From the IMG/VR virus record IMGVR_UViG_3300007512_000031, positions 1-64,000 of that record: a stretch of DNA of 64,000 nt. One strand, given 5' to 3'. The stretch's first letter is position 1, and the number at the start of each line of letters is the position of its first letter. The DNA is from a virus. Below are positions 1-64,000 of the stretch, piece after piece. The notes under the pieces were generated by a model. It searched no databases. It saw only the letters and a list, made by a program, of their open reading frames with translations, and was not told where the DNA came from. The position numbers and the translations under genes are program-made.

Positions 1-446
1 GGATTCAACTCACATATTCGTGTCTTCGCATTTTCAGAAATTTTCTTTCTTGCTTCTTTTGTGTGATTCTTTCCTAAAAAGGATAATCCCTTATATGGAC
101 TTGCTTTTTGAGAATCTGACATTCTTTTTCTTTGTTCGTCTGTGGGTTTCCACCCTAAAGTTCCTTCACCACCATCAGTGCAATTGTATCCGTTCTTTTT
201 TGTATCATATAACCGAATAAAGAACGGTTCTGCAACTTTCAATGTCCACTCATCGTTTTCGTTTTCATATAGAGTTTGATGAACAAACGAATCCCTACCA
301 TATTTTTTGATTGCTCTTTGCATCGGATAGTCGTGTCCCCTATTTGTCCAACAGTGTTGCCGCCATCTTTTCTCTATAGAGTGAATGGTAAATCCAATAT
401 ACTCTTTTCCATTTATTGTGTTTGTTATTTTGTAAATTATCGCCAT
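1..446 (-). CDS. GIY-YIG homing endonuclease, 3' end cut off by window edge
   Basis: Seen: a leftward reading frame starts at the ATG at 446-444 and stays open to base 1, so the C-terminus is missing. The N-terminus has the GIY-YIG module (IIYKITN near residue 3, EYIG at 15-18), the catalytic-type Arg in EKRWRQH (R27), and the Glu in VAEPFF (E73) followed by GYNCTDGG. Downstream GKNHTKEARKKISE near residue 130 looks like a NUMOD3 DNA-binding motif. Known: I-TevI/SegA-type enzymes with this architecture are free-standing or intron-encoded homing nucleases in T4-like phages. The ATG overlaps the gp46 stop (TAATG), so it is translationally coupled to gp46. Inferred: a mobile nuclease inserted at the end of the recombination operon; no intron boundary is visible. 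Confidence 0.85.
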   Translation of the reverse strand, partial: MAIIYKITNTINGKEYIGFTIHSIEKRWRQHCWTNRGHDYPMQRAIKKYGRDSFVHQTLYENENDEWTLKVAEPFFIRLYDTKKNGYNCTDGGEGTLGWKPTDEQRKRMSDSQKASPYKGLSFLGKNHTKEARKKISENAKTRICELN

Positions 447-2158
447 TATTTTATTCTACTAAAGTTATTCTTCTTCTCAAACACAATGTGTTTACCGAAC
501 TTATCAGTCATTGTATCAGATTTATGGGAAATTACAAATATATTAGCACGATTTCCAAAGGTTGTCAAGAGTTTTAGGAACTCTTCTGTGCCAACTGCAT
601 CCAATGACGAATCAAACACTTCATCTAAAATCAACAGGTTACAATTCACACTATTCTTCAATCGTGCCACTTCTCTCCACGCCAATAACAACGACAAGTC
701 AATACGCAATCGTTCACCTTCACTGAAACTGTGATATGTAAACTCGTCACGATGGCGACTCTTGATTGTTTCGTTGAAGTTTTCATCCAAGTCAAACTGG
801 CAGAAGAAGTCCATATCTGCCAGATACTTGTTGATGAGTTTGTTCATAATCGGCAAATAGTGCTTGATAATCTTTGCTTTGATGCCAGTATCTTTCAATA
901 GAATACTTGCAATCTCATAGTAGTGTTTGTCTTCTACTCGTTCTTTCCTGTCAACAATGTGTTGCTTTCCCTCTCCGAGCAACTGGTTGAGTTCGTCTTT
1001 GGTTTCTTGAACCTCTGTTCCTTCCTTCATTATATCTTCAATGCTATCTTGCATCTTTCCAATATAACGAAGGGACGAATCAATCTGGTTTTGTTTCTCG
1101 TTGATTTGAACCTGCAATCCATCCACTGTCTGTAGAACAGCATTGATGTCGTTCAATCGTTTACCAGTATTGTCGATGTTCTCTACTAATTCTTCAATAC
1201 CATCTTCTACTTCTTTTCGTTCTTCACCCTTTTCTTTGAACACACATTCTTTATGGTGTTCCTGAATGTCCTGTTTACACGATGGGCAAGTATCATTCTC
1301 TTCGTAGAACTTCACACTCTTCTCGATGGTTTTGATTTTGTTCTTGAGTTGAGTTTCAAGTCCTTCCATCTTCAGAAGTCTTCGTGGCACTTCGTCTTTG
1401 TCTTTTACTTGGTCGAAAAGATGTTCAATGTTTTCCTGTTGCTTATTGATTTCACTTCGCATTTCGTCAATCTGCTTATGGGATTCTTCAATTTCGCCTT
1501 TATAACTTTCTACAGAATCGGACGATTTCTTCTCAAGCGTTTTTATTAGTTTTTGCTTTTCGTCAACTTTACTCTTGACAATTTCGACCTTGTGGTCGAT
1601 GTCCTTGATATACTCTTTTGCCATTTGCAGTCTTGCACGGACAAGAGTATTCATTACAGAGAACACATCAATGTCTAACAGGTTCTCTACAACCAATCGT
1701 CTGTCCTTTGCAGGTAGTTGCATAAAGGGAATGTAGTTTGAACTACCTAAGATGACTACTTGTGTGAACGACTTGAATGTCATTTTGAGAATCTGTTCTT
1801 CGAGAATCTTTTGGTAGTCTTTAGACTTGGCATCTTGGTCTAGCATCTCACCGTTCTTGTAAATCTCAAACTTCTTTGGTTTGATTGCACGGACAATCTT
1901 ATATGAATCTTTGCCAATTGTAAATTCAATTTCCACTTCACAGTCTTTCTCGTTGATGGAATTCACCAACTGTGGAATGTTGATTCCACGAAACGACTTA
2001 CCGAATAGGGCAAAACACAACGCATCCAAGATGGTTGATTTCCCTGCACCGTTCTCACCAGAGATAAGTGTGTTATTGTCTTTGGTGAGGTCGAGTGTTG
2101 TTTTGTAATTTCCTGTTGAAAGAAAATTCTTCCAACTGAGTTTTGTAAATATTATAAT
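446..2158 (-). CDS. gp46: Recombination endonuclease large subunit (SbcC/Rad50-like), non-canonical start
   Basis: ATPase subunit of the T4-type gp46/gp47 nuclease that resects DNA ends for recombination-dependent replication. Seen: Walker A GENGAGKST near residue 35, long coiled coils, a zinc hook CPSC in the middle, ABC signature FSEGERLR, Walker B NLLILDEVFD and a switch ISHK at the end. About 570 residues from the chosen start (T4 560). The start is a problem: between the in-frame TGA at 2182-2180 and the Walker A motif there is no ATG, GTG, TTG or CTG. The homologous N-terminus (FTKLSWKNF, like T4 FKLNRVKYKN) begins just after ATT ATA ATA codons. I chose ATT at 2158, 8 nt after a GGAG; ATA at 2155 or 2152 are alternatives. 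It overlaps the gp47 stop. Confidence 0.9.
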   Translation of the reverse strand: MIIFTKLSWKNFLSTGNYKTTLDLTKDNNTLISGENGAGKSTILDALCFALFGKSFRGINIPQLVNSINEKDCEVEIEFTIGKDSYKIVRAIKPKKFEIYKNGEMLDQDAKSKDYQKILEEQILKMTFKSFTQVVILGSSNYIPFMQLPAKDRRLVVENLLDIDVFSVMNTLVRARLQMAKEYIKDIDHKVEIVKSKVDEKQKLIKTLEKKSSDSVESYKGEIEESHKQIDEMRSEINKQQENIEHLFDQVKDKDEVPRRLLKMEGLETQLKNKIKTIEKSVKFYEENDTCPSCKQDIQEHHKECVFKEKGEERKEVEDGIEELVENIDNTGKRLNDINAVLQTVDGLQVQINEKQNQIDSSLRYIGKMQDSIEDIMKEGTEVQETKDELNQLLGEGKQHIVDRKERVEDKHYYEIASILLKDTGIKAKIIKHYLPIMNKLINKYLADMDFFCQFDLDENFNETIKSRHRDEFTYHSFSEGERLRIDLSLLLAWREVARLKNSVNCNLLILDEVFDSSLDAVGTEEFLKLLTTFGNRANIFVISHKSDTMTDKFGKHIVFEKKNNFSRIK

Positions 2159-3204
2159 GACAATGACTCCATATAGACATCATATATTAGTTTCTTCATT
2201 TTGTTTTTATTTTTCACCTCTTCCATCCCATCAATCTCTTGATTTATGAGTGTTACGGTATCTTGTGCTAAATCTACAGTATCTTCTTCTTTTATGATGC
2301 CTACTATTTCTTCAACAATCGTAATCTTTGCAACCCCACAATCATAAAGTTTATCCATAAACCTATCAAACGAATATGGGTGTTCTTTGTGTTCTACCAA
2401 CAGTTTCACATATGCGCCGTTGAGATATTGATAATCAAAGTTGTCTATGTCAACTATACCATTTTTATCATTATATGATAATGAGTAAAACATCTTGTAT
2501 GGATTCTCTACAAATTCCACTTCTCTTGTGTCGGTGTCTAAAATATGGAAACCCTTAGTTTCATATAAGTCAGAAAAATTTATATCATATTGTGTTCCCA
2601 TATAGTAGATGTTGTCTTTTTCTTGACGACAATGGAAGTGACCAGATAATACCTGCTCATATCTTGCAAATATATCAGGGTTCATTCCACCATCATATTT
2701 AACACCTCGCATAACATCATATCCTTGCAGTTCAAGATGTCCTACAAGAATTGGTGCGGGTGCTGTTTTAATGAAGTCAATTGATTGGTCATAGTTTTCT
2801 TTACACACCCACGGAAGCAATGCAATATCCAAACCATCGAAGTTTACCACTTGGGGTTCTTCATATATGGTTAGGTCATTAGTAAACAACTCACGAACCG
2901 AATTGACTTCATTGGTGTTTCTAAAATAAACATCGTGATTTCCGAGAATACAATGCATCTCGATTCCTTCATCACGAAGTCTATCCATAAACCGTGTTCG
3001 TATTTGACTAAGAATATTGAAGTTGACAAACTTACGCCTGTCCATCAAGTCCCCTGCGTGTATTACTGTCTTTATATCGTTCTCTTTGAGATATGGAAAA
3101 AACACATCATCAAAGAACTTCATAAAGTAGTCAAAAAATAATTGTGAATCACCTCTCGCCGAGAAGTGAGTATCATTTATCAGTGCTATCTTCACTTGGT
3201 TCAT
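2152..3204 (-). CDS. gp47: Recombination endonuclease small subunit (SbcD/Mre11-like)
   Basis: Calcineurin-like phosphoesterase nuclease that partners gp46. Seen, in order: metal-binding motifs NDTHFS (residues 10-15), HAGDLMDRR, LGNHDVYF, VGHLELQG and SGHFHCRQE, all expected in Mre11/SbcD. Length 350 residues against 339 in T4. It starts inside the end of the gp55 gene (overlap 3173-3204) and its stop lies next to the start region of gp46, so gp55, gp47 and gp46 form one tightly packed leftward operon. The two nuclease subunits being adjacent and overlapping fits their stoichiometric complex. Nothing unusual was seen in the catalytic residues. Confidence 0.95.
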   Translation of the reverse strand: MNQVKIALINDTHFSARGDSQLFFDYFMKFFDDVFFPYLKENDIKTVIHAGDLMDRRKFVNFNILSQIRTRFMDRLRDEGIEMHCILGNHDVYFRNTNEVNSVRELFTNDLTIYEEPQVVNFDGLDIALLPWVCKENYDQSIDFIKTAPAPILVGHLELQGYDVMRGVKYDGGMNPDIFARYEQVLSGHFHCRQEKDNIYYMGTQYDINFSDLYETKGFHILDTDTREVEFVENPYKMFYSLSYNDKNGIVDIDNFDYQYLNGAYVKLLVEHKEHPYSFDRFMDKLYDCGVAKITIVEEIVGIIKEEDTVDLAQDTVTLINQEIDGMEEVKNKNKMKKLIYDVYMESLSL

Positions 3205-3799
3205 CCTGTAATATTGAATCTAAATTTCCACTTGCTTTCTTTTTTGCAGTTTTCTTTTTTCTTTTCTTCTTTGGCTCAAATTTCTTAATATCATTCTCGT
3301 TAAGTTTAAAATACTCCGCAACTGGATTTGAAAAGTTTTCAAAATCGGAACTAATATTATGTTTAACATTTTCTGATATTATACCAGTTTCATCCATTAA
3401 TTCAAAACATTTGTATTTAATGTATGATTGTTTTTTCTCTTTTTGAATCCTTCGAAGAAATGCATAATATATTATTTGTGTAAAGTATGAAAACGGATTA
3501 GTAGATTTTTCTGGGTCAAAATTACTACAATACATTAGGCAATTTTCTATACCATCACCTACCATTTCTTCTCGAAAGGGATAATTAATAAAATTAGGTC
3601 GATATGATAAATGCTCTGCAATCTTTAAAAAACATTCGCCAATATAATCTGTAACTGGTGGTTTAGGTTCACCAACATCTTCAGCATCAATAATCATCTT
3701 TTTCCATTTCTTCATTTCTTCAAAGAAAAGTTTATTATCAACATAATGATTAGATTTCTTTACTTTTTTGTGTTGGGGTGGGTCTTCTAACTCATCCAT
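3173..3799 (-). CDS. gp55: Late-transcription sigma factor (sigma70 family)
   Basis: T4-type gp55 replaces host sigma70 and directs RNA polymerase to TATAAATA late promoters, helped by gp33 and the sliding clamp. Seen: a basic N-terminus, then a region-2-like block around NPFSYFTQIIYYAFLRRIQK (about residues 102-121), the most conserved part of the gp55 family; a lysine-rich tail near KKKRKKKTAKKK follows. 208 residues against 185 in T4. It is the first gene after a strong sigma70-type promoter (3826-3854) and heads the gp47-gp46 operon. The downstream gp47 start lies inside its last codons. Identification rests on the region-2 block and on synteny. Confidence 0.88.
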   Translation of the reverse strand: MDELEDPPQHKKVKKSNHYVDNKLFFEEMKKWKKMIIDAEDVGEPKPPVTDYIGECFLKIAEHLSYRPNFINYPFREEMVGDGIENCLMYCSNFDPEKSTNPFSYFTQIIYYAFLRRIQKEKKQSYIKYKCFELMDETGIISENVKHNISSDFENFSNPVAEYFKLNENDIKKFEPKKKRKKKTAKKKASGNLDSILQDEPSEDSTDK

Positions 3800-3825
3800 A
3801 ATGTATCCTTTATGTTTATATGCAT

Positions 3826-3854
3826 ATTTTATAAATATTTTAATATTTTGTCAA
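3826..3854 (-). promoter_or_regulatory. sigma70-type promoter of gp55
   Basis: On the minus strand TTGACA (3854-3849) and TAAAAT (3831-3826) are separated by 17 nt; both match the sigma70 consensus at 6/6 and 5/6. It sits 27 nt before the gp55 ATG (3799), in the only sizeable gap of this operon. A purine-rich AAAGGA lies before the start. Expected to be active with unmodified host polymerase, i.e. before late transcription. Confidence 0.7.
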
Positions 3855-3928
3855 GTTTTTTATTGACATTTTTAAAAATCGAGTGTAGACTCTACTTGTC
3901 CCAGGAAAAGAGGAAATATATGATCATA

Positions 3929-4456
3929 TTAAGATCCAAACATATCTTTATCAGTATCTTGTCCTTCATAATAAGTAGTATTATCTTCTTCAAAATAGCA
4001 TTCTTCATCATCTTCAGTATCATCTTCTGGCGATGGTGGAATAACTTCTTTGGATTTAATAATATCGTCTAATATTCTTTGAATATCTTCGGGTCCAATA
4101 TTAAATTCATAAGTATTTTCTTTTAAATCTTCATCGTTATAAAGAAAATCTGGTTCATCTTCTTTTTTCTTTTCTTCTTCATAACATTTAATCACTGATT
4201 CTTTAGGAGAAGATATTGAAATAATATGATTTTTAATAATAATAGATTTTATTTCATCGGTCATGCTTAACCAATTTCTCATCAATAAAACTTCAGTTTG
4301 AAATAACACATTTTCATCAGTATCAGATATTGTTACAATTTTCATTTGATAAGGTCTATAGATGGACAATGACTTTGAAGTATTTTCGATTACTTCTCCA
4401 ATAATATCATCACCATTTACAAGTTTTAAGATTCGGTATGATGTTTTATTATTCAT
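3929..4456 (-). CDS. LSm/Hfq-like domain protein with acidic tail
   Basis: 175 residues. Seen: the first 90 residues read as a small beta-barrel of Sm type (YRILKLVNGDDIIGEVIE near residue 7, then YRPYQMKIV), followed by a linker and a strongly acidic C-terminus rich in D and E. Known: similar 'Hfq-related' or LSm-fold proteins occur next to uvsW in marine T4-like phages, function undetermined. Its ATG overlaps the uvsW stop (TAATG), and a TATAAATA box lies 17 nt upstream inside the uvsW 3' end. Inferred: RNA-binding or assembly role, unproven. The family call comes from motif appearance only. Confidence 0.55.
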   Translation of the reverse strand: MNNKTSYRILKLVNGDDIIGEVIENTSKSLSIYRPYQMKIVTISDTDENVLFQTEVLLMRNWLSMTDEIKSIIIKNHIISISSPKESVIKCYEEEKKKEDEPDFLYNDEDLKENTYEFNIGPEDIQRILDDIIKSKEVIPPSPEDDTEDDEECYFEEDNTTYYEGQDTDKDMFGS

Positions 4457-6390
4457 TATGTTTCCCTGTCTATATTTATAATAATCGTTTTATAGTTGAA
4501 CTGTTCGGACTGATATATTTTAATTCTTTCTTCAAAGTGTTTTAAAGTATGGTTTTTATATGATTTCCAGTGTAAATCATCTGCAATATCATATAATTTT
4601 GCCGTAGATTTGTGTTTAGATTTCCTGAGTTGTCTGCCAATGCTTTGTAAAACTCTGATTCTGCTTTTTGAAGGAGAAGCAAAAACGATATTATGTAGTT
4701 TTCTAATAGAAATTCCTGTACTAAAAGTGCCATAGGATGCTACTATAATGGCATCGTTTTCTTGTTCAGTAATTTTTCTGATTTCTTCTCTGACTTCTAC
4801 ATCTGTCCCTCCATGTACAAAAAATACTTTTCTACCTTTGCAAGCAGTTTTCATCATTTTATGAAGTTCCTTGCCGTGTTTTTCAACAAACTGAAAAAGT
4901 ACTAGAGTATTACCAGTTATTCTATTGCAAAGTTCTACAATAAACTTATTTCTTTTTTCGTTTATTACCAACCAGTCGATTTCATCTTGATATTTTAATC
5001 TTTTGACATTGGTTCTTATTTTCTCTGGATATTTGAGTAAAATGCAGTCTATTGTTAATTTAGACAGCAAATCATCGTCCATAAGAGATTTTGTGGTGGT
5101 AATTTGATTTGCCCTACCAAACAACCCCTCGATTACTAATTTGTGGGTAATGGACCCGTCCAGCGTCCCTGTAGTCCCTATACGGAAGGGACAATCGGTT
5201 AGTTTGCTCATAATAGTTGTCAATGACTTAGATTTAAATAAATGACAGTTTGATACATTAAAACTATTGGCAACATAGTTATGATTATCTTTGATGTGTA
5301 AATTATACACATCACCTTTATATTCTATTTCTTCTATTTCTGAAATTTTTATGCCTTTTTGAGCCATTTTGTGTATAATATCTCCTTCTTTAAGTTCATC
5401 GGTTCTAACCCAAATACCATTATCCAATAAAACCTTATGGTTGCCCGTTATAATAATTTCCTCACTGTTGTCACCTATAATCTTGAACATCTTTTCATTT
5501 TTTGATATGTTCTTATGAACTTTTATAACTGGTTTATTTTCAAATTCTTGAGTATTTTCGTTGAATGTTTTTACCATATCGCCGATTTGTATATCTTTTA
5601 TCTTTTTGGTAGTATCATCAGACATGGTTATTTTGGTATTTGGATGTAAACATTCATCTCCAAATACAGCACCATAATTGTCAAAGTATTTGTTACCCAT
5701 TCTATAAATACTTTGCCAAGTAGATATTATTATTCTCTTATCAGATATTTTATCTCTACCAGCAAAAACACAATGGCAATTATCTTCTGCTTTCCATGTA
5801 GTATGTGATGAATATTCACGGAAATCTGACATCATTTGTTGTACAAGAGAAGTGGTTGGAACGATAATTAGAATTTTCTTATCTTTAGGTAATTTATCTA
5901 AGTAATATCGTATCAGAGCATATATGATTAAACTTTTACCAGAGCCAGTTGGAGATAATAACAAACATCTATCGTTATTGATTGCATATTGAACTGCGTT
6001 TACTTGATGTTCGTGTGCTGTAATTTTCTCACCAGCCGCATAGGGATTTAAAAATTCGTCAATGAAACTTCTAACATCTTCTTTTTTGATATTACTGGAT
6101 GTTTTAATTGGTTCTGGTTCATGAACTGTATATGAACGGTCTTTAGCAAATTTGATAACATAATCATATAATCCTTTATATATTTGTTGACTATACAAAT
6201 TATACAGTTTAATCTGACCATCCCATATTTTATTTCTATATGCAGGCATATATTGATGACCAGGCACTTTAAATGTAAAGAAGTCTGATAATTCTTTTGC
6301 AATTCCTCTTTCGCAAGCAACTTTTATGTTGACGGAATCGATATCAGTAATAATAAGGTCACTCATTTCATCATTATTTATATGACTCAT
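4456..6390 (-). CDS. uvsW: UvsW RNA-DNA and DNA helicase precursor interrupted by an intein
   Basis: UvsW is the T4 SF2 helicase that removes R-loops and remodels recombination intermediates, switching replication from origins to recombination. Seen: Walker A SPTGSGKS (146-153), motif Ia VPTTSLVQQM, DE of the Walker B/DECH box at 245-246, then 135 foreign residues, then CH and the rest of the helicase (GTTGTL, SYGTFSTGIS, QSIGRQLRK). Removing the insert gives 509 residues, against 503 in T4, and restores GDECHLFKSKS, like T4 NDECHLATGKS. The ATG overlaps the stop of the deaminase gene (ATGA). An alternative start is Met9. Without splicing the ATPase site would be disrupted. Confidence 0.93.
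   Translation of the reverse strand: MSHINNDEMSDLIITDIDSVNIKVACERGIAKELSDFFTFKVPGHQYMPAYRNKIWDGQIKLYNLYSQQIYKGLYDYVIKFAKDRSYTVHEPEPIKTSSNIKKEDVRSFIDEFLNPYAAGEKITAHEHQVNAVQYAINNDRCLLLSPTGSGKSLIIYALIRYYLDKLPKDKKILIIVPTTSLVQQMMSDFREYSSHTTWKAEDNCHCVFAGRDKISDKRIIISTWQSIYRMGNKYFDNYGAVFGDECLHPNTKITMSDDTTKKIKDIQIGDMVKTFNENTQEFENKPVIKVHKNISKNEKMFKIIGDNSEEIIITGNHKVLLDNGIWVRTDELKEGDIIHKMAQKGIKISEIEEIEYKGDVYNLHIKDNHNYVANSFNVSNCHLFKSKSLTTIMSKLTDCPFRIGTTGTLDGSITHKLVIEGLFGRANQITTTKSLMDDDLLSKLTIDCILLKYPEKIRTNVKRLKYQDEIDWLVINEKRNKFIVELCNRITGNTLVLFQFVEKHGKELHKMMKTACKGRKVFFVHGGTDVEVREEIRKITEQENDAIIVASYGTFSTGISIRKLHNIVFASPSKSRIRVLQSIGRQLRKSKHKSTAKLYDIADDLHWKSYKNHTLKHFEERIKIYQSEQFNYKTIIINIDRET
4473..4480 (-). promoter_or_regulatory. 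Candidate late promoter TATAAATA before LSm-like gene
   Basis: Perfect TATAAATA on the minus strand, 17 nt before the start at 4456, with AGGGAAACATA before the ATG. The spacing equals that of the 8880-8887 box before the 8327-8863 gene. It overlaps the last codons of uvsW, so chance occurrence in AT-rich coding sequence remains possible. Confidence 0.45.
5248..5652 (-). other. Mini-intein in the DECH motif of UvsW
   Basis: Residues 247-381 of the precursor. Seen: N-terminal Cys at the splice junction (CLHPNTKI, block A), block B with TxxH (IIITGNHKVLL), block F near GDVYNLHIKDNHNYVANSF, C-terminal Asn, and a Cys as the first C-extein residue (VSN|CH). Only about 135 residues and no LAGLIDADG or HNH segment, so it is a mini-intein. 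The penultimate residue is Ser instead of the usual His. The fit of flanking sequence to uninterrupted UvsW is exact, which makes the boundaries secure. Confidence 0.92.
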
Positions 6391-6890
6391 GGTTCAAATA
6401 TTTTTTGATTGACTCGAATAGAAATTTTACTTCCTATTTTCCCACTCCATAATTCACATCTAACTCCCGCTTCTTTTAAGAGTGAAATGCCTTGTTCTAC
6501 GGTTTCTTTCCATCTGTCATTGACACGCTCAAACATTTCTTTGTGTCCCACCACACCTACTATGCCAGATTCTATAATTGCTCTTGCACAATCTATGCAA
6601 GAAAACCAAGGACAATACATTATCATACCAGAAGTATTAATTCCTCTGGATACACATTTGTATATTACATTTCTTTCAGCATGTTCAACATATATGCTTT
6701 TGTTTGGATATTCCCATTTATCTTCGGTGTCTTTTATTTTTTCTGGTATACCGTTTACACCCCAAGCAATTACACCAACGGTAGGTTTTACTAATACTGC
6801 ACCCAGTTGTGTAGATGGATCTTTACTGCATGACATAGCATATTGATATGCATGTCTAAGATAGACACGATTCATTGCATCATTGTCCAT
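6387..6890 (-). CDS. cd: dCMP/cytidine deaminase family protein
   Basis: Zinc-dependent deaminase expected to turn dCMP into dUMP for dTMP synthesis. Seen: zinc and proton-shuttle motif VEHAERN (His70, Glu72) and CPWFSCIDC (Cys98, Cys101 as the other zinc ligands), the standard deaminase layout. 167 residues, close to the family norm (T4 Cd 193). N-terminal DPSTQLGAVLV fits the fold. It lies between uvsY and uvsW, with overlaps to both (6880-6890 and 6387-6390), so it is co-transcribed from the uvsY promoter. A tRNA- or free-cytidine deaminase role is less likely given phage context. Confidence 0.88.
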   Translation of the reverse strand: MDNDAMNRVYLRHAYQYAMSCSKDPSTQLGAVLVKPTVGVIAWGVNGIPEKIKDTEDKWEYPNKSIYVEHAERNVIYKCVSRGINTSGMIMYCPWFSCIDCARAIIESGIVGVVGHKEMFERVNDRWKETVEQGISLLKEAGVRCELWSGKIGSKISIRVNQKIFEP

Positions 6891-7314
6891 TGATAAATTT
6901 CTTCCATTCTATGGCATTTCTGATGTTCCACTGCCGATTGTTGATGGATTTTAAAATAGCGTCAAGATAATTTAATTTTTCTTTTTGATATACTTTTCTG
7001 TTTGCAAGTTTTTGTAATTCTTCGTCAGAATCCATGTATAAATCTATATCTTGCTTTAGGATTTTTAATGGAAATGGCTCCCACCCATATTCTTTCAACT
7101 GTTCTTGGTCTAATTTTCCTGTATAATATTCCCACTTGGTTTTTTTGAGAATGTTATATTCACTGGTAAGTTTTTGCATGACCAGTTTTTCATCCAAATA
7201 TATGTTTAAATATTTGTTATGAAGTTGAGGAATATTTATTGATGCAACATCCAATTCGGTGTCGTCAATAGGCATATCTTCTGCCACTAATTTTCTAATT
7301 TCACTAAGTTCCAT
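6880..7314 (-). CDS. uvsY: UvsY-like recombination mediator
   Basis: UvsY loads UvsX recombinase onto gp32-covered single-stranded DNA. Seen: 144 residues (T4 137), predominantly helical, with an internal DYYxG-like element (EYYTGKLD) and a C-terminal block SINNRQWNIRNAIEWKKF resembling T4 IKSRGFAIKHIQDMRAFE. Position beside uvsW fits T4 synteny. It is the first gene after a near-consensus sigma70 promoter at 7321-7348, making it the head of the uvsY-deaminase-uvsW group. uvsX is not in this window. Sequence divergence from T4 is large, so the call depends on length, C-terminal motif and neighbours. Confidence 0.85.
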   Translation of the reverse strand: MELSEIRKLVAEDMPIDDTELDVASINIPQLHNKYLNIYLDEKLVMQKLTSEYNILKKTKWEYYTGKLDQEQLKEYGWEPFPLKILKQDIDLYMDSDEELQKLANRKVYQKEKLNYLDAILKSINNRQWNIRNAIEWKKFINGQ

Positions 7315-7320
7315 AAAACA

Positions 7321-7348
7321 ATTATATCACATATATTATGAAAGTCAA
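7321..7348 (-). promoter_or_regulatory. sigma70-type promoter of uvsY
   Basis: Minus strand TTGACT (7348-7343), 16 nt, TATAAT (7326-7321), embedded in TGTGATATAAT. The same 11-mer precedes the exonuclease gene at 57.7 kb. The -10 ends 7 nt before the uvsY ATG, so the transcript would be leaderless or very short unless a downstream start is used. The -35 overlaps the 3' end of the preceding gene. Confidence 0.7.
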
Positions 7349-7878
7349 GTTCTAGTTATGTTCAAAATTTTGTCAATCTGCCTTTGTATTACTTCTGTTC
7401 TGTTAGGCCAAAGAATATATTCTTTGTTTGGATTTTTAAGAAGATTATAAAGAAGTGGCAATATTAATTTTTCAATATCATCCATTTTTATTTTATATTC
7501 TTCTTCAAGTTGACCTTTTCGTTCTTCCACTTCATCTATAATGGCTCTTAAATCATCTCCCTGTGCAGAAAACATTTGTGCCAATTCATCAGTTTCTAAA
7601 GACATTATTTTGTCTATCTTCTCTTCAATTCTAATTAAATCATCGTTTGGTAATGAGAAGTCTTCAGGTGTAGAGTTGTCTAAGGCAACTATCACGGAAT
7701 TTATTTTAGTTTCAAGTTCATCAATTTTATCAACAAGTTCCGAAGAAACTTCATTAACAATTTCAGTTGTAGTTTGCGATTCTACAATTTCTGTGCCTGA
7801 TTCTAATTCTTCGGCATCTACAGCAGTAAACCCAAAATCAAAATCTGAGTCTAGATATTCGTCTGGTATATCGGACAT
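7345..7878 (-). CDS. Conserved hypothetical, acidic coiled-coil protein
   Basis: 177 residues. Seen: an acidic N-terminus, two heptad-rich stretches (about 50-95 and 105-135), and a distinctive end NPNKEYILWPNRTEVIQ followed by a short helix. I recall similar 'YI-WP-R' endings in uncharacterised proteins of marine T4-like phages, but no function. It lies 3 nt after the stop of the 7881-8330 gene and ends in the uvsY promoter, so it is the last gene of a late leftward unit starting at the 8880 late box. A virion or assembly role is inferred from that unit. Confidence 0.7.
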   Translation of the reverse strand: MSDIPDEYLDSDFDFGFTAVDAEELESGTEIVESQTTTEIVNEVSSELVDKIDELETKINSVIVALDNSTPEDFSLPNDDLIRIEEKIDKIMSLETDELAQMFSAQGDDLRAIIDEVEERKGQLEEEYKIKMDDIEKLILPLLYNLLKNPNKEYILWPNRTEVIQRQIDKILNITRT

Positions 7879-7880
7879 TG

Positions 7881-8330
7881 TTAAAATCCTAATAATTTGT
7901 TTTGGTTTGGTTCAAAGAATGGTGACTGCAATCTGCTAGAAAAATCAAATCTTGGGTCAGTTCTTCTTGTGCCAAATCCGTAAAAGACATCAGTTTCTTC
8001 TGGCTCATCTTCTGGAACATCAAGATTTATATTCATTCCTATATCCATTGGTAGAGGTTGTCCAAGACCAGTATTCATGTCTAAATTAAAATCTGGTGCT
8101 TGTAATGGAACTTTTGCATCTGCTTGGTTTAAAACATCTTGCACAAGCCTACGCATTTCTTTATTTCTCATTGTATCCAACCAAGTAGGATTTTGGTTGT
8201 TTGCCATACGATTAATTTTTTCTTCTGCTGCTCTAAGCATTTGTTCTAACTCTTCATAATTATCTTGCTCTGATAAATAAATCGATTCGTTTGCTTCTTT
8301 TAATACTTGATTAATTGTTTTTGGTATCAT
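7881..8330 (-). CDS. Hypothetical small protein, candidate gp21 substrate
   Basis: 149 residues, function not recognised. Seen: helical N-terminal half (INQVLKEANESIYLSEQ, then EELEQMLRAAEEKINRM), a Met/Pro/Asp-rich middle (PLPMDIGMNINLDVPEDEPEE) and a C-terminal FYGFGTRRTDPRFDF segment. The N-terminus contains VLKE and YLSE, both of the (L/I)-x-E form cut by T4-type prohead proteases. The ATG overlaps the stop of the tail-tube-like gene (8327-8330). The PLPMDIGM run resembles low-complexity segments of the 57.8-kb protein. Co-transcription with a structural gene suggests a virion component. Confidence 0.65.
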   Translation of the reverse strand: MIPKTINQVLKEANESIYLSEQDNYEELEQMLRAAEEKINRMANNQNPTWLDTMRNKEMRRLVQDVLNQADAKVPLQAPDFNLDMNTGLGQPLPMDIGMNINLDVPEDEPEETDVFYGFGTRRTDPRFDFSSRLQSPFFEPNQNKLLGF

Positions 8331-8863
8331 ACTTTTTCTACCTCATATGAATCAAATTGCAATGTCATTGATGCTGATTGTGATTCGGTTTCAGATGGTG
8401 TTGTGGAGAATTGTAAACCTGTTAAATTTGTAGGAAAACAATTCTTAAATTTTACTCGAACATTTTCTCTCATATTGCTATTTAGTATTGTTAGTGTTGC
8501 ATCAGAATAGTGATCTTCTGGATTTAGAAAATTCACATTATTTTCTATGTTTATAATACTTTTGAGCCAATCAAAACATTCTCTCCAGTTTGCTAAATTT
8601 TCATCAACAATGAAAGAAATGGTCAAATCTTCGAAATTGAGTTTAGTTGCAGGATGTTTTACATCAATAAATCTTGTTGGTTGTCGAATTTCACCCGCAT
8701 TAACGCCAGGGAGATTTACTTCTTGACAGAAATATTGAACATTAGGAAGTCTAAGGATATTGAAATAGAATCCTGTGTTTAAAACATAATTCGTATTAGA
8801 CGGTTGCCTTGTAGTGATGTCTGTGGAAAGTGTGGGACTTAATCCAGGAAGTTCATCTGTCAT
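8327..8863 (-). CDS. gp19-family tail-tube-like protein
   Basis: 178 residues. Seen: a beta-rich sequence with the tail-tube family pattern: an N-terminal strand giving FYFNILRLPNVQYFCQEVN, a loop LPGVNAGEIRQPTRFID, then NFEDLTISFIVDE and NWRECFDWL, and a C-terminal FDSYEV strand. This layout matches T4 gp19 and its relatives gp48/gp54. A clear gp19 (16543-17133) and a gp54-type protein (49833-50579) exist elsewhere in the window, so this is an additional paralogue near the capsid gene. Preceded by a perfect late box at 17 nt and by GGAG. Could be a tail terminator, connector or special tube ring. Confidence 0.7.
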   Translation of the reverse strand: MTDELPGLSPTLSTDITTRQPSNTNYVLNTGFYFNILRLPNVQYFCQEVNLPGVNAGEIRQPTRFIDVKHPATKLNFEDLTISFIVDENLANWRECFDWLKSIINIENNVNFLNPEDHYSDATLTILNSNMRENVRVKFKNCFPTNLTGLQFSTTPSETESQSASMTLQFDSYEVEKV

Positions 8864-8879
8864 ATTTATTCTCCACTAG

Positions 8880-8887
8880 TATTTATA
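8880..8887 (-). promoter_or_regulatory. Late promoter TATAAATA before tail-tube-like gene
   Basis: Perfect T4 late box on the minus strand, ending 17 nt before the ATG at 8863, in non-coding sequence, followed by a GGAG ribosome site. It abuts the T-run of the terminator at 8887-8908, so one unit ends and the next starts within about 30 nt. Confidence 0.75.
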
Positions 8888-8908
8888 AAAAAACTCCCCG
8901 CGGGGAGT
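8887..8908 (-). terminator. Intrinsic terminator after the 9019-9429 gene
   Basis: Minus strand reads a perfect 16-nt palindrome ACTCCCCGCGGGGAGT (8908-8893) followed by seven T. It ends leftward transcripts of the 9019-9429 gene. The 110 nt between this hairpin and the stop at 9019 hold no reading frame or signal I can support. Confidence 0.85.
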
Positions 8909-9018
8909 ATTATTGTCGTTATAATTCCATTTCCTAATTACTTATAAGACAGTAAGACCTAGACCATGTATCTTGAATGGGGTCTCTATTTTTGATTCAT
9001 TTACAATCGTTGAATTGA

Positions 9019-9429
9019 TTAGGTTGCTATTCCGCCATATGTACCATCACTTGATGATGCGAATTGTCCCCTTGGGGCTTTTATTCGATGAGCATTCCCT
9101 ACTCCGCCAGGACCACCATCGCCACCATAAGCGGCCCATGCACCATTTATAAACACATAATCATGCCAGTGGTAATAACCGTTTGAATCCCAGTATCCGC
9201 CATCTGGATAACCTGCGCGTTCAAAGAAATCGCCCGCGGCCCCTCCCGGAGGCGGAGGCGATGGTTGCTCATTCAGTTGTTGTCGGCGTTCATTCAATGC
9301 TCTATAGTAACCGGCACTGTATGCTTGTTGTAGTTGTTCATTTAAATTCATTTGTTGCGACTCCTCGTCTAGAATTTCAGGTGGACCATATTGTTGGGCC
9401 CAATTTGTGAATATTTCTTTGTCAAACAT
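9019..9429 (-). CDS. Gly/aromatic-rich hypothetical virion protein with WA-QY N-terminus
   Basis: 136 residues, no known family. Seen: N-terminal FTNWAQQYGPPEILDEE, which matches FYDWAKQYSAPEMISED of the 58807-59256 protein; a central LQQAYSAGYYRALNERR, shared with LQEAYKAGYCRAMNE of the 13239-13532 protein; and a C-terminal half rich in Gly, Tyr, Trp and Asp. EILDE fits an (L/I)-x-E prohead-protease site. It has its own late promoter (9463-9470), an AGGAG ribosome site and its own terminator, so it is a single-gene late unit directly downstream of the major capsid gene. Inferred: abundant head protein. Function unknown. Confidence 0.65.
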   Translation of the reverse strand: MFDKEIFTNWAQQYGPPEILDEESQQMNLNEQLQQAYSAGYYRALNERRQQLNEQPSPPPPGGAAGDFFERAGYPDGGYWDSNGYYHWHDYVFINGAWAAYGGDGGPGGVGNAHRIKAPRGQFASSSDGTYGGIAT

Positions 9430-9462
9430 AATTAACTCCTTTAAGGATTTGTTCTTTGTTTA

Positions 9463-9470
9463 TATTTATA
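9463..9470 (-). promoter_or_regulatory. Late promoter TATAAATA before the 9019-9429 gene
   Basis: Perfect late box on the minus strand in the gap downstream of gp23, 34 nt before the ATG at 9429; an AGGAG lies between. It follows the gp23 terminator by about 16 nt. Confidence 0.75.
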
Positions 9471-9485
9471 AAATTACACATTTCC

Positions 9486-9517
9486 AAAAAAACAGGAGAG
9501 GAATAAATCCTCTCCTG
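9486..9517 (-). terminator. Intrinsic terminator after gp23
   Basis: Minus strand: a 10-bp stem, CAGGAGAGGA with TCCTCTCCTG (9517-9508 and 9502-9493), 5-nt loop, followed by TTTTTTT (9492-9486). It lies about 40 nt after the gp23 stop and would separate the highly expressed capsid message from the next unit. Confidence 0.85.
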
Positions 9518-9558
9518 CTTCAATCATTATTATGATTAGTACCGTATAATCAGTTAGA

Positions 9559-10989
9559 TTATGGGTAAGCAGTTCCTGCGGCGACTGCACCACCATGAAG
9601 TCCGTCTACTCTAAAGATTCTAAAGTATTGGTTCTGGCGAATAGCAGCAGTTGCAGTTGGTTCAAGGTCAGCAACAGTGTTGTTGGGGTCACAGAATGGG
9701 TTCATTACCATTCCATAACGAGTTTTGAACCCGATTCGTGGTTGGAAGTCATTTTCACCAACAGCACGAACCATTTGTAGTGGAACATATGGGCAGTAGA
9801 ATAAACCTGCATCATATGGTGAACTACCTCGATATCCAACACAACAATAGTTTGTACTGGTTGAATATGGGTCAATGTATACTTTCAACTTACCGTTGAG
9901 TGTACCAACAAAGGTGTTACCAGTGTCATCAACATCAAGGTCAGTTGCTTTTGCAGGAGAGATTTGTAAGAAACCACTCATTGCAAGTGCAGAAGCAACA
10001 TCTGATGTACAGATGACGAAGTTACCTTTACCTCTACGAGTATCTTTAGCAATCTTGTTGCATTCTCGTTCGAGTTGGAACATCAAACCACGGAATCGTT
10101 CAGCACTCCATCGTCCATCACTGTCTCGGTCAAGGTCATAGATACCACCAAGTCCAGAACCAGTGAAACCACCAGAAAGACCGGTGTTACCTGCTACTGA
10201 GTAGTAAAGGTCACTTTGCTGAGCACCAAGTTTAGCAATTCGGTAGATTGTGCGGATAACTTCTCGGTTAATTTCAGCAAGAATTTCTGTACTGAGAATA
10301 TTTGCGAGTTCAGTTTCAGCATCCAAACCGTGAACTGCTTTAAGGTCTTGAGCGAGTTCTGTGGTATATTCTGCTTTCAATGCACGGGTTTGAGCAACAA
10401 CGGATGTTCGTTCGATACTGAATGCCATTTCTTGGAATTGAGTACCTGAAGCAGCACCGAGAGTTTCGGCAGTACTTGTTGCCATAGCACCAGAAACACC
10501 AGCACCGTTCCAACCAGAACCAGAAGCACCTTGAGCACCAGTACCTAATGGGTCACCGAGGTTACTCGAATTGTCTGGGTTAATGTTGGTTGAACCAGCA
10601 GCAGCCTCTGTTGCGGCTTCATAGAATAATGCTTCGTTGCCAGTATTACCATGATATCGGGCTCGCATCGCAAAGATAAGTCCAGTAGGACCTGTCATTG
10701 GTTGCACACCACAAACATCATATGCCATTAAGTTTGGCATTGCGCGTCGTACTAGTGAGATAAGTACAGGGTCAAAACCCTTTACAGCACCCTCACTACC
10801 AACTACAGGTGACATACCACCACCTACGATATTTTGTGCTTGTTCTTGTAAAGCCTTTTCTTGATTCTCTAAAAGAATGGCTGTAACATTCTTTCGATAA
10901 GAATCTCTGATTGTGGGAAGTGAAGGATGCTCAATAATTGGCTTCCACTTCTCACTTAGAAATTGGCTTGCTGTTTCGATGTTTTGCAT
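9559..10989 (-). CDS. gp23: Major capsid protein
   Basis: Builds the hexameric capsid lattice; HK97 fold. Seen: 476 residues (T4 521) with strong family signatures: LSEKWKPIIEHPSLP near the start, MVRRA-like LVRRAMPNLMAYDVCGVQPM, GPTGLIFAMR, MAFSIERTSVVAQTRALKAEY, TELAQDLKAVHGLDAE, EILAEINREV, FQPRIGFKTRYGMVMNP, and a YFRIFRVDGL end. The N-terminal arm is normally removed by gp21; candidate sites here are ALQE|Q or VVGSE|G, not resolvable by eye. gp24 (vertex protein) is absent nearby. Ribosome site AAGGAG; possible late box at 11034-11045; terminator follows. Confidence 0.97.
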   Translation of the reverse strand: MQNIETASQFLSEKWKPIIEHPSLPTIRDSYRKNVTAILLENQEKALQEQAQNIVGGGMSPVVGSEGAVKGFDPVLISLVRRAMPNLMAYDVCGVQPMTGPTGLIFAMRARYHGNTGNEALFYEAATEAAAGSTNINPDNSSNLGDPLGTGAQGASGSGWNGAGVSGAMATSTAETLGAASGTQFQEMAFSIERTSVVAQTRALKAEYTTELAQDLKAVHGLDAETELANILSTEILAEINREVIRTIYRIAKLGAQQSDLYYSVAGNTGLSGGFTGSGLGGIYDLDRDSDGRWSAERFRGLMFQLERECNKIAKDTRRGKGNFVICTSDVASALAMSGFLQISPAKATDLDVDDTGNTFVGTLNGKLKVYIDPYSTSTNYCCVGYRGSSPYDAGLFYCPYVPLQMVRAVGENDFQPRIGFKTRYGMVMNPFCDPNNTVADLEPTATAAIRQNQYFRIFRVDGLHGGAVAAGTAYP

Positions 10990-11033
10990 CTTTTGCTCTC
11001 CTTGATTCCTTTGTTAGACCTCTATAGGTTTCC

Positions 11034-11045
11034 TTTTATATAGTA
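11034..11045 (-). promoter_or_regulatory. Candidate variant late box upstream of gp23
   Basis: Minus strand TACTATATAAAA, 45 nt before the gp23 ATG, in the 73-nt gap after gp22. The identical 12-mer precedes portal gene gp20 (16527-16538). It resembles but does not equal TATAAATA, and no perfect late box is present before gp23. Confidence 0.45.
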
Positions 11046-11062
11046 AATTGAATATTTTGGGG

Positions 11063-12184
11063 TTACGATTGTGTGTTATTTTCGTCTGCTTCTGCTAGAC
11101 GACCTACTGCGTTGAAATATGTACTCATTCGGTCAGTTAATCCTTCTGTTTCATCATATGAAGGAACATCTACAGTTTCATTAAGAAGTACTTGCGGTTG
11201 TGGTGAACGGTTAAAATAACTTTCTTTGATTATTGAAAGTTTATTAGCAAATTCTTCTTCACTGTTGTACTCTACACCTCTAGCAAGTGATTTAAACTTT
11301 TCTACTTCTGTATCAGCCAAATCATGACAGAGTGATTCAAAAATACTTTCGCAATTTGATTGTGTGTTTGCTTTCGAAAGATTTACATTTTCATGTAGTG
11401 TTTCGTTTAGTTTACTGGTAAGTTGTTCGCATTTATCTGCAAGTTCATCTACTAAATCGATTTTACTTCCAGGGACTTCAATATAATGACTTTCAAATAA
11501 TCCTTTAAGACCATCCATAAATGATTCTGAAATTTCGTTTTGAATTCCACGATCAACAGCAAGTTCATTTTCACTCATCCATTCTGAAACAACATAGTTT
11601 AGATAGTCGTCCAATTGGTTTGTTAATTTACCTTTGATACCTAAAACTTCTTCTACAACTACATCTCTTGATTGTCGGATAAGTTCTGCTTGAATTTCTT
11701 CAACTCTTGCGTTTACTGCTGCTTCAAAGATTGATGCTGTTTTTCTCTTGAATGAATCCGTTAAATCCTCACCACTGAAAAGTGCTTCAAGATGTTCTAC
11801 TGTACGACCTTTCTTTTTGTCGTCAAGTGTTTTCTTTGCATCGCCGGTTTTAACGGGTTTATTTAAAACGACACCCTTACCTTCGGCATCTTTTGAACCC
11901 TTACCTTCGGCATCTTCTTCATCATCGTCTTCAGTAATATTAGATGATGCACCAACGATTAATTCGGCTTTTACCATTTCTCTTTGGATTGCTTCATCTA
12001 ATTCTGATTCGTTTTCAACAGTTGAAATTCTATCTAAAGCATCATTTGTATATTCTGATGTTAGACCCATTTCATTAAGAGCAGATGTGAACCAATTAAC
12101 CTTCTCATCAACACGATTCTTGGTTTCTGTGGTATCACTTCGCTCTAAAATTTGTCTTGCAGTATTTATTGTGCTATTTGACAT
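11063..12184 (-). CDS. gp22: Prohead scaffold core protein
   Basis: Main internal scaffold on which gp23 assembles; degraded by gp21 after assembly. Seen: 373 residues, helical, acidic. The family core is visible as VEEVLGIKGKLTNQLDDYL, VVSEWMSENELAVDRG, then ESFMDGLKGLFESHYIEVP. An inserted low-complexity region around residues 84-125 has two copies of DAEGKG and many Lys/Asp; together with an extended tail this makes it longer than T4 gp22 (269). Directly upstream of gp23 and downstream of gp21, as in T4. GGAG-type ribosome site; 68-nt gap before gp21 has no promoter I can defend. Confidence 0.9.
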   Translation of the reverse strand: MSNSTINTARQILERSDTTETKNRVDEKVNWFTSALNEMGLTSEYTNDALDRISTVENESELDEAIQREMVKAELIVGASSNITEDDDEEDAEGKGSKDAEGKGVVLNKPVKTGDAKKTLDDKKKGRTVEHLEALFSGEDLTDSFKRKTASIFEAAVNARVEEIQAELIRQSRDVVVEEVLGIKGKLTNQLDDYLNYVVSEWMSENELAVDRGIQNEISESFMDGLKGLFESHYIEVPGSKIDLVDELADKCEQLTSKLNETLHENVNLSKANTQSNCESIFESLCHDLADTEVEKFKSLARGVEYNSEEEFANKLSIIKESYFNRSPQPQVLLNETVDVPSYDETEGLTDRMSTYFNAVGRLAEADENNTQS

Positions 12185-12252
12185 TGATTAATACTCCTTC
12201 GGTTTTCTTTAGTACATTTTTTATGTATTATCGTATCAGTATGTATATTTTT

Positions 12253-12897
12253 TCATAATTTGGACAAGAAATCAGCAAAACAGTATGCAGCAACTTCATC
12301 CAAAGTTCTTGAGTTGGCTTTTGTGATATGTTTTTTATATGTATTGATATTTTTTTCAACAACCAATCCATTATTCCATACCCATTCTTTACCTTCCATT
12401 ATACCATCAACAAATGCTTCAGGTGCGGAAGGATCCGCAACAATATCTACTGCGGCGAGCATAAAATCATCACCAACATATTTTGAGCCATTCTTTTCTT
12501 CTAAACTTCCCATTCCTCTTGAAGAAACACCAAGTTTTGCACCCTCACTGATAAGATTTTTGGCAATTTTACCCATTGGTGTATCCATTATTTTGGCTTT
12601 ACCCACAACATTATTACCTTCTAGGTGTAAATCTTTAATAATATGAGAAACTCGTTCTAGATTTACTGTTGGACCATCTGGATGACCTAATTCACCCATT
12701 GCTCTATTTTCTTTTACAAAGTTTTTATTATATTTGTTGACTTCATTTTCGAGAATCTTTTTAGGATAAATTCTACCATTTCTGTTTTTTTGCTCTGCTT
12801 GCATAAAAACACCATTAATGAAGTAGTTGGAAGGTCCACCTTCTATATCTTCTTTAATAAGTTCAACATCATGATTTGTTTCAGTAATTAATTTCAT
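12253..12897 (-). CDS. gp21: Prohead maturation protease
   Basis: Serine protease that cleaves the scaffold, gp23 and internal proteins during head maturation. Seen: FMQAEQKNRNGRIYPKKIL near residue 31 (T4 FMQAEVVNRNKRLYPKRIL), catalytic-type His72 in GELGHPDGP, and GVSSRGMGSL with the Ser at about 125. 214 residues (T4 212). The frame is open further upstream, but ATG at 12897 is preferred: GGAG lies 6 nt before it, and it follows the preceding stop by one base. Its specificity, (L/I)-x-E in T4, is relevant to several small proteins in this window. Confidence 0.94.
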   Translation of the reverse strand: MKLITETNHDVELIKEDIEGGPSNYFINGVFMQAEQKNRNGRIYPKKILENEVNKYNKNFVKENRAMGELGHPDGPTVNLERVSHIIKDLHLEGNNVVGKAKIMDTPMGKIAKNLISEGAKLGVSSRGMGSLEEKNGSKYVGDDFMLAAVDIVADPSAPEAFVDGIMEGKEWVWNNGLVVEKNINTYKKHITKANSRTLDEVAAYCFADFLSKL

Positions 12898-12898
12898 T

Positions 12899-13237
12899 TT
12901 ACTCTCCTTGCGCTCCACCTTCTTGACCAGGCATTCCAGGCAATCCTGGTCCACCTTGAGGTGGTTGAGTCGATGTTTGTAAGACTTTTCTTGCCATATA
13001 AATTATTTCAGGAGTAAATTTCTCCCAAAGTCTATCCAGTATAACAGAATCTGCCCATCCTTCCATTTGCATTTGTTGAATAAATTGATCCACTTTTGGA
13101 TTTTTTCTAAATTCATCAAACAACATATCCTCAAGTTTAGGTGGAGGACCAGCAGGTGGTCCACCCATGCCTGGCATCGGAGGCATCCCCGGAGGTGGCG
13201 CTTGTTCTGTTATGAAATTTATATGTCCGTAATTCAT
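12899..13237 (-). CDS. Met/Pro/Gly-rich hypothetical, candidate internal head protein
   Basis: 112 residues, no family recognised. Seen: N-terminus MNYGHINFITE|QAPPPG; FITE is close to the T4 internal-protein cleavage site FIAE. Low-complexity PPMPGMGGPPAGPPP follows, then a helical core KLEDMLFDEFRKNPKVDQF to about residue 90, then a Gly/Pro tail. It lies between the prohead core genes and gp21, a position held by gp67/gp68 in T4. The next gene (gp21) starts one base after its stop. Inferred: prohead-associated protein, possibly processed by gp21. Confidence 0.65.
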   Translation of the reverse strand: MNYGHINFITEQAPPPGMPPMPGMGGPPAGPPPKLEDMLFDEFRKNPKVDQFIQQMQMEGWADSVILDRLWEKFTPEIIYMARKVLQTSTQPPQGGPGLPGMPGQEGGAQGE

Positions 13238-13238
13238 T

Positions 13239-13532
13239 TTAATTACTATAAAACCATTCGTTAAATTCTGTCATATTTTTAAAGGTATAAACATGACCAT
13301 GTGATGTATTTACTATAACAGTACCACTTGGATAGTGTCTATACCAAAAATCAAGTCCACCGGGGGTTGTACCATTATCTGCTTTACCTGCTGATGCATA
13401 CTGAGATTTTCCACCCCCACCGATTCCTCTTTTTGCAGCAACTACTCCTGGCCTAATTCCCACTTGTTCATTCATTGCTCTGCAATATCCAGCCTTATAT
13501 GCTTCTTGTAATCGTTGTTGGTAATTTTTCAT
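13239..13532 (-). CDS. Hypothetical head-locus protein with capsid-targeting-like N-terminus
   Basis: 97 residues from the ATG at 13532, which overlaps the stop of the upstream gene as ATGA; a TTG five codons earlier is possible but lacks a better ribosome site. Seen: MKNYQQRLQE|AYKAGYCRAMNE, resembling the T4 internal-protein leader MKTYQEFIAE|A and containing the AGY-RA-NE motif also found in the 9019-9429 protein. The rest is Gly-rich with a C-terminal VIVNTSHGHVYTFKNMTEF strand pair. Location in the prohead operon supports a head role. Function unknown. Confidence 0.65.
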   Translation of the reverse strand: MKNYQQRLQEAYKAGYCRAMNEQVGIRPGVVAAKRGIGGGGKSQYASAGKADNGTTPGGLDFWYRHYPSGTVIVNTSHGHVYTFKNMTEFNEWFYSN

Positions 13533-13831
13533 TGTCCTGGCTGCCAATATTCATTTACTGCTTTACTAATTTTCTTTCTACGGTTCTTCAAGTATTCATC
13601 TGATTCATCAGAATCACCATCGTTGTCGATGTCAGAATCGCCTTTATCTACTGGGTCAAGTGTATCACCCGAATCATCTTCTGAATCATTGTCTTTGTCT
13701 GAGACTTTGGCGTACTTCTTTTTTTCTTCTAGTGCTTCGCCAATCTTTTGCAAAAGTACTGATTCGATGTCATTTTTTGCTTCATGGAGATTGCCACTTA
13801 CTATGTCTGTGAATATTTTTCTTGTACTCAT
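13529..13831 (-). CDS. Prohead core protein, gp67/gp68-like
   Basis: 100 residues. Seen: N-terminal helix IFTDIVSGNLHEAKNDIES and LLQKIGEALEEKKKYAKV, then a very acidic Asp/Ser run (about residues 44-76) and a basic end KNRRKKISKAVNEYW. T4 gp67 (80 residues) has the same plan: short helix with 'I..NDL..A...F' then an Asp/Glu run. It overlaps its neighbours on both sides and lies two genes from gp21. Known: gp67/gp68 shape the scaffold and are cut by gp21. Which of the two T4 proteins it matches better is unclear. Confidence 0.7.
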   Translation of the reverse strand: MSTRKIFTDIVSGNLHEAKNDIESVLLQKIGEALEEKKKYAKVSDKDNDSEDDSGDTLDPVDKGDSDIDNDGDSDESDEYLKNRRKKISKAVNEYWQPGQ

Positions 13832-15000
13832 TTATGCATCCTTTTCTTTGCAAAATCATTAATTTCAACGAATGATTTTACATTTTCTTGAATTAGTTCT
13901 CTAAGTCTAATTTGATTATCCTCGTTTAATTCATCATGTAGAGTTATAATATTTTCTGAAATATCTGGAGTAACATGAATTATTTCTCCATTAATATCTA
14001 TGTCTACAGGTATTTTGGTGGCATGTGATTCTTGTAATTTCGAAATCATAGATTCATTTATTTTTTTACCACGACTTTTCTTCAAATACTTCTGTAATGC
14101 ACTTTTATCTACTGGTTTATTGCCTAACATATGCACTTCTACTTTAACCGTATCAAACAATGATGTTGTTGCTACTCCACTATTTGCCATATCATATGCA
14201 AATTGATTTGCCATTCTGCTGCTAGGAAATTCAAATACCGATGCAGTTGTACCTATTTTTTTCTGTTTTGTTTGTTCGTCTAATAGTTTAGTAGATTCTG
14301 CTAGTTCATATCCTCTCATAAGATATTTCTTTTCATCTTTTTTATCAATTACTACGACTTTACCTTTTTTGTCCACCACCATTGTTTCTTTTTTTGGGTC
14401 TTTTAGTTGTCTTGGTGGGACTAGGTTTTTTAAAATCTTTTCATTTTTCTTACGAAACTTTGTTCTTTCAGCAGCACTACTAAAATCAAATACAACTTCT
14501 TTCTTTTTCCTGTCTACTCTACCACCAAGATTAGTAAGTTTAGTAACAAATTTATGGTCTTTATCTGCGTATGGAAAAACTATTGAAAATTTATCAGATT
14601 TTGGAAGAGGGGATGTTCTTTCATTTAATTGATTTGCTTCTGCCACAAAGGTTGTATATTTTGTGTTGAGATGTTGTTTATATGTTTTCTCAACATATGT
14701 TTTAATTTTTTGTAGTTCTTGTTTAGAACCATTAAAACCAATATCAAACCCCTTGCCCATTGAACCAGAACCAGTGTATTGCTTCTTAAATTTCTTTTTC
14801 AAATCACCATCGATGGATTTTTTATCGCCATTTTTAAAATCAAATACAAGAATCCAATCAGATGCTTCAAGTATGTTTACTAAAGAATTTGATTTCCTTG
14901 CATCAATAAAATTAATGGTTTTTTCTGCCAAAGATTGATTAATAAAGGTTTTAAAACCATCAACATCTTTGCTTATAAGAGATTTGATAAAATTACTCAT
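13828..15000 (-). CDS. Prohead core-like protein with gp68-type N-terminus
   Basis: 390 residues. Seen: the first 40 residues (IKSLISKDVDGFKTFINQSL, AEKTINFIDARK) resemble T4 gp68 (LIEATKAKDLVSFKKALEAELAKRVVN). The long remainder is Lys-rich and mixed alpha/beta, with two similar segments around FSIVFPYADKDHKFV and ASVFEFPSSRMANQF, and ends in a helix. T4 gp68 is only 141 residues, so this is enlarged. SLAE|K near residue 26 is a possible gp21 site. It sits next to portal gp20 with a TAATG overlap, the gp67/gp68 position. Inferred: scaffold or internal head protein. Confidence 0.65.
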   Translation of the reverse strand: MSNFIKSLISKDVDGFKTFINQSLAEKTINFIDARKSNSLVNILEASDWILVFDFKNGDKKSIDGDLKKKFKKQYTGSGSMGKGFDIGFNGSKQELQKIKTYVEKTYKQHLNTKYTTFVAEANQLNERTSPLPKSDKFSIVFPYADKDHKFVTKLTNLGGRVDRKKKEVVFDFSSAAERTKFRKKNEKILKNLVPPRQLKDPKKETMVVDKKGKVVVIDKKDEKKYLMRGYELAESTKLLDEQTKQKKIGTTASVFEFPSSRMANQFAYDMANSGVATTSLFDTVKVEVHMLGNKPVDKSALQKYLKKSRGKKINESMISKLQESHATKIPVDIDINGEIIHVTPDISENIITLHDELNEDNQIRLRELIQENVKSFVEINDFAKKRMHK

Positions 15001-16514
15001 TAGAATTCCTCGTCTTCTTCTCCATGTAACCCTTTGGATTTTTCATCAGACATTTGCTTGTCCATTTCAGAAATCTCATCTTCAGTTTGTTTTAATATAT
15101 TTCTTCTAATCCATTCAATAGAGTAGTACCTACCTATGTATTCATTTACCTCTCTCAACACTTCCATTCTTTCTTTAAGAATTTCTGATTCTTTTAGTTC
15201 GGTAAAATATGAATCTTTTGCATACTCAATGTATACTTTTTGGGAAATTTCTTTCCAATCATCAACAGTAATGATATTTTTCATTAAGAGTTGTGTTTTT
15301 AACAATTCCATGAATAAATCACTAAATCGTTTTCGAAGTCGTTCAATAAACTTGAAGAATTTTAATTCGTCCCGTGTAATTTCGGCACTTCTTCCCATAT
15401 TGAAACCATTTTCTGCATCAAGTCTTGATGTTGGAACATGAAGCGAACGATACAGTTTCTTTTGGAAATATTCGACATCTTCCATTTCACCTAAGTTTTG
15501 ACCACCATCAAGTGTTGAGATTTCTGTTCCTCTTCCACCCTCTCGTCTTGGAAGCCAATAATCTTCCAACATTGACATATGGCGTTTATCGTCTTTAATT
15601 TCACCTGTTGAAGCATCATATACTAGTTTGTTTCGATATCGATTCATGATATCTTTTAGATATTGTTCTGCTTTATTCTTTGGTAAGTTACCAACATCAA
15701 TATAGAATATTCTTCGTTCAGGCGCTCTTGATATTCTATAAATCACTACAGCATCTTCAATCATTCGTAATTGATTGAGTGGTTTGATTGCTTTGTGTAA
15801 ATGACCTATTACTCGTTTTCTTGTTCCATCAAACAATCCCGAATTTACATAACAAATAGCATCTGGAGATACTTTAATCCCTTTTTGATCATATGTTCCA
15901 TATGTGTATACTGAACCAGTTTTTTGCATAGACTGGTCATACATGTAAAATTCTTTTACATCTTTAATAACCTCGATGCCGTCTTTATTTCGTTCTTTAA
16001 TAACTTCACGAATTTTTCGAATCTTTGTTGGATCAATAGGTCTAACTTCTGTTATTCCTTTATTTCCGTTTTGACTATCGGATATAATATGAAAGTATAA
16101 TCTTCCATCAATATACCATTTCTTAAAAATGTCATATGCTTTGTTATTAAAATCTAATAAAGAAAGAATATTATCAAATTCTTCATATATTTTATTTTTA
16201 ACGGTATCTGATTGTTCATAATGGTCCATTACTAATTTAACAGGAATACGATATTCATCGAATACAATAGCATCGTTGCAAACATCTTCAACTGCTTGTT
16301 CTACTTCAGGTTGTAATATCATAGTTCGGTAATGATTAATAAATCCTACTTCACTTTTGATATCTCCTTCTAAATCAAGATATGATCCGTAAAAACCCCC
16401 GGCTGTAACAACGGTTGCACCATCATCATAGTCCGGGGATACGAAGGATTTTGCTTTAGTTGGTTCTTCGGTCTGTTTTGATTTCCCGAATTTAAATCCA
16501 AACAATTCTGGCAT
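15000..16514 (-). CDS. gp20: Portal protein
   Basis: Forms the dodecameric vertex through which DNA is packaged and to which the neck attaches. Seen: 504 residues (T4 524) with signatures VEQAVEDVCNDAIVFDE, IYEEFDNILSLLDFNNKAYD, WYIDGRLYFH, EVRPIDPTKIRKIREV, RISRAPERRIFYIDVGNLPK, EQYLKDIMNRYRNKLVYD, MLEDYWLPRREGGRGTEIS, VEYFQKKLYRSLHVPTSRL and RFSDLFMELLKTQL. These cover the clip, wing and stem. Stop overlaps the start of the next gene. A possible variant late box lies 13 nt upstream. Confidence 0.97.
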   Translation of the reverse strand: MPELFGFKFGKSKQTEEPTKAKSFVSPDYDDGATVVTAGGFYGSYLDLEGDIKSEVGFINHYRTMILQPEVEQAVEDVCNDAIVFDEYRIPVKLVMDHYEQSDTVKNKIYEEFDNILSLLDFNNKAYDIFKKWYIDGRLYFHIISDSQNGNKGITEVRPIDPTKIRKIREVIKERNKDGIEVIKDVKEFYMYDQSMQKTGSVYTYGTYDQKGIKVSPDAICYVNSGLFDGTRKRVIGHLHKAIKPLNQLRMIEDAVVIYRISRAPERRIFYIDVGNLPKNKAEQYLKDIMNRYRNKLVYDASTGEIKDDKRHMSMLEDYWLPRREGGRGTEISTLDGGQNLGEMEDVEYFQKKLYRSLHVPTSRLDAENGFNMGRSAEITRDELKFFKFIERLRKRFSDLFMELLKTQLLMKNIITVDDWKEISQKVYIEYAKDSYFTELKESEILKERMEVLREVNEYIGRYYSIEWIRRNILKQTEDEISEMDKQMSDEKSKGLHGEEDEEF

Positions 16515-16526
16515 AATAAGTCCTCA

Positions 16527-16538
16527 TTTTATATAGTA
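16527..16538 (-). promoter_or_regulatory. Candidate variant late box upstream of gp20
   Basis: Minus strand TACTATATAAAA, 13 nt before the ATG at 16514 and inside the 28-nt gap after gp19; a GAGGA follows it. Identical 12-mer upstream of gp23. Confidence 0.4.
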
Positions 16539-16542
16539 CCGT

Positions 16543-17133
16543 TTAACCGGCTTCTCCAACGCCACCCAAATCTACCGATTCTGTAAGGTCAACATCTGGA
16601 GCATCACTTGTCAAGAAGTAACTATACGACATAGTTACGGAAAAGTCTGACAATGTATCACTGGCATCAGCATCTAATGCCATATCACCAATCACTGTGG
16701 GGAAGCAATGGAAAAATGAGTATGTTTTGATAGGATTATTTTGTCTATCAAGTTGGTCCACACTCCAAGTTGGGAATAATCCTGTTGCTAAAGAACTTCC
16801 TTGTGTTAAATCATGAGGTTGTTCTGCAATATTACCAATTGTTGAGTTTATTGCTTCCATCCATTTTTCAAATTTAGTTCTGAGATTAAATTCTCCATCA
16901 CTAATTACAGTCATAGTCCAATCATCAAATGTTCTATTTCCTGGAAGTTTTAATTGTCTACCACGGAAAGGAACAAGAATTGTACTAAGGTTTGTTGCAG
17001 GTAAAGAGGCAGTTCTGATAAGGAATGAACCCGATGAGTCCGTCCCCGCTGGTCCGATAGGACCGTTTACCCTAAACAGATTAGGACGAACGCCACCAGC
17101 CTTGAGATTATTCTTAAAATCGTTAATGTTCAT
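16543..17133 (-). CDS. gp19: Tail tube protein
   Basis: Hexameric rings of this protein form the inner tail tube. Seen: 196 residues (T4 163) beginning FKNNLKAGGVRPNLFRV, then SFLIRTASLPATNLSTILVP, GRQLKLPGNRTFDDWTMTV, FNLRTKFEKWMEAIN and a C-terminal strand FSVTMSYSYF. Order portal-tube-sheath is the T4 order 20-19-18. A perfect late promoter lies upstream. An Asp-rich C-terminal extension (DAPDVDLTESVDLGG) exceeds the T4 length. Confidence 0.94.
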   Translation of the reverse strand: MNINDFKNNLKAGGVRPNLFRVNGPIGPAGTDSSGSFLIRTASLPATNLSTILVPFRGRQLKLPGNRTFDDWTMTVISDGEFNLRTKFEKWMEAINSTIGNIAEQPHDLTQGSSLATGLFPTWSVDQLDRQNNPIKTYSFFHCFPTVIGDMALDADASDTLSDFSVTMSYSYFLTSDAPDVDLTESVDLGGVGEAG

Positions 17134-17151
17134 GCTTTGTTTCCTCTTTTA

Positions 17152-17159
17152 TATTTATA
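17152..17159 (-). promoter_or_regulatory. Late promoter TATAAATA before gp19
   Basis: Perfect late box on the minus strand within the 37-nt gap between gp18 and gp19, ending 19 nt before the ATG at 17133, with AGAGGAAA before the start. Confidence 0.8.
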
Positions 17160-17170
17160 CCAATTTATAG

Positions 17171-19153
17171 TCATCCTCCAGCAACTTCACTAAAATCTAC
17201 ACCAGATCGTGTAGCAACAAAGTTCAACTGGATGAAGTTGATTGAACGAGTTGGTTTTACGAAAATATCAGCAACAAATTTATTTGCATCAATAACTGCT
17301 GAAGTATTATTAGTAGTATCACATACAACTTTAAAGTCTGTGATTCCTCTTCGTCCTTGAATATCTCGTAGGAATGGTTCAATCATATTCTTAAATTGGG
17401 CTCTTGTAAATGAATCATTTTGTTCGAAAAGTTGGAACTTCGAAGCAGTTGAGATTGCTTTTTCAAGAACAATAAAGAGTCGTCTAACATTAATTCTGTC
17501 GAATGCACTTCCTTTGCTTTGTAGTGTTTTATCACCAAACAAAATTGTACCTTCGCCGGGGAATGAAACTACTGGGTTAATGTTGTTCTTGTATAATTCA
17601 TCTCGATGTGCTTCATCAGTAGGATTCAATGCAAGTTTAACTGCACCTCGAATCTGTCCACGATTGAAGCCTGCTGGTGAGAACCAAGGATCATTGACAT
17701 TATCTGTTCTAGCACAGAGTCCTGCCATATCACCGTTTAGTGGCACCCATCGAAGTTTATCGTTGTATCTGTCGTACTGATACTTCCAACCACTGTCTAA
17801 GAATGCATAAGAACTATTCTTATTAAGTTGATTGTCATGATAATCTACAACATTTGAAACTTGTGTTGCAGTAACTGTTTCTGATACAACATCTGCTTCT
17901 TCTGGCGAGACAAATGCAACACAATCTTTTCTTGCATCTGCAATATCGATTATTTCACCAGAAAGTGAAGAATCTGCGTCTCCAGCGATAAGTAGTGAAA
18001 TGTCTACTGTATCTGGGTCAGCAAGTAAGTTGTATGCATTTAATTTATTTGTATTCGTAGAACTTGAAGAATAAGCACCACTTGCACCTGAGTAATATGC
18101 TCTCTTGGCAAAGTTAAATGTGATTGCAGTATCTCCAAAAGTTATACCTGCGGCAGAGTTTCCACCTACGGTGTCAATTATTTCTCCACCCACCCAAATA
18201 TATCTAGAACCATTGTTGATTTTAGTAACATAGTAGTTTGAGTTTCCATCACCGTCTTTGGCATCAATTGCTTTAGATACATTGTTGTATACTTCTAATA
18301 CACCGTTTGTGACTCCACCAAATTTACCATCTTCATCAATAACTACCACACTAAATTGGTCGCCAGTACCACCAACAAAATCTAGGTTTGTAGAAGTTGA
18401 AGTTCGTTCCACATATGATTTATATGCAAATTCCCAGTGTGCTGTTGAACCCACTGTAAGGGCACTAGTAAGAGCGGGACTAAAATCAATTGTTGAGCCG
18501 CTTGTTGCGCCACAAACCCCAGTAACTGTAAATGTTTTATTAATACCCCCAATTTTTAATACATCACCAACAATTGCACTTGTTGCTCCAGGGGCACTGT
18601 TTCCTGCTGTTCCAGCCGCAAAGTGAAGTGCTGTGGCGCCAACTGCCGCGGCAGTCCCAGTAGTTATATCAGGTCCACGAGTTCCCTGACTAGTTCCTGT
18701 TGCACCAAAGTCTACAACAGCAACTTTTAGGCTGTTTCCCATACTTCCTGCATATTTTGCAACAAAGTTTGCATCTCCTGCTGCTGTATATAATCCTGTG
18801 TTATCTGCTTGACCTGCTTCGTAAATATCAGAGTTTTTGATTAGCAATCCACCAGAACTACCACTAAAACCGAAGAACGAGTTTACTGCTGTACTATTTG
18901 TACATCGAACCACGGTAAGTGAACCACCATATCCGAGGAAATTGGCAGCAGATAACCACCCCTTAAAGTTGTCGTTATCGGGTTTACCAAAAAGGTCTGC
19001 TAAATCATTTTCACCCGCTACTAGTACTCTTTGTTCAATTGGACCCCAATTGAACTGACCTGCATATCCCGCTCGTGTTGTTGAAACGGCGGGTACAATA
19101 TTTGTAAAGTCCTTTTCTGTGACTGTGACGCCTGGACTGACTCTAAATGCCAT
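17171..19153 (-). CDS. gp18: Tail sheath protein
   Basis: Contractile sheath subunit. Seen: 660 residues, essentially the T4 length (659). N-terminal FRVSPGVTVTEKDFTNIVPA and TTRAGYAGQFNWGPIEQRVLV are typical. The conserved C-terminal core is clear: LALNPTDEAHRDELYKNNIN, SFPGEGTILFGDKTLQ, FDRINVRRLFIVLEKAIS, FLRDIQGRRGITDF, FVADIFVKPTRSINFIQLNF. The middle (about residues 130-360) is a Gly/Ser/Thr-rich surface domain and the most variable part in the family. GGAG-type ribosome site; the 82-nt gap to gp17 contains no perfect late box. Confidence 0.97.
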   Translation of the reverse strand: MAFRVSPGVTVTEKDFTNIVPAVSTTRAGYAGQFNWGPIEQRVLVAGENDLADLFGKPDNDNFKGWLSAANFLGYGGSLTVVRCTNSTAVNSFFGFSGSSGGLLIKNSDIYEAGQADNTGLYTAAGDANFVAKYAGSMGNSLKVAVVDFGATGTSQGTRGPDITTGTAAAVGATALHFAAGTAGNSAPGATSAIVGDVLKIGGINKTFTVTGVCGATSGSTIDFSPALTSALTVGSTAHWEFAYKSYVERTSTSTNLDFVGGTGDQFSVVVIDEDGKFGGVTNGVLEVYNNVSKAIDAKDGDGNSNYYVTKINNGSRYIWVGGEIIDTVGGNSAAGITFGDTAITFNFAKRAYYSGASGAYSSSSTNTNKLNAYNLLADPDTVDISLLIAGDADSSLSGEIIDIADARKDCVAFVSPEEADVVSETVTATQVSNVVDYHDNQLNKNSSYAFLDSGWKYQYDRYNDKLRWVPLNGDMAGLCARTDNVNDPWFSPAGFNRGQIRGAVKLALNPTDEAHRDELYKNNINPVVSFPGEGTILFGDKTLQSKGSAFDRINVRRLFIVLEKAISTASKFQLFEQNDSFTRAQFKNMIEPFLRDIQGRRGITDFKVVCDTTNNTSAVIDANKFVADIFVKPTRSINFIQLNFVATRSGVDFSEVAGG

Positions 19154-19235
19154 ATTAATTCTCCTTGAGACTGTTATATATCGTTTTACACTATATGTGT
19201 TTTCTGAAAATATGTATCATTTTTTGGTATTTCAT

Positions 19236-20903
19236 TTATATAGAAAAGAATGAACCTAAATTATCATCATCAGCATTTTGCCATATTGTACCATCAGCAT
19301 CCACTTCATAGTCATCTTCAACACCACTATTTATAAACCCAAAAGGTGTCATTTCAGATTCTAATTGTTCTAATTTTTCTTTATACATGGATTTTCTAAC
19401 ATCCATATTAAGCATATCTTTAAAATATTGTTGTGTAGTACACCAAGCAAATAATACTAATGACATAACTAAGTCATCTGTGTGTCCGGCATCAGCCTCA
19501 AACGAATTTCTTTTGGAAATAAAAGAAATAAGTTCATCTATGATATTAAAATCTTCAATAAGTAATTTATCTTCTTCAATTAAGTTTTTTAAGTTAGAAC
19601 AACCCACTCGTTTTGTTGCTTGGGTAGTTCTCATACCTAACTGAGAACCACCTTTACCAAAACCACCATCTAGTGTTTGACCTTTTCTTCCACGAATGGT
19701 GGTCATAAGAATATGTTCATATTCAAATTCACTATGCATTATATCTGCTACTTGACCTCCAATATCGTTAATTTCAATCATACAATATGCATCATTATAT
19801 TGTTTGCATAATGAATGTACAACGGTAGGATATGTCATAGGAGAAAGTTCATTATTTCTAAAGGTTGCAACCACTTTAAATGGTTTATCATCGTGTGTGA
19901 TGTCTACTAACACAAATGCATGATAATCTAGCCCAGTTCCTCTTGCAACATCTACTCCCATAAAGTAAATATGGTCTTTTTCTGGTTTCTCGTAAATACA
20001 AAGTCCTTCGTCATTTTTGTGGATAGGAGTTTTATATGCCAAAGATTTTAATTTAGCAGAAGATATAAGGGTATTAATAGAACCGATGAAATCACAACCA
20101 AATTCGGTTCTAAATTGTTCTTCGCTAGTGTTTGCAATGGTTTCTTCTTTCCATTTAGCATCTCTGCCAGGCACATCCGACCAATGAACCTCAATCGGAA
20201 TATAACTATTTCTCCCTTCAGTAGCATCTACCCACATTCGGTAATACATGTTCAACCCTTTTGGGGTGGAAACAATAAGTACTTTTGTGGTCTTACCTGA
20301 TGAAATTGTAGGATATACTGAACTGAAGAATTCTTCCGCAACCCCTTGCGGAACATAGGCAAATTCATCCATGAAAATCATATTGAATGAACCACCCCGA
20401 ACAGCACTAGATGATGTTGCAGAAGCAAGAATTTTAGAACCATTTTCTAATTCAATTGAACCTTTGTTCCATTCAATGATTCCCTGCTGTATCCATTTTG
20501 GCAGATGTTCATATGCTAGTTTTAATCTTCCTAATAAATCTCTTGCTGTTGCCAATTTATTTGCAAGAATAGCAACATTGACACTTTCGTTGAATAGAAC
20601 ATAATGCAAAAGATATGCAATTACGGTGGTTGATTTACCACTTTGACGAGGTAATTTTGCAATCACAAACCTATTGTTGTGAATCTTTTCTACCATATTC
20701 GATTGAAAATCATACATCGAAAATGGCATTAATCCTTCATCCACATTTACAATTTGAACATAAGTTTCAATAAAATATACAGGATCATTAGCACATTTCA
20801 AATATTCTTCAACTTGTTCTTTAGTAAAGTTGACAGGAACATCTGAAGATTTTAGATTCTTGTTTCCAAGATATGAATTATCGTCAATCGTCTTTCTGGG
20901 CAT
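19236..20903 (-). CDS. gp17: Terminase large subunit (packaging ATPase and nuclease)
   Basis: DNA-packaging motor. Seen: Walker A LPRQSGKST (84-92), Walker B NMIFMDE (174-180) and coupling VSTPKGLN (211-218) in the ATPase half; nuclease half with GVDVARG (Asp318), CMIEINDIGG (about 367-376) and HTDDLVMSL (about 490) as the RNase-H-like metal sites. 555 residues (T4 610). The start overlaps the 3' end of the small-subunit gene (20884-20903). All catalytic motifs are present. No intein or intron is visible, although terminase genes are common targets. Confidence 0.97.
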   Translation of the reverse strand: MPRKTIDDNSYLGNKNLKSSDVPVNFTKEQVEEYLKCANDPVYFIETYVQIVNVDEGLMPFSMYDFQSNMVEKIHNNRFVIAKLPRQSGKSTTVIAYLLHYVLFNESVNVAILANKLATARDLLGRLKLAYEHLPKWIQQGIIEWNKGSIELENGSKILASATSSSAVRGGSFNMIFMDEFAYVPQGVAEEFFSSVYPTISSGKTTKVLIVSTPKGLNMYYRMWVDATEGRNSYIPIEVHWSDVPGRDAKWKEETIANTSEEQFRTEFGCDFIGSINTLISSAKLKSLAYKTPIHKNDEGLCIYEKPEKDHIYFMGVDVARGTGLDYHAFVLVDITHDDKPFKVVATFRNNELSPMTYPTVVHSLCKQYNDAYCMIEINDIGGQVADIMHSEFEYEHILMTTIRGRKGQTLDGGFGKGGSQLGMRTTQATKRVGCSNLKNLIEEDKLLIEDFNIIDELISFISKRNSFEADAGHTDDLVMSLVLFAWCTTQQYFKDMLNMDVRKSMYKEKLEQLESEMTPFGFINSGVEDDYEVDADGTIWQNADDDNLGSFFSI

Positions 20904-21393
20904 CGTCTTCTTCAGCCAAATTTTCTATCTGTTTTGCATTATTTTTTACTAATTGTTGTAATTCTTTAGTCGAACCAACAAAAATAGATTGATTTGTTGT
21001 ATTATGTTGATGAAGATTAACTTCTTCTTTTTTGATTTCTTTCATTTGTTTATGAAGTCCAATCAAATCTTTATTTGCTTCAGAAACTGTTTTGATAAGT
21101 TGTGAAACTACTTCATATGCTCTTGGAGTTTCACCTTCATCAGCAATAGTAAGAATCCCATCAATAGCAACAGTACCTTTATCAATGATTTCTTTAAGAC
21201 TATCTCTGACATCTGTATAGTCTTTCTCTAAATGTATTTGTTTAATATTTTTCTTTTCAGAATCAGGAACTATAACAATTTCTGTTTCTTCTATTTCACA
21301 TTCGAGAATTTCTGATTCAACATCAATAGTTGTATCGTCTAATATATTAAGTGCTTCACCAATTCTTTCATCTACTTTCTTTTTCTTTGCCAT
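20884..21393 (-). CDS. gp16: Terminase small subunit
   Basis: 169 residues (T4 164). Role: recognises phage DNA and regulates gp17. Seen: acidic N-terminal region with EIEETEIVIVPD, then a central helical pair YTDVRDSLKEIIDKGTVAID and YEVVSQLIKTVSEANKDLIG, LHKQMKEIKKEE, then a variable tail with poly-acidic end. The DVRDSL...G..AI.G...IA pattern matches gp16-family proteins in T4-like phages. Overlap with gp17 agrees with T4 order 16-17. Confidence 0.88.
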   Translation of the reverse strand: MAKKKKVDERIGEALNILDDTTIDVESEILECEIEETEIVIVPDSEKKNIKQIHLEKDYTDVRDSLKEIIDKGTVAIDGILTIADEGETPRAYEVVSQLIKTVSEANKDLIGLHKQMKEIKKEEVNLHQHNTTNQSIFVGSTKELQQLVKNNAKQIENLAEEDDAQKDD

Positions 21394-21402
21394 TATATTA
21401 AA

Positions 21403-21873
21403 TTACTCCATAACATTATCATATAAAGATTGCAATGTTTCTAAAATCCATGCATTATAATTAACATCTGGATGTATGTTTCCATCATCAATTATATCTT
21501 TAAGTTTTTTCTTTGCTTTGTTAAGATATTTTATAGGGAGATAATAACCCACACCTTCACCCGGCACAGCAATTATATCACCTCCTTCTTTTCCCCAATT
21601 TACTAAAATATTTAAAATATGATTCCAATCGTCTAAATCTGCACTTACAAATCCTTTAGCAAAAAATGGTATGCTATCTTTTATAATATTAATAATAGTA
21701 TCTTTTGTGACGGACAATACATTATCCATTTCATTTGGCGGAATATCCTTTACATTATATGGAATTTCTGAACCATCAGACATAATCTTAATAAGTCTAC
21801 CATCGGGACCCACAGTAGATTGCATATGTGTAATAGGAGGCAAAGATTCTAATAATTGTTTATATGATTTCAT
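21403..21873 (-). CDS. Hypothetical between gp15 and gp16; internal-protein-like leader
   Basis: 156 residues, no T4 counterpart at this position and no family recognised. Seen: MKSYKQLLE|SLPPI at the start, of the T4 internal-protein type MK-Y---L-E; then a DGRLIKIMSDGSEIPYNV strand-turn, a helical middle (VLSVTKDTIINIIKDSIPFF) and a C-terminal helix NAWILETLQSLYD. It lies 9 nt before gp16 and 12 nt after gp15, so it is part of the neck-terminase operon. Inferred: a packaged or assembly protein; evidence is the leader resemblance only. Confidence 0.65.
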   Translation of the reverse strand: MKSYKQLLESLPPITHMQSTVGPDGRLIKIMSDGSEIPYNVKDIPPNEMDNVLSVTKDTIINIIKDSIPFFAKGFVSADLDDWNHILNILVNWGKEGGDIIAVPGEGVGYYLPIKYLNKAKKKLKDIIDDGNIHPDVNYNAWILETLQSLYDNVME

Positions 21874-21885
21874 TTAATTTATTCC

Positions 21886-22716
21886 TTATGGGTTTGTATT
21901 ATATGTATTCCCTGCATGGTCCATCGAAGCACCAAATACCCATTTAATATTATCTGAACTATAATCATCTATTGATGAAGATGCACCAGAAGGTCCAGTA
22001 ACATATGTTTGTATGGTAGACAATGCACCAGTTGCACCCGACAATCCACCACTTCCTGTAAATGCTTCAACATCCCAGAATGTGTTGTTGACAGTTTTTA
22101 TTATCTTAGATGTCTTAACTGGACCATAAACATAAGATTTTGCAATAAATTCAAAATCAAAATTAATATTTCTTCTAGTATCAAAATCTCCCTCATAATC
22201 TTCTGTAATTGAAGATGATTGTAATATAATTGGAACATCAATGCTTTGGTGTAAACTGTTCATGTTTATTGTGACATTAAATTCTGGTGTGAAATATGGT
22301 AAAATTTGTTCTACAATTTGAAGACCATCATCCATGTGTCGAACAAACGCAGATAACCTAAAAGAAAAATTATAAGGAACTTCTGCATAATCAAATGAAG
22401 TGCTGGATACTCCAGTAGAATCACTTAAAAATCGTTTACTCAGAGTATTTCGTTTTCTTTGTGCATCATAATCCATAGAAGTCAATTCAAAACCAAGACG
22501 AGGAAGTGTCATTTCAACTTTTACACCATCAGATATAGAACTTCCTTCATATATTCTACGAATAAACTTTTCTTTTGGTCCATATGCAATAGGAATTTTA
22601 ACTTTTTCCTTTGTAGAACCATCTGCATTTTTTCTGGTGACATATATGTCATTAAAAAGAGAACCAAATGCAATTACTACATTTCTTACTGAATTATGAT
22701 AAAATGTTGTAAACAT
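21886..22716 (-). CDS. gp15: Tail terminator / sheath-stabilising protein
   Basis: Caps the completed tail and binds the neck. Seen: 276 residues (T4 272). N-terminal FYHNSVRNVVIAFGSLFNDI, KVKIPIAYGPKEKFIRRI, MTLPRLGFELTSMDYDAQRK and the highly conserved FVRHMDDGLQIVEQILPYF with FNVTINM, then RRNINFDFEFIAKSYVYGPV. The last 60 residues form a Gly/Ser-rich tail with LSGATGALS and GPSGASSS. Lies next to gp14 as in T4. Confidence 0.93.
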   Translation of the reverse strand: MFTTFYHNSVRNVVIAFGSLFNDIYVTRKNADGSTKEKVKIPIAYGPKEKFIRRIYEGSSISDGVKVEMTLPRLGFELTSMDYDAQRKRNTLSKRFLSDSTGVSSTSFDYAEVPYNFSFRLSAFVRHMDDGLQIVEQILPYFTPEFNVTINMNSLHQSIDVPIILQSSSITEDYEGDFDTRRNINFDFEFIAKSYVYGPVKTSKIIKTVNNTFWDVEAFTGSGGLSGATGALSTIQTYVTGPSGASSSIDDYSSDNIKWVFGASMDHAGNTYNTNP

Positions 22717-22727
22717 GAGTGTTCCTT

Positions 22728-23663
22728 TTATAATCCTTCACTGAAAGGATCAGTTTCTGTAAAATCAAAGATAGAATCTGCTTGTAATTCTAAATCATCC
22801 GAATCGTCATAATCATCAGCAATAACAACCGTTCTTATTGCTGGGTCTAGTGTGTTTCCTGCATAATAGAATGTATCAGAACTTGCACCACTAATACCTT
22901 CAGTAGAACTTACACCAACAGACAATCCTGTAGCACCAGAAGGTCCTGCAACCGTAAGAAGTTTATATCCAGCACCAGAAGGTCCTGCTGTTCCTGCTGT
23001 AACCCAATTCAATACAGTAGCATACCAAGATGCACTCACACCGTTAGGTCCAAACCCAGCAGTTCCTTGATAAACATATTCACCAACACTATAGTCAGAA
23101 GTAAATCCACCAGTAACATAAATGTTGAATGCAACATCTTCAGCAATTTCTACAATCTTATCAATATCAGTGAATCCAGTAGTGAAATCTTCTTCACTAT
23201 ATTCGAACAATTCACAAGAAAGTTTATAACTATACAATCTACCCAATTGATAAAATGGATTTTCGTGTTCTACAAATTTGATTTCAAAAAGACCTTTTGA
23301 AAGAGGAAGATAAATTAAATCTCCTTCTCTTGGTCGATTTATTGCTGATTCATGTGAAAGGTTTTTTGAAAATATCTTTTTAGAAACTATAAATTCTACA
23401 GTATCTTTTATTTGAATACCAAACTTAGAAGCAAAATCACCCTCACCTTCAAATCCATCTACACTAGAAATATACATTTCCATACCAATACCTTGTTCAA
23501 AATTAGAAATGGTATCTTCGCCAAACAAGAAATCACGATTTACTAATGTTCTTGGAATGTAGATAACATCATGACCATATATTTGAATTGTTTCGATTGT
23601 CAAATCTTCAACAAGGTCTTGTTCTGATTTTACTTGATGTCTAAAAAACTTATTAGTTGCCAT
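22728..23663 (-). CDS. gp14: Neck protein
   Basis: Forms the head-proximal neck ring with gp13. Seen: 311 residues (T4 256). N-terminal KFFRHQVKSEQDLVEDLTIE, IQIYGHDVIYIPRTLVNRD, then IKDTVEFIVSKKIF, RPREGDLIYLPLSKGLFEI and HENPFYQLGRLYSYKLSCELF, all typical of gp14. About residues 190-275 are an inserted Gly/Ser/Ala-rich segment with two GPSGA elements. The acidic C-terminus ends FTETDPFSEGL. Three nt separate its stop side from gp13 and 11 nt from gp15. Confidence 0.92.
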   Translation of the reverse strand: MATNKFFRHQVKSEQDLVEDLTIETIQIYGHDVIYIPRTLVNRDFLFGEDTISNFEQGIGMEMYISSVDGFEGEGDFASKFGIQIKDTVEFIVSKKIFSKNLSHESAINRPREGDLIYLPLSKGLFEIKFVEHENPFYQLGRLYSYKLSCELFEYSEEDFTTGFTDIDKIVEIAEDVAFNIYVTGGFTSDYSVGEYVYQGTAGFGPNGVSASWYATVLNWVTAGTAGPSGAGYKLLTVAGPSGATGLSVGVSSTEGISGASSDTFYYAGNTLDPAIRTVVIADDYDDSDDLELQADSIFDFTETDPFSEGL

Positions 23664-23666
23664 TTA

Positions 23667-24410
23667 TCATCCTACCATAAAATCTGGTGGAAGTTCGTAC
23701 ATCAATTGTACATTTTCTTCTATCTTATCAATTTCGGTTTGTGCTTGTTCTAATAATTCTCTGCCGTTGAAAGTAACCCCACCAGGCAATTGAATCCCTT
23801 CAAATTTTGAAAGGTTGGATGCCCATTGTTTTTTAAATAATGCAGTTACATAATTTTTAAGTAATCTGTCTTTATAAATTTCGGGATAAGTTTCTGGGTT
23901 TAATACAAGATAACCTTCTGCAACAATATAATCACCAACATTAAATTCTTCACTCCAGTCAGTATCAATTTTCAATTGATTTGTTACTCGACTAAATCTA
24001 ATTGCTTTTTCAGGAGAAAGAATATCTTGAATAAGAGAAAGATGTCTTTTTGTGATATCATATTGTATCATTGATTGGTTTGGATTTCTTAATCCATAAA
24101 AATCATTAAGTGCCATTTGATATCGTACATCGAACAAGTTCACTGTACCTTCACTTAATTGAAAGATTTTTGTAATTGAAATGATGTCATCTGAAATTGT
24201 AATATATTCATTGTCAATATCAGTTTGGGTCATTTCATGTTTTAGATATGTTCTCTCAACACCGTCAAAATGATATTCTGCGAAGAACTGTAGTGCATCG
24301 TCAATTCGATCTTCAAGTTGCGAGTCATCGACATTGATTTCAATGACTGGCGCACCTAATCTTCTAAGTGCGAATTCTTTGAGTGTTGCTCTTGATGTTG
24401 GCTGTGCCAT
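23667..24410 (-). CDS. gp13: Neck protein
   Basis: 247 residues (T4 309). With gp14 it seals the packaged head and presents the tail-binding surface. Seen: TLKEFALRRLGAPVIEINVD near residue 9, DRIDDALQFFAEYHFDGVER, then FQLSEGTVNLFDVRYQMALN, and the C-terminal helical part KDRLLKNYVTALFKKQWASN, LSKFEGIQLPGGVTFNGREL, EQAQTEIDKIEE. These match gp13 of cyanophage-type viruses. Its ATG may be embedded in the 3' end of a small basic frame upstream (24356-24520). Confidence 0.92.
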   Translation of the reverse strand: MAQPTSRATLKEFALRRLGAPVIEINVDDSQLEDRIDDALQFFAEYHFDGVERTYLKHEMTQTDIDNEYITISDDIISITKIFQLSEGTVNLFDVRYQMALNDFYGLRNPNQSMIQYDITKRHLSLIQDILSPEKAIRFSRVTNQLKIDTDWSEEFNVGDYIVAEGYLVLNPETYPEIYKDRLLKNYVTALFKKQWASNLSKFEGIQLPGGVTFNGRELLEQAQTEIDKIEENVQLMYELPPDFMVG

Positions 24411-24520
24411 AGTTCAAATTCCTCTGGTCTATTTTTGCGTTTCTTTTTATATGTATAACTACGACAGCACTGCCTTGGTTTGGTTTTGCCTTTTGGTCGG
24501 GTATATTTCTTTTTAGATAT
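24356..24520 (-). CDS. Possible 54-residue basic protein with AUA start
   Basis: Fills the otherwise empty 110-nt gap before gp13. Seen: an AGGAG (24534-24530) lies 9 nt before an ATA codon (24520), which opens a frame reading SKKKYTRPKGKTKPRQCC, then RSYTYKKKRKNRPEEF, ending at TAG 24356 after overlapping gp13 by 55 nt. No ATG, GTG or TTG exists between the upstream in-frame TAG (24553) and this point. The composition is strongly basic and N-terminus-like. Tentative: AUA initiation is very rare, and this could be non-coding. gp46 shows a similar problem. Confidence 0.3.
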   Translation of the reverse strand: MSKKKYTRPKGKTKPRQCCRSYTYKKKRKNRPEEFELWHSQHQEQHSKNSHLED

Positions 24521-24521
24521 T

Positions 24522-24797
24522 TTACTTTTCTCCTGTTTTTGAATCCAATTCTAGTTGATCCTTCAAATAAAACAATTCTCTGAGAGAATCAATGTACATA
24601 TCTCCTTTTTTCCAAGGAAATTGCCCACCTATTTGATTTTTTCCTGTTGAAAGATAATGCTTTCTTCCTTGGATATAATGTCTAGAAATACACCCATTTG
24701 GTAAAGAATATTCTGGGTCGAATGTTGTTAAAATATTTATATCGAAAGCATAGTCATCTATTTGGATTTTGTTATCAATATGTCTGAATATGCTCAT
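24522..24797 (-). CDS. Hypothetical 91-residue protein near the tail-fibre locus
   Basis: Starts at the ATG 24797, overlapping the preceding stop as ATGA; a longer frame upstream overlaps the fibre gene and is rejected. Seen: MSIFRHIDNKIQIDDYAFDI, then FDPEYSLPNGCISRHYIQGR, a compact mixed sequence with GGQFPWKKGDMYIDSLRELF and a short C-terminal helix. No membrane segment. Family not recognised. Location between fibre genes and gp13 suggests a tail or fibre accessory role, for example a chaperone, but this is inference. Confidence 0.6.
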   Translation of the reverse strand: MSIFRHIDNKIQIDDYAFDINILTTFDPEYSLPNGCISRHYIQGRKHYLSTGKNQIGGQFPWKKGDMYIDSLRELFYLKDQLELDSKTGEK

Positions 24798-26182
24798 GTT
24801 CGTTTTGCATTTGGTCTGAAAGACATTCCAGATTCTATTAAATATGGATTCTGAGTACTTTGTGGAGTTGTGTCGTGTGCCCCAACAGCAATATTCCATG
24901 TGTCGTCTAATGTATAGTGTTGTAACACATTGAGTCTGTTGCTTGTTCCGTTTCTTTTTACAACCCATAAACCTTCTTTGACTGCGTTATAAGCGGCGGT
25001 AATAGTTTCATTCGGTCCACCTCTTTGATCATTTCTATTTACCATCAACCACAGAGAATCCTTTCCGTGTATAGTTTGTCCGTAAATATCACAACATCCA
25101 GAATCTGCACCCATAAAGTTTCCTTGTTTGAGAGTATATCCCATTTGGTTCATAAAATTTGAAAGTGGTAATTCATTATTATAATGCATTATGGTTCGAT
25201 TATTAATTCCACCATTCAAAGGAGAATCTACACGAAATGTACTATGAACATAATAAGTTGAAGGGTCTGGATATCCACCACTTCCATGATTTACTACATC
25301 ACTACCACCGGCAGATGTTGACCAATACAGAATTGCTCTACCATAATATAAATTTCCTTGAGAATCTAATGCACACCAACCTTCACCTTGATCAACTTGA
25401 TTAGAGCCGTTTCCCAAAAGAGCAATTTGTTTCCATGCAGAAGTAGTACTAGACTCACCACCACCTTCGTCTGCTCCTGCTGCCCATGAATCTGTGTCTT
25501 CATAATAGTTATTGTTGATGCTTTCATCATCTGTATCTAAACGAAGAATATAATTTTTATGTTGTTGCCCTGTGTCTCCGTCAAGTCCCCATGGTCCACC
25601 ATACGGAAAGCAGCCAGTGAGACAAATAATACTACTTGCTTTTCTGTTTGTATCATAATCACTTGATTCTGGAGAAGCATAAGAAAATCCACTTAAAACT
25701 CCAGGCCAATTATTAGTATTTCCTCCACCTACATCTGGGTCGGTTTGACCTTGCTTTATGATTTTTCTGTTCCATATTTTTGTTGTAACATCAGTACCTG
25801 ATGCATTTAATTTGTTTGCCCACATAACTTGTTTTCTGTATGTTGCATATGTGTCGTTTACTGGGCTCCAACCAGCAGTAATTAAAAATACATCTCTTGA
25901 AATAAAAGTTAAACCACCATAACTTTCAACTGGATGTGCATCTGATGGATGAGAATATGTACCTACTAAATCTTTTACTAATTCTAGACCAATAGTTCCA
26001 TTGTGATTGTTACTTCCATCTCGATTGAATATTATCTTATAAAGTTTACAAGATTTTGCTGCATCGGCAATTCCGTTATCTCCATTAAAAACAGATCCTA
26101 CAAAATAATAAAGTTCTGGATCACCATATTCGTCCAAAACCCAACCATATGGGTCTTGCATGTTTGTACCAAGTCCAATCAT
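24794..26182 (-). CDS. Tail-fibre-locus protein, possible beta-propeller, unknown function
   Basis: 462 residues, not recognised. Seen: rich in Gly, Asn, Asp, Trp and Tyr with repeated blade-like strings such as YYFVGSVFNGDNG, SIICLTGCFPYGG, GWCALDSQGNLYYGR and LWLMVNRNDQRGG, which suggests a beta-propeller or other all-beta surface domain. Begins one base after the stop of the collar-domain gene and ends overlapping the 91-residue gene. Inferred: receptor-binding or distal fibre protein, since it follows three fibre-type genes in the same operon. Would be expected to vary strongly between relatives. Confidence 0.6.
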   Translation of the reverse strand: MIGLGTNMQDPYGWVLDEYGDPELYYFVGSVFNGDNGIADAAKSCKLYKIIFNRDGSNNHNGTIGLELVKDLVGTYSHPSDAHPVESYGGLTFISRDVFLITAGWSPVNDTYATYRKQVMWANKLNASGTDVTTKIWNRKIIKQGQTDPDVGGGNTNNWPGVLSGFSYASPESSDYDTNRKASSIICLTGCFPYGGPWGLDGDTGQQHKNYILRLDTDDESINNNYYEDTDSWAAGADEGGGESSTTSAWKQIALLGNGSNQVDQGEGWCALDSQGNLYYGRAILYWSTSAGGSDVVNHGSGGYPDPSTYYVHSTFRVDSPLNGGINNRTIMHYNNELPLSNFMNQMGYTLKQGNFMGADSGCCDIYGQTIHGKDSLWLMVNRNDQRGGPNETITAAYNAVKEGLWVVKRNGTSNRLNVLQHYTLDDTWNIAVGAHDTTPQSTQNPYLIESGMSFRPNAKRT

Positions 26183-26183
26183 T

Positions 26184-28157
26184 TTATGAGAAATCCTCTG
26201 CCCAAGTACATAAGAATTTTGTGGAAGACATGCATACCATAGAAACTACAACAGTACTATTTGCTCTTATTAAGTTTGGTGAAATTCCGTTAGCAAATTT
26301 ATAATTTTCATTCCATGTTAATCCTCTTGTACTCGAACCAGAATTTTCTAGTACCAGAACATACATTGCACCAGATTTTGCATTTGCAGCAATAGGTGTT
26401 GCAATTGTAACATCACCACTATTTTGCTTCCAATAAGAAACATTTCCGTTACTAAAGTCTGGAGTAAATGTAGCAGAAGTCTGTTGGGTAGGTAGTGTAG
26501 AATATATTTGTCCTGTGGCAGATATATCCGCTCCACAATCAATATTGCCGGTGACACCCACCGTACTTGAAAAATCTGCTGCTTGAAGCATATCAACTCT
26601 GTTATCATAAACACGCACACTATTGACAGAGTTTGACCCAAGAATCAACGGATGATCCGTTATTGTTCTAACATATGTATTTGTGTCACCAGACCAAATG
26701 TCTAATTTGGCAGAATTAGTTGTATCTTCTAATCTAATTTTTGGTGAGTTTGTCTTTTTAATGTGTATGTCAGTATTTGCATTATTTGTACCTATACCCA
26801 ATCTAATATTAGATGTGCTGATTCTGAAAGAATTTTCAAAATTGTCTACATCACTTGAATTAGAAGGATATGAGTCAAACAACCGCAAGTTTCTATAATT
26901 GTCAACACCAGCAGTTGTACCATATACAACAATGTCACCGGGAGTGGGTGTCGGTGTTGTATGGTCTGTGATACCATCATCGTTTGTACTAACTTCTCCA
27001 ATAAGTGCTGCATTAGCCATTGAAGATATTCTTGTAAGATAATGTGTTGACAGATACGGTTGCCGCAAGTTTGCGTTTCCATTTCCTGCTGATTTATACA
27101 CCCATGTACCAGAACCGCTGTCTAGAATTTGTACAGTATCTGCATCTTCTTGTCCACCCTGTTGTCCAGCAGTGTACCCGTCAAATGTACCATATGCATC
27201 ACCAGCACCAAGAGTAGTTCTTGCTCGTAAATCTGGAGTCTTTGCTGCCGTAACTGTTCTACTATTTACAGTATATGCGGTACTCCCAACTGTCAGGTCG
27301 GAAGTATCATAATCCAAACCGTGCGGATATCCTGTATTATCTGTTGCAGTTTCCCCACCACCAGTATTTCCAAGCAAAATATCTGGGTCAAGAATAATAG
27401 AACCAGTTGTTCCCGTTTCCGTATATGAAATAATACTAGATTTTACTTGAGTTTGAGTGCTACTCACTGTTTGTGATGCAGTATTTCCTGCATCAAATGA
27501 ACTACCAGTATCACCGCCATGTGTGATAATTAGTTCGACAAAATATCCAAATTTTGTTCCGACTGCTGTATAATACTCTGGAAATCCTACAGTATCTACA
27601 GTTCCACCATCACAAAGTTTCCAACCATCTGGAATGTTGTATGTTTCACCACCATACGGAATGATTTCACCAACGGGATGAACGGTAGAAAGACTTACAG
27701 TATTTTCACCACCAACTACTGTACCAACAAAGTTAGTTACAAGACCAATATCATCATTCGCACCACTTACCAAAGTAACAACAGGTTTTACAACATTACC
27801 ACCATTTGTAGGTGCATATGAAGTAAGACCACCCGAATTGGATGTATCCAAGAACCAAACATCAGCACCAGTTATACCACCACCATTATTAGTAATAAAA
27901 CCAGAGGTATCAATTTCACCCTGATAAACAATTACAAAATCATTTAGTCCTACACTTTCAACTACACCAACAACTTCAGCACTAGTAACACCATTTGCTT
28001 GTGCTAATTTGAATTCACCAGTGTTTCCTGCTGCATTTTGTTCATATCTTAAAACGCTACCCGCGGAAAATCCATGACCTATTTGTGTTTTGGTTGCACG
28101 GGTAGATTTACCGTCAGAACCAATCCCACTACTTAAATTAAATGCTGAACCTGCCAT
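26184..28157 (-). CDS. Tail fibre protein with phage tail-collar domain
   Basis: 657 residues. Seen: a repetitive beta N-terminal part (about 1-160) and a collar-domain core HPVGEIIPYGGETYNIPDGW followed by KLCDGGTVD (about 165-195), the hallmark of T4 gp12-type short tail fibres; then LRARTTLGAGDAYG and HYLTRISS further on. The C-terminal 250 residues contain NIRLGIGTNNANTDIHIKK, as in fibre intermediate domains, and a final beta segment. Known: collar domains bind zinc in T4 gp12 trimers. Operon partners are other fibre-like genes. Confidence 0.8.
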   Translation of the reverse strand: MAGSAFNLSSGIGSDGKSTRATKTQIGHGFSAGSVLRYEQNAAGNTGEFKLAQANGVTSAEVVGVVESVGLNDFVIVYQGEIDTSGFITNNGGGITGADVWFLDTSNSGGLTSYAPTNGGNVVKPVVTLVSGANDDIGLVTNFVGTVVGGENTVSLSTVHPVGEIIPYGGETYNIPDGWKLCDGGTVDTVGFPEYYTAVGTKFGYFVELIITHGGDTGSSFDAGNTASQTVSSTQTQVKSSIISYTETGTTGSIILDPDILLGNTGGGETATDNTGYPHGLDYDTSDLTVGSTAYTVNSRTVTAAKTPDLRARTTLGAGDAYGTFDGYTAGQQGGQEDADTVQILDSGSGTWVYKSAGNGNANLRQPYLSTHYLTRISSMANAALIGEVSTNDDGITDHTTPTPTPGDIVVYGTTAGVDNYRNLRLFDSYPSNSSDVDNFENSFRISTSNIRLGIGTNNANTDIHIKKTNSPKIRLEDTTNSAKLDIWSGDTNTYVRTITDHPLILGSNSVNSVRVYDNRVDMLQAADFSSTVGVTGNIDCGADISATGQIYSTLPTQQTSATFTPDFSNGNVSYWKQNSGDVTIATPIAANAKSGAMYVLVLENSGSSTRGLTWNENYKFANGISPNLIRANSTVVVSMVCMSSTKFLCTWAEDFS

Positions 28158-28169
28158 TTATACCTCCAA

Positions 28170-28499
28170 TTATCCTCCACCATCGTGGATTACACCATGT
28201 ATGAAAGAGGGCACAATATTTGTTCCCGCCGCGTCTTCTATTTCAAGAGTTAGTCCACTTGCTCCTCTGGCGGAAATACTAACATTTGCAAAAGATGAAT
28301 GTTCTGCTGTAAAAATAGCCGAGTATGCGGTATTTCCTAAACCATGTGCAACATGATAAGTCCCACTTCCTCCGTATGATGCAGTTACACCACCCAATAA
28401 ATTATCTGTAGTTATAGCGGCTCCAGTTCCATTAAACATAAAACAATGTCTTGGACCTACACCAACATATGCTCTTGCACTTTGATTACTACTACCCAT
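28170..28499 (-). CDS. Small tail-fibre-like protein
   Basis: 109 residues. Seen: Gly/Ala/Ser-rich all-beta sequence with GPRHCFMFNGTGAAITTDN and GTYHVAHGLGNTAYSAIFTA. The pattern 'G-Y-V-H-G-L-G' with 'YSAIFTAEHSSFANVSISAR' parallels the C-terminal part of the adjacent 475-residue protein (SYEITHSFGTANYSVVGSVV), suggesting a shared receptor-tip fold, present here as a separate gene. Start follows the neighbour's stop without a gap. Function not established. Confidence 0.6.
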   Translation of the reverse strand: MGSSNQSARAYVGVGPRHCFMFNGTGAAITTDNLLGGVTASYGGSGTYHVAHGLGNTAYSAIFTAEHSSFANVSISARGASGLTLEIEDAAGTNIVPSFIHGVIHDGGG

Positions 28500-29927
28500 T
28501 TATAATACATCCTTTGCTAATAAAACATCTAATGCACAATCTGTACTTGATCCAGATGAGTTAAGCGTGAAAAGTTTACAACTGTTTTCGCCTGTTACTC
28601 CAACCATTGCAAATCCAACAGTAGAACCAACCACACTGCCAACAACAGAATAATTTGCTGTTCCAAAACTATGGGTAATCTCATACGATCCTGTATTGCT
28701 TCTGGCACAAGTAATGCCAGATGAACTATGAAGATTAGTACCATCCGCACCTATACTAATTCGTCTCATAGTTGGTGCATTAGAATCTGTTTCTGCTGCA
28801 ATCTTAGCACCAACATATTGAAGTACATATCCTGCTGTGTCCCCCATACCAATAAGCATAGGTTTTCTAATTTTACCTGCAACCACAGATTCTACAGATG
28901 ATATTCTACCACTAGTGCTACCAGTTGATAGGAAATATACCGTACCAACTCCTAGTGTAGCACCCGCAGTTCCTAATGCAGTTCCAAAATCACCGTGAAT
29001 TTCTCCTTGCATTGTAACAACTACTTGATTTGCATTTGGAACTTCTGATACAATACCAAACACTTCTGCTTCTTCTTTTGAATTTGCATTTGCAAGGGTA
29101 AATCCGTTACCACCAGTACCAAGTCGTACAGATTGACCGAAGGTTAATCCGTGTGCAACTTGTGTCGTAAGTTTTTTGTTCACACCATCGTAAATTCGTA
29201 CCATACCATCTTCGTCAAGATGGACGCCGTGTGTTATCCCAACGCCACCAGTAGACATATGCGAGAGTTTCATTGAATCGGTTATATATGCACCCTGACC
29301 AGAACTTGGACCACTCGCAGTCGTCAACATAAATCCTGCGCCATCTGGTTTTTGTGTGCTTGTTCCACTATGGAATCGAATAGTATTATCATTTGCTAAA
29401 AATCCAACACCACCAGTGAGTGCAATATAGTTGTTACTAAACCAAGCACCCGATGAACCTATTGCTGTTGGATATGTAACACCCGAACCAAAAGTGAAAC
29501 CTTTCCATAACCATTCGACTGTTGCACCAGCACCACCACTGTCTAATAATCTGGTGATAAGAATACCACCACCACCACTTTGACCGATATTATGGTCTGC
29601 TGTTCCTGAATCATCTTCACCGACAGCACCAAGTACAAGATTATAGTCATCAACTGTCAATTCAACAGAATTGATTTTTGTAATAGTTCCATTAAATCGG
29701 ACATCGCCTTGGAAAGTAATGCCATGAGGAATTTCATTTGATACTGCAATATCAATTTGACCATTACTGTTTGCATTCGCACTAATACCGTCAGAAGCAG
29801 TAATAGAATAAACTTTCATCAAATTGAGTTTTCTAATAATAGAGTCATTGGTAACATTCAACCACTCGTAAAAGGTGTCACCTAAAACTAGGTCAGGAAT
29901 TTGATATGTATTAGTGGTAACTGGCAT
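28500..29927 (-). CDS. Tail fibre / virion structural protein
   Basis: 475 residues. Seen: N-terminal LVLGDTFYEWLNVTNDSIIR, a typical attachment segment of marine T4-like fibre proteins, then VYSITASDGISANANSNG and long beta-repeat regions with TFGQSVRLGTGGNGFTLANA and KEEAEVFGIVSEVPNANQVV. The last 70 residues resemble the 109-residue neighbour. Stop of the upstream 73-residue gene touches its ATG. Inferred: proximal or whole fibre shaft; no enzymatic motif seen. Confidence 0.7.
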   Translation of the reverse strand: MPVTTNTYQIPDLVLGDTFYEWLNVTNDSIIRKLNLMKVYSITASDGISANANSNGQIDIAVSNEIPHGITFQGDVRFNGTITKINSVELTVDDYNLVLGAVGEDDSGTADHNIGQSGGGGILITRLLDSGGAGATVEWLWKGFTFGSGVTYPTAIGSSGAWFSNNYIALTGGVGFLANDNTIRFHSGTSTQKPDGAGFMLTTASGPSSGQGAYITDSMKLSHMSTGGVGITHGVHLDEDGMVRIYDGVNKKLTTQVAHGLTFGQSVRLGTGGNGFTLANANSKEEAEVFGIVSEVPNANQVVVTMQGEIHGDFGTALGTAGATLGVGTVYFLSTGSTSGRISSVESVVAGKIRKPMLIGMGDTAGYVLQYVGAKIAAETDSNAPTMRRISIGADGTNLHSSSGITCARSNTGSYEITHSFGTANYSVVGSVVGSTVGFAMVGVTGENSCKLFTLNSSGSSTDCALDVLLAKDVL

Positions 29928-30148
29928 TATTTAATTCTCTTTACAATGGTTTCTAACATAGTTTTAATTTCATCCAATTCTTCTCTAATAGTATTTATCT
30001 CTTTTTCGTGAGTTTCAATTCGTTTAGTTTTTTCTTTTCTTTTCTTCCATGCTTCTAATGCTTCTAAATTTGTATTTAGTACTGCTTTAGAATGTGAATC
30101 TCTCACCAAATCTTCATTGTTATTTATAGAAATAAATTCAGACATCAT
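29927..30148 (-). CDS. Small conserved coiled-coil protein next to fibre genes
   Basis: 73 residues. Seen: ISINNNEDLVRDSHSKAVLN then TNLEALEAWKKRKEKTKRIE and a heptad-rich C-terminal helix (INTIREELDEIKTMLETIV). Known: a protein of this pattern ('...L.RD..S.A..N.N...') recurs beside the large DUF4815-type gene in marine T4-like phages and their neck-passage or baseplate genes. ATG overlaps the stop upstream (TAATG). Inferred: trimeric coiled-coil connector or assembly factor. Second Met is an alternative start. Confidence 0.75.
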   Translation of the reverse strand: MMSEFISINNNEDLVRDSHSKAVLNTNLEALEAWKKRKEKTKRIETHEKEINTIREELDEIKTMLETIVKRIK

Positions 30149-33100
30149 TAACCTGCCAATGCTATTGCTCTAAAATCTCTAATAGATGGAACTTTTGTTG
30201 AAGAACTACTATACATACAAACTTTTATGGCAAAAGTTTTAATAGGTTTATCAAAATTACTTGACAATGAGAAAGTTACATCAGAAAAATCATAATCATT
30301 GGACGCATCTGATATTGTTGAATCTGCTGTCATTTTTGTATATCCAACTTCTTCAAATGGTGTATCATCTTCATCACCTAATGGTTTAATGAATACTTGA
30401 ATTGATGCTTCGGATGGTTTATTTACCGACATCAATACTTTAAAGTTTGTAGATTCAAATCCGTCAGCAAGTGTAACTCGTCTTGTAATATATCTACCCG
30501 ATGCCCCTGGCGTTAAATCTGGATTTATTGTGCCAGTTCCATAAAGTGTTGAGTCGGAAGAATGAGCATTTGCATCTAGTTCACCATTCGTAGATGTGTC
30601 TGTACTATTATTTACTTGATTATTTACAGTAATCAAATCTAATCGTTTAATATCAATTACAGGAGATACAAAAGAATCAGTTGTAGTTAATTGTGCATCC
30701 AGTCCAAAGTGAGAATTTCCTGTCATAAGTTGAGGATTTTCCATATAAATGTTTTCATTTGCAATGGTATTAATATTTGATACTTGGTTTGAATCACTAC
30801 CTAAATCAAAATCATAAGAAAGAGCAGTGTTTCGAGGTACTAATTCACCAGAATTAATTTTGAAAACATCAACGGTTTGTGAAGAAAACTCACTAGACGG
30901 AATTTCAAAAGAAATATCTCCAGCAGTGGTGGTAAATTCACAAACATTAATCTTAAATTTGAGACTCTTGTTTATATTAGGAACAGAAATGCCAGTATTT
31001 TGTGGTGTGAATAATGTTCCCGAATATGGTTGTTCTGAAATTAATACACCAGAATCTAATTGAGTTTCTCCAAGTTGTGCAGAGAATAGTTTATAGTTAT
31101 CACTAGTTGTTTTTAAAGCAAGTGAATATTCACCGGCTGCAATATAAACAGGACTACTAAATGTAAATCTTGTAAATTGGTCTTCGGTTGGATAATCACT
31201 TCTTACTTCACTTTCGTCTGGAATAAGTGTAACGGTTGAGAATGGAAGTGATTGAGCAAGGTGAGGATAACCACCGATAGTAGGTCGAATTTCCATTGTA
31301 ATCGGAATATCAGTATCGATACTTTGGAAATATAAATCAACACTATGCATAAACACTCCACCCGGATAATCGTTTCTGTTTACTGTGAACGATTGTGCAA
31401 GAGGATCAATCCATAAATTGTTTCCACTAGTATTGATATATTGTTCTCTATCGAATGCATCCTTAACAATTGCATCATCGTTTACAACTTGTCGTTTGCT
31501 AACAATAGGTCGAGTAGATGCAATATCACCTTCTCTTTGTTGCACCGTACCAAGTCCGTAGTAGATGACATCTGCGGCAGTTGTTGTGGTTGATAATGTA
31601 TTATTTGAATCATCGGTTAGACGGAATAGTTTTTCTCCAGTTCGGAATGAAGTCGCAGGAATTGAGAAGAACATATCAGAAATCTTTCCTTCACTGTCTG
31701 TCCATAATGCTCCACCCGATACACCACCTGTTGGTCCGCAATATTGTCCTACTCCTGTTCCGTCAAAGTATGGATATACTTGTGTGTTTGGTTTTAATCC
31801 GTAAGCATTTAATGTTATTGTTTTCGCCCTCATATAAGGAACAACACTAACATCTACTAATTTATTGTTTATTAATTTTTCTAACCGTTCTGGTAGTTTT
31901 CTAACACGAATTCCTACTCTACCTTCATTATTTTTAAGAGTTTCAGTAGAACGGACGGCAGCAGAATCAGCAAGTTTAATTCGGTTTTCAATATTACTTC
32001 CAGTTAAACCTGTACTAAACTCATTAAGATAATCTCTACCTCTATTTCCATAAATATCACTTACGGTAATAGTTCTGCCAGACCAGATAGATTCCCAATC
32101 ATTCCATTGAGTACCATATCCATATCCCTGACTTTCGTTTAGTACTTTCCATCTGTCATTTTCACCTTGAGTATTAATTTTAACAAGTGGCGCTCCAGTT
32201 TGGTTATACCACCCATCAAAAGGATCATCAATGGTGATATGCCCCATCCACGATGGAACATTAAATGGGTTTACTTGTACAGTTCCACTTGCAAGTGGCT
32301 GCCAAACAAATTGACTATAAACATTATATGTTAATGTTGCCACACCATCCGAAGAAATAACTACGCTGCTTGTTGAACCAGAAACTTCAGACAGGTCTGA
32401 AGATGTACTAGTAAATTGTGGTCGTAAGTGACCATTTTCTGAATCAATCGAACACCTGTAATCTGCGTTTAAAACATCCCCTACTGCGTGTCCTCTGAAT
32501 GGGTCTACTAGAATACCATTCTTGAAAATATCATCACCGTTTGCATCTGTAATTGAACGGGCTTCTGTTTGTTGTTCAAGTAAAGATAAACTTGTATAAT
32601 ATTCAAGATTTTCTACTCGTTTTTCAATCGCACCAATATCACGCATTGTATATCGTTTATTTTCAATATATTTGCTAGTAATATCATTGATATTAAATGT
32701 ATATGCAGGTACAGTTAAAACATACAGTGTCATTGCATCATCTCTATCGGGAGGACTTTGTGGATTCAAAGCAGGGATACCACGAATGACATCAAACTCT
32801 CTTTCTTTGGTTAATACAATTTTATCAATTCGTGAGAGATAATGATCGTAAGATGATCTAAAGTCTTGTCCGTTTCTTGGAGATAAACCCAATGGGTTAA
32901 TATTATCTCCAGTTTCTTTTGTTGCCCTAAAGTCAATACAATTTCTTAACGAGAATGATTTACCAGTTTTAGGACTTGTATAAATTGGAATGTCATTATA
33001 GTTGAAATCTGAAGTATCATGTGTATATGAATTAACAATAAATGGTCCAATACCAGACCCGTGGTCAAATCTACTGTAAGTGATTGTCATATCAACATCA

Positions 33101-35439
33101 CCAGTTAATACACCACCACCAGTTCCCAATGAAGGATTGAGATACAACCTACCAAAGTCATAATAGTTATCTCGTTGACCATTATCCAATAAGAATATTT
33201 CTTTACATTCACTTCCTGTAAGACCAAATGCATTCTTTACAGTATCATTATTACTTTGTACTGAAATAACATCATAAATGTCATGATGATTTAATGTAAG
33301 ATAATAAGAACCTGTAGTACCAGAAAGACCAGAACTCGATGCGTTATGAACATGAGCAGTAGTGCATCCTGTTGATCCTGTTGCAATACCTTCAACAAAA
33401 GTTTTCTTTCTAAATAATGGACCACCTGCCACGGCTAGAGTTGCATTTAATGTATAGTCTCCAACAGCAAGTTGCTTATTTGCATCGGTAGCGTGTCCAA
33501 TTTTTAATGTTTTAGCAGAATCAGCACCTAACATAATTTGAATGTTAGTCGTGTCAACTCTTTCTCCTGTTACACCATTTGTTCCTGTTGCACCACCAGC
33601 AACCAATAAATAATAAGTTCGTTTATCATCATCTAATAATGCAGTATCTTGGTCACTTTCATATGCACCAACAAACGAAAGTGAATCACTTCCAGATGAA
33701 ATTTCTACAACGGTAGATGCAGATGATTGTGTGAATGTAAATCCTTTATTTACTCTATATGTTAGATTGCTTATGTTTTTAATTGCATTACCAACTGGCG
33801 CAGGGAAAATTGCAGTATTAAAGTTGGGATCATTTAAAACAACACCACCAGTAATACCACCGGGACTTCCTGTTCCACCAGAAGCAGGAACAAAACCAGC
33901 AGTTAGACTTCCCGAACCTAATGTTGTACCACCACCAAACGAATTGATGTGTCCGAATGCAGTAATACCACCCAAGTTAATATCAAATAAATACATATTA
34001 TATGATTGTGCATCAGAAGTCATTGAACCAGTATAATCATTATTTGGAACAATTGCTCTTACTCTTGCCGTACCTGTACCACCACTACCATTTAAAAGAA
34101 TTTTAGGGTGGTTGTTTACAATCGGGAAACCACCAGTGAATGCACCAGCAGTAGCAGCGCCTTCTTCACTCGGAATACCACTTCGAACCTTTACATATTG
34201 TCCAAATTTTACATTATTCATTGGATGGGATGAAACTGAGTCAGCAGAACGCCCTTTGTCTACAAGAACATATTGTGTTCCCATAGTTTCAAACTCATAT
34301 CCAAACACATATGCTTTACCTGATTGTAAACCGCAGGCTGCTTTACCAGATGTTCCACCACCAGATTCATCGAATGGTCCACCCAAAGATGAAAGTGATT
34401 CTCTTAAATCTATTTCAAATGGTTTTACTGTATATGAACCAGATTCATCATAAGTTCGTCTTGCTAAAGTTTTTTCAATTTCAGAATAATCTGTATAGTT
34501 CTTTTGAATAGTAGTTTTACCACCAATAAACCGAACAACCTCAAAGAAGTTTTTATCTGCAAATGCAGTAGAACCAGCAGTTGCACTATTGACGAAATTC
34601 TTGAACGATAAATTTAAATCTATTTTGAATCTGTCTGCACCCGGAGCATTGTAATTATACGAACCCGATGCAGGATCTCTTAAAGTATAATCTTCATTAT
34701 AATTAATAATTTGTTTATCAGCAGAAAATCCTACACGGCTTGTAGGATCAAGAAAATCTCTGATTGTGGACGAAGCACCCGTAGTTCCATAAGGAGAGGT
34801 AGATTGAGTATCGGTTTTTACAAAATATCCATCATAAAAATAAATACCATTCGCAACAGTTGTTAATTTTGCTGTACCCGATACACCACGAACATATAAG
34901 GCATCAGTTGAAGGTGTTGAAGGACCTGTCGATGCAATTCTTGCTTGATATGTGTTACTACCACAAATACCTTGTACTACATCTCCTGGTGAAAACTGTT
35001 CCCCTGCCACTCCACCAGAACCACCATTTAAATATTGTACGAATAAAAGATAATAATCATCATCTGTAGTAATATCTGCACTTAAACCGTGTAAAACTTT
35101 TGCTTTTCTAGTATCGTTACTTGAACCTATTGTTAAATTTGTACCAATAAAATTAGCAACATCGATATTTCCTGTCGCTCCCGATGTTGGATCGGGTTTT
35201 TCAAATCGAATAAAAGTTATATCTTGATTGGTAATTTCACCACCAAGAATTCTAGAACCATCATTAAATATATGGTCGCCAAAAGTCTTTATTTGATTTT
35301 GGAGTACAGTTTGAAGTTGTGTAAGTTCTCTTGCTTGGACAGCGTATCCTGGCCTAAACAACATACGAAGAAACTTCTTATTAACATCAAAGTCATCGTA
35401 GTAGGGATCTGTATTAAATAATGTAGGGTCATATACCAT
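30148..35439 (-). CDS. Giant DUF4815-type baseplate/tail structural protein
   Basis: 1763 residues, the longest gene here. Seen: DUF4815-type start NTDPYYDDFDVNKKFLRMLF, RPGYAVQARELTQLQTVLQN, QIKTFGDHIFNDGS; a middle with RFDHGSGIGPFIVNSYTHD and YENLEYYTSLSLLEQQTE-like helix RVENLEYYTSLSLLEQQTEA; and a C-terminal adhesin-like half with LWIDPLAQSFTVNRNDYPGG and VDLYFQSIDTDIPITMEI. Known: such proteins lie beside gp8/gp6 in cyanophages and are virion components; position is that of T4 gp9-gp10-gp11. Inferred: baseplate-periphery protein replacing those pieces. Several Gly/Ser/Thr-rich insertions. Confidence 0.8.
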   Translation of the reverse strand: MVYDPTLFNTDPYYDDFDVNKKFLRMLFRPGYAVQARELTQLQTVLQNQIKTFGDHIFNDGSRILGGEITNQDITFIRFEKPDPTSGATGNIDVANFIGTNLTIGSSNDTRKAKVLHGLSADITTDDDYYLLFVQYLNGGSGGVAGEQFSPGDVVQGICGSNTYQARIASTGPSTPSTDALYVRGVSGTAKLTTVANGIYFYDGYFVKTDTQSTSPYGTTGASSTIRDFLDPTSRVGFSADKQIINYNEDYTLRDPASGSYNYNAPGADRFKIDLNLSFKNFVNSATAGSTAFADKNFFEVVRFIGGKTTIQKNYTDYSEIEKTLARRTYDESGSYTVKPFEIDLRESLSSLGGPFDESGGGTSGKAACGLQSGKAYVFGYEFETMGTQYVLVDKGRSADSVSSHPMNNVKFGQYVKVRSGIPSEEGAATAGAFTGGFPIVNNHPKILLNGSGGTGTARVRAIVPNNDYTGSMTSDAQSYNMYLFDINLGGITAFGHINSFGGGTTLGSGSLTAGFVPASGGTGSPGGITGGVVLNDPNFNTAIFPAPVGNAIKNISNLTYRVNKGFTFTQSSASTVVEISSGSDSLSFVGAYESDQDTALLDDDKRTYYLLVAGGATGTNGVTGERVDTTNIQIMLGADSAKTLKIGHATDANKQLAVGDYTLNATLAVAGGPLFRKKTFVEGIATGSTGCTTAHVHNASSSGLSGTTGSYYLTLNHHDIYDVISVQSNNDTVKNAFGLTGSECKEIFLLDNGQRDNYYDFGRLYLNPSLGTGGGVLTGDVDMTITYSRFDHGSGIGPFIVNSYTHDTSDFNYNDIPIYTSPKTGKSFSLRNCIDFRATKETGDNINPLGLSPRNGQDFRSSYDHYLSRIDKIVLTKEREFDVIRGIPALNPQSPPDRDDAMTLYVLTVPAYTFNINDITSKYIENKRYTMRDIGAIEKRVENLEYYTSLSLLEQQTEARSITDANGDDIFKNGILVDPFRGHAVGDVLNADYRCSIDSENGHLRPQFTSTSSDLSEVSGSTSSVVISSDGVATLTYNVYSQFVWQPLASGTVQVNPFNVPSWMGHITIDDPFDGWYNQTGAPLVKINTQGENDRWKVLNESQGYGYGTQWNDWESIWSGRTITVSDIYGNRGRDYLNEFSTGLTGSNIENRIKLADSAAVRSTETLKNNEGRVGIRVRKLPERLEKLINNKLVDVSVVPYMRAKTITLNAYGLKPNTQVYPYFDGTGVGQYCGPTGGVSGGALWTDSEGKISDMFFSIPATSFRTGEKLFRLTDDSNNTLSTTTTAADVIYYGLGTVQQREGDIASTRPIVSKRQVVNDDAIVKDAFDREQYINTSGNNLWIDPLAQSFTVNRNDYPGGVFMHSVDLYFQSIDTDIPITMEIRPTIGGYPHLAQSLPFSTVTLIPDESEVRSDYPTEDQFTRFTFSSPVYIAAGEYSLALKTTSDNYKLFSAQLGETQLDSGVLISEQPYSGTLFTPQNTGISVPNINKSLKFKINVCEFTTTAGDISFEIPSSEFSSQTVDVFKINSGELVPRNTALSYDFDLGSDSNQVSNINTIANENIYMENPQLMTGNSHFGLDAQLTTTDSFVSPVIDIKRLDLITVNNQVNNSTDTSTNGELDANAHSSDSTLYGTGTINPDLTPGASGRYITRRVTLADGFESTNFKVLMSVNKPSEASIQVFIKPLGDEDDTPFEEVGYTKMTADSTISDASNDYDFSDVTFSLSSNFDKPIKTFAIKVCMYSSSSTKVPSIRDFRAIALAG

Positions 35440-35465
35440 CTATTGTAAACTCCTAAAATTACACA

Positions 35466-37847
35466 TTAACTGCATTCGTCAAATCCAAGCATAATTTTAA
35501 CTTCTTCGTCCTGTTCATAGTTTTTAGTAATACTCTTTATATTCTGTATATATAAGACTTGCCCCGACCCTATGTTTAAATCGGGGGCATCTATAGAATC
35601 TATTGCATGATTAGCAATAGAACCGCCAGTCGATGAATGAAAACCGCCAGTTACAAACCCACCACGAACTTCGTTTAAAAATAATTCTCCCGAAGCACCA
35701 GCAGTTTTAGACCATTTTACAATCTTACCAGTTTTTACGATACCAGTGACTGAATCTTTTTGATAGAAAAGAACATCGGGGGTGTACGAAGAATCAGTTA
35801 ATGAACTAGTTGAATCAGTAATCACAAATTTATTCGTCAATCTATATGATTTTTCTAATGTTTCTTCGTCTTGAACATCTGTTAATTTGTTTGCTCTTGC
35901 AAGATTTTGGAATCCGCCTTGTGTGGTGAATTCAAATGTTACTCCTTGAGTGGAACTAAAGTGTTTGAGAAGTTCTCCCATTCGTCTTTCAACCGTATTG
36001 AACGAACCTTGCCAAGCAGTTCCTGTAGTGAATCCAGCAGAGTCACCCACCCAAAATTCTTCTACTGTAGTACCAGTCGATGTAAAGGTGTTGTCTGTGA
36101 CTTTGACAATAAGTTCATAAGGTCCACTTGTCGGTGCGCTCCAATCTTGTACTATTCCCTTTGCTGTGGCGCCACTTGCACCTGCAAGACCATTATGTTG
36201 TCTTACTTCTCTACCAACTACATAATCGTTCGGCGCGCCACCACTTGCTGCCGTATCACTAAAAACAAGTCTAACATCAGTAGAGGCAGGATTATCTAAT
36301 TCAAAATTTCCTTGAACATTTGAAAGTTCTAGTGTTCCTTGACTTCCTTCCCAAGTCCAATCTTGAATCTTTGCAGATGCTTGTGATCTTTCACCGACAA
36401 TACTGTCTCCTGTTGCTCCTGTTGTTGTCAAAAATGTTTGGTCATTAAACCCTACAGTAGAAAAATATGGAACGACCACACTCATTTGTTTTCTTCTAAC
36501 AATTTCAGTACCCGCAGTCCAACCATCATATGTTCCGCCTTTAATTGTCGGATTTTTTACTAATGTTATTTGACGGAAATCTTGAGCAACAACAAAATTA
36601 GAATCGTCACCCTTTACAGTGGTTCTAATCATGATTTTATCACTATTAAAATCATCTAAAGCATTCTTTGCATGACCACCTGCGAGAGAAATTATTGGTG
36701 AAAGTGTTGGTCCTGCTAAAGTTTTTCCATCAATTAAACTTACACCTAAAGTTCCACCACTTACACCCAATGGTAAAATTCTGGGAACAGCAACTGTATA
36801 ATCTTTGCCAACATTTAACAAACTTACACTAGAAATATTTTTGTTTGAATCTACTGTAGCAATTGCTTCTGCACTCGCTCCATCACCATCAAACACAATA
36901 TTTGGCATAATTTTATATCTTGAACCTTCTTCACTTCCTTGTGTAGTTTTGACTTCTTCTAATAAAGGTACATCAAAATATACGAGTCTACTTCCACCAT
37001 CATAATCTGTTATAATTCTTCTTTGTCCAACACCAACATTAGCAGAAATATAAATTGCATATCCATTATAATAATCGTCATCATCATTCTCACCAGCAGA
37101 AAGATACATTGCAGTTGAACCAGCAGGAGAATCTTGTGCAAGTACAGGTTCATCTTGAGGGTCAGTGGATCTTTCCCATTGTGCATTTGTAAGGGTAGAA
37201 GAAACATCAGTAAAATCAATATGTTCTATAGCACCATTTACAGAGTCTTGCTGTGCGTCCCATTGATTTTTGGTAGCATCTATGGTATCATCAACAACAT
37301 ATTGAACGGGAATATAATCTGTTGTAATAAATTCTCTTGCATCTTCTGGAACTTTGTATACAAACTTCCATTTATATCCATCTTGAAGCGTTACTGTTTG
37401 GGATACGGTGTGTGTTGGCTCGTATAATGATTGTGCGCTGTTATTGTTACTAATACATTTATATACATTTCCGTTAATTGTATAAATAAAATACTGCTTT
37501 GGAGTGCTTGCAAATAAATTATCTGTATGATTATATGCATCATATATAGTACCATATGTCCAATTATATCTGCGAATCATATGATATATGTTTCTAGAAG
37601 ATATTCGTTTTGCACCTATAGCATCTCTCCATGCTTGAAATCCTCTTTCTACATTATCAATATTTGAAGCAGGAAAAGAATCACCAGTAGTACCATATGG
37701 TCCAGATTCTGGTGGAGAAGTTATACCCCACGAATCAACTTTTCCTAATAACAAGAAGTATTGATCATCAGCATCATTACTAAAGTTATTGTACAAATCT
37801 TTAGCAAATGTTGTTTGTAGTTCTTTTCTTAATGCATCAGATGCCAT
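35466..37847 (-). CDS. gp8: Baseplate wedge protein gp8-like
   Basis: 793 residues, more than twice T4 gp8 (334). Seen: the gp8 plan in the first 200 residues: YFLLLGKVDSWG (T4 IFITFGRSEPW), NVERGFQAWRDAIGAKRIS, HMIRRYNWTYGTIYDAY (T4 VIPRRDWGDTRYPDPY), YKCISN and VTLQDGYKWKFVYKVPEDA. The extension of about 550 residues is beta-rich with several GATG/GASG strings. Adjacent to the gp7-position gene and gp6. Known: large gp8 forms are normal in cyanophage-like viruses. Confidence 0.85.
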   Translation of the reverse strand: MASDALRKELQTTFAKDLYNNFSNDADDQYFLLLGKVDSWGITSPPESGPYGTTGDSFPASNIDNVERGFQAWRDAIGAKRISSRNIYHMIRRYNWTYGTIYDAYNHTDNLFASTPKQYFIYTINGNVYKCISNNNSAQSLYEPTHTVSQTVTLQDGYKWKFVYKVPEDAREFITTDYIPVQYVVDDTIDATKNQWDAQQDSVNGAIEHIDFTDVSSTLTNAQWERSTDPQDEPVLAQDSPAGSTAMYLSAGENDDDDYYNGYAIYISANVGVGQRRIITDYDGGSRLVYFDVPLLEEVKTTQGSEEGSRYKIMPNIVFDGDGASAEAIATVDSNKNISSVSLLNVGKDYTVAVPRILPLGVSGGTLGVSLIDGKTLAGPTLSPIISLAGGHAKNALDDFNSDKIMIRTTVKGDDSNFVVAQDFRQITLVKNPTIKGGTYDGWTAGTEIVRRKQMSVVVPYFSTVGFNDQTFLTTTGATGDSIVGERSQASAKIQDWTWEGSQGTLELSNVQGNFELDNPASTDVRLVFSDTAASGGAPNDYVVGREVRQHNGLAGASGATAKGIVQDWSAPTSGPYELIVKVTDNTFTSTGTTVEEFWVGDSAGFTTGTAWQGSFNTVERRMGELLKHFSSTQGVTFEFTTQGGFQNLARANKLTDVQDEETLEKSYRLTNKFVITDSTSSLTDSSYTPDVLFYQKDSVTGIVKTGKIVKWSKTAGASGELFLNEVRGGFVTGGFHSSTGGSIANHAIDSIDAPDLNIGSGQVLYIQNIKSITKNYEQDEEVKIMLGFDECS

Positions 37848-37859
37848 TTTTATCTCCTA

Positions 37860-40094
37860 CTATGCCCCACTATATCCACCACATACTCCAGTTTCGGTAT
37901 CTCCGCTATGGAATTGCCATGATGCAGGCAAATTAACGATTGTTTCAAGTCCAAGCATTTTAATTGGTTGATTAATAGTACTTCCTGCATTTGCCTCTCC
38001 TACACTTCCAACGCCACCTGTTACGAAGGTATATGATATAGAATTTAATCCCGTATGGTTATCTATCTCAATAACATCACCCGTACCAAAATTATTCTCA
38101 CTAGTCAAGTAAACTTTTAAAACATTACCAGTTCCACCAGATGTGCCAGGAATCCAATCTTTTACAATTCCTTGGGCAGACACCCCATTACCAATTGTTT
38201 GTTGAACCACATTACCAATAGTATAATCATATCCTGCCGTATATCCTTCTTCACTTTCAGTAAAAGTATTTACAAAAATTTCTCTTGGAAAATTATCTGG
38301 AAATCTTGACTGAAAAGATGAATTAATACCCCAATATGTATATCCAAATAATGTAGAACCAGCATCAAGTGGACTACCTAATGGGTCGTGTGTCGTACCT
38401 TGAGTATATAATACAGTACCATTTCCTTTTCCTGTGGTTTGTACAATTCCAGTTGCTCCACCTGTTGCTTCGATTTCTTCTCCTACTTCAAATCCCAATA
38501 CTCCACCAGTGCCATTACTGTAAACAAATACCACTCCACCCGTAGCAGTTCCTCTAGACCATTCAAATATAATTCCAGTGGCGCCAGAAGAAGAACCAGT
38601 AATACCTTCACCGTTTCTAAATGAACCCAAAGTAAATCCACCATCACCTGTACCAACAATAGAAATTCTTCCACCTGTTATACCAAGACAATGATTTGTT
38701 GCAGTAGAGCCAGGATTAAATCCTGTAGGATATAAATCCACGGTTGAACCAGTTGCGGTGGATCCCCGAAGGTCATCAATAGAGTTTAATGTATATGGGG
38801 TATAGTGTCCTATAACTGGTGTTTCTGATCCGTCAAGTTTTGTAAAGTATGGAGATGCGATAGTTGCACTATTAAACAAAGAAATATTACCAAACATTTT
38901 AGTTCCTGCTGGGTGAACCAATTTCTTTGCTTGCTTTAAGTAAGTTTCTAATGCAACTTCTGATTTTAAAACATAAGAATGTTCTTGATAAAAATCATTA
39001 TCTCTTATAAATTTATTAGAACTGAGTTTTCCATCATTATTAGAATAATATCCGGGATATACACATAATGCTTCTAGTTTTGCAGTTCCTTCAGCATTAC
39101 CATCTCCAGAAGAACTTCTAAAATTAACTGGTAATGTTTCTGTTGTACTCTTATAATTTACACCAAAATTATTAATGGATACTTGCACGATATTACCATT
39201 GGCTCCAACTTGAGATACTTTTCCTGAAGCACCCACCCCAGACAAATATTCAGCACTTCCATCATCTATAATAACATTATCGCCAGACCTATAACCAGAA
39301 CCACCAACATTAATATCAATTACAGAAGGAACAGAAAATATAACTTCTCGTATTTCAGAACCATCGTCTATAGTTCCTCGGATTTCAGAACCCTGAGTAA
39401 ATATTCCATTAATACTTTTTAAAAATAATTCCGTAACATTGTATTGATTAACATTGTATTGAATCACAGATTCTACTGTGGCTGAAGCCGTTATATCACC
39501 AACTCCAAATTTATCATATTGATATATTTTTTCTCCTAATAATTGGAAATTTGACGACCCATTGTTAGATGTTACTTTTATAGATTTGTCTTCTATCCAT
39601 TTACCATCAGATACTCTGAGAAGGTCTTCTCCGGGATAATAAAAATCTGCATCGCTGTCGTGCAAGACTCGAAGTATTAATTTGATTGCTTTTTCAGTTC
39701 CTTTAGAACTATAAAAATCAGAAATGTTTTTAAGAAATGTTTTTTCGTTTAAAGATTCTCCAGAAGAATTGATGGCGAAAATTTTTGGAAAATCTGCAAT
39801 GTATGTTTTTTGAAAATATGTAACAAATGAATCTAATGTTCTATCGACATCAAGAGTATCCATAAATGTCAAAGAAATTCCTGCTGGATTTTCTGTTTGT
39901 TCCATCCATTCATAATATGCTTCCATAAAATCAATAAATCCTTGGTGATTGTTTTTAACATATCCGGGTACAAGTTCTGAAACAAGATTTGAAATCTTAT
40001 TTTCACTACTTGCAGTTTTTCCTGTAATAAGTGTTGGTACATTGGGTACTTCACCTTCTCCAGGACTTCCACCACCACCAAGTACACCAGACAT
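37860..40094 (-). CDS. Baseplate wedge-region structural protein at the gp7 position
   Basis: 744 residues. Seen: N-terminal SELVPGYVKNNHQGFIDFME and AYYEWMEQTENPAG, then LDVDRTLDSFVTYFQKTYI, FLKNISDFYSSKGTEKAIKL and ILRVLHDSDADFYYPGEDLL; repeated beta segments (IDINVGGSGYRSGDNVII, HPAGTKMFGNISLF) follow; the C-terminus is Gly/Thr-rich. Known: this family is common in marine T4-like phages between gp6 and gp8 as a virion protein of undetermined role. Similarity to T4 gp7 is not evident from motifs; the call uses synteny (6-7-8). Confidence 0.7.
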   Translation of the reverse strand: MSGVLGGGGSPGEGEVPNVPTLITGKTASSENKISNLVSELVPGYVKNNHQGFIDFMEAYYEWMEQTENPAGISLTFMDTLDVDRTLDSFVTYFQKTYIADFPKIFAINSSGESLNEKTFLKNISDFYSSKGTEKAIKLILRVLHDSDADFYYPGEDLLRVSDGKWIEDKSIKVTSNNGSSNFQLLGEKIYQYDKFGVGDITASATVESVIQYNVNQYNVTELFLKSINGIFTQGSEIRGTIDDGSEIREVIFSVPSVIDINVGGSGYRSGDNVIIDDGSAEYLSGVGASGKVSQVGANGNIVQVSINNFGVNYKSTTETLPVNFRSSSGDGNAEGTAKLEALCVYPGYYSNNDGKLSSNKFIRDNDFYQEHSYVLKSEVALETYLKQAKKLVHPAGTKMFGNISLFNSATIASPYFTKLDGSETPVIGHYTPYTLNSIDDLRGSTATGSTVDLYPTGFNPGSTATNHCLGITGGRISIVGTGDGGFTLGSFRNGEGITGSSSGATGIIFEWSRGTATGGVVFVYSNGTGGVLGFEVGEEIEATGGATGIVQTTGKGNGTVLYTQGTTHDPLGSPLDAGSTLFGYTYWGINSSFQSRFPDNFPREIFVNTFTESEEGYTAGYDYTIGNVVQQTIGNGVSAQGIVKDWIPGTSGGTGNVLKVYLTSENNFGTGDVIEIDNHTGLNSISYTFVTGGVGSVGEANAGSTINQPIKMLGLETIVNLPASWQFHSGDTETGVCGGYSGA

Positions 40095-40097
40095 TTA

Positions 40098-41960
40098 TTA
40101 CGAACCTCCACTTATTGAAATCGAAGCAGGAGCATCTGATGCAGAATATGGATTATATGGTGCAACAGTAACATCTACCGAATCTGTATCTGATGTATCA
40201 ATTTTTAAAATAACATTTCTTTCAGATAAAATATCTTTGTTAGCAGGCACCGCATTAATTTTTAAAAGACTACCAGTGGATGATACAGGAAGAAAATCTT
40301 TAATCGAAACAATTCCTGTAGTATAATCAACTGTTCCAGCATCTTCTACTAAATAAATATTTTCTCCATCAATTACTTCAAATATTCTCATGTTTCCTGA
40401 ACCATCATCATCAAAATATGCAGAAACGGTAGTTCCATCTGATTTAGTATACGAAAATGCACTACTGATGATGACGGGAATATGTCCATCGTGAGGATGA
40501 AAAATAGGATTTTCAAATTTGACAGTGTAAGATCTTACCTTATTTAAAGTTAATTCAATTCTTTTTTGTAAAGTAATTGCAGTTTCGTTTCCTAAAATAG
40601 ATTCATCAGCATCATCTAAAAATTTGACAAATTTAGAAAATCTTAAATTCCTACTAAACTTTTCTAGATTTAATAAAGTATATGCAATAATTTTGGCATT
40701 AACTAATGTTTTTATATCGCTCATAGTTTTTGTAGTAGAATCAGCATCATAGGAAACATTACTTTTAATAAGAACATAAAGATAATTTGGATCTACAATA
40801 TCGGGTATAATGCTTACAACATTTTGGTCTTTTATTAGGTTTTGTAAACTTAATTTATCGTTATTACTTAGTGCTTCCCCTGCTGTGGGATTTATTGAAA
40901 CAAATACTTTTCCGTATTCTGGTGGATCATTATCTTCACCGCCCCAAACAAATACATCACTTGCTTTTGAGTAATTTTGTGTGATAAAAGATGTATAATC
41001 GTTTGCTGTTACTGTTCTATTTTGAGATTGAAAAGACCTAGGTGCATTAAATCTAATTGAATCTAATGATTCTTTGTCAGAACCACCAGAAGTTTCTGAA
41101 ACAACTTCAATGTCAACAAGGTCTGTAATTGCACTGGATGAAAATGCTCTATTTCCAGCAGTTTCAGTGCTTCCAATATTATTTGCATTCGCACCTGAAC
41201 AAACTATGTAATCCAATATAACGACATTTCCAGAGTCAGGTTTCTTTCCTATGATATTGTCACCAAAGTATACTTCAAATTGTCCATCTTCAGTTTCTTG
41301 GACCCAATATGATTTTGTCGTAGATGTCAAGGATGTGATATCTGTAACTCTTGACCATGTATCACTATATCCTGTAGAATCTGTAGTAGAAGTTTGAACA
41401 TATACTGATAAGGTACTAGTATCTACATTTTTATCTGGAATGATAAATCGTTGAGTGTCATCACTGTTGTCTACAATGTAACTGTAATTTCTATAAGTAC
41501 CTTCTTTGATTATTACATTTCTGGCTATTTTCTGTGTGGAATTCAAAACTTCGAAAGTTTCTACATCAGGATTATAAAATGTGTATGTTGTCCCGTCTTT
41601 TACTCCAACAAATTTAGATCGTTTTGTTAAAAATGTTGTTGAAGTATCATTATTAGTAATGGTAATATCTACCGTAGCACTTGCACTCGTTTTAGAAGTT
41701 GGAGAATATCCCAGTGATTTGGCATGAGAAATCACGGAGGATCTTTTAATTGCACTGTCTAAAAATAATTCATTGGCAATCATGTTGTTGTAAAATCCAA
41801 GATAGTGAGTTGTGTATGCCAATAAATCTAACATCACAGAAATTCCAGACCCTTCAAAATTAAAGTCTGAAAATTCACTTCGTCCACTTAGATAATCTTT
41901 AAGATTGTTTCTTATAGTTAAGAAATCTAATTGATTTATTTCAAGTTTATTATTTGCCAT
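40098..41960 (-). CDS. gp6: Baseplate wedge protein
   Basis: 620 residues (T4 660). gp6 dimers form the inner ring that drives baseplate rearrangement. Seen: INQLDFLTIRNNLKDYLSGR, DFNFEGSGISVMLDLLAYTT, FYNNMIANELFLDSAIKRSS, HAKSLGYSPTSKTSASATVD, then QETEDGQFEVYFGDNIIG, RFNAPRSFQSQNRTVTANDY and SFITQNYSKASDVFVWGGED. These are strongly conserved in gp6/J-like proteins. Stop and start overlap with neighbours in the 25-6-7-8 order. Confidence 0.95.
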   Translation of the reverse strand: MANNKLEINQLDFLTIRNNLKDYLSGRSEFSDFNFEGSGISVMLDLLAYTTHYLGFYNNMIANELFLDSAIKRSSVISHAKSLGYSPTSKTSASATVDITITNNDTSTTFLTKRSKFVGVKDGTTYTFYNPDVETFEVLNSTQKIARNVIIKEGTYRNYSYIVDNSDDTQRFIIPDKNVDTSTLSVYVQTSTTDSTGYSDTWSRVTDITSLTSTTKSYWVQETEDGQFEVYFGDNIIGKKPDSGNVVILDYIVCSGANANNIGSTETAGNRAFSSSAITDLVDIEVVSETSGGSDKESLDSIRFNAPRSFQSQNRTVTANDYTSFITQNYSKASDVFVWGGEDNDPPEYGKVFVSINPTAGEALSNNDKLSLQNLIKDQNVVSIIPDIVDPNYLYVLIKSNVSYDADSTTKTMSDIKTLVNAKIIAYTLLNLEKFSRNLRFSKFVKFLDDADESILGNETAITLQKRIELTLNKVRSYTVKFENPIFHPHDGHIPVIISSAFSYTKSDGTTVSAYFDDDGSGNMRIFEVIDGENIYLVEDAGTVDYTTGIVSIKDFLPVSSTGSLLKINAVPANKDILSERNVILKIDTSDTDSVDVTVAPYNPYSASDAPASISISGGS

Positions 41961-42358
41961 TATCGTAACCTCTCAAGTTGGACGGAAATATTTTGTGGTT
42001 CTGGAAAATTCTCGACACGATATGCAATCGTTACATTATATGTATTTTGGTCTGGAGATGCCACTATCCGAATATCCAACAATTTAATTCTTGGTTCGTG
42101 TGTTCTTAAAACATTTTCTATTGATTTTCTTAGTTCAATTTTTGTTAGGGGTGTCGCAGGCTCAAAAAGAAGATTCCTAATTTTTGAATGTATATCTGGT
42201 TGAAATGGCTTTTCGTATTTCTTCGTATAAATCAAATTTCTAACAGACCTCTTGATAGCGTCAAGACCTATTTTTTGAACAACATCTCCTGTGGTGGGAT
42301 GTGCAATAAAGTTTAAGTCCAAGTCTTTATATCGATTTAAATTTGATTCTGATGCCAT
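41960..42358 (-). CDS. gp25: Baseplate wedge protein, gp25/lysozyme-like family
   Basis: 132 residues, exactly the T4 length. Sheath-initiating wedge component. Seen: YKDLDLNFIAHPTTGDVVQK, IGLDAIKRSVRNLIYTKKYE, KPFQPDIHSKIRNLLFEP and VLRTHEPRIKLLDIRIV, matching gp25 including the EPR-type motif (HEPRI). No lysozyme activity is expected in this family despite the old name. Perfect late box 14 nt upstream; TAATG overlap with gp6. Confidence 0.95.
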   Translation of the reverse strand: MASESNLNRYKDLDLNFIAHPTTGDVVQKIGLDAIKRSVRNLIYTKKYEKPFQPDIHSKIRNLLFEPATPLTKIELRKSIENVLRTHEPRIKLLDIRIVASPDQNTYNVTIAYRVENFPEPQNISVQLERLR

Positions 42359-42371
42359 AGTATTCCTATTG

Positions 42372-42379
42372 TATTTATA
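42372..42379 (-). promoter_or_regulatory. Late promoter TATAAATA before gp25
   Basis: Perfect late box on the minus strand, 14 nt before the ATG at 42358, in the short gap after the membrane-protein gene; ATAGGAAT provides the ribosome site. Confidence 0.75.
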
Positions 42380-43021
42380 TCATTTATTTGTTTTTTGACT
42401 CTGTAATTCTACTTCTAGTAAACTTCTACTTCTATGCATCCAATCTTCTACAATTTCTGATTCAATTGTATCGACTTTCTCCCAACTACACCACTGAATC
42501 ATCACATAACCAGAAACCATACCGCCAGTTTTAATTGGCAGAATAGAAAATGCTATTACATTGCTGCTTTCCAAAAAATGTTTTGCATATGATTCATCTA
42601 ACTCTGAAACCAATCTAATTTTTGAATTGTCTTCTTTAACAGCACTTAAAACTGGCAAAAACATACTCAAAATCAAATCTTGTTTTTTATTTCCTTCTGT
42701 AACTATGCTCCGTTGAACAGATTCGTGTGTCAAAGAAGATTTCTTCATAGAAATACCATCCAAAAAATGACCACTATTATGAAATTGTACCAATTGGGCT
42801 CTAGCACAATCCACCATTATTCTTAATTCGGTTAAGGTATCTTGTATTTTGGTATGGACATCCCAATATACTGAAGGAATTTCATCCAATGGAGATAAAA
42901 TATTTCTTTTCTTTTTTACTTTCTTTCTCCATCTGGTAAGAAAGTAGGTAATGATGCCAGCAAAAACTGCTCCCAGAGATACACCAACTTTTAACCAATT
43001 GTTCCAATGTTCTATGTCCAA
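42380..43021 (-). CDS. Membrane-anchored GAF-like protein inside the baseplate operon
   Basis: 213 residues. Seen: one N-terminal membrane helix (WLKVGVSLGAVFAGIITYFL), then a basic stretch KKVKKKR, then a soluble domain with LRIMVDCARAQLVQFHNSGH and FLDGISMKKSSLTHE, and later FSILPIKTGGMVSGYVMIQW. The FHN-GH and 'Y-M-I-Q' strands look like a GAF-type sensory fold; I have seen such anchored proteins in other phages but know no function. Topology predicts the domain in the cytoplasm (positive-inside). Inferred: host-interaction or lysis-timing factor rather than virion part. Confidence 0.6.
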   Translation of the reverse strand: MDIEHWNNWLKVGVSLGAVFAGIITYFLTRWRKKVKKKRNILSPLDEIPSVYWDVHTKIQDTLTELRIMVDCARAQLVQFHNSGHFLDGISMKKSSLTHESVQRSIVTEGNKKQDLILSMFLPVLSAVKEDNSKIRLVSELDESYAKHFLESSNVIAFSILPIKTGGMVSGYVMIQWCSWEKVDTIESEIVEDWMHRSRSLLEVELQSQKTNK

Positions 43022-43041
43022 AATACGCTCCTTGTGTTCTA

Positions 43042-43806
43042 TTATGTATTATCTGTAGGCAGGGCATTTAATTTTTGTTGCAAATTAGAATTAGTAACTA
43101 CACCTTTAATCAAATGCCCTCCGAAACAAGGATCATTTTGACTTCCTAATACCATATTCCCTAAACTAAATTTCTTAACATAACTTAATGCACTACTGTA
43201 TGCCGAATTATCACTATTTATAAGTGTTCCTAGACCAGAAGATGCACCGGCTATTTCGGTTGTAAAGTTGCTCAAGGTATCTTCAAATCCCACAGGATAA
43301 TTTCCAGAAGTGACTCCTAAATTATCTTGTATAAATGATGTTATGCTATTTTCTATTGTATCTGTTGCAGATTTTATTGCAGCATCAGCGGGTCCGAGTA
43401 TACTTCCAAACACTTGACTAAAATTATCTACCACACCACCAATCATAGTTTCTTGTGCAGAATTAAATGCTGATGCTATTCCATATAATCCTAAAAGTCC
43501 CGGTTCATCGTTTGGACCTAAACTGTCCAAATTTTTTCCAGATAATCTATTAGAATGTGTTTGATATACTCCAACTTGACTTGATAAAGAATTCAACGCA
43601 CCAGATAATCCATCAAATATAATCGGGAAAGAAGCAGACGCAATTAAATTTGTAGTATTAGAAATGGCGGTGTCAACTGCACTAATAGCACTGGCAACAG
43701 GATTTTGAAATGCATTTCCGTCCATTACAGTTTGCACTACATCTTTTTCGCCGGGTGTTAGAGTAGCAGACGAAATATTACAACCGCTTGTTGGAAAATA
43801 TCCCAT
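43042..43806 (-). CDS. Hypothetical baseplate-hub-region protein
   Basis: 254 residues from ATG 43806, chosen because GGAG lies 8 nt before it and the frame upstream overlaps the PAAR gene. Seen: Ala/Ser/Asn-rich helical sequence with GDG-like TLTPGEKDVVQTVMDGNAFQ, AISAVDTAISNTTNLIAS, FSQVFGSILGPADAAIKSA, and a conserved-looking end FGGHLIKGVVTNSNLQ. No signal peptide. It lies directly after gp5 and the PAAR gene, so a hub or spike accessory role is plausible. Family not identified. Confidence 0.65.
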   Translation of the reverse strand: MGYFPTSGCNISSATLTPGEKDVVQTVMDGNAFQNPVASAISAVDTAISNTTNLIASASFPIIFDGLSGALNSLSSQVGVYQTHSNRLSGKNLDSLGPNDEPGLLGLYGIASAFNSAQETMIGGVVDNFSQVFGSILGPADAAIKSATDTIENSITSFIQDNLGVTSGNYPVGFEDTLSNFTTEIAGASSGLGTLINSDNSAYSSALSYVKKFSLGNMVLGSQNDPCFGGHLIKGVVTNSNLQQKLNALPTDNT

Positions 43807-43808
43807 AA

Positions 43809-44072
43809 TTAATCTCCTGCGTAAACATTTCCAGAACCATTTGCAAGATGACCACATGTTGCAGAATCACCTTGCCGTACCACACCTCTACCGTTTGCTC
43901 TTACAGAATAAGAACTTCTAATCATTTGAGGACCAGAATGTTCATCTTTACCGTGACCAGCAACAGGAGAATATAACAACGCAACAGGCAACCCATTCAC
44001 ATTAACATTACCAGCACCAGACAATATTGTGCCACCTGCTGTATCTAAATATGCTCTTGAAATTCCTGCCAT
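43809..44072 (-). CDS. 5.4: PAAR-repeat spike tip protein
   Basis: 87 residues. Sharpens the membrane-piercing spike and binds the end of the gp5 helix. Seen: Gly-rich beta repeats with the PAAR-type pattern: SRAYLDTAGGTILSGAGNVN, VNGLPVALLYSPVAGHG, VRANGRGVVRQGDSATCGH. His residues (HGKDEH, GH) and Cys are the likely metal ligands. T4 gp5.4 is the equivalent. Adjacent to gp5, as expected. Confidence 0.88.
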   Translation of the reverse strand: MAGISRAYLDTAGGTILSGAGNVNVNGLPVALLYSPVAGHGKDEHSGPQMIRSSYSVRANGRGVVRQGDSATCGHLANGSGNVYAGD

Positions 44073-44080
44073 TTTATTTC

Positions 44081-45079
44081 CTAGTTTAAATCTATAGAAC
44101 TTCCTGCTAATCTCATAGGACCACCAGATTGAATATTCATATGTCCATCAGTTTTAATGTCTAAGTTTCCATCTGATGTAATAACAACATTTCCATCATT
44201 AGTAGTGGTCACGGAAACATTACCATCTACCGTTTGTGTGACACTACCACCAATTACTTCATTTACATCACCGTCTATTTGTATATCTGCATTTCCTTTA
44301 ACATATAATGTAAGATTGCTATCGTTTTCATCTCCAATCAAAACATTTGCATTACCAGAAATGTGTACGAATTTCTTTCCGTATATAATTTCATAGTCAT
44401 CATCAACTACTTTTGTTACTCTACTTCCATCAGGATAAATTTCTTCAAAAGTTCCTCTTTTATGATAAGTATGAATTCTTTCTGCGTTAGGTGTATCATC
44501 AAATTCTTGAATGTGTCCACTCTCTGATTCATACACATGATTGTATGGATATGTTGCATCAAATTGTGTTGGTGGTTCTACCCATCCATGTTCATTCTTT
44601 TCGTTTGCGGTTGGGCGACCTCCCGTTCCAGCAGACAAAATTTTTGATTCGACTATTGTTCCAGTTGTAATCCCTCTAGCCAATCTATTTGTATCAGGTT
44701 CACCTAAGTAGTTTTCTTTTGGATATGTTCCAGATGGGTCATTAAACCCCTTAGATGGTTGTGATGCAAACTGTGGTATCCCTCCAATAGTTCCAAAGAA
44801 TACTGGCTCTTGTGCATTTGCACCATCTCTAAAAAATCCAACAACCCAAGTTCCCTCGACAGGTCCGAGCGGAGTTTGACCAATACCATTCATTGCACCA
44901 GAAGTAATTGGTTGTATTGGATATGCCCAAGGTAAATCTTCTGTTGGTATTCCTAATTTGTTAGCAGTATGCCATCCCAATACACGGATTCTACATCTAC
45001 CAAGTTCCAATGGGTCGTTTCTATCTTCTACAACACCTTGAAACCAAACAAGTCCATCTTTTCCCATGTATTCTTGCAT
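44081..45079 (-). CDS. gp5: Baseplate central spike protein without lysozyme domain
   Basis: 332 residues (T4 575). Seen: N-terminal OB-fold WFQGVVEDRNDPLELGRCRI with RVLGWHT, then EGTWVVGFFRDGANAQEPVF, a linker, and a C-terminal triple beta-helix with repeats GNADIQIDGDVNEVIGG, GNVSVTTTNDGNVVI, GNLDIKTDGHMNIQSGG, as in VgrG/gp5C. The lysozyme domain that lies between these parts in T4 is absent. TAATG overlap with the gp27-like gene. Confidence 0.9.
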   Translation of the reverse strand: MQEYMGKDGLVWFQGVVEDRNDPLELGRCRIRVLGWHTANKLGIPTEDLPWAYPIQPITSGAMNGIGQTPLGPVEGTWVVGFFRDGANAQEPVFFGTIGGIPQFASQPSKGFNDPSGTYPKENYLGEPDTNRLARGITTGTIVESKILSAGTGGRPTANEKNEHGWVEPPTQFDATYPYNHVYESESGHIQEFDDTPNAERIHTYHKRGTFEEIYPDGSRVTKVVDDDYEIIYGKKFVHISGNANVLIGDENDSNLTLYVKGNADIQIDGDVNEVIGGSVTQTVDGNVSVTTTNDGNVVITSDGNLDIKTDGHMNIQSGGPMRLAGSSIDLN

Positions 45080-46473
45080 TACGGTGCTGGCTCCGATTCA
45101 TAATGAATATAATCTGGCATTCTTTCAATGAATGAATCTTTAGATAATTCTAATCTCATTTCATGTCCACCCAAAGTAATAGAATGTTTGATTCTCGTTA
45201 TCAAATATGTTGCAGTAATGTTTGGGTCTAATGCAGAATAGATATCATTCTCTTGTTGCTTTCTGTCTGTTACATTGACTCTGACTTTATCTCCTACCCT
45301 TCTATTTGAATCTCCTAAAACATTAAATTCAATTTTAGAAGACTTTAACTGATTGATTAATGAATCATGAGATAACATCCATTGTTCTTGTCTGGTGTTA
45401 TCGGGATATTCTAAAAATAGGTCATCAGAATTTTCTATGTTTTGAATAGTTCCGTGAATCCCTGAATGTTTTGGAGAAAAATATTGTTTAGAATCTGCAT
45501 GTCTAGCATAATAATCTGAAAGAACAGGAAGTATAGGATAATCATTGAGAGATTTTTCAGAATCAAATCCTTGTGTATAATTGTAATTTGTTTGTTGCCA
45601 TTCTTTTGTCACAATATCATGTGTAATCATACTAGACGAAAATGTACCCTTCGGTATTTCTTTAGAACGATCGAATCCTTTAACTAATATTGGACCGTTG
45701 ATATTTCTATGAGTGGTATCATAATCATCTTCAGTATCAATTTCTTCTCTGGATTCTATCTTCTCGTAAATTTCCCTCACTGGTCCTCTCATCAATGATG
45801 TTAATGAGACAAATTTAAATCCATCTAAGTCTTCATAGAAAACATAGTTTGCCCTATCGGGATATTTTTCTGAAATTGATCTTTTAGATAACCAATTAAT
45901 TGCTGCGTTTGGTCGCCAATTTGGAATAACAAACTTATGAGAACCAAAGGTGGGTTCTACTTTTATTCTTGGTGCTTCCCCACCAAAATCATTTCCTTCA
46001 TCTAATTTTGCAAGATAAGAATAAAATATATCCTTAACCATTTCAGAAATTCTTCCCTTATAAGATTTACTAACTTTTTTTGTAATATTCATCAAGAAAA
46101 ATGGCGAGATAAAGTGTAAATCGTATATCTGGGTTTTATTGTTTTTTGTTGGAATTCTTTCTGATATCTTATCAATTATAAACAGTTTTGATATAGGTTC
46201 AGTTCCCGGAGTTGAAAATGTAAAGAGTAACATTTCCTGACCAGTTAAAGGAAGAGACGCAGGCAAATTAGAAGCATCTATTATAGAAACTCTTCCAGTA
46301 ATATTATTTGAAAATAAACTTTCATAAATTTCTACCATAGCAAAATGGTCTACGATACTAACATCCATACCATTTAAAGAAACTATACGAACATCATCAA
46401 TCCTGACATCCTTGTTTCGAAGAATAGAATCTAGATTTTGCGTTACTGTAGTTTGTTGTTCGTGAGGTGTCAT
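45079..46473 (-). CDS. gp27: Baseplate hub protein, gp27-like
   Basis: 464 residues (T4 391). Trimeric hub that adapts the sixfold tail to the threefold spike. Seen: HFAMVEIYESLFSNNITGRV and SIIDASNLPASLPLTGQEML, then IYDLHFISPFFLMNITKKVS, SYKGRISEMVKDIFYSYL, WRPNAAINWLSKRSIS, YVFYEDLDGFKFVSLTSLM, and late GDKVRVNVTDRKQQEND and YLITRIKHSITLGGHEMRL. The plan equals hub proteins of Mu gp44/T4 gp27 type. Overlaps gp53 (ATGA) and gp5. Confidence 0.85.
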   Translation of the reverse strand: MTPHEQQTTVTQNLDSILRNKDVRIDDVRIVSLNGMDVSIVDHFAMVEIYESLFSNNITGRVSIIDASNLPASLPLTGQEMLLFTFSTPGTEPISKLFIIDKISERIPTKNNKTQIYDLHFISPFFLMNITKKVSKSYKGRISEMVKDIFYSYLAKLDEGNDFGGEAPRIKVEPTFGSHKFVIPNWRPNAAINWLSKRSISEKYPDRANYVFYEDLDGFKFVSLTSLMRGPVREIYEKIESREEIDTEDDYDTTHRNINGPILVKGFDRSKEIPKGTFSSSMITHDIVTKEWQQTNYNYTQGFDSEKSLNDYPILPVLSDYYARHADSKQYFSPKHSGIHGTIQNIENSDDLFLEYPDNTRQEQWMLSHDSLINQLKSSKIEFNVLGDSNRRVGDKVRVNVTDRKQQENDIYSALDPNITATYLITRIKHSITLGGHEMRLELSKDSFIERMPDYIHYESEPAP

Positions 46474-47372
46474 TGCTTAATTAGATGTTTAAATTCAGAA
46501 ACCACTTGAGGCAGATGCTTTGGGTCCAATAATGATATACTTCTATTCCCTTCATTTAATTCATCTTCATATTGATAATTTGTCTTGACATAAGAAGATG
46601 AATCATTAAAAATATACGAATATAATAATGTTTGTCCATAAGTAACTCCACCAGAACCCAAAGACAGTTGAGTAGTTCCGTCATACTTTGATAGAGGATC
46701 TAACCATACAACAGAACTACCCGTACCTCCACCAATATCATCATATCCAGCAGTAACAGAACCGCTAGTTTCAAAGTGATGAAGTGCTTGTTTAGAATCT
46801 GTGACAATTCGTTTTACTGTAGCACTTCCAACATAATCATTCCATCCTGTTCCACCACTTGAATTAAATGCTTTGATTTCATCACCTTTAGTAAAACTAT
46901 GAGTTTTATCAATATCGGTTACAACAATTTTATGTAAGGTTGAATCATATTCTGATACAAGTCCTCTGAAACCTGTAGAACCTGCCGCTCCACCAGATAA
47001 AGAAGTTTGTATAACTGTATCGTTGGAACTAAATGAACCAGAAATACCATCTACAAAGAGTGACACCCCATTATATTTTGATTCTAATTTCTTTTCAAAT
47101 TTTCTAGTACTTAGAGGCCATTCAAATAAAGGATTTATCATATTGTTAAACGATAAAACAATCCAGTGATATTCGGGTGAACCATATAAATTATCTGCAA
47201 CCATTTCTGGTGTTTCATAATCTTTAATATCATATTGTACGAAGAATTGAGAACCAGTCATTCCTTGAGAACTAAATGATACTCGTCTCAAAATATCTAC
47301 CGCAAGTTTAGCGCCAGAAGTTGATCCTGTTGCAGAATCTAATAATATCTTTGGAAAAAACTTGAAGTACAT
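46470..47372 (-). CDS. gp53: Baseplate wedge protein
   Basis: 300 residues (T4 196). Final wedge component joining wedges to hub. Seen: N-terminal MYFKFFPKILLDS, then FFVQYDIKDYETPEMVADNL and YGSPEYHWIVLSFNNMINPL, the family hallmark (T4 YGNPQLYWVLLMCNDNYDPY). The C-terminal 190 residues are an added Gly/Ser-rich beta segment ending in a short helix DPKHLPQVVSEFKHL, frequent in marine relatives. Confidence 0.9.
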   Translation of the reverse strand: MYFKFFPKILLDSATGSTSGAKLAVDILRRVSFSSQGMTGSQFFVQYDIKDYETPEMVADNLYGSPEYHWIVLSFNNMINPLFEWPLSTRKFEKKLESKYNGVSLFVDGISGSFSSNDTVIQTSLSGGAAGSTGFRGLVSEYDSTLHKIVVTDIDKTHSFTKGDEIKAFNSSGGTGWNDYVGSATVKRIVTDSKQALHHFETSGSVTAGYDDIGGGTGSSVVWLDPLSKYDGTTQLSLGSGGVTYGQTLLYSYIFNDSSSYVKTNYQYEDELNEGNRSISLLDPKHLPQVVSEFKHLIKQ

Positions 47373-47373
47373 A

Positions 47374-48615
47374 TTAATAACCTTGTTCTATTAATTCGGA
47401 ATCCAATAGTGCCATTTCTTCAAATGTCAATGACATAATCATGTTTGTTGGCGCGCCATTTGCAAAAGTAGAAAATGAACCACTCGATGCATAGTCAACA
47501 TTAATTTCTCGTAATGCACACCTACCAATTTTATTGAGCCAATCATTTTGTACCGGCTCACCGTTTATCATTGTGTAGTATTCAATTTCAAATTCAGCAG
47601 GGAAAGTATAAAAAGTACCTTTACCAACTGTTCTATTTAATTTTGGATATGCGTGTTTCTTGAATGTTTGAATTATTTGATATGCTCTAACACTTTCCAT
47701 TTCATTTCTTGGAGAAAAGTTAAAATTCAATTCAAATTTTCTAGAAATTGGTTCTCTAAACATCAATTGTTTTCTTGGGTTTGGGACCATTCTCAATTCT
47801 GCCAACAGTGCTGCTTCGGTATTTAATCCACCACCAACAACCGTGCCAACTGTATCTAAAGCACCAGTTAATTTTGTTATACCCAGTTTAGCAATTTGAC
47901 CTTGTAAATCATTAAATACATTCTGAGCAAAACTCAAATCTTGTTGTTCATATTCTAAAACTGATAATGATTGAATTTTTTGTGGCATATACAGAGCAAC
48001 AGTATCTTTTGTTCTAGCGCGTGCTTTACCAAACCTTATTAGTCTTCCTTGTGTATTTTCAAGAACTTCATTTGCTGTCATTTCTTGAGTTTTTTCAGTC
48101 CATTTCTGAAAAGATATCAATGCATCTTTTTCTTCGGTAGAAAGTGATGCTTCACCAGCAAGTTCTCCTATTTCCCATCCACCCCATGCTGCCAATCCAG
48201 CACCTATGAGAGATGCAATCCCTTTTAATGCCATCACTCTCCCGCCACCACCACCTTTTCCTACTGTTGTTATCCACTGTAAGAATCTAGGAACAGTTCG
48301 AGTAGTTAATACAGAACTACCAGCAATGATTGCACCATTTGTTGCATATTGATTAGTTTGTTCGGAAGCATCTTCTACCAATCCTTCTTGTTCAGTTTCT
48401 AAATTTGCCATCAAATCGCCATAAATATGAAATACCACAAAATGATTTATATCATTAGTACCTAAATTTAGAGGAAATTCTAATTTTTGTTCTGGTTTAC
48501 CTTCCAGACCGCCTGTTTCCGCAGGCTGAATATCTAATTTTCCAAAGACAGAATCCTGAACACTTACTGTGTCAGAAAATAGTGGTGCCAACGAATCTCT
48601 TGCAGTATTAGTCAT
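47374..48615 (-). CDS. gp48: Baseplate tail-tube cap/junction protein
   Basis: 413 residues (T4 364). First tube layer on the hub. Seen: FPLNLGTNDINHFVVFHIYG early; a Gly-rich hydrophobic stretch GRVMALKGIASLIGAGLAAW that may be buried or form a chaperone-binding helix; IALYMPQKIQSLSVLEYEQQ-type (VALYMPQKIQSLSVLEYEQQ); and the core RKFELNFNFSPRNEMESVRA with IIQTFKKHAYPK, as in gp48. It is the first leftward gene of the baseplate operon and diverges from gp4 across 34 nt. Confidence 0.9.
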   Translation of the reverse strand: MTNTARDSLAPLFSDTVSVQDSVFGKLDIQPAETGGLEGKPEQKLEFPLNLGTNDINHFVVFHIYGDLMANLETEQEGLVEDASEQTNQYATNGAIIAGSSVLTTRTVPRFLQWITTVGKGGGGGRVMALKGIASLIGAGLAAWGGWEIGELAGEASLSTEEKDALISFQKWTEKTQEMTANEVLENTQGRLIRFGKARARTKDTVALYMPQKIQSLSVLEYEQQDLSFAQNVFNDLQGQIAKLGITKLTGALDTVGTVVGGGLNTEAALLAELRMVPNPRKQLMFREPISRKFELNFNFSPRNEMESVRAYQIIQTFKKHAYPKLNRTVGKGTFYTFPAEFEIEYYTMINGEPVQNDWLNKIGRCALREINVDYASSGSFSTFANGAPTNMIMSLTFEEMALLDSELIEQGY

Positions 48616-48649
48616 TAATATCTCCTATAGATAGAATATATAACTATAT
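48616..48649. promoter_or_regulatory. Divergent gap between gp48 and gp4
   Basis: Only 34 nt separate the two ATGs. It contains AGGAGATATTA for gp48 (minus) and AT-only sequence ATATATAACTATAT before gp4 with no Shine-Dalgarno. No perfect late box on either strand. Some divergent start signal must lie here or inside the genes; I cannot define it. Confidence 0.3.
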
Positions 48650-49084
48650 ATGGCATACAAAGGACGATACAAACCGAAACAACCGAAAAAATATATCGGT
48701 AATCCTACTAAGATTATATATCGCAGTTTACTTGAAAAAAGATTCATGCTTTACTGTGATAAAACTGATGCAATCTTAGAATGGGGTTCTGAGGAAGTTG
48801 TAGTTCCATATAAATCTCCTGTTGATAATCGTATGCATCGATATTTTGTAGATTTTATTGTAAAACTTAAAAATAAAGATGGAATAACAGAAGTACTTCT
48901 AATAGAGGTAAAACCAAAAAAACAATGCTCACCACCAAAAAAGCCACAAAAAAAGACAAGAAAGTATTTCACTGAGATGAAAACTTATGGGGTGAATACT
49001 GCTAAATGGAAGGCAGCAACCGAATACGCAGAAAATAAAGGTTGGAAATTTATTATCATAACAGATGAAACATTGTCCCCATAA
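48650..49084 (+). CDS. gp4: Head completion protein with nuclease-like fold
   Basis: 144 residues (T4 150). Needed to finish the head before tail joining. Seen: GRYKPKQPKKYIGNPTKIIY, RSLLEKRFMLYCDKTDAILE, WGSEEVVVPYKSPVDNRMHR, YFVDFIVKL, then LLIEVKPKKQCSPP and WKAATEYAENKGWKFIIIT, almost motif-for-motif T4 gp4. The E...D...EVK set is that of TnsA/PD-(D/E)XK nucleases. First gene of the rightward block; no Shine-Dalgarno visible. Confidence 0.95.
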   Translation: MAYKGRYKPKQPKKYIGNPTKIIYRSLLEKRFMLYCDKTDAILEWGSEEVVVPYKSPVDNRMHRYFVDFIVKLKNKDGITEVLLIEVKPKKQCSPPKKPQKKTRKYFTEMKTYGVNTAKWKAATEYAENKGWKFIIITDETLSP

Positions 49085-49101
49085 TCAACATACATATTCA
49101 T

Positions 49102-49833
49102 ATGCCAGACGAACAACCAGATAAACAATCAGGACAAGATATTGCAGGTTCATTATATAGGGGTGGAAGAATTTCCAACCCAGATGTTATCCTTTCCCGA
49201 AAAAATGTATTTGATGCACTGGATGAATTGTTTAAAGAAAGTGGAATTAAAAGAGGAACAAGAGATGCAATCAAATGGTATCGAGAATTAGTTAGAGAAT
49301 TATTTGATTTGTCTGATGTAAGTCCTGAAGAAACTTTCCTGAGAGATGAATCAAGATTAATACAAAAATCTGGTATGAGAAGAAGAACAGGAAGAATGTT
49401 TCTGTTTAATTATATACCAAAAACAAGATCAACACTAAAGTACTATGATTCTGTTCCATTAGTTTACATTTTAAAATTTACAAAAGATGGATTTCTTGGA
49501 CTAAATTTGCATTATTTAGACATCAGATTGAGGACAGTATTGTTTAATAATTTACAAATATTATTGAGTGGTCCAATTGAAAGTGACTTCACTAGACTAA
49601 GAATCAATACCGAAATATTAAAAGGTTCAAGAAAATTTAGATATTATAGACCTTGTATCCGTAACTATAAAACTAAATATATTGGTTCTCGAATTTTGCA
49701 AATACCACCGAAAGATTGGGGAGTTGCGATTCACCTTCCAATAGAACGATTTAAAAAGAAAAATAAATATCAAGTATGGACAGAAAGTAGACGAAAATTG
49801 GTTCAGGAAATAGAAGGAAGCAAAGAAGCATAA
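49102..49833 (+). CDS. Conserved T4-like protein beside gp4, possible DNA end or packaging protein
   Basis: 243 residues. Seen: N-terminal disordered part, helical DALDELFKESGIKRGTRDAI and KWYRELVRELFDLS, then a beta core TGRMFLFNYIPKTRSTLKYY, DSVPLVYILKFTKDGFLGLN, LHYLDIRLRTVLFNNL. This 'FLGLNLHYL' family is common in T4-like phages beside gp4; in T4 the neighbour of gene 4 is gene 2 (DNA end protector), but I cannot confirm homology. Basic C-terminus. No Shine-Dalgarno. ATG of next gene overlaps its stop (ATAATG). Confidence 0.6.
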   Translation: MPDEQPDKQSGQDIAGSLYRGGRISNPDVILSRKNVFDALDELFKESGIKRGTRDAIKWYRELVRELFDLSDVSPEETFLRDESRLIQKSGMRRRTGRMFLFNYIPKTRSTLKYYDSVPLVYILKFTKDGFLGLNLHYLDIRLRTVLFNNLQILLSGPIESDFTRLRINTEILKGSRKFRYYRPCIRNYKTKYIGSRILQIPPKDWGVAIHLPIERFKKKNKYQVWTESRRKLVQEIEGSKEA

Positions 49834-50579
49834 TGGCAAATGTTCCAACAACAATCAATAGTTTGATTGCTAACATAGCACATTGGGGTAGTTCTTATCC
49901 TCACAAATATGAAATAGCATTTTCTAATTTAGATGCACTGTCTAATTTACGATTGTGTGTTTCATGTGAAACCTGTACGATGCCTGGAAGGAACATTTCA
50001 ACCCAAGATATTAAAATGCACGGTCCTATTAATGAAATGCCGTATGAAGTTTCATATTCTGGTGATTTAGATGTCACCTTTAAACTTTCAAAAGATTTTA
50101 AAGAACGAGTGGTGTTCGAGCAATGGCAAAACGAATTTATTGTAAGTCCTGATACTCATAATTTTGGATATTTGGATAATTATAAATCCGAAATTGAAAT
50201 TACACAACTTGATGAAGAAGATAATCCAATTCACCGAATCATATTAGAAGATGCGTGGCCAAAAACAATTGCTGCTATAGAATATGGTGATGAAAGAGGA
50301 AACGAAATAAACAAACAAAGAGTTGGATTTTCTTTTCGCAAATGGCGTTCAGAAAAACCAGATGCTCCAGGATTTCTTGCAGGAATCCTAGGAAACTTAG
50401 ATTTGGTTGGAAGATTAGAAAGATTAATTATGCCTTTTGGTGGTCAAGATTCACCAATTCCAATGATACCAACTGCAATAGGAGGGCATGTTGTACGACT
50501 GCCTTGGGGACTAGACCCACAACACATGACAGGACAACTTCAAGATATTTTAGGAGATGCCTTGGGAGACATCATATAA
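49833..50579 (+). CDS. gp54: Tail-tube-fold protein, gp54-like baseplate tube initiator
   Basis: 248 residues (T4 gp54 320). Seen: the tail-tube family pattern: SYPHKYEIAFSNLDALSNLR, LCVSCETCTMPGRNISTQDI, EMPYEVSYSGDLDVTFKLSK, RVVFEQWQNEFIVSPDTHNF and VGFSFRKWRSE. A hydrophobic/Gly tail of 70 residues follows. Known: gp54 begins tube polymerisation on gp48. Here it precedes the chaperone and tape-measure genes. A second gp19-type copy is not excluded, but gp19 is clearly at 16.5 kb. Confidence 0.7.
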   Translation: MANVPTTINSLIANIAHWGSSYPHKYEIAFSNLDALSNLRLCVSCETCTMPGRNISTQDIKMHGPINEMPYEVSYSGDLDVTFKLSKDFKERVVFEQWQNEFIVSPDTHNFGYLDNYKSEIEITQLDEEDNPIHRIILEDAWPKTIAAIEYGDERGNEINKQRVGFSFRKWRSEKPDAPGFLAGILGNLDLVGRLERLIMPFGGQDSPIPMIPTAIGGHVVRLPWGLDPQHMTGQLQDILGDALGDII

Positions 50580-50595
50580 CATGGAGAATAATATT

Positions 50596-51297
50596 ATGAC
50601 ATTACCTAAACTTACACTACCAAAATACAATTTAAATATACCATCAACAGAAAAAAATATATCATTTAGACCATTTTTGGTACGAGAAGAAAAAGCATTA
50701 TTGATGGCATTTGAAAGTGAAGATATAAAAAATATTATAACTGCAATGAAAGATATCATACAAGAATGTACATTTGGTAATGTAGACGCAAACGAATTAC
50801 CTTTAGCAGATATGTGTTTTATCTTTTTAAACATCCGTGCAAAATCTGTCGGTGAAATTGCAGAACCATCTTTAACCTGTGAATCGTGTAATGAAACCAA
50901 TTCAGTATCAGTAGATTTGACCGAAGTAAAAATTACAAAAGATGAAAACCACTCTAATAAAATTGAACTTGATGCAGGTAAGGGAATTATAATGAAATAT
51001 CCCACCTTATCAATGCAAAATGTATACAACACTCAAATATATTCACCAGACAATATTAATTTCACTGCTGAATGTATTGATATGATTTATGATGGTGATA
51101 AAGTTTATAAATCTAGTGAATATACGACAGAAGAATTGATAGAATTTATTGACGGATTAACCCATTCTCAGTTTGATAAAATTCTAGAATTTTTTGAAAC
51201 CATGCCAAAACTTTCACATGATGTTGAATTTGAATGTATAAAATGTAATCATAAAAATAAATTTACACTGGAGGGTATTCGAGATTTTTTTCTTTAA
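50596..51297 (+). CDS. gp26: Baseplate/tail assembly chaperone (T4 gp26/gp51 family), zero-frame product
   Basis: 233 residues from ATG 50596, preferred because GGAG (50583-50586) is 9 nt upstream; an ATG at 50581 is possible. Seen: ISFRPFLVREEKALLMAFES (T4_baseplate family hallmark), IKNIITAMKDIIQECTFGN, LADMCFIFLNIRAKSVGE, then two CxxC pairs, CESCNE and CIKCNH, likely one zinc ribbon. It ends EGIRDFFL just after a run of seven T. A -1 slip there would add 62 residues. Position before the tape-measure gene equals that of lambda gpG/GT-type chaperones. Confidence 0.88.
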   Translation: MTLPKLTLPKYNLNIPSTEKNISFRPFLVREEKALLMAFESEDIKNIITAMKDIIQECTFGNVDANELPLADMCFIFLNIRAKSVGEIAEPSLTCESCNETNSVSVDLTEVKITKDENHSNKIELDAGKGIIMKYPTLSMQNVYNTQIYSPDNINFTAECIDMIYDGDKVYKSSEYTTEELIEFIDGLTHSQFDKILEFFETMPKLSHDVEFECIKCNHKNKFTLEGIRDFFL

Positions 51298-51313
51298 GCC
51301 TCTGTCATGAGGC
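51285..51313 (+). promoter_or_regulatory. Candidate -1 programmed ribosomal frameshift signal
   Basis: Seen: slippery heptamer T TTT TTT (51285-51291) in the zero frame of the gp26-type gene (codons GAT TTT TTT CTT TAA), a 6-nt spacer CTTTAA containing the zero-frame stop, and a hairpin GCCTC-TGTCAT-GAGGC (51298-51313). Geometry is textbook for X XXY YYZ sites. Confidence 0.75.
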
Positions 51314-51479
51314 ACTGACTTCATACTACAAATTAAATTTTCAGATGATGCAACACCACAATTATTCATTAGAAGATTTAGAAAATATGATACCGTGGGA
51401 AAGAGAAATATATGTTACACTTTTAACTCAATACATTAAAGAGGAAAATGATAAAATTCAACAAAATACAAGAATGTAA
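51291..51479 (+). CDS. -1 frame extension of the tail chaperone (62 codons)
   Basis: Open -1 frame directly joined to the gp26-type gene. Seen: after the slip it reads SLSLCHEALTSYYKLNF, then QMMQHHNYSLEDLENMIPWE, REIYVTLLTQYIKEEND. This has the look of a conserved protein, and I recall similar 'MQHHKYSL-E-PWER' C-termini in gp26 proteins of marine T4-like phages. An internal ATG (51345) could start it separately, but no Shine-Dalgarno precedes it. Its stop is 3 nt before the tape-measure ATG. Fusion product would be 294 residues. Confidence 0.75.
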   Translation, partial: SLSLCHEALTSYYKLNFQMMQHHNYSLEDLENMIPWEREIYVTLLTQYIKEENDKIQQNTRM

Positions 51480-51482
51480 ACC

Positions 51483-53768
51483 ATGGCAGACATAAACACC
51501 ACAATTAAAAAACTACAGGATAAGGTTGAAGAAGCCAAAAAAGGTGTTCGCGCTACCATGACCGTTGAAGAATTGAGTCGTGAATCTATAAGAGATATTG
51601 TTCGAGAAGTTGGAGAAACAAATGCATATTTGAATAGTGTATTTGATAAACAAGATACAGATTTAGGAGTCACTACCAGAGAACTTAGAAACGAATTAAA
51701 CAAACTTGTAGAAGAAAGTACAGATGCAAGTAGAGACAGATTAAGTGAAATAGAACAAAGAGCAAAAGACATTGCTACTGTTGCGGGTGAAGAAGGCACA
51801 GATGAAAGTGAATTAATAAAACAAATGGCTCAAAATGTCCGAGGTGCTGCTAGAAAAGCAAGAAGTGTATCTGCTACTAGTGGTAGTACTGCTGTATTGG
51901 GAGAGAGTTTATTTACAGGATTATTTGGAGATAAATTTGGTAGATGGTTATTAGATACTCCCGCGGCAGGAAAAAATCAAAAGAAAAGAAGGCTTGCAGA
52001 ACTTAGATTGCAAGTTGCACAAAGTAGATTATCAGAGATGGTAGGTGGTGGTGTTGCTTCGTCTACAGAATATGCAGCAGAGGAAGCAGAAGAAAAAAGA
52101 GAAGCAGAAATTCGAGAAACCGATGTGAAACGAAAAGAAGATGAGGTAATTGGTCTGTTACATCAAATTCTTTTGTTGTTAGGGAAAAACGGAGTTGCAT
52201 TAGATTATGGTGGTACTGTTCCTGATGGTGCAGGTGCTGCGGGCGGTGATGCGGGCAGTGGTGGAATAGGTGTAGGTGATGTTGTCACCACGATAGGCGC
52301 TGCCGGTGGTGCTGCAACAATTGCAAATCCTACTTCAAGAAATTTTATTTGGAGAAATATTAGAAGAGTATTGGGACTGGGTGCTAATAGCACAAAAAAC
52401 ATGGCGTCTAGAACAATACCAAGGGCAATAAGCACAGGCTTATTTTGGGGCAGTCAAGGTTGGGGTAGAACAGTAACAGCAAAGGTTACAGAAAAATCAA
52501 CAATGGCAATGCTATCAAATGGAATGCGATTAGTTGTTGATAAATTTGGAAAAATTACCATCAGAAATTCTGCTGGAAGAATGGTAAAGAATCAAGCAAT
52601 GCTATTAGAGCAATTAGGATTACCTTCTGCTTTAAGAGCAGGTTCAACTGCTGATGATGCATTAAAAATTGCAATAAAAAGTGGACGAATGGCAAGACCA
52701 GGATTTTGGAGGAATTTCTTAAATCCGAGACTAACCGCAAGAGGTCTAGGAAGAACAGCACGAACAAATGCCCTGTTTATGCTTCCATTTGCTACCTATG
52801 ATGTTCTTAGCGGAATGACAGAATCATATAAAACTGGAGGACATCAAACATTAGGTGAAATGTCGATGGACGCAACTGCTGCTTATGGTGGTGCTACTAA
52901 AATGCTAAGAGGTATAACCTGGTTAAATGAACTATTAGGACAAGATTTAGGAACTAATGAAGAAATTGCTCAAGGGTTAGAAGCAGCATTTCATGGTGTT
53001 GATATGAGTAAGCAATGGGATATGATGAATGTTATATTACCTGCTAGGCGTAAAAGACAAAAAAAATTATTAAAAATGATGGCGGGTGGATTTGACCCAA
53101 AATCTACACACGGGAAAAGAATCTTTTATTCTGGTCAACTTATGAATTTGCTTTATGATTTGAAACAAAATCCAAATATGACAGAATATCAAATGAGATA
53201 TGTTGATGACCCACCGGGTTATGTACCGAAACCAAGGTCAGTTACATCTGTAATGGATTCATTAATAGACCAACTCGCATATGCAATTGCAGAAGATGAA
53301 GCCAAATTGGACGGAAAACCACTCGACCAACAAAGAGTTATTCAAATCAGACGAATGTTAAAAGAAGGAAGATTTGCACCACTAGATGCTACAAATGGTG
53401 TAAGTCTTTTGCCTACTAGAATTATTGACAAAGATAAACGAGTTCATTTTAGAGCAGAGATAATTAATAATTTAATGGAAAGTGGTGGCTTTGGTCTTCA
53501 TAGAAACTATTTAAACAAAAGAATATTTGGACCTAGCGTGTCAAGAAACACGGTAGATACAATTAATCAATTAAACAGCAATGCAAGTCTTAGATTAACA
53601 TCAAGTAATGTAAGTAACGCAGATAGAGCATTGGCAATGCTTATCAATCAAGACAATAGGCAAACTAATAACACGACAATGATTGCTGACCCGTTATTAG
53701 ATGATGCACATTCAACAATAAATCGAGAAAGAATCAATGTCAACGAAGAAAACTTTAGTTTAAGTTGA
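51483..53768 (+). CDS. gp29: Tail length tape-measure protein, gp29-like
   Basis: 761 residues (T4 gp29 590). Seen: long alpha-helical N-terminus (residues 1-230) with VEELSRESIRDIVREVGETN and coiled-coil runs, a Gly/Ala-rich membrane-like stretch (DVVTTIGAAGGAATIANPT), a basic helical middle, and a C-terminal tail DRALAMLINQDNRQTNNTTM. Position after the chaperone and its length support the tape-measure role. No Shine-Dalgarno precedes ATG 51483; it lies 3 nt after the stop of the -1 frame, suggesting translational coupling to the frameshift product. Confidence 0.75.
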   Translation: MADINTTIKKLQDKVEEAKKGVRATMTVEELSRESIRDIVREVGETNAYLNSVFDKQDTDLGVTTRELRNELNKLVEESTDASRDRLSEIEQRAKDIATVAGEEGTDESELIKQMAQNVRGAARKARSVSATSGSTAVLGESLFTGLFGDKFGRWLLDTPAAGKNQKKRRLAELRLQVAQSRLSEMVGGGVASSTEYAAEEAEEKREAEIRETDVKRKEDEVIGLLHQILLLLGKNGVALDYGGTVPDGAGAAGGDAGSGGIGVGDVVTTIGAAGGAATIANPTSRNFIWRNIRRVLGLGANSTKNMASRTIPRAISTGLFWGSQGWGRTVTAKVTEKSTMAMLSNGMRLVVDKFGKITIRNSAGRMVKNQAMLLEQLGLPSALRAGSTADDALKIAIKSGRMARPGFWRNFLNPRLTARGLGRTARTNALFMLPFATYDVLSGMTESYKTGGHQTLGEMSMDATAAYGGATKMLRGITWLNELLGQDLGTNEEIAQGLEAAFHGVDMSKQWDMMNVILPARRKRQKKLLKMMAGGFDPKSTHGKRIFYSGQLMNLLYDLKQNPNMTEYQMRYVDDPPGYVPKPRSVTSVMDSLIDQLAYAIAEDEAKLDGKPLDQQRVIQIRRMLKEGRFAPLDATNGVSLLPTRIIDKDKRVHFRAEIINNLMESGGFGLHRNYLNKRIFGPSVSRNTVDTINQLNSNASLRLTSSNVSNADRALAMLINQDNRQTNNTTMIADPLLDDAHSTINRERINVNEENFSLS

Positions 53769-53777
53769 TTTAATAAA

Positions 53778-53806
53778 AAAGACCCCTACCAACGATAGGG
53801 GTCTTT
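53778..53806. terminator. Bidirectional terminator between tape-measure gene and gp32
   Basis: 11-bp stem AAAGACCCCTA / TAGGGGTCTTT (53778-53788, 53796-53806) with a 7-nt loop. The minus strand has six T after the stem, ideal for gp32 transcripts; the plus strand has only TCTTTA, weaker. It lies between convergent genes ending at 53768 and 53835. Confidence 0.85.
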
Positions 53807-53834
53807 AGGGGGTGGCGAAATTTAGGATACCCGA

Positions 53835-54734
53835 CTATCCATCATTTGCCAAATTCTCAAAGTATGACAATGCATCACCATCTTCAACATCTTCACCACT
53901 GATGTCATTGCTTTCCTTTGAGTTTTCAGGAGGAGAGTCAAAAGGAGTTTTAAAATCTTCTTCTGTTGTGTCCTCTGCTGTTTTGGTGTATTGTCCATCT
54001 GAACCCAAAACACTATTCAATCTAACTTTTAATTCATCATATGATTTAAAATTAGATTCATCTGAAAATTCTTTAAGAGCATATTGACTCTTCCAAAGTT
54101 CTTCCAACTTTGCATCATCTCCATCAAGAACGGCAGAAGATGTTTCAAATTCACTCTTATCATAATTAATGAATCCTGCAACCTTACGAACTTTTAGTCT
54201 AAAGTTTGCACCTTGCCACAAATCAAACGGATTGATTGCTTCTTCATCTTCAAATTCTGGCTTCATTGTTTCCATAATCTTGTCGAAGATTTTCTTTCCA
54301 AACTTATACAAGAAAACTTTACCTTCGTTTTCAGGATTTTTTGGGTCACTCACAACAAGAATATTTGCAACATAACTCAATCGCCTTTTACGATTTCGTG
54401 CAATATCTTTGTCTGATTCAATACCACTATTCCACAATGCGCTGTTTGCTTCGCATACTGGACATTTTTTACCCAAAGTTGTTGGACAATTATCAATCAA
54501 CCAACCGCCTGGTCCTTTAAACCCATGATTAAAAACACGAACCCAAGGAAGGTCCTCATTTTGTGATGCTGGAAGAAACCTAATCACAGCATATCCGTTT
54601 GATGCTTTGTCTAGTTCTGGCTTCCAGAATCTGTCGTCTTTATATGACTCACTCTTTTTCGACAACTTATCGAGTTCGGTCGTAAGTTTGTCAAAATTAC
54701 CTCTTGAATCTTTTTTCAAATCTTGAAATGACAT
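53835..54734 (-). CDS. gp32: Single-stranded DNA-binding protein
   Basis: 299 residues (T4 301). Coats ssDNA in replication and recombination. Seen: basic N-terminal cooperativity region (MSFQDLKKDSRGNFDKL), core with GYAVIRFLPA, and zinc ligands His70, Cys83, Cys91 and Cys94 (NHGF...NCPTT...CPVC), as in T4 (H64, C77, C87, C90). RRLSYVANILVVSDPKNPEN forms the DNA cleft. The acidic C-terminus (about 245-299) recruits partners. Preceded by a strong sigma70 promoter, a leader with repeats, and AAGGAGA. Confidence 0.97.
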   Translation of the reverse strand: MSFQDLKKDSRGNFDKLTTELDKLSKKSESYKDDRFWKPELDKASNGYAVIRFLPASQNEDLPWVRVFNHGFKGPGGWLIDNCPTTLGKKCPVCEANSALWNSGIESDKDIARNRKRRLSYVANILVVSDPKNPENEGKVFLYKFGKKIFDKIMETMKPEFEDEEAINPFDLWQGANFRLKVRKVAGFINYDKSEFETSSAVLDGDDAKLEELWKSQYALKEFSDESNFKSYDELKVRLNSVLGSDGQYTKTAEDTTEEDFKTPFDSPPENSKESNDISGEDVEDGDALSYFENLANDG

Positions 54735-54756
54735 ATATTTGTCTCCTTATTCGTTG

Positions 54757-54774
54757 TGTACGGTATGTACGGTG
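54757..54774 (-). repeat. Tandem repeat in the gp32 leader
   Basis: Forward strand TGTACGGT occurs at 54757-54764 and 54767-54774 (10-nt period); the leader RNA reads ACCGUACA twice. It lies between the promoter and the ribosome site of gp32. T4 gp32 represses its own translation by binding its leader, so this is a candidate autoregulatory element. Confidence 0.45.
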
Positions 54775-54788
54775 TATTCGATATGTTT

Positions 54789-54816
54789 ATTATACTACAG
54801 AAATTACTTCAGTCAA
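54789..54816 (-). promoter_or_regulatory. sigma70-type promoter of gp32
   Basis: Minus strand TTGACT (54816-54811), 16 nt, TATAAT (54794-54789); leader of roughly 50 nt to the ATG at 54734. Same hexamers and spacer as the uvsY promoter. The -35 lies at the end of the gp33 gene. Confidence 0.75.
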
Positions 54817-54821
54817 GTAAA

Positions 54822-55037
54822 TTATACTGGTAATTCTGAATTTTTTGGTAAAAGGTTATAATCCATACCTTCAACCTGAATTTTTTCTATAATAGGTAAA
54901 GAAAGCAATTTGGCAGATGATTGTGGGTCTAGTTGTGTTTTGTCTGAAACAGTTAAAACAGCCTCTATATAAGAACCACATATTTTTGCCTCTTCTTCAA
55001 CCATATGGCAGAATTCAGACGAATCTATACTAATCAT
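54822..55037 (-). CDS. gp33: Late-promoter transcription co-activator
   Basis: 71 residues (T4 112; cyanophage forms are also short). Bridges RNA polymerase and the sliding clamp for late transcription. Seen: EFCHMVEEEAKICGSYIEAV, LTVSDKTQLDPQSSAKLLSL, PIIEKIQVEGMDYNLLP. The 'SY-EAV...S-KL---P-KEK...A---N-L' pattern matches cyanophage gp33. Located upstream of gp32. AGGAGA precedes the ATG. A sigma70 promoter with a nested opposing late box lies upstream. Confidence 0.75.
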   Translation of the reverse strand: MISIDSSEFCHMVEEEAKICGSYIEAVLTVSDKTQLDPQSSAKLLSLPIIEKIQVEGMDYNLLPKNSELPV

Positions 55038-55050
55038 GATACAATCTCCT

Positions 55051-55066
55051 ATTCATATATATGAAT
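55051..55066. repeat. 16-bp perfect palindrome at the gp33 start site
   Basis: ATTCATATATATGAAT, perfectly self-complementary, spanning the predicted transcription start of gp33 just downstream of its -10. May be an operator, or a 5' hairpin in the mRNA. AT-only composition makes chance plausible. Confidence 0.35.
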
Positions 55067-55092
55067 GATACTATAAATAATTTCAATGTCAA
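55065..55092 (-). promoter_or_regulatory. sigma70-type promoter of gp33
   Basis: Minus strand TTGACA (55092-55087), 16 nt, TATCAT (55070-55065). The ATG follows 28 nt after the -10. Its spacer contains the rightward late box at 55072-55079. Confidence 0.6.
55072..55079 (+). promoter_or_regulatory. Late promoter TATAAATA for the rightward 55.1-kb genes
   Basis: Perfect late box on the plus strand, 61 nt before ATG 55141, with TTAGGAGAAATAT as ribosome site. No other promoter candidate for this divergent gene pair was found. Confidence 0.65.
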
Positions 55093-55140
55093 TTCATTAT
55101 ACATATATTCAGTAAAATATTTTACTATTAGGAGAAATAT

Positions 55141-56148
55141 ATGAGTAAAGGTACAATCCAATTAGGTGCTGGATCCAGCGATGGCGCGTTTATATTAACA
55201 GAACAATTTACGGGTACAGCAACAGGGGTTAGTGGTGCAACTACTGGACCAATTGATGTACAAGTTTTTAAAATTGCTTGGGGATCAACTGGAGAATTTT
55301 ATTGGGCAGATGAAGAAACATCTGGCTCAGGTACAGCGGGTGCTGGTGCTGCACCCCTTCCAATTCAATTAAGAGACAGTTCTGGTAATGCATTCAGTTC
55401 CACCGCAATCACTGGTTCTTCAAACAGAATGCTTGATGTAAATATTAGGAGCCAATCTGGAACAGGTTCTGTTTTATACATTGCAAATAAAGATGCAGGA
55501 GCAGTAACTGGCTCATATATTGCCGTGGCAGGCAGCACAGATGGTGCATATATTCCAGTTGCAGGTTCAACTGCTGGTGGTGCTATTCCTCATATTGGCG
55601 CAACCACTGACAATTATCTCACATCACCCACAGGTGGTACACAAGGATGGGAAGGAACAATCTCATCAAAATTAAGAACTATGACATCTGCCGTTCATTT
55701 ATTGAAGCACGGCGGAACGGCAAATGATGGAAATTATTATGCAAGTGGTGTTTCCGCAGACATTCGTTCATCTGCAACACTTACAATGCAGGCAACTGGT
55801 GGAATGACTGCCGCAATCAGTGCTGTAGCATCAGGAGTTACAATTGGAATTGGTAGTGTTTCTGTTGATAATCCTGTAGTAATTGCATCGCGAACTGCTG
55901 GTGCAACATTTGAGCAAGTAAATGGTACATCTACCACATTACAATCGGGTGTGAGAATTAAAAATGTTGCTGGTTCTGGAACTATTACAGTAACATATGA
56001 TTCTGCCGCGGGCACTACCACAGGAATGACTGGTGGATTTGAATTGGACGACAGAGAAGAATTGTTTGTCGAAGCAGATAATTTAAATACCGTATACATA
56101 AAAAGTGGTACAACTGCTGGTATTACATTCTCATATTACGCAACATGA
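55141..56148 (+). CDS. Hypothetical virion protein, Gly/Thr-rich all-beta
   Basis: 335 residues, family not recognised. Seen: no charged helices; strings such as GTIQLGAGSSDGAFILTE, TGTATGVSGATTGPIDVQVF and AGSTDGAYIPVAGSTAGGA with many short Gly turns, and a C-terminal ELDDREELFVEADNLNTVYI strand pattern seen in surface or decoration proteins. Late promoter and strong ribosome site indicate high late expression. Inferred: capsid decoration or fibre protein. The downstream LamG-like gene overlaps its stop (ATGA) and is co-expressed. Confidence 0.65.
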   Translation: MSKGTIQLGAGSSDGAFILTEQFTGTATGVSGATTGPIDVQVFKIAWGSTGEFYWADEETSGSGTAGAGAAPLPIQLRDSSGNAFSSTAITGSSNRMLDVNIRSQSGTGSVLYIANKDAGAVTGSYIAVAGSTDGAYIPVAGSTAGGAIPHIGATTDNYLTSPTGGTQGWEGTISSKLRTMTSAVHLLKHGGTANDGNYYASGVSADIRSSATLTMQATGGMTAAISAVASGVTIGIGSVSVDNPVVIASRTAGATFEQVNGTSTTLQSGVRIKNVAGSGTITVTYDSAAGTTTGMTGGFELDDREELFVEADNLNTVYIKSGTTAGITFSYYAT

Positions 56149-57053
56149 GTGCTTTTGAAAAAGTTTGTAAACAAAAATCTTCTGCAAAGGCAGGTCTTAA
56201 AGGTCTTTCTCAGAAAGTAGCATCCCAGCGTGGACATAAAATCAAAAGACGATTAATGTTTCGTGGTGGAATAGATGCAAACAACTTTGATCCTAAGGAT
56301 ATTAGTGGATTAACTTTGTGGTTGAAAGCAGATTCATTATCTCAAACAGACGGTTCTGATGTTACAGAATGGACAGACCAATCAGGAAATGGAAATGATG
56401 TTAGTGTCCCATCAGATGCATCAAACCGACCACACTATACCACAAGTGTTATTGGAGGGAAACCTGCAATTTCATTTACAGGTTCGAATGACGAATATTT
56501 AGATTGCACAGGGCTAAGTAATTTCTTTAAAGATAATGATTATACTGTAATTGCCATGATTCAACCAGAATCTGTATCATCTGATCAACTAATTTTTGGA
56601 AGATATAAAACAACAGATTGGTCCAGTTCATCAAACAACAATTTAAACCTATTTGCAATGGGAATTAATAGTTCTTCTAAACCTATAATTATCGGTAAAT
56701 CTCCATCCAACGATAAATCAGCCAGCACCAGTTCAGTTTCAACTAGTACACCGTACATTTTTATTGCAAGATATAAGGATTCTTCTACAACTCAATGGAA
56801 TTTTATAAATGGCACTAAAAAGGATAAAGAAACTGATTGGGCGAAAGGAACTTCTGCTCTTGCTGGTCAGCCTGTCATAGGTTTGCAGTATTCTACTGGT
56901 AGAGGTGGAACTAGTTATTACAATCAATACACTGGATACCTTGCGGAATTAATAGTATATAATTCAACGATTTCTGAAAAGAATTTAAAAGCAGTACAGA
57001 ATTATCTTGTGGATAGATACAGTTTAGGTAAAATGACTATACCACGGATTTAA
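56145..57053 (+). CDS. Concanavalin/LamG-fold protein, possible carbohydrate binder
   Basis: 302 residues. Seen: a short basic N-terminus (KVCKQKSSAKAGLKGLSQKV), then a LamG-like domain: ISGLTLWLKADSLSQTDGSD, EWTDQSGNGNDVSVPS, YTTSVIGGKPAISFTGSNDE, FIARYKDSSTTQWNFINGT, and the typical end YLAELIVYNSTISEKNLKAV with QNYLVDRYSL. Such domains bind sugars or form virion surface modules. Cotranscribed with the 335-residue gene. Its last 17 bases overlap the convergent exonuclease gene. Inferred: glycan-binding head decoration. Confidence 0.75.
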   Translation: MSAFEKVCKQKSSAKAGLKGLSQKVASQRGHKIKRRLMFRGGIDANNFDPKDISGLTLWLKADSLSQTDGSDVTEWTDQSGNGNDVSVPSDASNRPHYTTSVIGGKPAISFTGSNDEYLDCTGLSNFFKDNDYTVIAMIQPESVSSDQLIFGRYKTTDWSSSSNNNLNLFAMGINSSSKPIIIGKSPSNDKSASTSSVSTSTPYIFIARYKDSSTTQWNFINGTKKDKETDWAKGTSALAGQPVIGLQYSTGRGGTSYYNQYTGYLAELIVYNSTISEKNLKAVQNYLVDRYSLGKMTIPRI

Positions 57054-57714
57054 AATTAAATTCTTTTTGATAACTGCGAATTGCTTTCAATAACTGCTTA
57101 ACATAATTGATTGGGTTTGCTTCAAACACTTGACTTTCACCTTCTTCTGTCGCAATCATAATTACTATATTGTCAATCGGTGTTCCAGTCATCTCTTGCC
57201 ACATAATGGCATATGCTGTTGCTTGCATAAAGTAATTTTCAATATCTTCTTCTCGTTTGATTTTTGTCGAACCTTTGAAATCGATGATTGAAAGTTTACC
57301 TTTATATTCCCCAACACAATCTACACGACCAGCCAATTCTAAAGTAGAAGACCACAGTGGAACTTCTTGTGCGTGTACATTATCGATATTATCTAGTTCT
57401 GGTTGCAGTTGCAAAAACAAATCAAGAATTGGCAAATCTACTCTACCCTTATCTTTTTTCAGATTGAATTCGTTGTTAATATAATCCTCGATAAGAGAGT
57501 GGAGTTTGTTTCCACGATTCAACACTCTCCTAGATTCTGTGGGATTCTTCGCTCTCCATTCGGCAAAGAATTTTGATTTTTCCCAACCAGTAACAGTAGT
57601 CACCGAAGGATATGCACCTTCTGGTGTTTCATAAAATCTACTGCCATTTTGGTTTGTTGTTTTTAGATTGGTAAATTCTTCAATTACCACATGATTAAAG
57701 TTTTTCACATTCAT
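57037..57714 (-). CDS. PD-(D/E)XK exonuclease (RecB/MGME1-like)
   Basis: 225 residues. Seen: SRFYETPEGAYPSVTTVTGW start, RGNKLHSLIEDYI (His motif I), ELAGRVDCVGEYKGKLSIID (motif II Asp), FKGSTKIKREEDIENYFMQA (motif III Lys and following Gln/Tyr), TAYAIMWQEMTG. This order equals the RecB-type nuclease family used in phage recombination; such 'exonuclease' genes are widespread in marine T4-like phages. It has its own sigma70 promoter, so it is not part of the late virion units around it. Confidence 0.88.
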   Translation of the reverse strand: MNVKNFNHVVIEEFTNLKTTNQNGSRFYETPEGAYPSVTTVTGWEKSKFFAEWRAKNPTESRRVLNRGNKLHSLIEDYINNEFNLKKDKGRVDLPILDLFLQLQPELDNIDNVHAQEVPLWSSTLELAGRVDCVGEYKGKLSIIDFKGSTKIKREEDIENYFMQATAYAIMWQEMTGTPIDNIVIMIATEEGESQVFEANPINYVKQLLKAIRSYQKEFNFKSVV

Positions 57715-57728
57715 ATTATTCTCACATT

Positions 57729-57756
57729 ATTATATCACAAATTAATTAAAATTCAA
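57729..57756 (-). promoter_or_regulatory. sigma70-type promoter of the exonuclease
   Basis: Minus strand TTGAAT (57756-57751), 16 nt, TATAAT (57734-57729), in the context TGTGATATAAT shared with the uvsY promoter. 14 nt from the -10 to the ATG at 57714. Confidence 0.65.
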
Positions 57757-57761
57757 CACAA

Positions 57762-58790
57762 TTATTTCCAATATTTCAGCCAATCGTTTCTTTTGTTTTC
57801 CCAGTGTTTTGGTGTTCCTATTCCAAGCATTTTATCTATACTTGCTCTGGCGCCAGATGCAACTGGCGATGCAGGCATAGCAGTAACATAATTAGTTTCT
57901 TGAAGTGATTCCATAAACTGGCCAGTTGTAAATTTGTCTCGTTCTCTGTCCAAAATGTCTTTCAGTTGCACCTTGATAGCATCTGTATATTTGGTAACAA
58001 AATTTTGCGAATCTCTTGTTTGACCTGGCTGTAAAGGTGGCTGTTGCTCTTTTGCTTCTGGTGGAGCGGAAGGTTGATCCACCAACGATGCAGGGATTTC
58101 TTGTCCTTGCGGTGATCCCATTTCTGCTGTTTGTGGTCCCATTGTGAACGGCATTTTTGGACCAGTGGTCAATTGTTCTTCTGGTTTGGTTGACCGCATA
58201 TGATGTCTAGGACTTTCGGAAGGAATTCCCATCCTTGCACCAAAATCGTCTGATGGTTTCATCTCTTGTTGTTCTGGTGCAGGTGGTTGTTGTCCCATCG
58301 GAGGCATTCCACCCATAGATGGCATTCCTGTTGGTGGAACTGGTGGAAGTCCTGGAAGTTCATCGAATGATGGTCTTCCTTCTTTTTCTTGTCCCATCAT
58401 ATCCATTGGAGGCATTCCACCCATATCCATTGGAGGCATTCCACCCATATCCATCGGAGGCATTCCACCCATATCCATCGGAGGCATTCCACCCATATCC
58501 ATAGGTGGTTGTTTTGTTGCAGATTGTGCAAGAGTATCTAATCCAATATCCATACTCATAGCACCCGGCGCTCCAGTTTCTAAAGGTTTAACTTCACCCA
58601 TTCCAAAAGGTTCTTGTACACCTGGACCGGGTGATGGAACTTGAGGAACTTGTTGATTCATTGCACTAGCAACTCTTTGAGCCATCTGTGTAAACTTTTC
58701 TTCGTCTTCTCTGCGTTTATTAAATTGTTCCGTCATATCGACAGATGCAGTTTCAACTAAATTTTTCCAATTGTTTTTATCGATTCTCAT
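57762..58790 (-). CDS. Met/Pro/Gly-rich hypothetical with PPMDMGGM repeats
   Basis: 342 residues from ATG 58790 (GAGGA 7 nt upstream); the longer frame overlaps the previous gene and is not preferred. Seen: helical N-terminus NNWKNLVETASVDMTEQFNK, a long disordered part with about four PPMDMGGM units (residues 120-155) and more Pro/Gln/Met-rich sequence, and a C-terminal folded part DSQNFVTKYTDAIKVQLKDI, LDRERDKFTTGQFMES. Unfamiliar. The composition resembles the 12899-13237 protein. Inferred: virion-associated. Confidence 0.65.
   Translation of the reverse strand: MRIDKNNWKNLVETASVDMTEQFNKRREDEEKFTQMAQRVASAMNQQVPQVPSPGPGVQEPFGMGEVKPLETGAPGAMSMDIGLDTLAQSATKQPPMDMGGMPPMDMGGMPPMDMGGMPPMDMGGMPPMDMMGQEKEGRPSFDELPGLPPVPPTGMPSMGGMPPMGQQPPAPEQQEMKPSDDFGARMGIPSESPRHHMRSTKPEEQLTTGPKMPFTMGPQTAEMGSPQGQEIPASLVDQPSAPPEAKEQQPPLQPGQTRDSQNFVTKYTDAIKVQLKDILDRERDKFTTGQFMESLQETNYVTAMPASPVASGARASIDKMLGIGTPKHWENKRNDWLKYWK
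58397..58502. repeat. 24-bp tandem repeat, about 4.4 copies
   Basis: Unit ATCCATTGGAGGCATTCCACC plus CAT (with T/C variation at one site), encoding PPMDMGGM on the minus strand. A degenerate extra copy lies near 58297-58320. In-frame copy-number changes would add or remove eight residues. Confidence 0.85.
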
Positions 58791-58806
58791 TGTTATCCTC
58801 TTATAT

Positions 58807-59256
58807 TTATGCTGGAACTGGTCCACCATCTGGGTCTGGTGGAGTATTACCACCCCATCCATAGCCACCTTGTCCCCATTGAGCAAGAATGCTATTTAAT
58901 CCGTTTTGATTCCATCGCCCACCGATAACACCATTTACAGTATTCCAAGCATGTTGAACATATGGTGGATATCCCATTGCAGTCCAGTTAATCGTTTGTG
59001 GGTTTTGGAAATCTCCTTGCATATTTTGAAGCATTTCTATAAACCACATAAACCAATTTAGAATTCCTTGACCAATTGGTGCGTCTTCTGGAATGGGATT
59101 AGGCATATCAACAGGTGGGACCGATCCGCCAGGGGCAGTTTCTATTGGATATTTTGGTTTTGCGTTTCCATCTGGTACTTGCGGCCAATCTTCACTAATC
59201 ATTTCTGGTGCTGAATATTGTTTTGCCCAATCGTAAAATGTTTCTTGCAATCCCAT
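58807..59256 (-). CDS. Hypothetical virion protein with WA-QY N-terminus, Trp/Gly-rich
   Basis: 149 residues, family unknown. Seen: FYDWAKQYSAPEMISED at the start, matching FTNWAQQYGPPEILDEE of the 9019-9429 gene 50 kb away; MISE|D fits an (L/I)-x-E cleavage. Then Pro-rich linker, a hydrophobic/aromatic helix NWFMWFIEMLQNMQG, and a Trp/Asn/Gly-rich tail ending GWGGNTPPDPDGG, again reminiscent of the other protein's Gly/Trp tail. First of a row of leftward small genes. Inferred: head-internal or surface protein. Confidence 0.65.
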   Translation of the reverse strand: MGLQETFYDWAKQYSAPEMISEDWPQVPDGNAKPKYPIETAPGGSVPPVDMPNPIPEDAPIGQGILNWFMWFIEMLQNMQGDFQNPQTINWTAMGYPPYVQHAWNTVNGVIGGRWNQNGLNSILAQWGQGGYGWGGNTPPDPDGGPVPA

Positions 59257-59260
59257 TTAA

Positions 59261-59689
59261 TTATCTCCTGTTTGTCCAGTCACCATAAGATGGCGCTGGA
59301 ATAAATGTTTTTGGTTCTATTTGATGTTTTTCTAAACTTTGTTGAAGTTTACCTACAATTTGGCTATCTTTAAAACTTTTCAATGTATTAATGTAACCTT
59401 TTACTCTTTTTCTTTCTTCTGTATTCATATTATTTAAAATTTGTTTCAACTGTGCTTCATCATAAGTATGATATAATTCTGGTAGAGAGTCCATAACATT
59501 TTTAAAATCATATGCATATGAATCTCGCCCCAATATGTTTACCGAACCCGTATCAGAAACAACTACATCAGAAGCACCAACACCTAATCCTGCAATACTT
59601 GTTGCGGAAAGGTTTGCGAATTTACCGTCTTCACCCTTTTCAGTAAGAAGTTCTCTTTGCTCTGATAAAAATGTATTGTACTGTTTCAT
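59261..59689 (-). CDS. Candidate internal head protein (T4 IP-like leader)
   Basis: 142 residues. Seen: MKQYNTFLSE|QRELLTEKG, the closest match in the window to the T4 internal-protein leader MKTYQEFIAE|A; then KFANLSATSIAGLGVGASDV, a helical pair (EAQLKQILNNMNTEERKRVK), and a C-terminus SYGDWTNRR that resembles the end YGIDWRNRR of the 62806-63432 protein. No known family. Flanked by small virion-like genes. Inferred: packaged with DNA and processed by gp21. Confidence 0.65.
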   Translation of the reverse strand: MKQYNTFLSEQRELLTEKGEDGKFANLSATSIAGLGVGASDVVVSDTGSVNILGRDSYAYDFKNVMDSLPELYHTYDEAQLKQILNNMNTEERKRVKGYINTLKSFKDSQIVGKLQQSLEKHQIEPKTFIPAPSYGDWTNRR

Positions 59690-59693
59690 ATAT

Positions 59694-59954
59694 TTAACTT
59701 AAAATTAGAATATCTGTTGCGGTAGTTGCAGCAGAACCATCAGTTGCACCGTGTATCGTATTTGTTGCGATGGAATATACCGAACCCGCAACAACATTCT
59801 TTAGAAGAACTTTTTGCCCACCATATGTTGTAAGTCCAATATCTCCTGATGCTCCTGCATAGATTGCTCTACCGTATGCTGTCTTGTCGCCTGCAAATGT
59901 TGCACCTGCGGCAATTCCTAAATCTTCTGCATTTTGATAACCTCTAAATGGCAT
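59694..59954 (-). CDS. Small beta-rich virion protein
   Basis: 86 residues. Seen: NAEDLGIAAGATFAGDKTAY, GRAIYAGASGDIGLTTYGGQ, KVLLKNVVAGSVYSIATNTI, ATDGSAATTATDILIL. This pattern ('RA-Y-G--GDI-----GG--V---NV--G----I----I...TTATDI--L') is a widespread family of about 85-90 residues in marine and other tailed phages, usually detected as a virion or decoration protein. GGAG ribosome site. Function not proven. Confidence 0.75.
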   Translation of the reverse strand: MPFRGYQNAEDLGIAAGATFAGDKTAYGRAIYAGASGDIGLTTYGGQKVLLKNVVAGSVYSIATNTIHGATDGSAATTATDILILS

Positions 59955-59987
59955 AGTATAATCTCCTGTTTACTACTCTATGTATAA

Positions 59988-61547
59988 TCAATACAGTTTA
60001 CCGAATGGTCCATACTCATCACCGAATTTTTCTGCCATAAACAGCAAATCAGAGAAAAACTTATCTCTTTTATCTTTAGTGAGTTTTTTGAGTATGACAT
60101 ATAAAAAATTGATTTGCATTAATTTTTGTTGTGCAAAGTTTGAATTCGCCACATATTGTAACTCTATGTTGTCTATAAATTCCTCTTTAGAACTAACACC
60201 TGTCGTCACTTTCTTGGAAATTCCCTCCCACATATCAGCATATAATTTCTTTTCTTTCTTAAATTCTGCTAAATCCCCAGGAAAAGCATTATGATCATTT
60301 GTGAACCCCTGCTTCTTATCGGATTTTGCACCAATGTTTAAATCTTTCATTAGTTCTCTTACCTTTTGAACTGGTGATTTACCCATTCTTGCTGCTGCTC
60401 TTTGTTTATCTGTCGGTTCAAATTTTAAACTCGACCTTTTATTTACCCCCTGAACACCTTTGATGGTAAATTCGTATGCATCTTTACCACCTTCTTTTAA
60501 CCACAGTTTAGTTTCTTGAGTTGCCATAGGTGGTTTGTTTCCAGATTTCATATTCAACCTACAAAGAATATTTGGTCCAACTTCATATTTAAAATCTCTT
60601 TTTAGTGTAAAATCTTTAAATTTTGGGTCTTCTACATTATATACTTTCCACCATGCACCTTGTTTTGGTTTGGTAATCTTTTTCAACGAAATACCAATAA
60701 CTCTACCAGTGATAAACATTTTCTTTAGTACTTCATTAAGTACACCAATGTTCCCCGCACTGTTTTTTATTGTATTTGTAATATCTTCTTGCACTTTCTT
60801 TTGGTCTTTTACCAACCAAATATCAGCAGGATTCCAAGTATCTTTTTGCGATATACTATAATGCTTTTTGACAATATCTGTAATATAATCCATAAAACCC
60901 TTGGGAGAACCACGGTCATAGTGTTTGAATTCTGTCCAACCACCTCGTCGCGCTTCTTCTAACATTCGTCTACCCTGTGACATAAAAGATTCTTGCCAAT
61001 CTGTATTATCTTCTATAATTGGATGAACTTTTTTAAGTGCCGCATAAAATTGTTTATCTGCAACAACACAATCTGGAGTATCACCAGCCCATTTGCTATA
61101 TGTTTTATTATCTTCTATTGCCCTTTTAATAAACAGCATCGATGCTTCTTCTTCAAACACCGTTTTTTCTGTAGAAGAATATGTTTTTGATGACGGACTA
61201 TTTTCTCCACCGCCACTGTGTTTTTTACCCGTTGCAATAAAACGAATCTTTTCTTCTTTTCCTTTTATCACAACAGACACTTCCAATTCTTTCTTACCTT
61301 GAATAAACACTGCTGTTTTTCTTTTCTTCAATATACCCCTGTCAATCACTTTGTCCCATACTGGATTTTTTGTACCATTGTATATCTTAATTTTATGGAT
61401 TGCTCTAGGACTTGTCCTTTTTGCATAGAAAAACTCACCATTCTTCACTTTGTTGAAGAATGTTGCTTTGAGATTGTTGAACAAATCTCTTCCTAAATTA
61501 GAAGCATATTGAATTTCTTTTTTCGTTGAAATATCAAAAGTTGTCAT
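59988..61547 (-). CDS. Large hypothetical protein, possible PD-(D/E)XK-type nuclease
   Basis: 519 residues, not recognised. Seen: Lys-rich basic protein with KTVFEEEASMLFIKRAIEDN, SFMSQGRRMLEEARRGGWTE, a motif pair NPADIWLVKDQ and, about 40 residues on, VIGISLKKITKP, in which Asp followed by xxK is reminiscent of restriction-type nuclease cores, and C-terminal helices (LMQINFLYVILKKL). A virion helicase/nuclease or head-internal enzyme are alternatives. No signal or membrane segment. Transcribed divergently from the 61640 gene; AAGGAG ribosome site. Confidence 0.6.
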   Translation of the reverse strand: MTTFDISTKKEIQYASNLGRDLFNNLKATFFNKVKNGEFFYAKRTSPRAIHKIKIYNGTKNPVWDKVIDRGILKKRKTAVFIQGKKELEVSVVIKGKEEKIRFIATGKKHSGGGENSPSSKTYSSTEKTVFEEEASMLFIKRAIEDNKTYSKWAGDTPDCVVADKQFYAALKKVHPIIEDNTDWQESFMSQGRRMLEEARRGGWTEFKHYDRGSPKGFMDYITDIVKKHYSISQKDTWNPADIWLVKDQKKVQEDITNTIKNSAGNIGVLNEVLKKMFITGRVIGISLKKITKPKQGAWWKVYNVEDPKFKDFTLKRDFKYEVGPNILCRLNMKSGNKPPMATQETKLWLKEGGKDAYEFTIKGVQGVNKRSSLKFEPTDKQRAAARMGKSPVQKVRELMKDLNIGAKSDKKQGFTNDHNAFPGDLAEFKKEKKLYADMWEGISKKVTTGVSSKEEFIDNIELQYVANSNFAQQKLMQINFLYVILKKLTKDKRDKFFSDLLFMAEKFGDEYGPFGKLY

Positions 61548-61639
61548 GTGTTAGACTCTCCTTGTATATTTAGGAAAATGAAAAAAATAAGATGTATACA
61601 TAAAAGTGTATTATATAAAAATAACATGGAGTTTATTAT
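61548..61639. promoter_or_regulatory. Divergent intergenic region
   Basis: 92 nt between opposite starts. The plus strand has TATATAAAAATA then ATGGAGTT before ATG 61640, a possible degenerate late box; the minus strand has TAAATATACAAGGAGA before ATG 61547. No perfect consensus on either strand. Confidence 0.35.
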
Positions 61640-62149
61640 ATGACAACATACAAAAACAAACTTAGAACTGTGTTAAAAGAGTCTGTGGCTGATGTTCTTT
61701 TATTAGAACAACCATACAGAGATGGTTATGTATTTCAACCTACCCCTACCCCACCTCCTACTATAACAGCAAGAGACCTAGAGATTGCTAAATATTCTGA
61801 AGACCCTGAACTAGACCCAGACGAACCTGAACTAGACGAACCAGATACTCCTGTAACCATACCGACTAATGGAGAAGGGCATGGATATAGTGATTGGGAT
61901 GAGAATAGTAATAATAACTTAAACGACCATGTAAATAACCTTGATACTCACAAACCAGGCGGACTTCCGTTTAATCTTGATATTGAAATTATTCCTTCCT
62001 GGATTGGCGGCCTCTTTGGGGAAAAACAGACAAATGAATTGAATAGACTTATTACTCTAGGAAGAACTGAAGGTGATGCAAAATTCAATTTATTGTTATA
62101 CAATTATAATCAACTACCACAAAAAGGTGGAGGTTCAGGAGGACCATAA
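61640..62149 (+). CDS. Hypothetical acidic/proline-rich protein, internal-protein-like leader
   Basis: 169 residues, unknown. Seen: TTYKNKLRTVLKE|SVADVLLLEQ as leader, with VLKE fitting (L/I)-x-E; a Pro/Thr run (FQPTPTPPPTITARD); acidic repeats DPELDPDEPELDEPDTP; an Asn/Asp-rich middle; and an amphipathic C-terminal part with SWIGGLFGEKQTNELNRLI and a QKGGGSGGP tail. Low complexity suggests disorder. Stop overlaps the start of the next gene (ATAATG). Inferred: virion-associated. Confidence 0.6.
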   Translation: MTTYKNKLRTVLKESVADVLLLEQPYRDGYVFQPTPTPPPTITARDLEIAKYSEDPELDPDEPELDEPDTPVTIPTNGEGHGYSDWDENSNNNLNDHVNNLDTHKPGGLPFNLDIEIIPSWIGGLFGEKQTNELNRLITLGRTEGDAKFNLLLYNYNQLPQKGGGSGGP

Positions 62150-62724
62150 TGTCATTAAATAGAAAACAATATAATTTATCGGAACTTGTTCTTAAAAAAC
62201 AATGGCATTGGAGTTGGGACTGTACAAATCCCAATTACACATTATTCAACATCAAGACTCTTGATGACCATATAATACACATCTATGTTCAAAAACCAAG
62301 TGGACCTAAGAATGATTCTACAAATCCTGCCGGTGGAGTTGTTATTGTTCATAACGATACCGATACCACAACTATCGGAGAGCCTGTTAATATTTCTACA
62401 GACAAACACAATCAACTTGATGACCAAGTAATTAAAGTTGGTGGTCTTGATGTTCATATCACAAATGGTGATGTTGCAGTATTTAACGATGGTGTCCTAG
62501 TTGCAGCGCCAGACGATAAAGTAATAACCATGCCATCTGGTGGAGAAGGTGAAATTTCTCTTGCTCCACTTCTTACAATACTCGGTACTCTTGCTGGTGG
62601 TGGTGGTGGTGGTGGTGGTGATATTGTTGGTGGTGGAGTTATTCCCGGCGGTGGTGGAGTTATTCCCGGCGGCGGCGGTGGTGGCGGCGGCGGCTTCTTA
62701 CAGGCACCAGCAGATACACCATAA
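62149..62724 (+). CDS. Hypothetical protein with poly-glycine tail
   Basis: 191 residues. Seen: N-terminal 130 residues form a beta-like domain (NLSELVLKKQWHWSWDCTNP, HIIHIYVQKPSGPKNDSTNP, GGLDVHITNGDVAVFNDGVL); then LAPLLTILGTLAG and a glycine tract of eight Gly, GVIPGGGGVIPGGGGG repeats and a final FLQAPADTP. Encoded by GGT/GGC runs at 62597-62695, which are prone to slippage. Family unknown. Followed by a bidirectional terminator. Confidence 0.6.
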   Translation: MSLNRKQYNLSELVLKKQWHWSWDCTNPNYTLFNIKTLDDHIIHIYVQKPSGPKNDSTNPAGGVVIVHNDTDTTTIGEPVNISTDKHNQLDDQVIKVGGLDVHITNGDVAVFNDGVLVAAPDDKVITMPSGGEGEISLAPLLTILGTLAGGGGGGGGDIVGGGVIPGGGGVIPGGGGGGGGGFLQAPADTP

Positions 62725-62752
62725 CAAATATCAAAATAAAATCATTCAATAA

Positions 62753-62782
62753 AAAAACCCCACTTTCAACGGTGGGGTTTTT
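62753..62782. terminator. Bidirectional intrinsic terminator
   Basis: 11-bp stem AAAAACCCCAC / GTGGGGTTTTT (62753-62763, 62772-62782), 8-nt loop. The plus strand has TTTTTG and the minus strand TTTTTTT, so it serves both the 62149 gene and the convergent 62806 gene. Confidence 0.88.
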
Positions 62783-62805
62783 GTTTAGTTTAATATAAAT
62801 TATTA

Positions 62806-63432
62806 TTATCGTCTGTTACGCCAATCAATACCGTATGGATGTCCACTTTGAGTTGTCAGGTTTGGTCCACTGTGAGTTGTCGGGTTTAGTCCACCCCATG
62901 TGTCTGGTGAACCACCAAATTGGTCCCAATAGTTTGCATAAAAATTAGGATTTGGGCCTGGTGGACCTATAATGTCACTGGGGACTCCACCTTTTCCGCC
63001 ACTTGGAAACCCCGGAGTTGTTGGCTCAAACTTGCCTGGTTTAAATTTTGGAGCAGGTGGCTTAGGAATACCATTTCCCCACGGACCAGAATTTTTACCA
63101 ATGGTAGTTAAATTTCCTGGATACTTTGGTCTGTTTCCATATCCACTGTCGTCAACTATTACTGGTGAATGTGTTTGTAATGTACCCTTTGGAAGTCTTG
63201 GATACTTTGGTCTGTTTCCATAAGGTATGTTGCTTGGGTCGCCATGATTCGGCGGAAATATATGTGGAGAGTGTGTTTGTAATGTACCCTTCATTCCTCG
63301 ATATGCTTCTTCAAGGGAAACTGAATTCTGCCACGGTCGGACGGGTTCTGTATAATCTGCAACACCTTCTGTTTTTGCTTTTTCAGCAAGAGCAGAAAGA
63401 TGATTTTTAAAATCGTTTAAGTAAAATGTCAT
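62806..63432 (-). CDS. Proline/glycine-rich repetitive protein
   Basis: 208 residues, unknown. Seen: N-terminal LNDFKNHLSALAE|KAKTEG, with LAE of the (L/I)-x-E form; two copies of KGTLQTHSP followed by YGNRPKYP (about residues 48-80 and 82-106); a Pro/Gly/Lys region; then GGSPDTWGGLNPTTHSGPNL with TTHSGPN/TTQSGHP repeats; C-terminus YGIDWRNRR. It looks disordered. ATG preceded by AGGAGA. Inferred: virion surface or head-internal protein; no enzyme motif. Confidence 0.6.
   Translation of the reverse strand: MTFYLNDFKNHLSALAEKAKTEGVADYTEPVRPWQNSVSLEEAYRGMKGTLQTHSPHIFPPNHGDPSNIPYGNRPKYPRLPKGTLQTHSPVIVDDSGYGNRPKYPGNLTTIGKNSGPWGNGIPKPPAPKFKPGKFEPTTPGFPSGGKGGVPSDIIGPPGPNPNFYANYWDQFGGSPDTWGGLNPTTHSGPNLTTQSGHPYGIDWRNRR
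63118..63289. repeat. Direct repeats inside the 62806-63432 gene
   Basis: GGATACTTTGGTCTGTTTCC occurs at 63118 and 63199; GTGTTTGTAATGTACCCTT occurs at 63170 and 63271. They encode the YGNRPKYP and KGTLQTH units, showing recent internal duplication. Confidence 0.7.
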
Positions 63433-63488
63433 AGTTGTCTCCTATAGGATAATATTTGTATACACTTTATGTATAACAGCAATTATTT

Positions 63489-63590
63489 TCATAGAATCTC
63501 TAAGATGAATCGTCCGACATATAATCCGATAATAAAGCCAGAAACAATAACAACACCAGTTGCAATGTTTCCATAGACACTACCGTTCAT
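63489..63590 (-). CDS. Possible 33-residue single-pass membrane protein
   Basis: A short frame starts at ATG 63590 inside the end of the protease gene and ends at TGA 63489. It reads MNGSVYGNIATGVVIVSG, then FIIGLYVGRFILEIL: nearly all one hydrophobic helix. AAGG lies directly before the ATG, too close for a good ribosome site, so translation is uncertain. Could be a host-membrane effector or chance. The gap 63433-63488 otherwise holds only the leader of the next gene. Confidence 0.35.
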   Translation of the reverse strand: MNGSVYGNIATGVVIVSGFIIGLYVGRFILEIL

Positions 63591-64000
63591 CCTTAATAGT
63601 TGCATGAGTCTCTTTATTCTCATTTTCTAATATCTCCATTTCTATCCAAACCAAATACTTTATGATAATAGTTGCAGAACATTCTGATATTACCATTTTA
63701 TCATTAAACGCTTTTATCGCAACATAATTACTAATAATTCCTACGACATATTCTTTGTTATCAAATTTAGCAAACACTCCACCACCAGAATCACCAGGCC
63801 AGACCGATGCAGGCCTCGGAATAAACTTCATATAATTTGGTTCTTCTATTACTGTACCAAAATACCTAAATACATTGGGTTTACTATATTTTTTGAACCC
63901 AAACGAATAACCGACAGTGGTGATGTTTTGATATCTTCTCATCCAATCCACGCATCCAATCGATGCTGGCTTATATTTTGAATCACACTCAAGAAATATC
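63580..64000 (-). CDS. Trypsin-like serine protease, N-terminal part beyond the window
   Basis: The frame is open through the right edge (IFLECDSKYKPASIGCVDW before the first in-window start GTG 63951), so the gene is 5'-truncated. Seen: WPGDSGGGVFAKFDNKEYVV with the GDSGG nucleophile loop of S1 peptidases, followed by VGIISNYVAI as in trypsin-like folds; VGYSFG and the preceding strands fit the second barrel. His and Asp of the triad would lie outside. Phage S1-type proteases are rare; a role in virion processing or host attack is speculative. C-terminal 30 residues are helical. Confidence 0.75.
   Translation of the reverse strand, partial: IFLECDSKYKPASIGCVDWMRRYQNITTVGYSFGFKKYSKPNVFRYFGTVIEEPNYMKFIPRPASVWPGDSGGGVFAKFDNKEYVVGIISNYVAIKAFNDKMVISECSATIIIKYLVWIEMEILENENKETHATIKDER

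Follow-up and report, generated by a model that had tools for sequence, protein, structure and literature searches.

The question posed by this locus is whether a T4-like tail assembly chaperone gene that has a run of Ts near its end, with a second reading frame open in the -1 phase beyond it, gives rise to one protein or to two. It is established that lambda and many tailed phages use frameshifting to make their tail chaperones (PMC5009743), and an earlier note on this DNA had proposed that a programmed -1 frameshift yields G and GT forms here as well. This proposal is supported by conservation, in many lineages, of the heptamer, of the way the two frames are related, and of the protein encoded downstream. 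The window, by which we mean the entire stretch of DNA analyzed, corresponds to positions 1 to 64,000 of IMG/VR record IMGVR_UViG_3300007512_000031, and from its sequence and those of its relatives we consider it very probable that a programmed -1 frameshift makes a short and a long tail assembly chaperone in this T4-like marine phage.

The chaperone gene and its 3' end

The short form (TAC-N, similar to lambda gpG) is encoded on the plus strand at positions 50596 to 51297 by a gene whose ATG at 50596 has GGAG before it, and its product of 233 residues contains a four-cysteine motif (CESC...CIKC). The PF12322 family spans the whole protein, with residues 8-231 matching profile positions 2-218/219 at an E-value of 4.2e-63, and phrog_150 also matches (E = 3.8e-69); a search of NCBIfam gave no match for the short form or for the extension, and a PDB sequence-profile search with the short form gave no credible match. 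In the AlphaFold2 model of the short form (pLDDT 91, pTM 0.85), residues 1-94 align to 3fgx (Z 7.7) and to the HK97 TAC 2ob9 (Z 7.5) among the PDB chains compared with VIA-align 2, and the next PDB entries below these have Z scores of 4.9 and 2.6. The likeness to the HK97 protein lies in the N-terminal fold of the modeled short form, where the Z of 7.5 extends across 83 residues; the two proteins differ in having only 7% identity and in the additional residues of the short form, from approximately 86 to 232. With Foldseek alone, 2ob9 was found at an E-value of 4.6 and no match to the short form had an E-value below 0.6, and the TAC fold match is thus supportive and not decisive. A Z of 7.5 is middling, and the model supports a TAC fold for the short form at that level.

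The gene ends, as the earlier note had read it, with the 0-frame codons GAT (51283), TTT (51286), TTT (51289), CTT (51292), and TAA (51295 to 51297), which contain the slippery heptamer T TTT TTT at positions 51285 to 51291 that is kept in relatives, and the stop lies one codon past the heptamer. Located 9-10 nt upstream of the heptamer on the same strand is GGAGGG (51270 to 51275), a Shine-Dalgarno-like sequence and putative stimulator. The hairpin that had also been claimed is present: the stem-loop GCCTC-TGTCAT-GAGGC (plus strand, 51298 to 51313) begins 6 nt after the heptamer, and 51298-51302 pair with 51309-51313 to form a 5-bp stem with a 6-nt loop, with a minimum free energy of -10 kcal/mol and a z-score of -2.05 versus dinucleotide shuffles. 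This bare hairpin is the weakest of the window's own signal elements.

When the ORFs of the window are counted from stop to stop, 94 have 100 codons or more; just 4 slippery heptamers fall within their last six codons, and only 2 of those 4 lead into a long open -1 frame; the combination of a heptamer and an open -1 frame in the chaperone gene is, at the level of sequence, beyond chance. The ORF at 3126-3446 (plus strand) has T TTT TTC at approximately position 3431, within six codons of its end, but no more than 19 codons are open there in the -1 phase. A second candidate, T TTA AAC at 44090 on the minus strand (44081-44096), is found where a spike-like gene (44081-45079) ends with GAT TTA AAC TAG and a PAAR-like gene (43809-44072) is open in the -1 frame past the heptamer. 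This candidate was rejected, because the heptamer is not kept in 10 relatives, whose PAAR-like gene carries AGGAG and its own ATG, and an unconserved site before a gene with its own Shine-Dalgarno sequence and start codon indicates that T TTA AAC is there by chance.

Conservation of the slippery site and frame

T TTT TTN is found at the equivalent place in 23 of the 25 named phages that have the extension domain in the -1 frame, the 23 being P-SSM2, S-SRM01, ACG-2014f, DSL-LC03, Mosig, S-PM2, P-HM2, S-SSM4, S-H38, MC09, S-MbCM25, and AG-345-F15, together with Vibrio D484 and KVP40, Sinorhizobium phiM9 and phiM12, Caulobacter Cr30, Rhizobium RHph_I46, Xanthomonas X1, Delftia PhiW-14, Cronobacter S13, Aeromonas G2, and Melnitz-2. 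In P-SSM2, S-PM2, ACG-2014f, Mosig, P-HM2, KVP40, phiM9, phiM12, Cr30, PhiW-14, X1, S13, and others of these phages, the heptamer is the exact point at which homology passes from the 0 frame into the -1 frame. A gp51-like -1 extension also follows the PF12322 gene, without T TTT TTN, in Salmonella PhiSH19 (Ackermannviridae; L114:1995-2220) and Vibrio D524 (L112:1896-2130).

A further 80 IMG/VR loci were gathered by a peptide pattern that lies beyond the heptamer and hence does not select for it, and 79 of the 80 have T TTT TTN at the equivalent place. The single locus without it, L061, lacks, around 1440-1500, approximately 130 nt that would include the slippery site and the second pair of cysteines, which reflects either a deletion or a misassembly. 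Removal of near-duplicates from the IMG/VR loci and addition of the named phages gave a set of 88 loci, 81 of which have a stop one codon past the heptamer, and the 0-frame stop among the 88 is TAG in 38, TAA in 36, and TGA in 14. The codon before TTT TTN is always NNT across this set, although the residue encoded varies among Ser, Asp, Asn, and Ala. Counted on loci that were required to have six Ts, a requirement that 1 of the 80 unconditioned loci failed, T precedes TTT in 88 of 88 cases versus 42.7 expected from synonymous usage in the same genes, and because the loci share ancestry, this and the other statistics across loci are not independent.

The -1 extension and the downstream gene

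The extension (TAC-C, similar to lambda gpT) occupies positions 51291 to 51479 of the plus strand, beginning with TCT at 51291 and ending with a stop codon at 51477-51479. The protein-like frame of 62 codons and the fusion of 294 residues that had been described for this region both hold up, the frame being open to 51479 and the fusion being counted from the ATG at 50596. A match to phrog_634 ("baseplate hub assembly catalyst", the "gp51" of cyanophages) is obtained for the extension with an E-value of 1.6e-27, and it is also matched by the last 50 columns of phrog_150, which indicates that some phrog_150 members are annotated as a single long protein. A tblastn search with the extension alone gave matches in 716 phage records, and substitutions in the extension are biased to the third position of the -1 frame, with 50% at position 3. 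Judged by these features, the -1 extension is a conserved coding protein. Cyanophage records, for example NC_006883.2:7217-7390 (L006), either list it as a gene of its own, "gp51, baseplate hub assembly catalyst", or leave it without annotation.

Adjoining the extension, as in relatives, is a gene of 761 codons in the tape-measure position (51483 to 53768, plus strand). Its ATG at 51483 is separated from the extension stop by a gap of 3 nt and is preceded by ACAAGAATGTAAACC, which is without a GGAG-like motif, in agreement with the claim that this start codon has no Shine-Dalgarno sequence. The 761-residue product has no family match, and the tape-measure name thus rests on position and length; the order chaperone, extension, and tape measure is common to most of the relatives examined. 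On the other side of the chaperone gene, a gp4-like head closure protein (48650-49081, plus strand) shows a match to PF08722, the N-terminal domain of TnsA endonuclease (E = 9.6e-23).

A putative upstream pairing element and lineage-specific hairpins

Where Glu is encoded at the fifth codon ahead of the heptamer, GAG is used in 61 of 70 loci, versus 28% in the remainder of the gene. Across 98 loci, the 21 nt that precede the heptamer give a best pairing to the anti-Shine-Dalgarno sequence (ACCUCC) with a mean z of -1.42 versus a recoding that preserves the protein, and the control positions 30-150 nt farther upstream give z values of +0.08 to +0.29. Downstream of the heptamer, 48-nt segments have a mean folding z of -2.75 versus a recoding that leaves the -1 protein unchanged; for the control segment 60 nt farther downstream, z is -0.3.

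The hairpins in relatives begin 5-6 nt downstream of the heptamer and are lineage-specific. In the P-SSM2-like group the class A hairpin has 11 bp (z -4.09, 40 loci) and in 7 other loci the class B hairpin is compact, with 8 bp (z -4.26), making 47 of 98 loci with a strong hairpin; the remaining 51, about half, are without one (mean z -1.22). A single hairpin common to all lineages was sought among classes A and B and the rest and was not found. In an alignment of 44 class A sequences, 90.1% of cells pair, one pair appears as UA, AU, and GC, two-sided changes are present in 16 sequences, and the covariation score of 0.145 falls to 0.005-0.069 when the partner is slid by 1-3 columns. By this alignment, the class A hairpin shows compensatory changes. 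The 5-bp stem of the window begins one base later than the hairpins of relatives and is weaker. Of the heptamer, hairpin, and frame, for which the earlier note had made conservation among relatives the check, the heptamer and the -1 frame are kept, whereas the window hairpin is absent from the near relative L030 and hairpins differ from lineage to lineage. The recoding and covariation signals nonetheless show nucleotide-level selection on the Shine-Dalgarno-like element and the hairpins in relatives, as far as sequence comparison can speak to it.

A comparator is the -1 frameshift cassette of E. coli dnaX, which consists of a Shine-Dalgarno-like element approximately 10 nt upstream, a heptamer, and a stem-loop 5-6 nt downstream. 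The T4-like chaperone genes are similar in having an upstream Shine-Dalgarno-like element and a heptamer at comparable spacing and, in 47 of the 98 loci, a strong downstream stem-loop, the stem of the window having only 5 bp, but the heptamer is T TTT TTY in place of A AAA AAG, and the 0-frame stop of the chaperone sits inside the cassette, with the result that the frameshift product is extended, whereas that of dnaX is shortened.

Alternative explanations

It is improbable, in our estimation, that the extension is a separate small protein (gp51) translated by termination and reinitiation at a start codon just past the stop. GenBank annotates the extension as a separate gene in P-SSM2, S-PM2, and others, KVP40, phiM9, and Cr30 show TAATG or TGATG overlaps, and an ATG is present at -1 codon 4 or 5 in 40 of the 98 loci, making reinitiation possible in such relatives. 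However, 31 of the 98 loci, the window among them, contain no ATG, GTG, or TTG in -1 codons 2-16, before the conserved block, and in these the conserved extension is not separately startable by the usual codons; the first -1 ATG of the window (51345) would remove conserved residues and is without a Shine-Dalgarno sequence. In the P-SSM2 group, the ATG near the stop sits within the 11-bp stem, and GGAGGG, approximately 25 nt upstream of that ATG, is too distant for initiation. Reinitiation also leaves the conserved heptamer unexplained, and the fact that the heptamer is kept in loci without any start codon counts strongly against it.

Two further explanations would place the change of frame outside the ribosome. 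Slippage on A or T runs is an established alternative for expressing fused frames (PMC5009743), and with a T run of 7 in the window, transcriptional slippage could alter the number of Us in the mRNA and so fuse the frames. We regard this as less probable still, as the run is 6, 7, or 8 Ts long in 83, 12, and 3 of the 98 loci, respectively, which is short for transcriptional slippage, and the X XXY YYZ phase, along with the conserved Shine-Dalgarno-like element and hairpin at ribosomal spacing, implicates the ribosome. An indel from sequencing or assembly in one long in-frame gene might also be considered, given that homopolymers are error-prone and that the window is an IMG/VR virus record, but dozens of assemblies and isolates, obtained independently and using three different stop codons, show the identical frame relation, and such repetition in independent records excludes assembly error, leaving it a negligible probability. 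Programmed -1 frameshifting by the ribosome is our preferred explanation.

Short and long forms in T4 and Vibrio phage Va1

The statement in the earlier note that T4 uses separate genes 26 and 51 is right: T4 gp26 (208 residues) consists of PF12322 only and is unextended, and T4 gp51 (249 residues) has PF12322 at residues 1-201 followed by an in-frame extension; phrog_634, to which the extension of the window is matched, also matches residues 147-246 of T4 gp51. T4 therefore resembles the window in that gp26 and gp51 both carry PF12322 and gp51 carries the extension found in the window, and it differs in that each of the two forms has its own gene, the two being oriented divergently, with no frameshift. 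The abstract by Vladimirov and colleagues reportedly describes frameshifting as apparently conserved across several groups of T4-like phages, with the T4 group using genes 26 and 51. The gp51 proteins of RB49 and Proteus SJ_PmiM have PF12322 and an in-frame extension, as does T4 gp51. Vibrio phage Va1 (L023) exhibits a third arrangement beside frameshifting and the divergent T4 pair, with an unextended copy at 278-928 (PF12322, E = 5.7e-24) directly upstream of a fused copy at 931-1620, the tandem genes (278-1620) having the same orientation. Since T4, RB49, and Va1 carry the extension fused on a second PF12322 copy, the fusion protein is a normal gene product elsewhere, and the phages with in-frame fusions also retain a short copy, which, as read from their genes, matches what a requirement for two forms predicts.

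Proposed mechanism and relation to earlier work

Slippage, its rate, and the action of the chaperone are the parts of the mechanism that we infer. The majority of ribosomes would terminate at the TAA at 51295 and release the 233-residue short form, and a minority would pause on T TTT TTT, held upstream by pairing between GGAGGG and 16S rRNA and downstream by the hairpin, whereupon both Phe tRNAs would slip back by one base and 62 more codons would be translated to give the 294-residue long form. By analogy with lambda G and GT, the short form may coat the tape measure protein, and the extension on a few long copies may recruit tail-tube subunits. The likeness to lambda consists of a chaperone gene before the tape measure gene, a -1 slip near the 3' end, and short and long products, the slip and the long product being predicted ones in the window; the window gene differs in belonging to the PF12322 family and in having the four-cysteine motif and a 62-codon extension.

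The claim of novelty, that this would extend the mechanism to a T4-like tail, does not stand. According to two papers that cite the work (PMC10885494, PMC12846349), the gp26 and gp51 genes had already been identified as T4-like tail assembly chaperones (Vladimirov, Gautam and Davidson 2022, Virology 566:9-15, PMID 34826709), with the PRFect paper (PMC10885494) citing it for T4-like phages with one short and one long fused gene and the paper on phage Adele (PMC12846349) citing it for poly-T slippery sites in T4-like TAC-N genes. The window shares with those chaperones the gp26/gp51 family, a -1 extension homologous to the gp51 C terminus, and a poly-T slippery end, and differs in coming from an uncultivated marine relative. 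Given the earlier publication of the mechanism for T4-like phages, the finding in the window, though correct, is a rediscovery made in a new marine phage, and the Shine-Dalgarno-like stimulator and lineage-specific covarying hairpins may be an unreported detail.

We lean, by a narrow measure, toward the broader interpretation that T4-like chaperone genes contain a three-part cassette of an internal Shine-Dalgarno sequence, T TTT TTY, and a hairpin, in which the slip site and the Shine-Dalgarno element would be ancient, the hairpin would have been swapped in each lineage, and the ratio of long to short form would have been retuned in evolution, with the split genes of T4 and the tandem pair of Va1 being two different escapes from frameshifting. 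Hundreds of genomes of cyanophages and pelagiphages carry a short ORF annotated as a separate "baseplate hub assembly catalyst gp51"; on the frameshifting interpretation, this ORF is the C-terminal half of a chaperone made by frameshifting, and the "gp26 baseplate hub" is an assembly chaperone, such that these annotations can be corrected. A likely ancestor is thereby provided for the split genes of T4, and the Shine-Dalgarno elements, heptamers, and hairpins, which exist in many natural variants, provide a ready series in which to measure how the efficiency of -1 frameshifting sets the ratio of the two forms.
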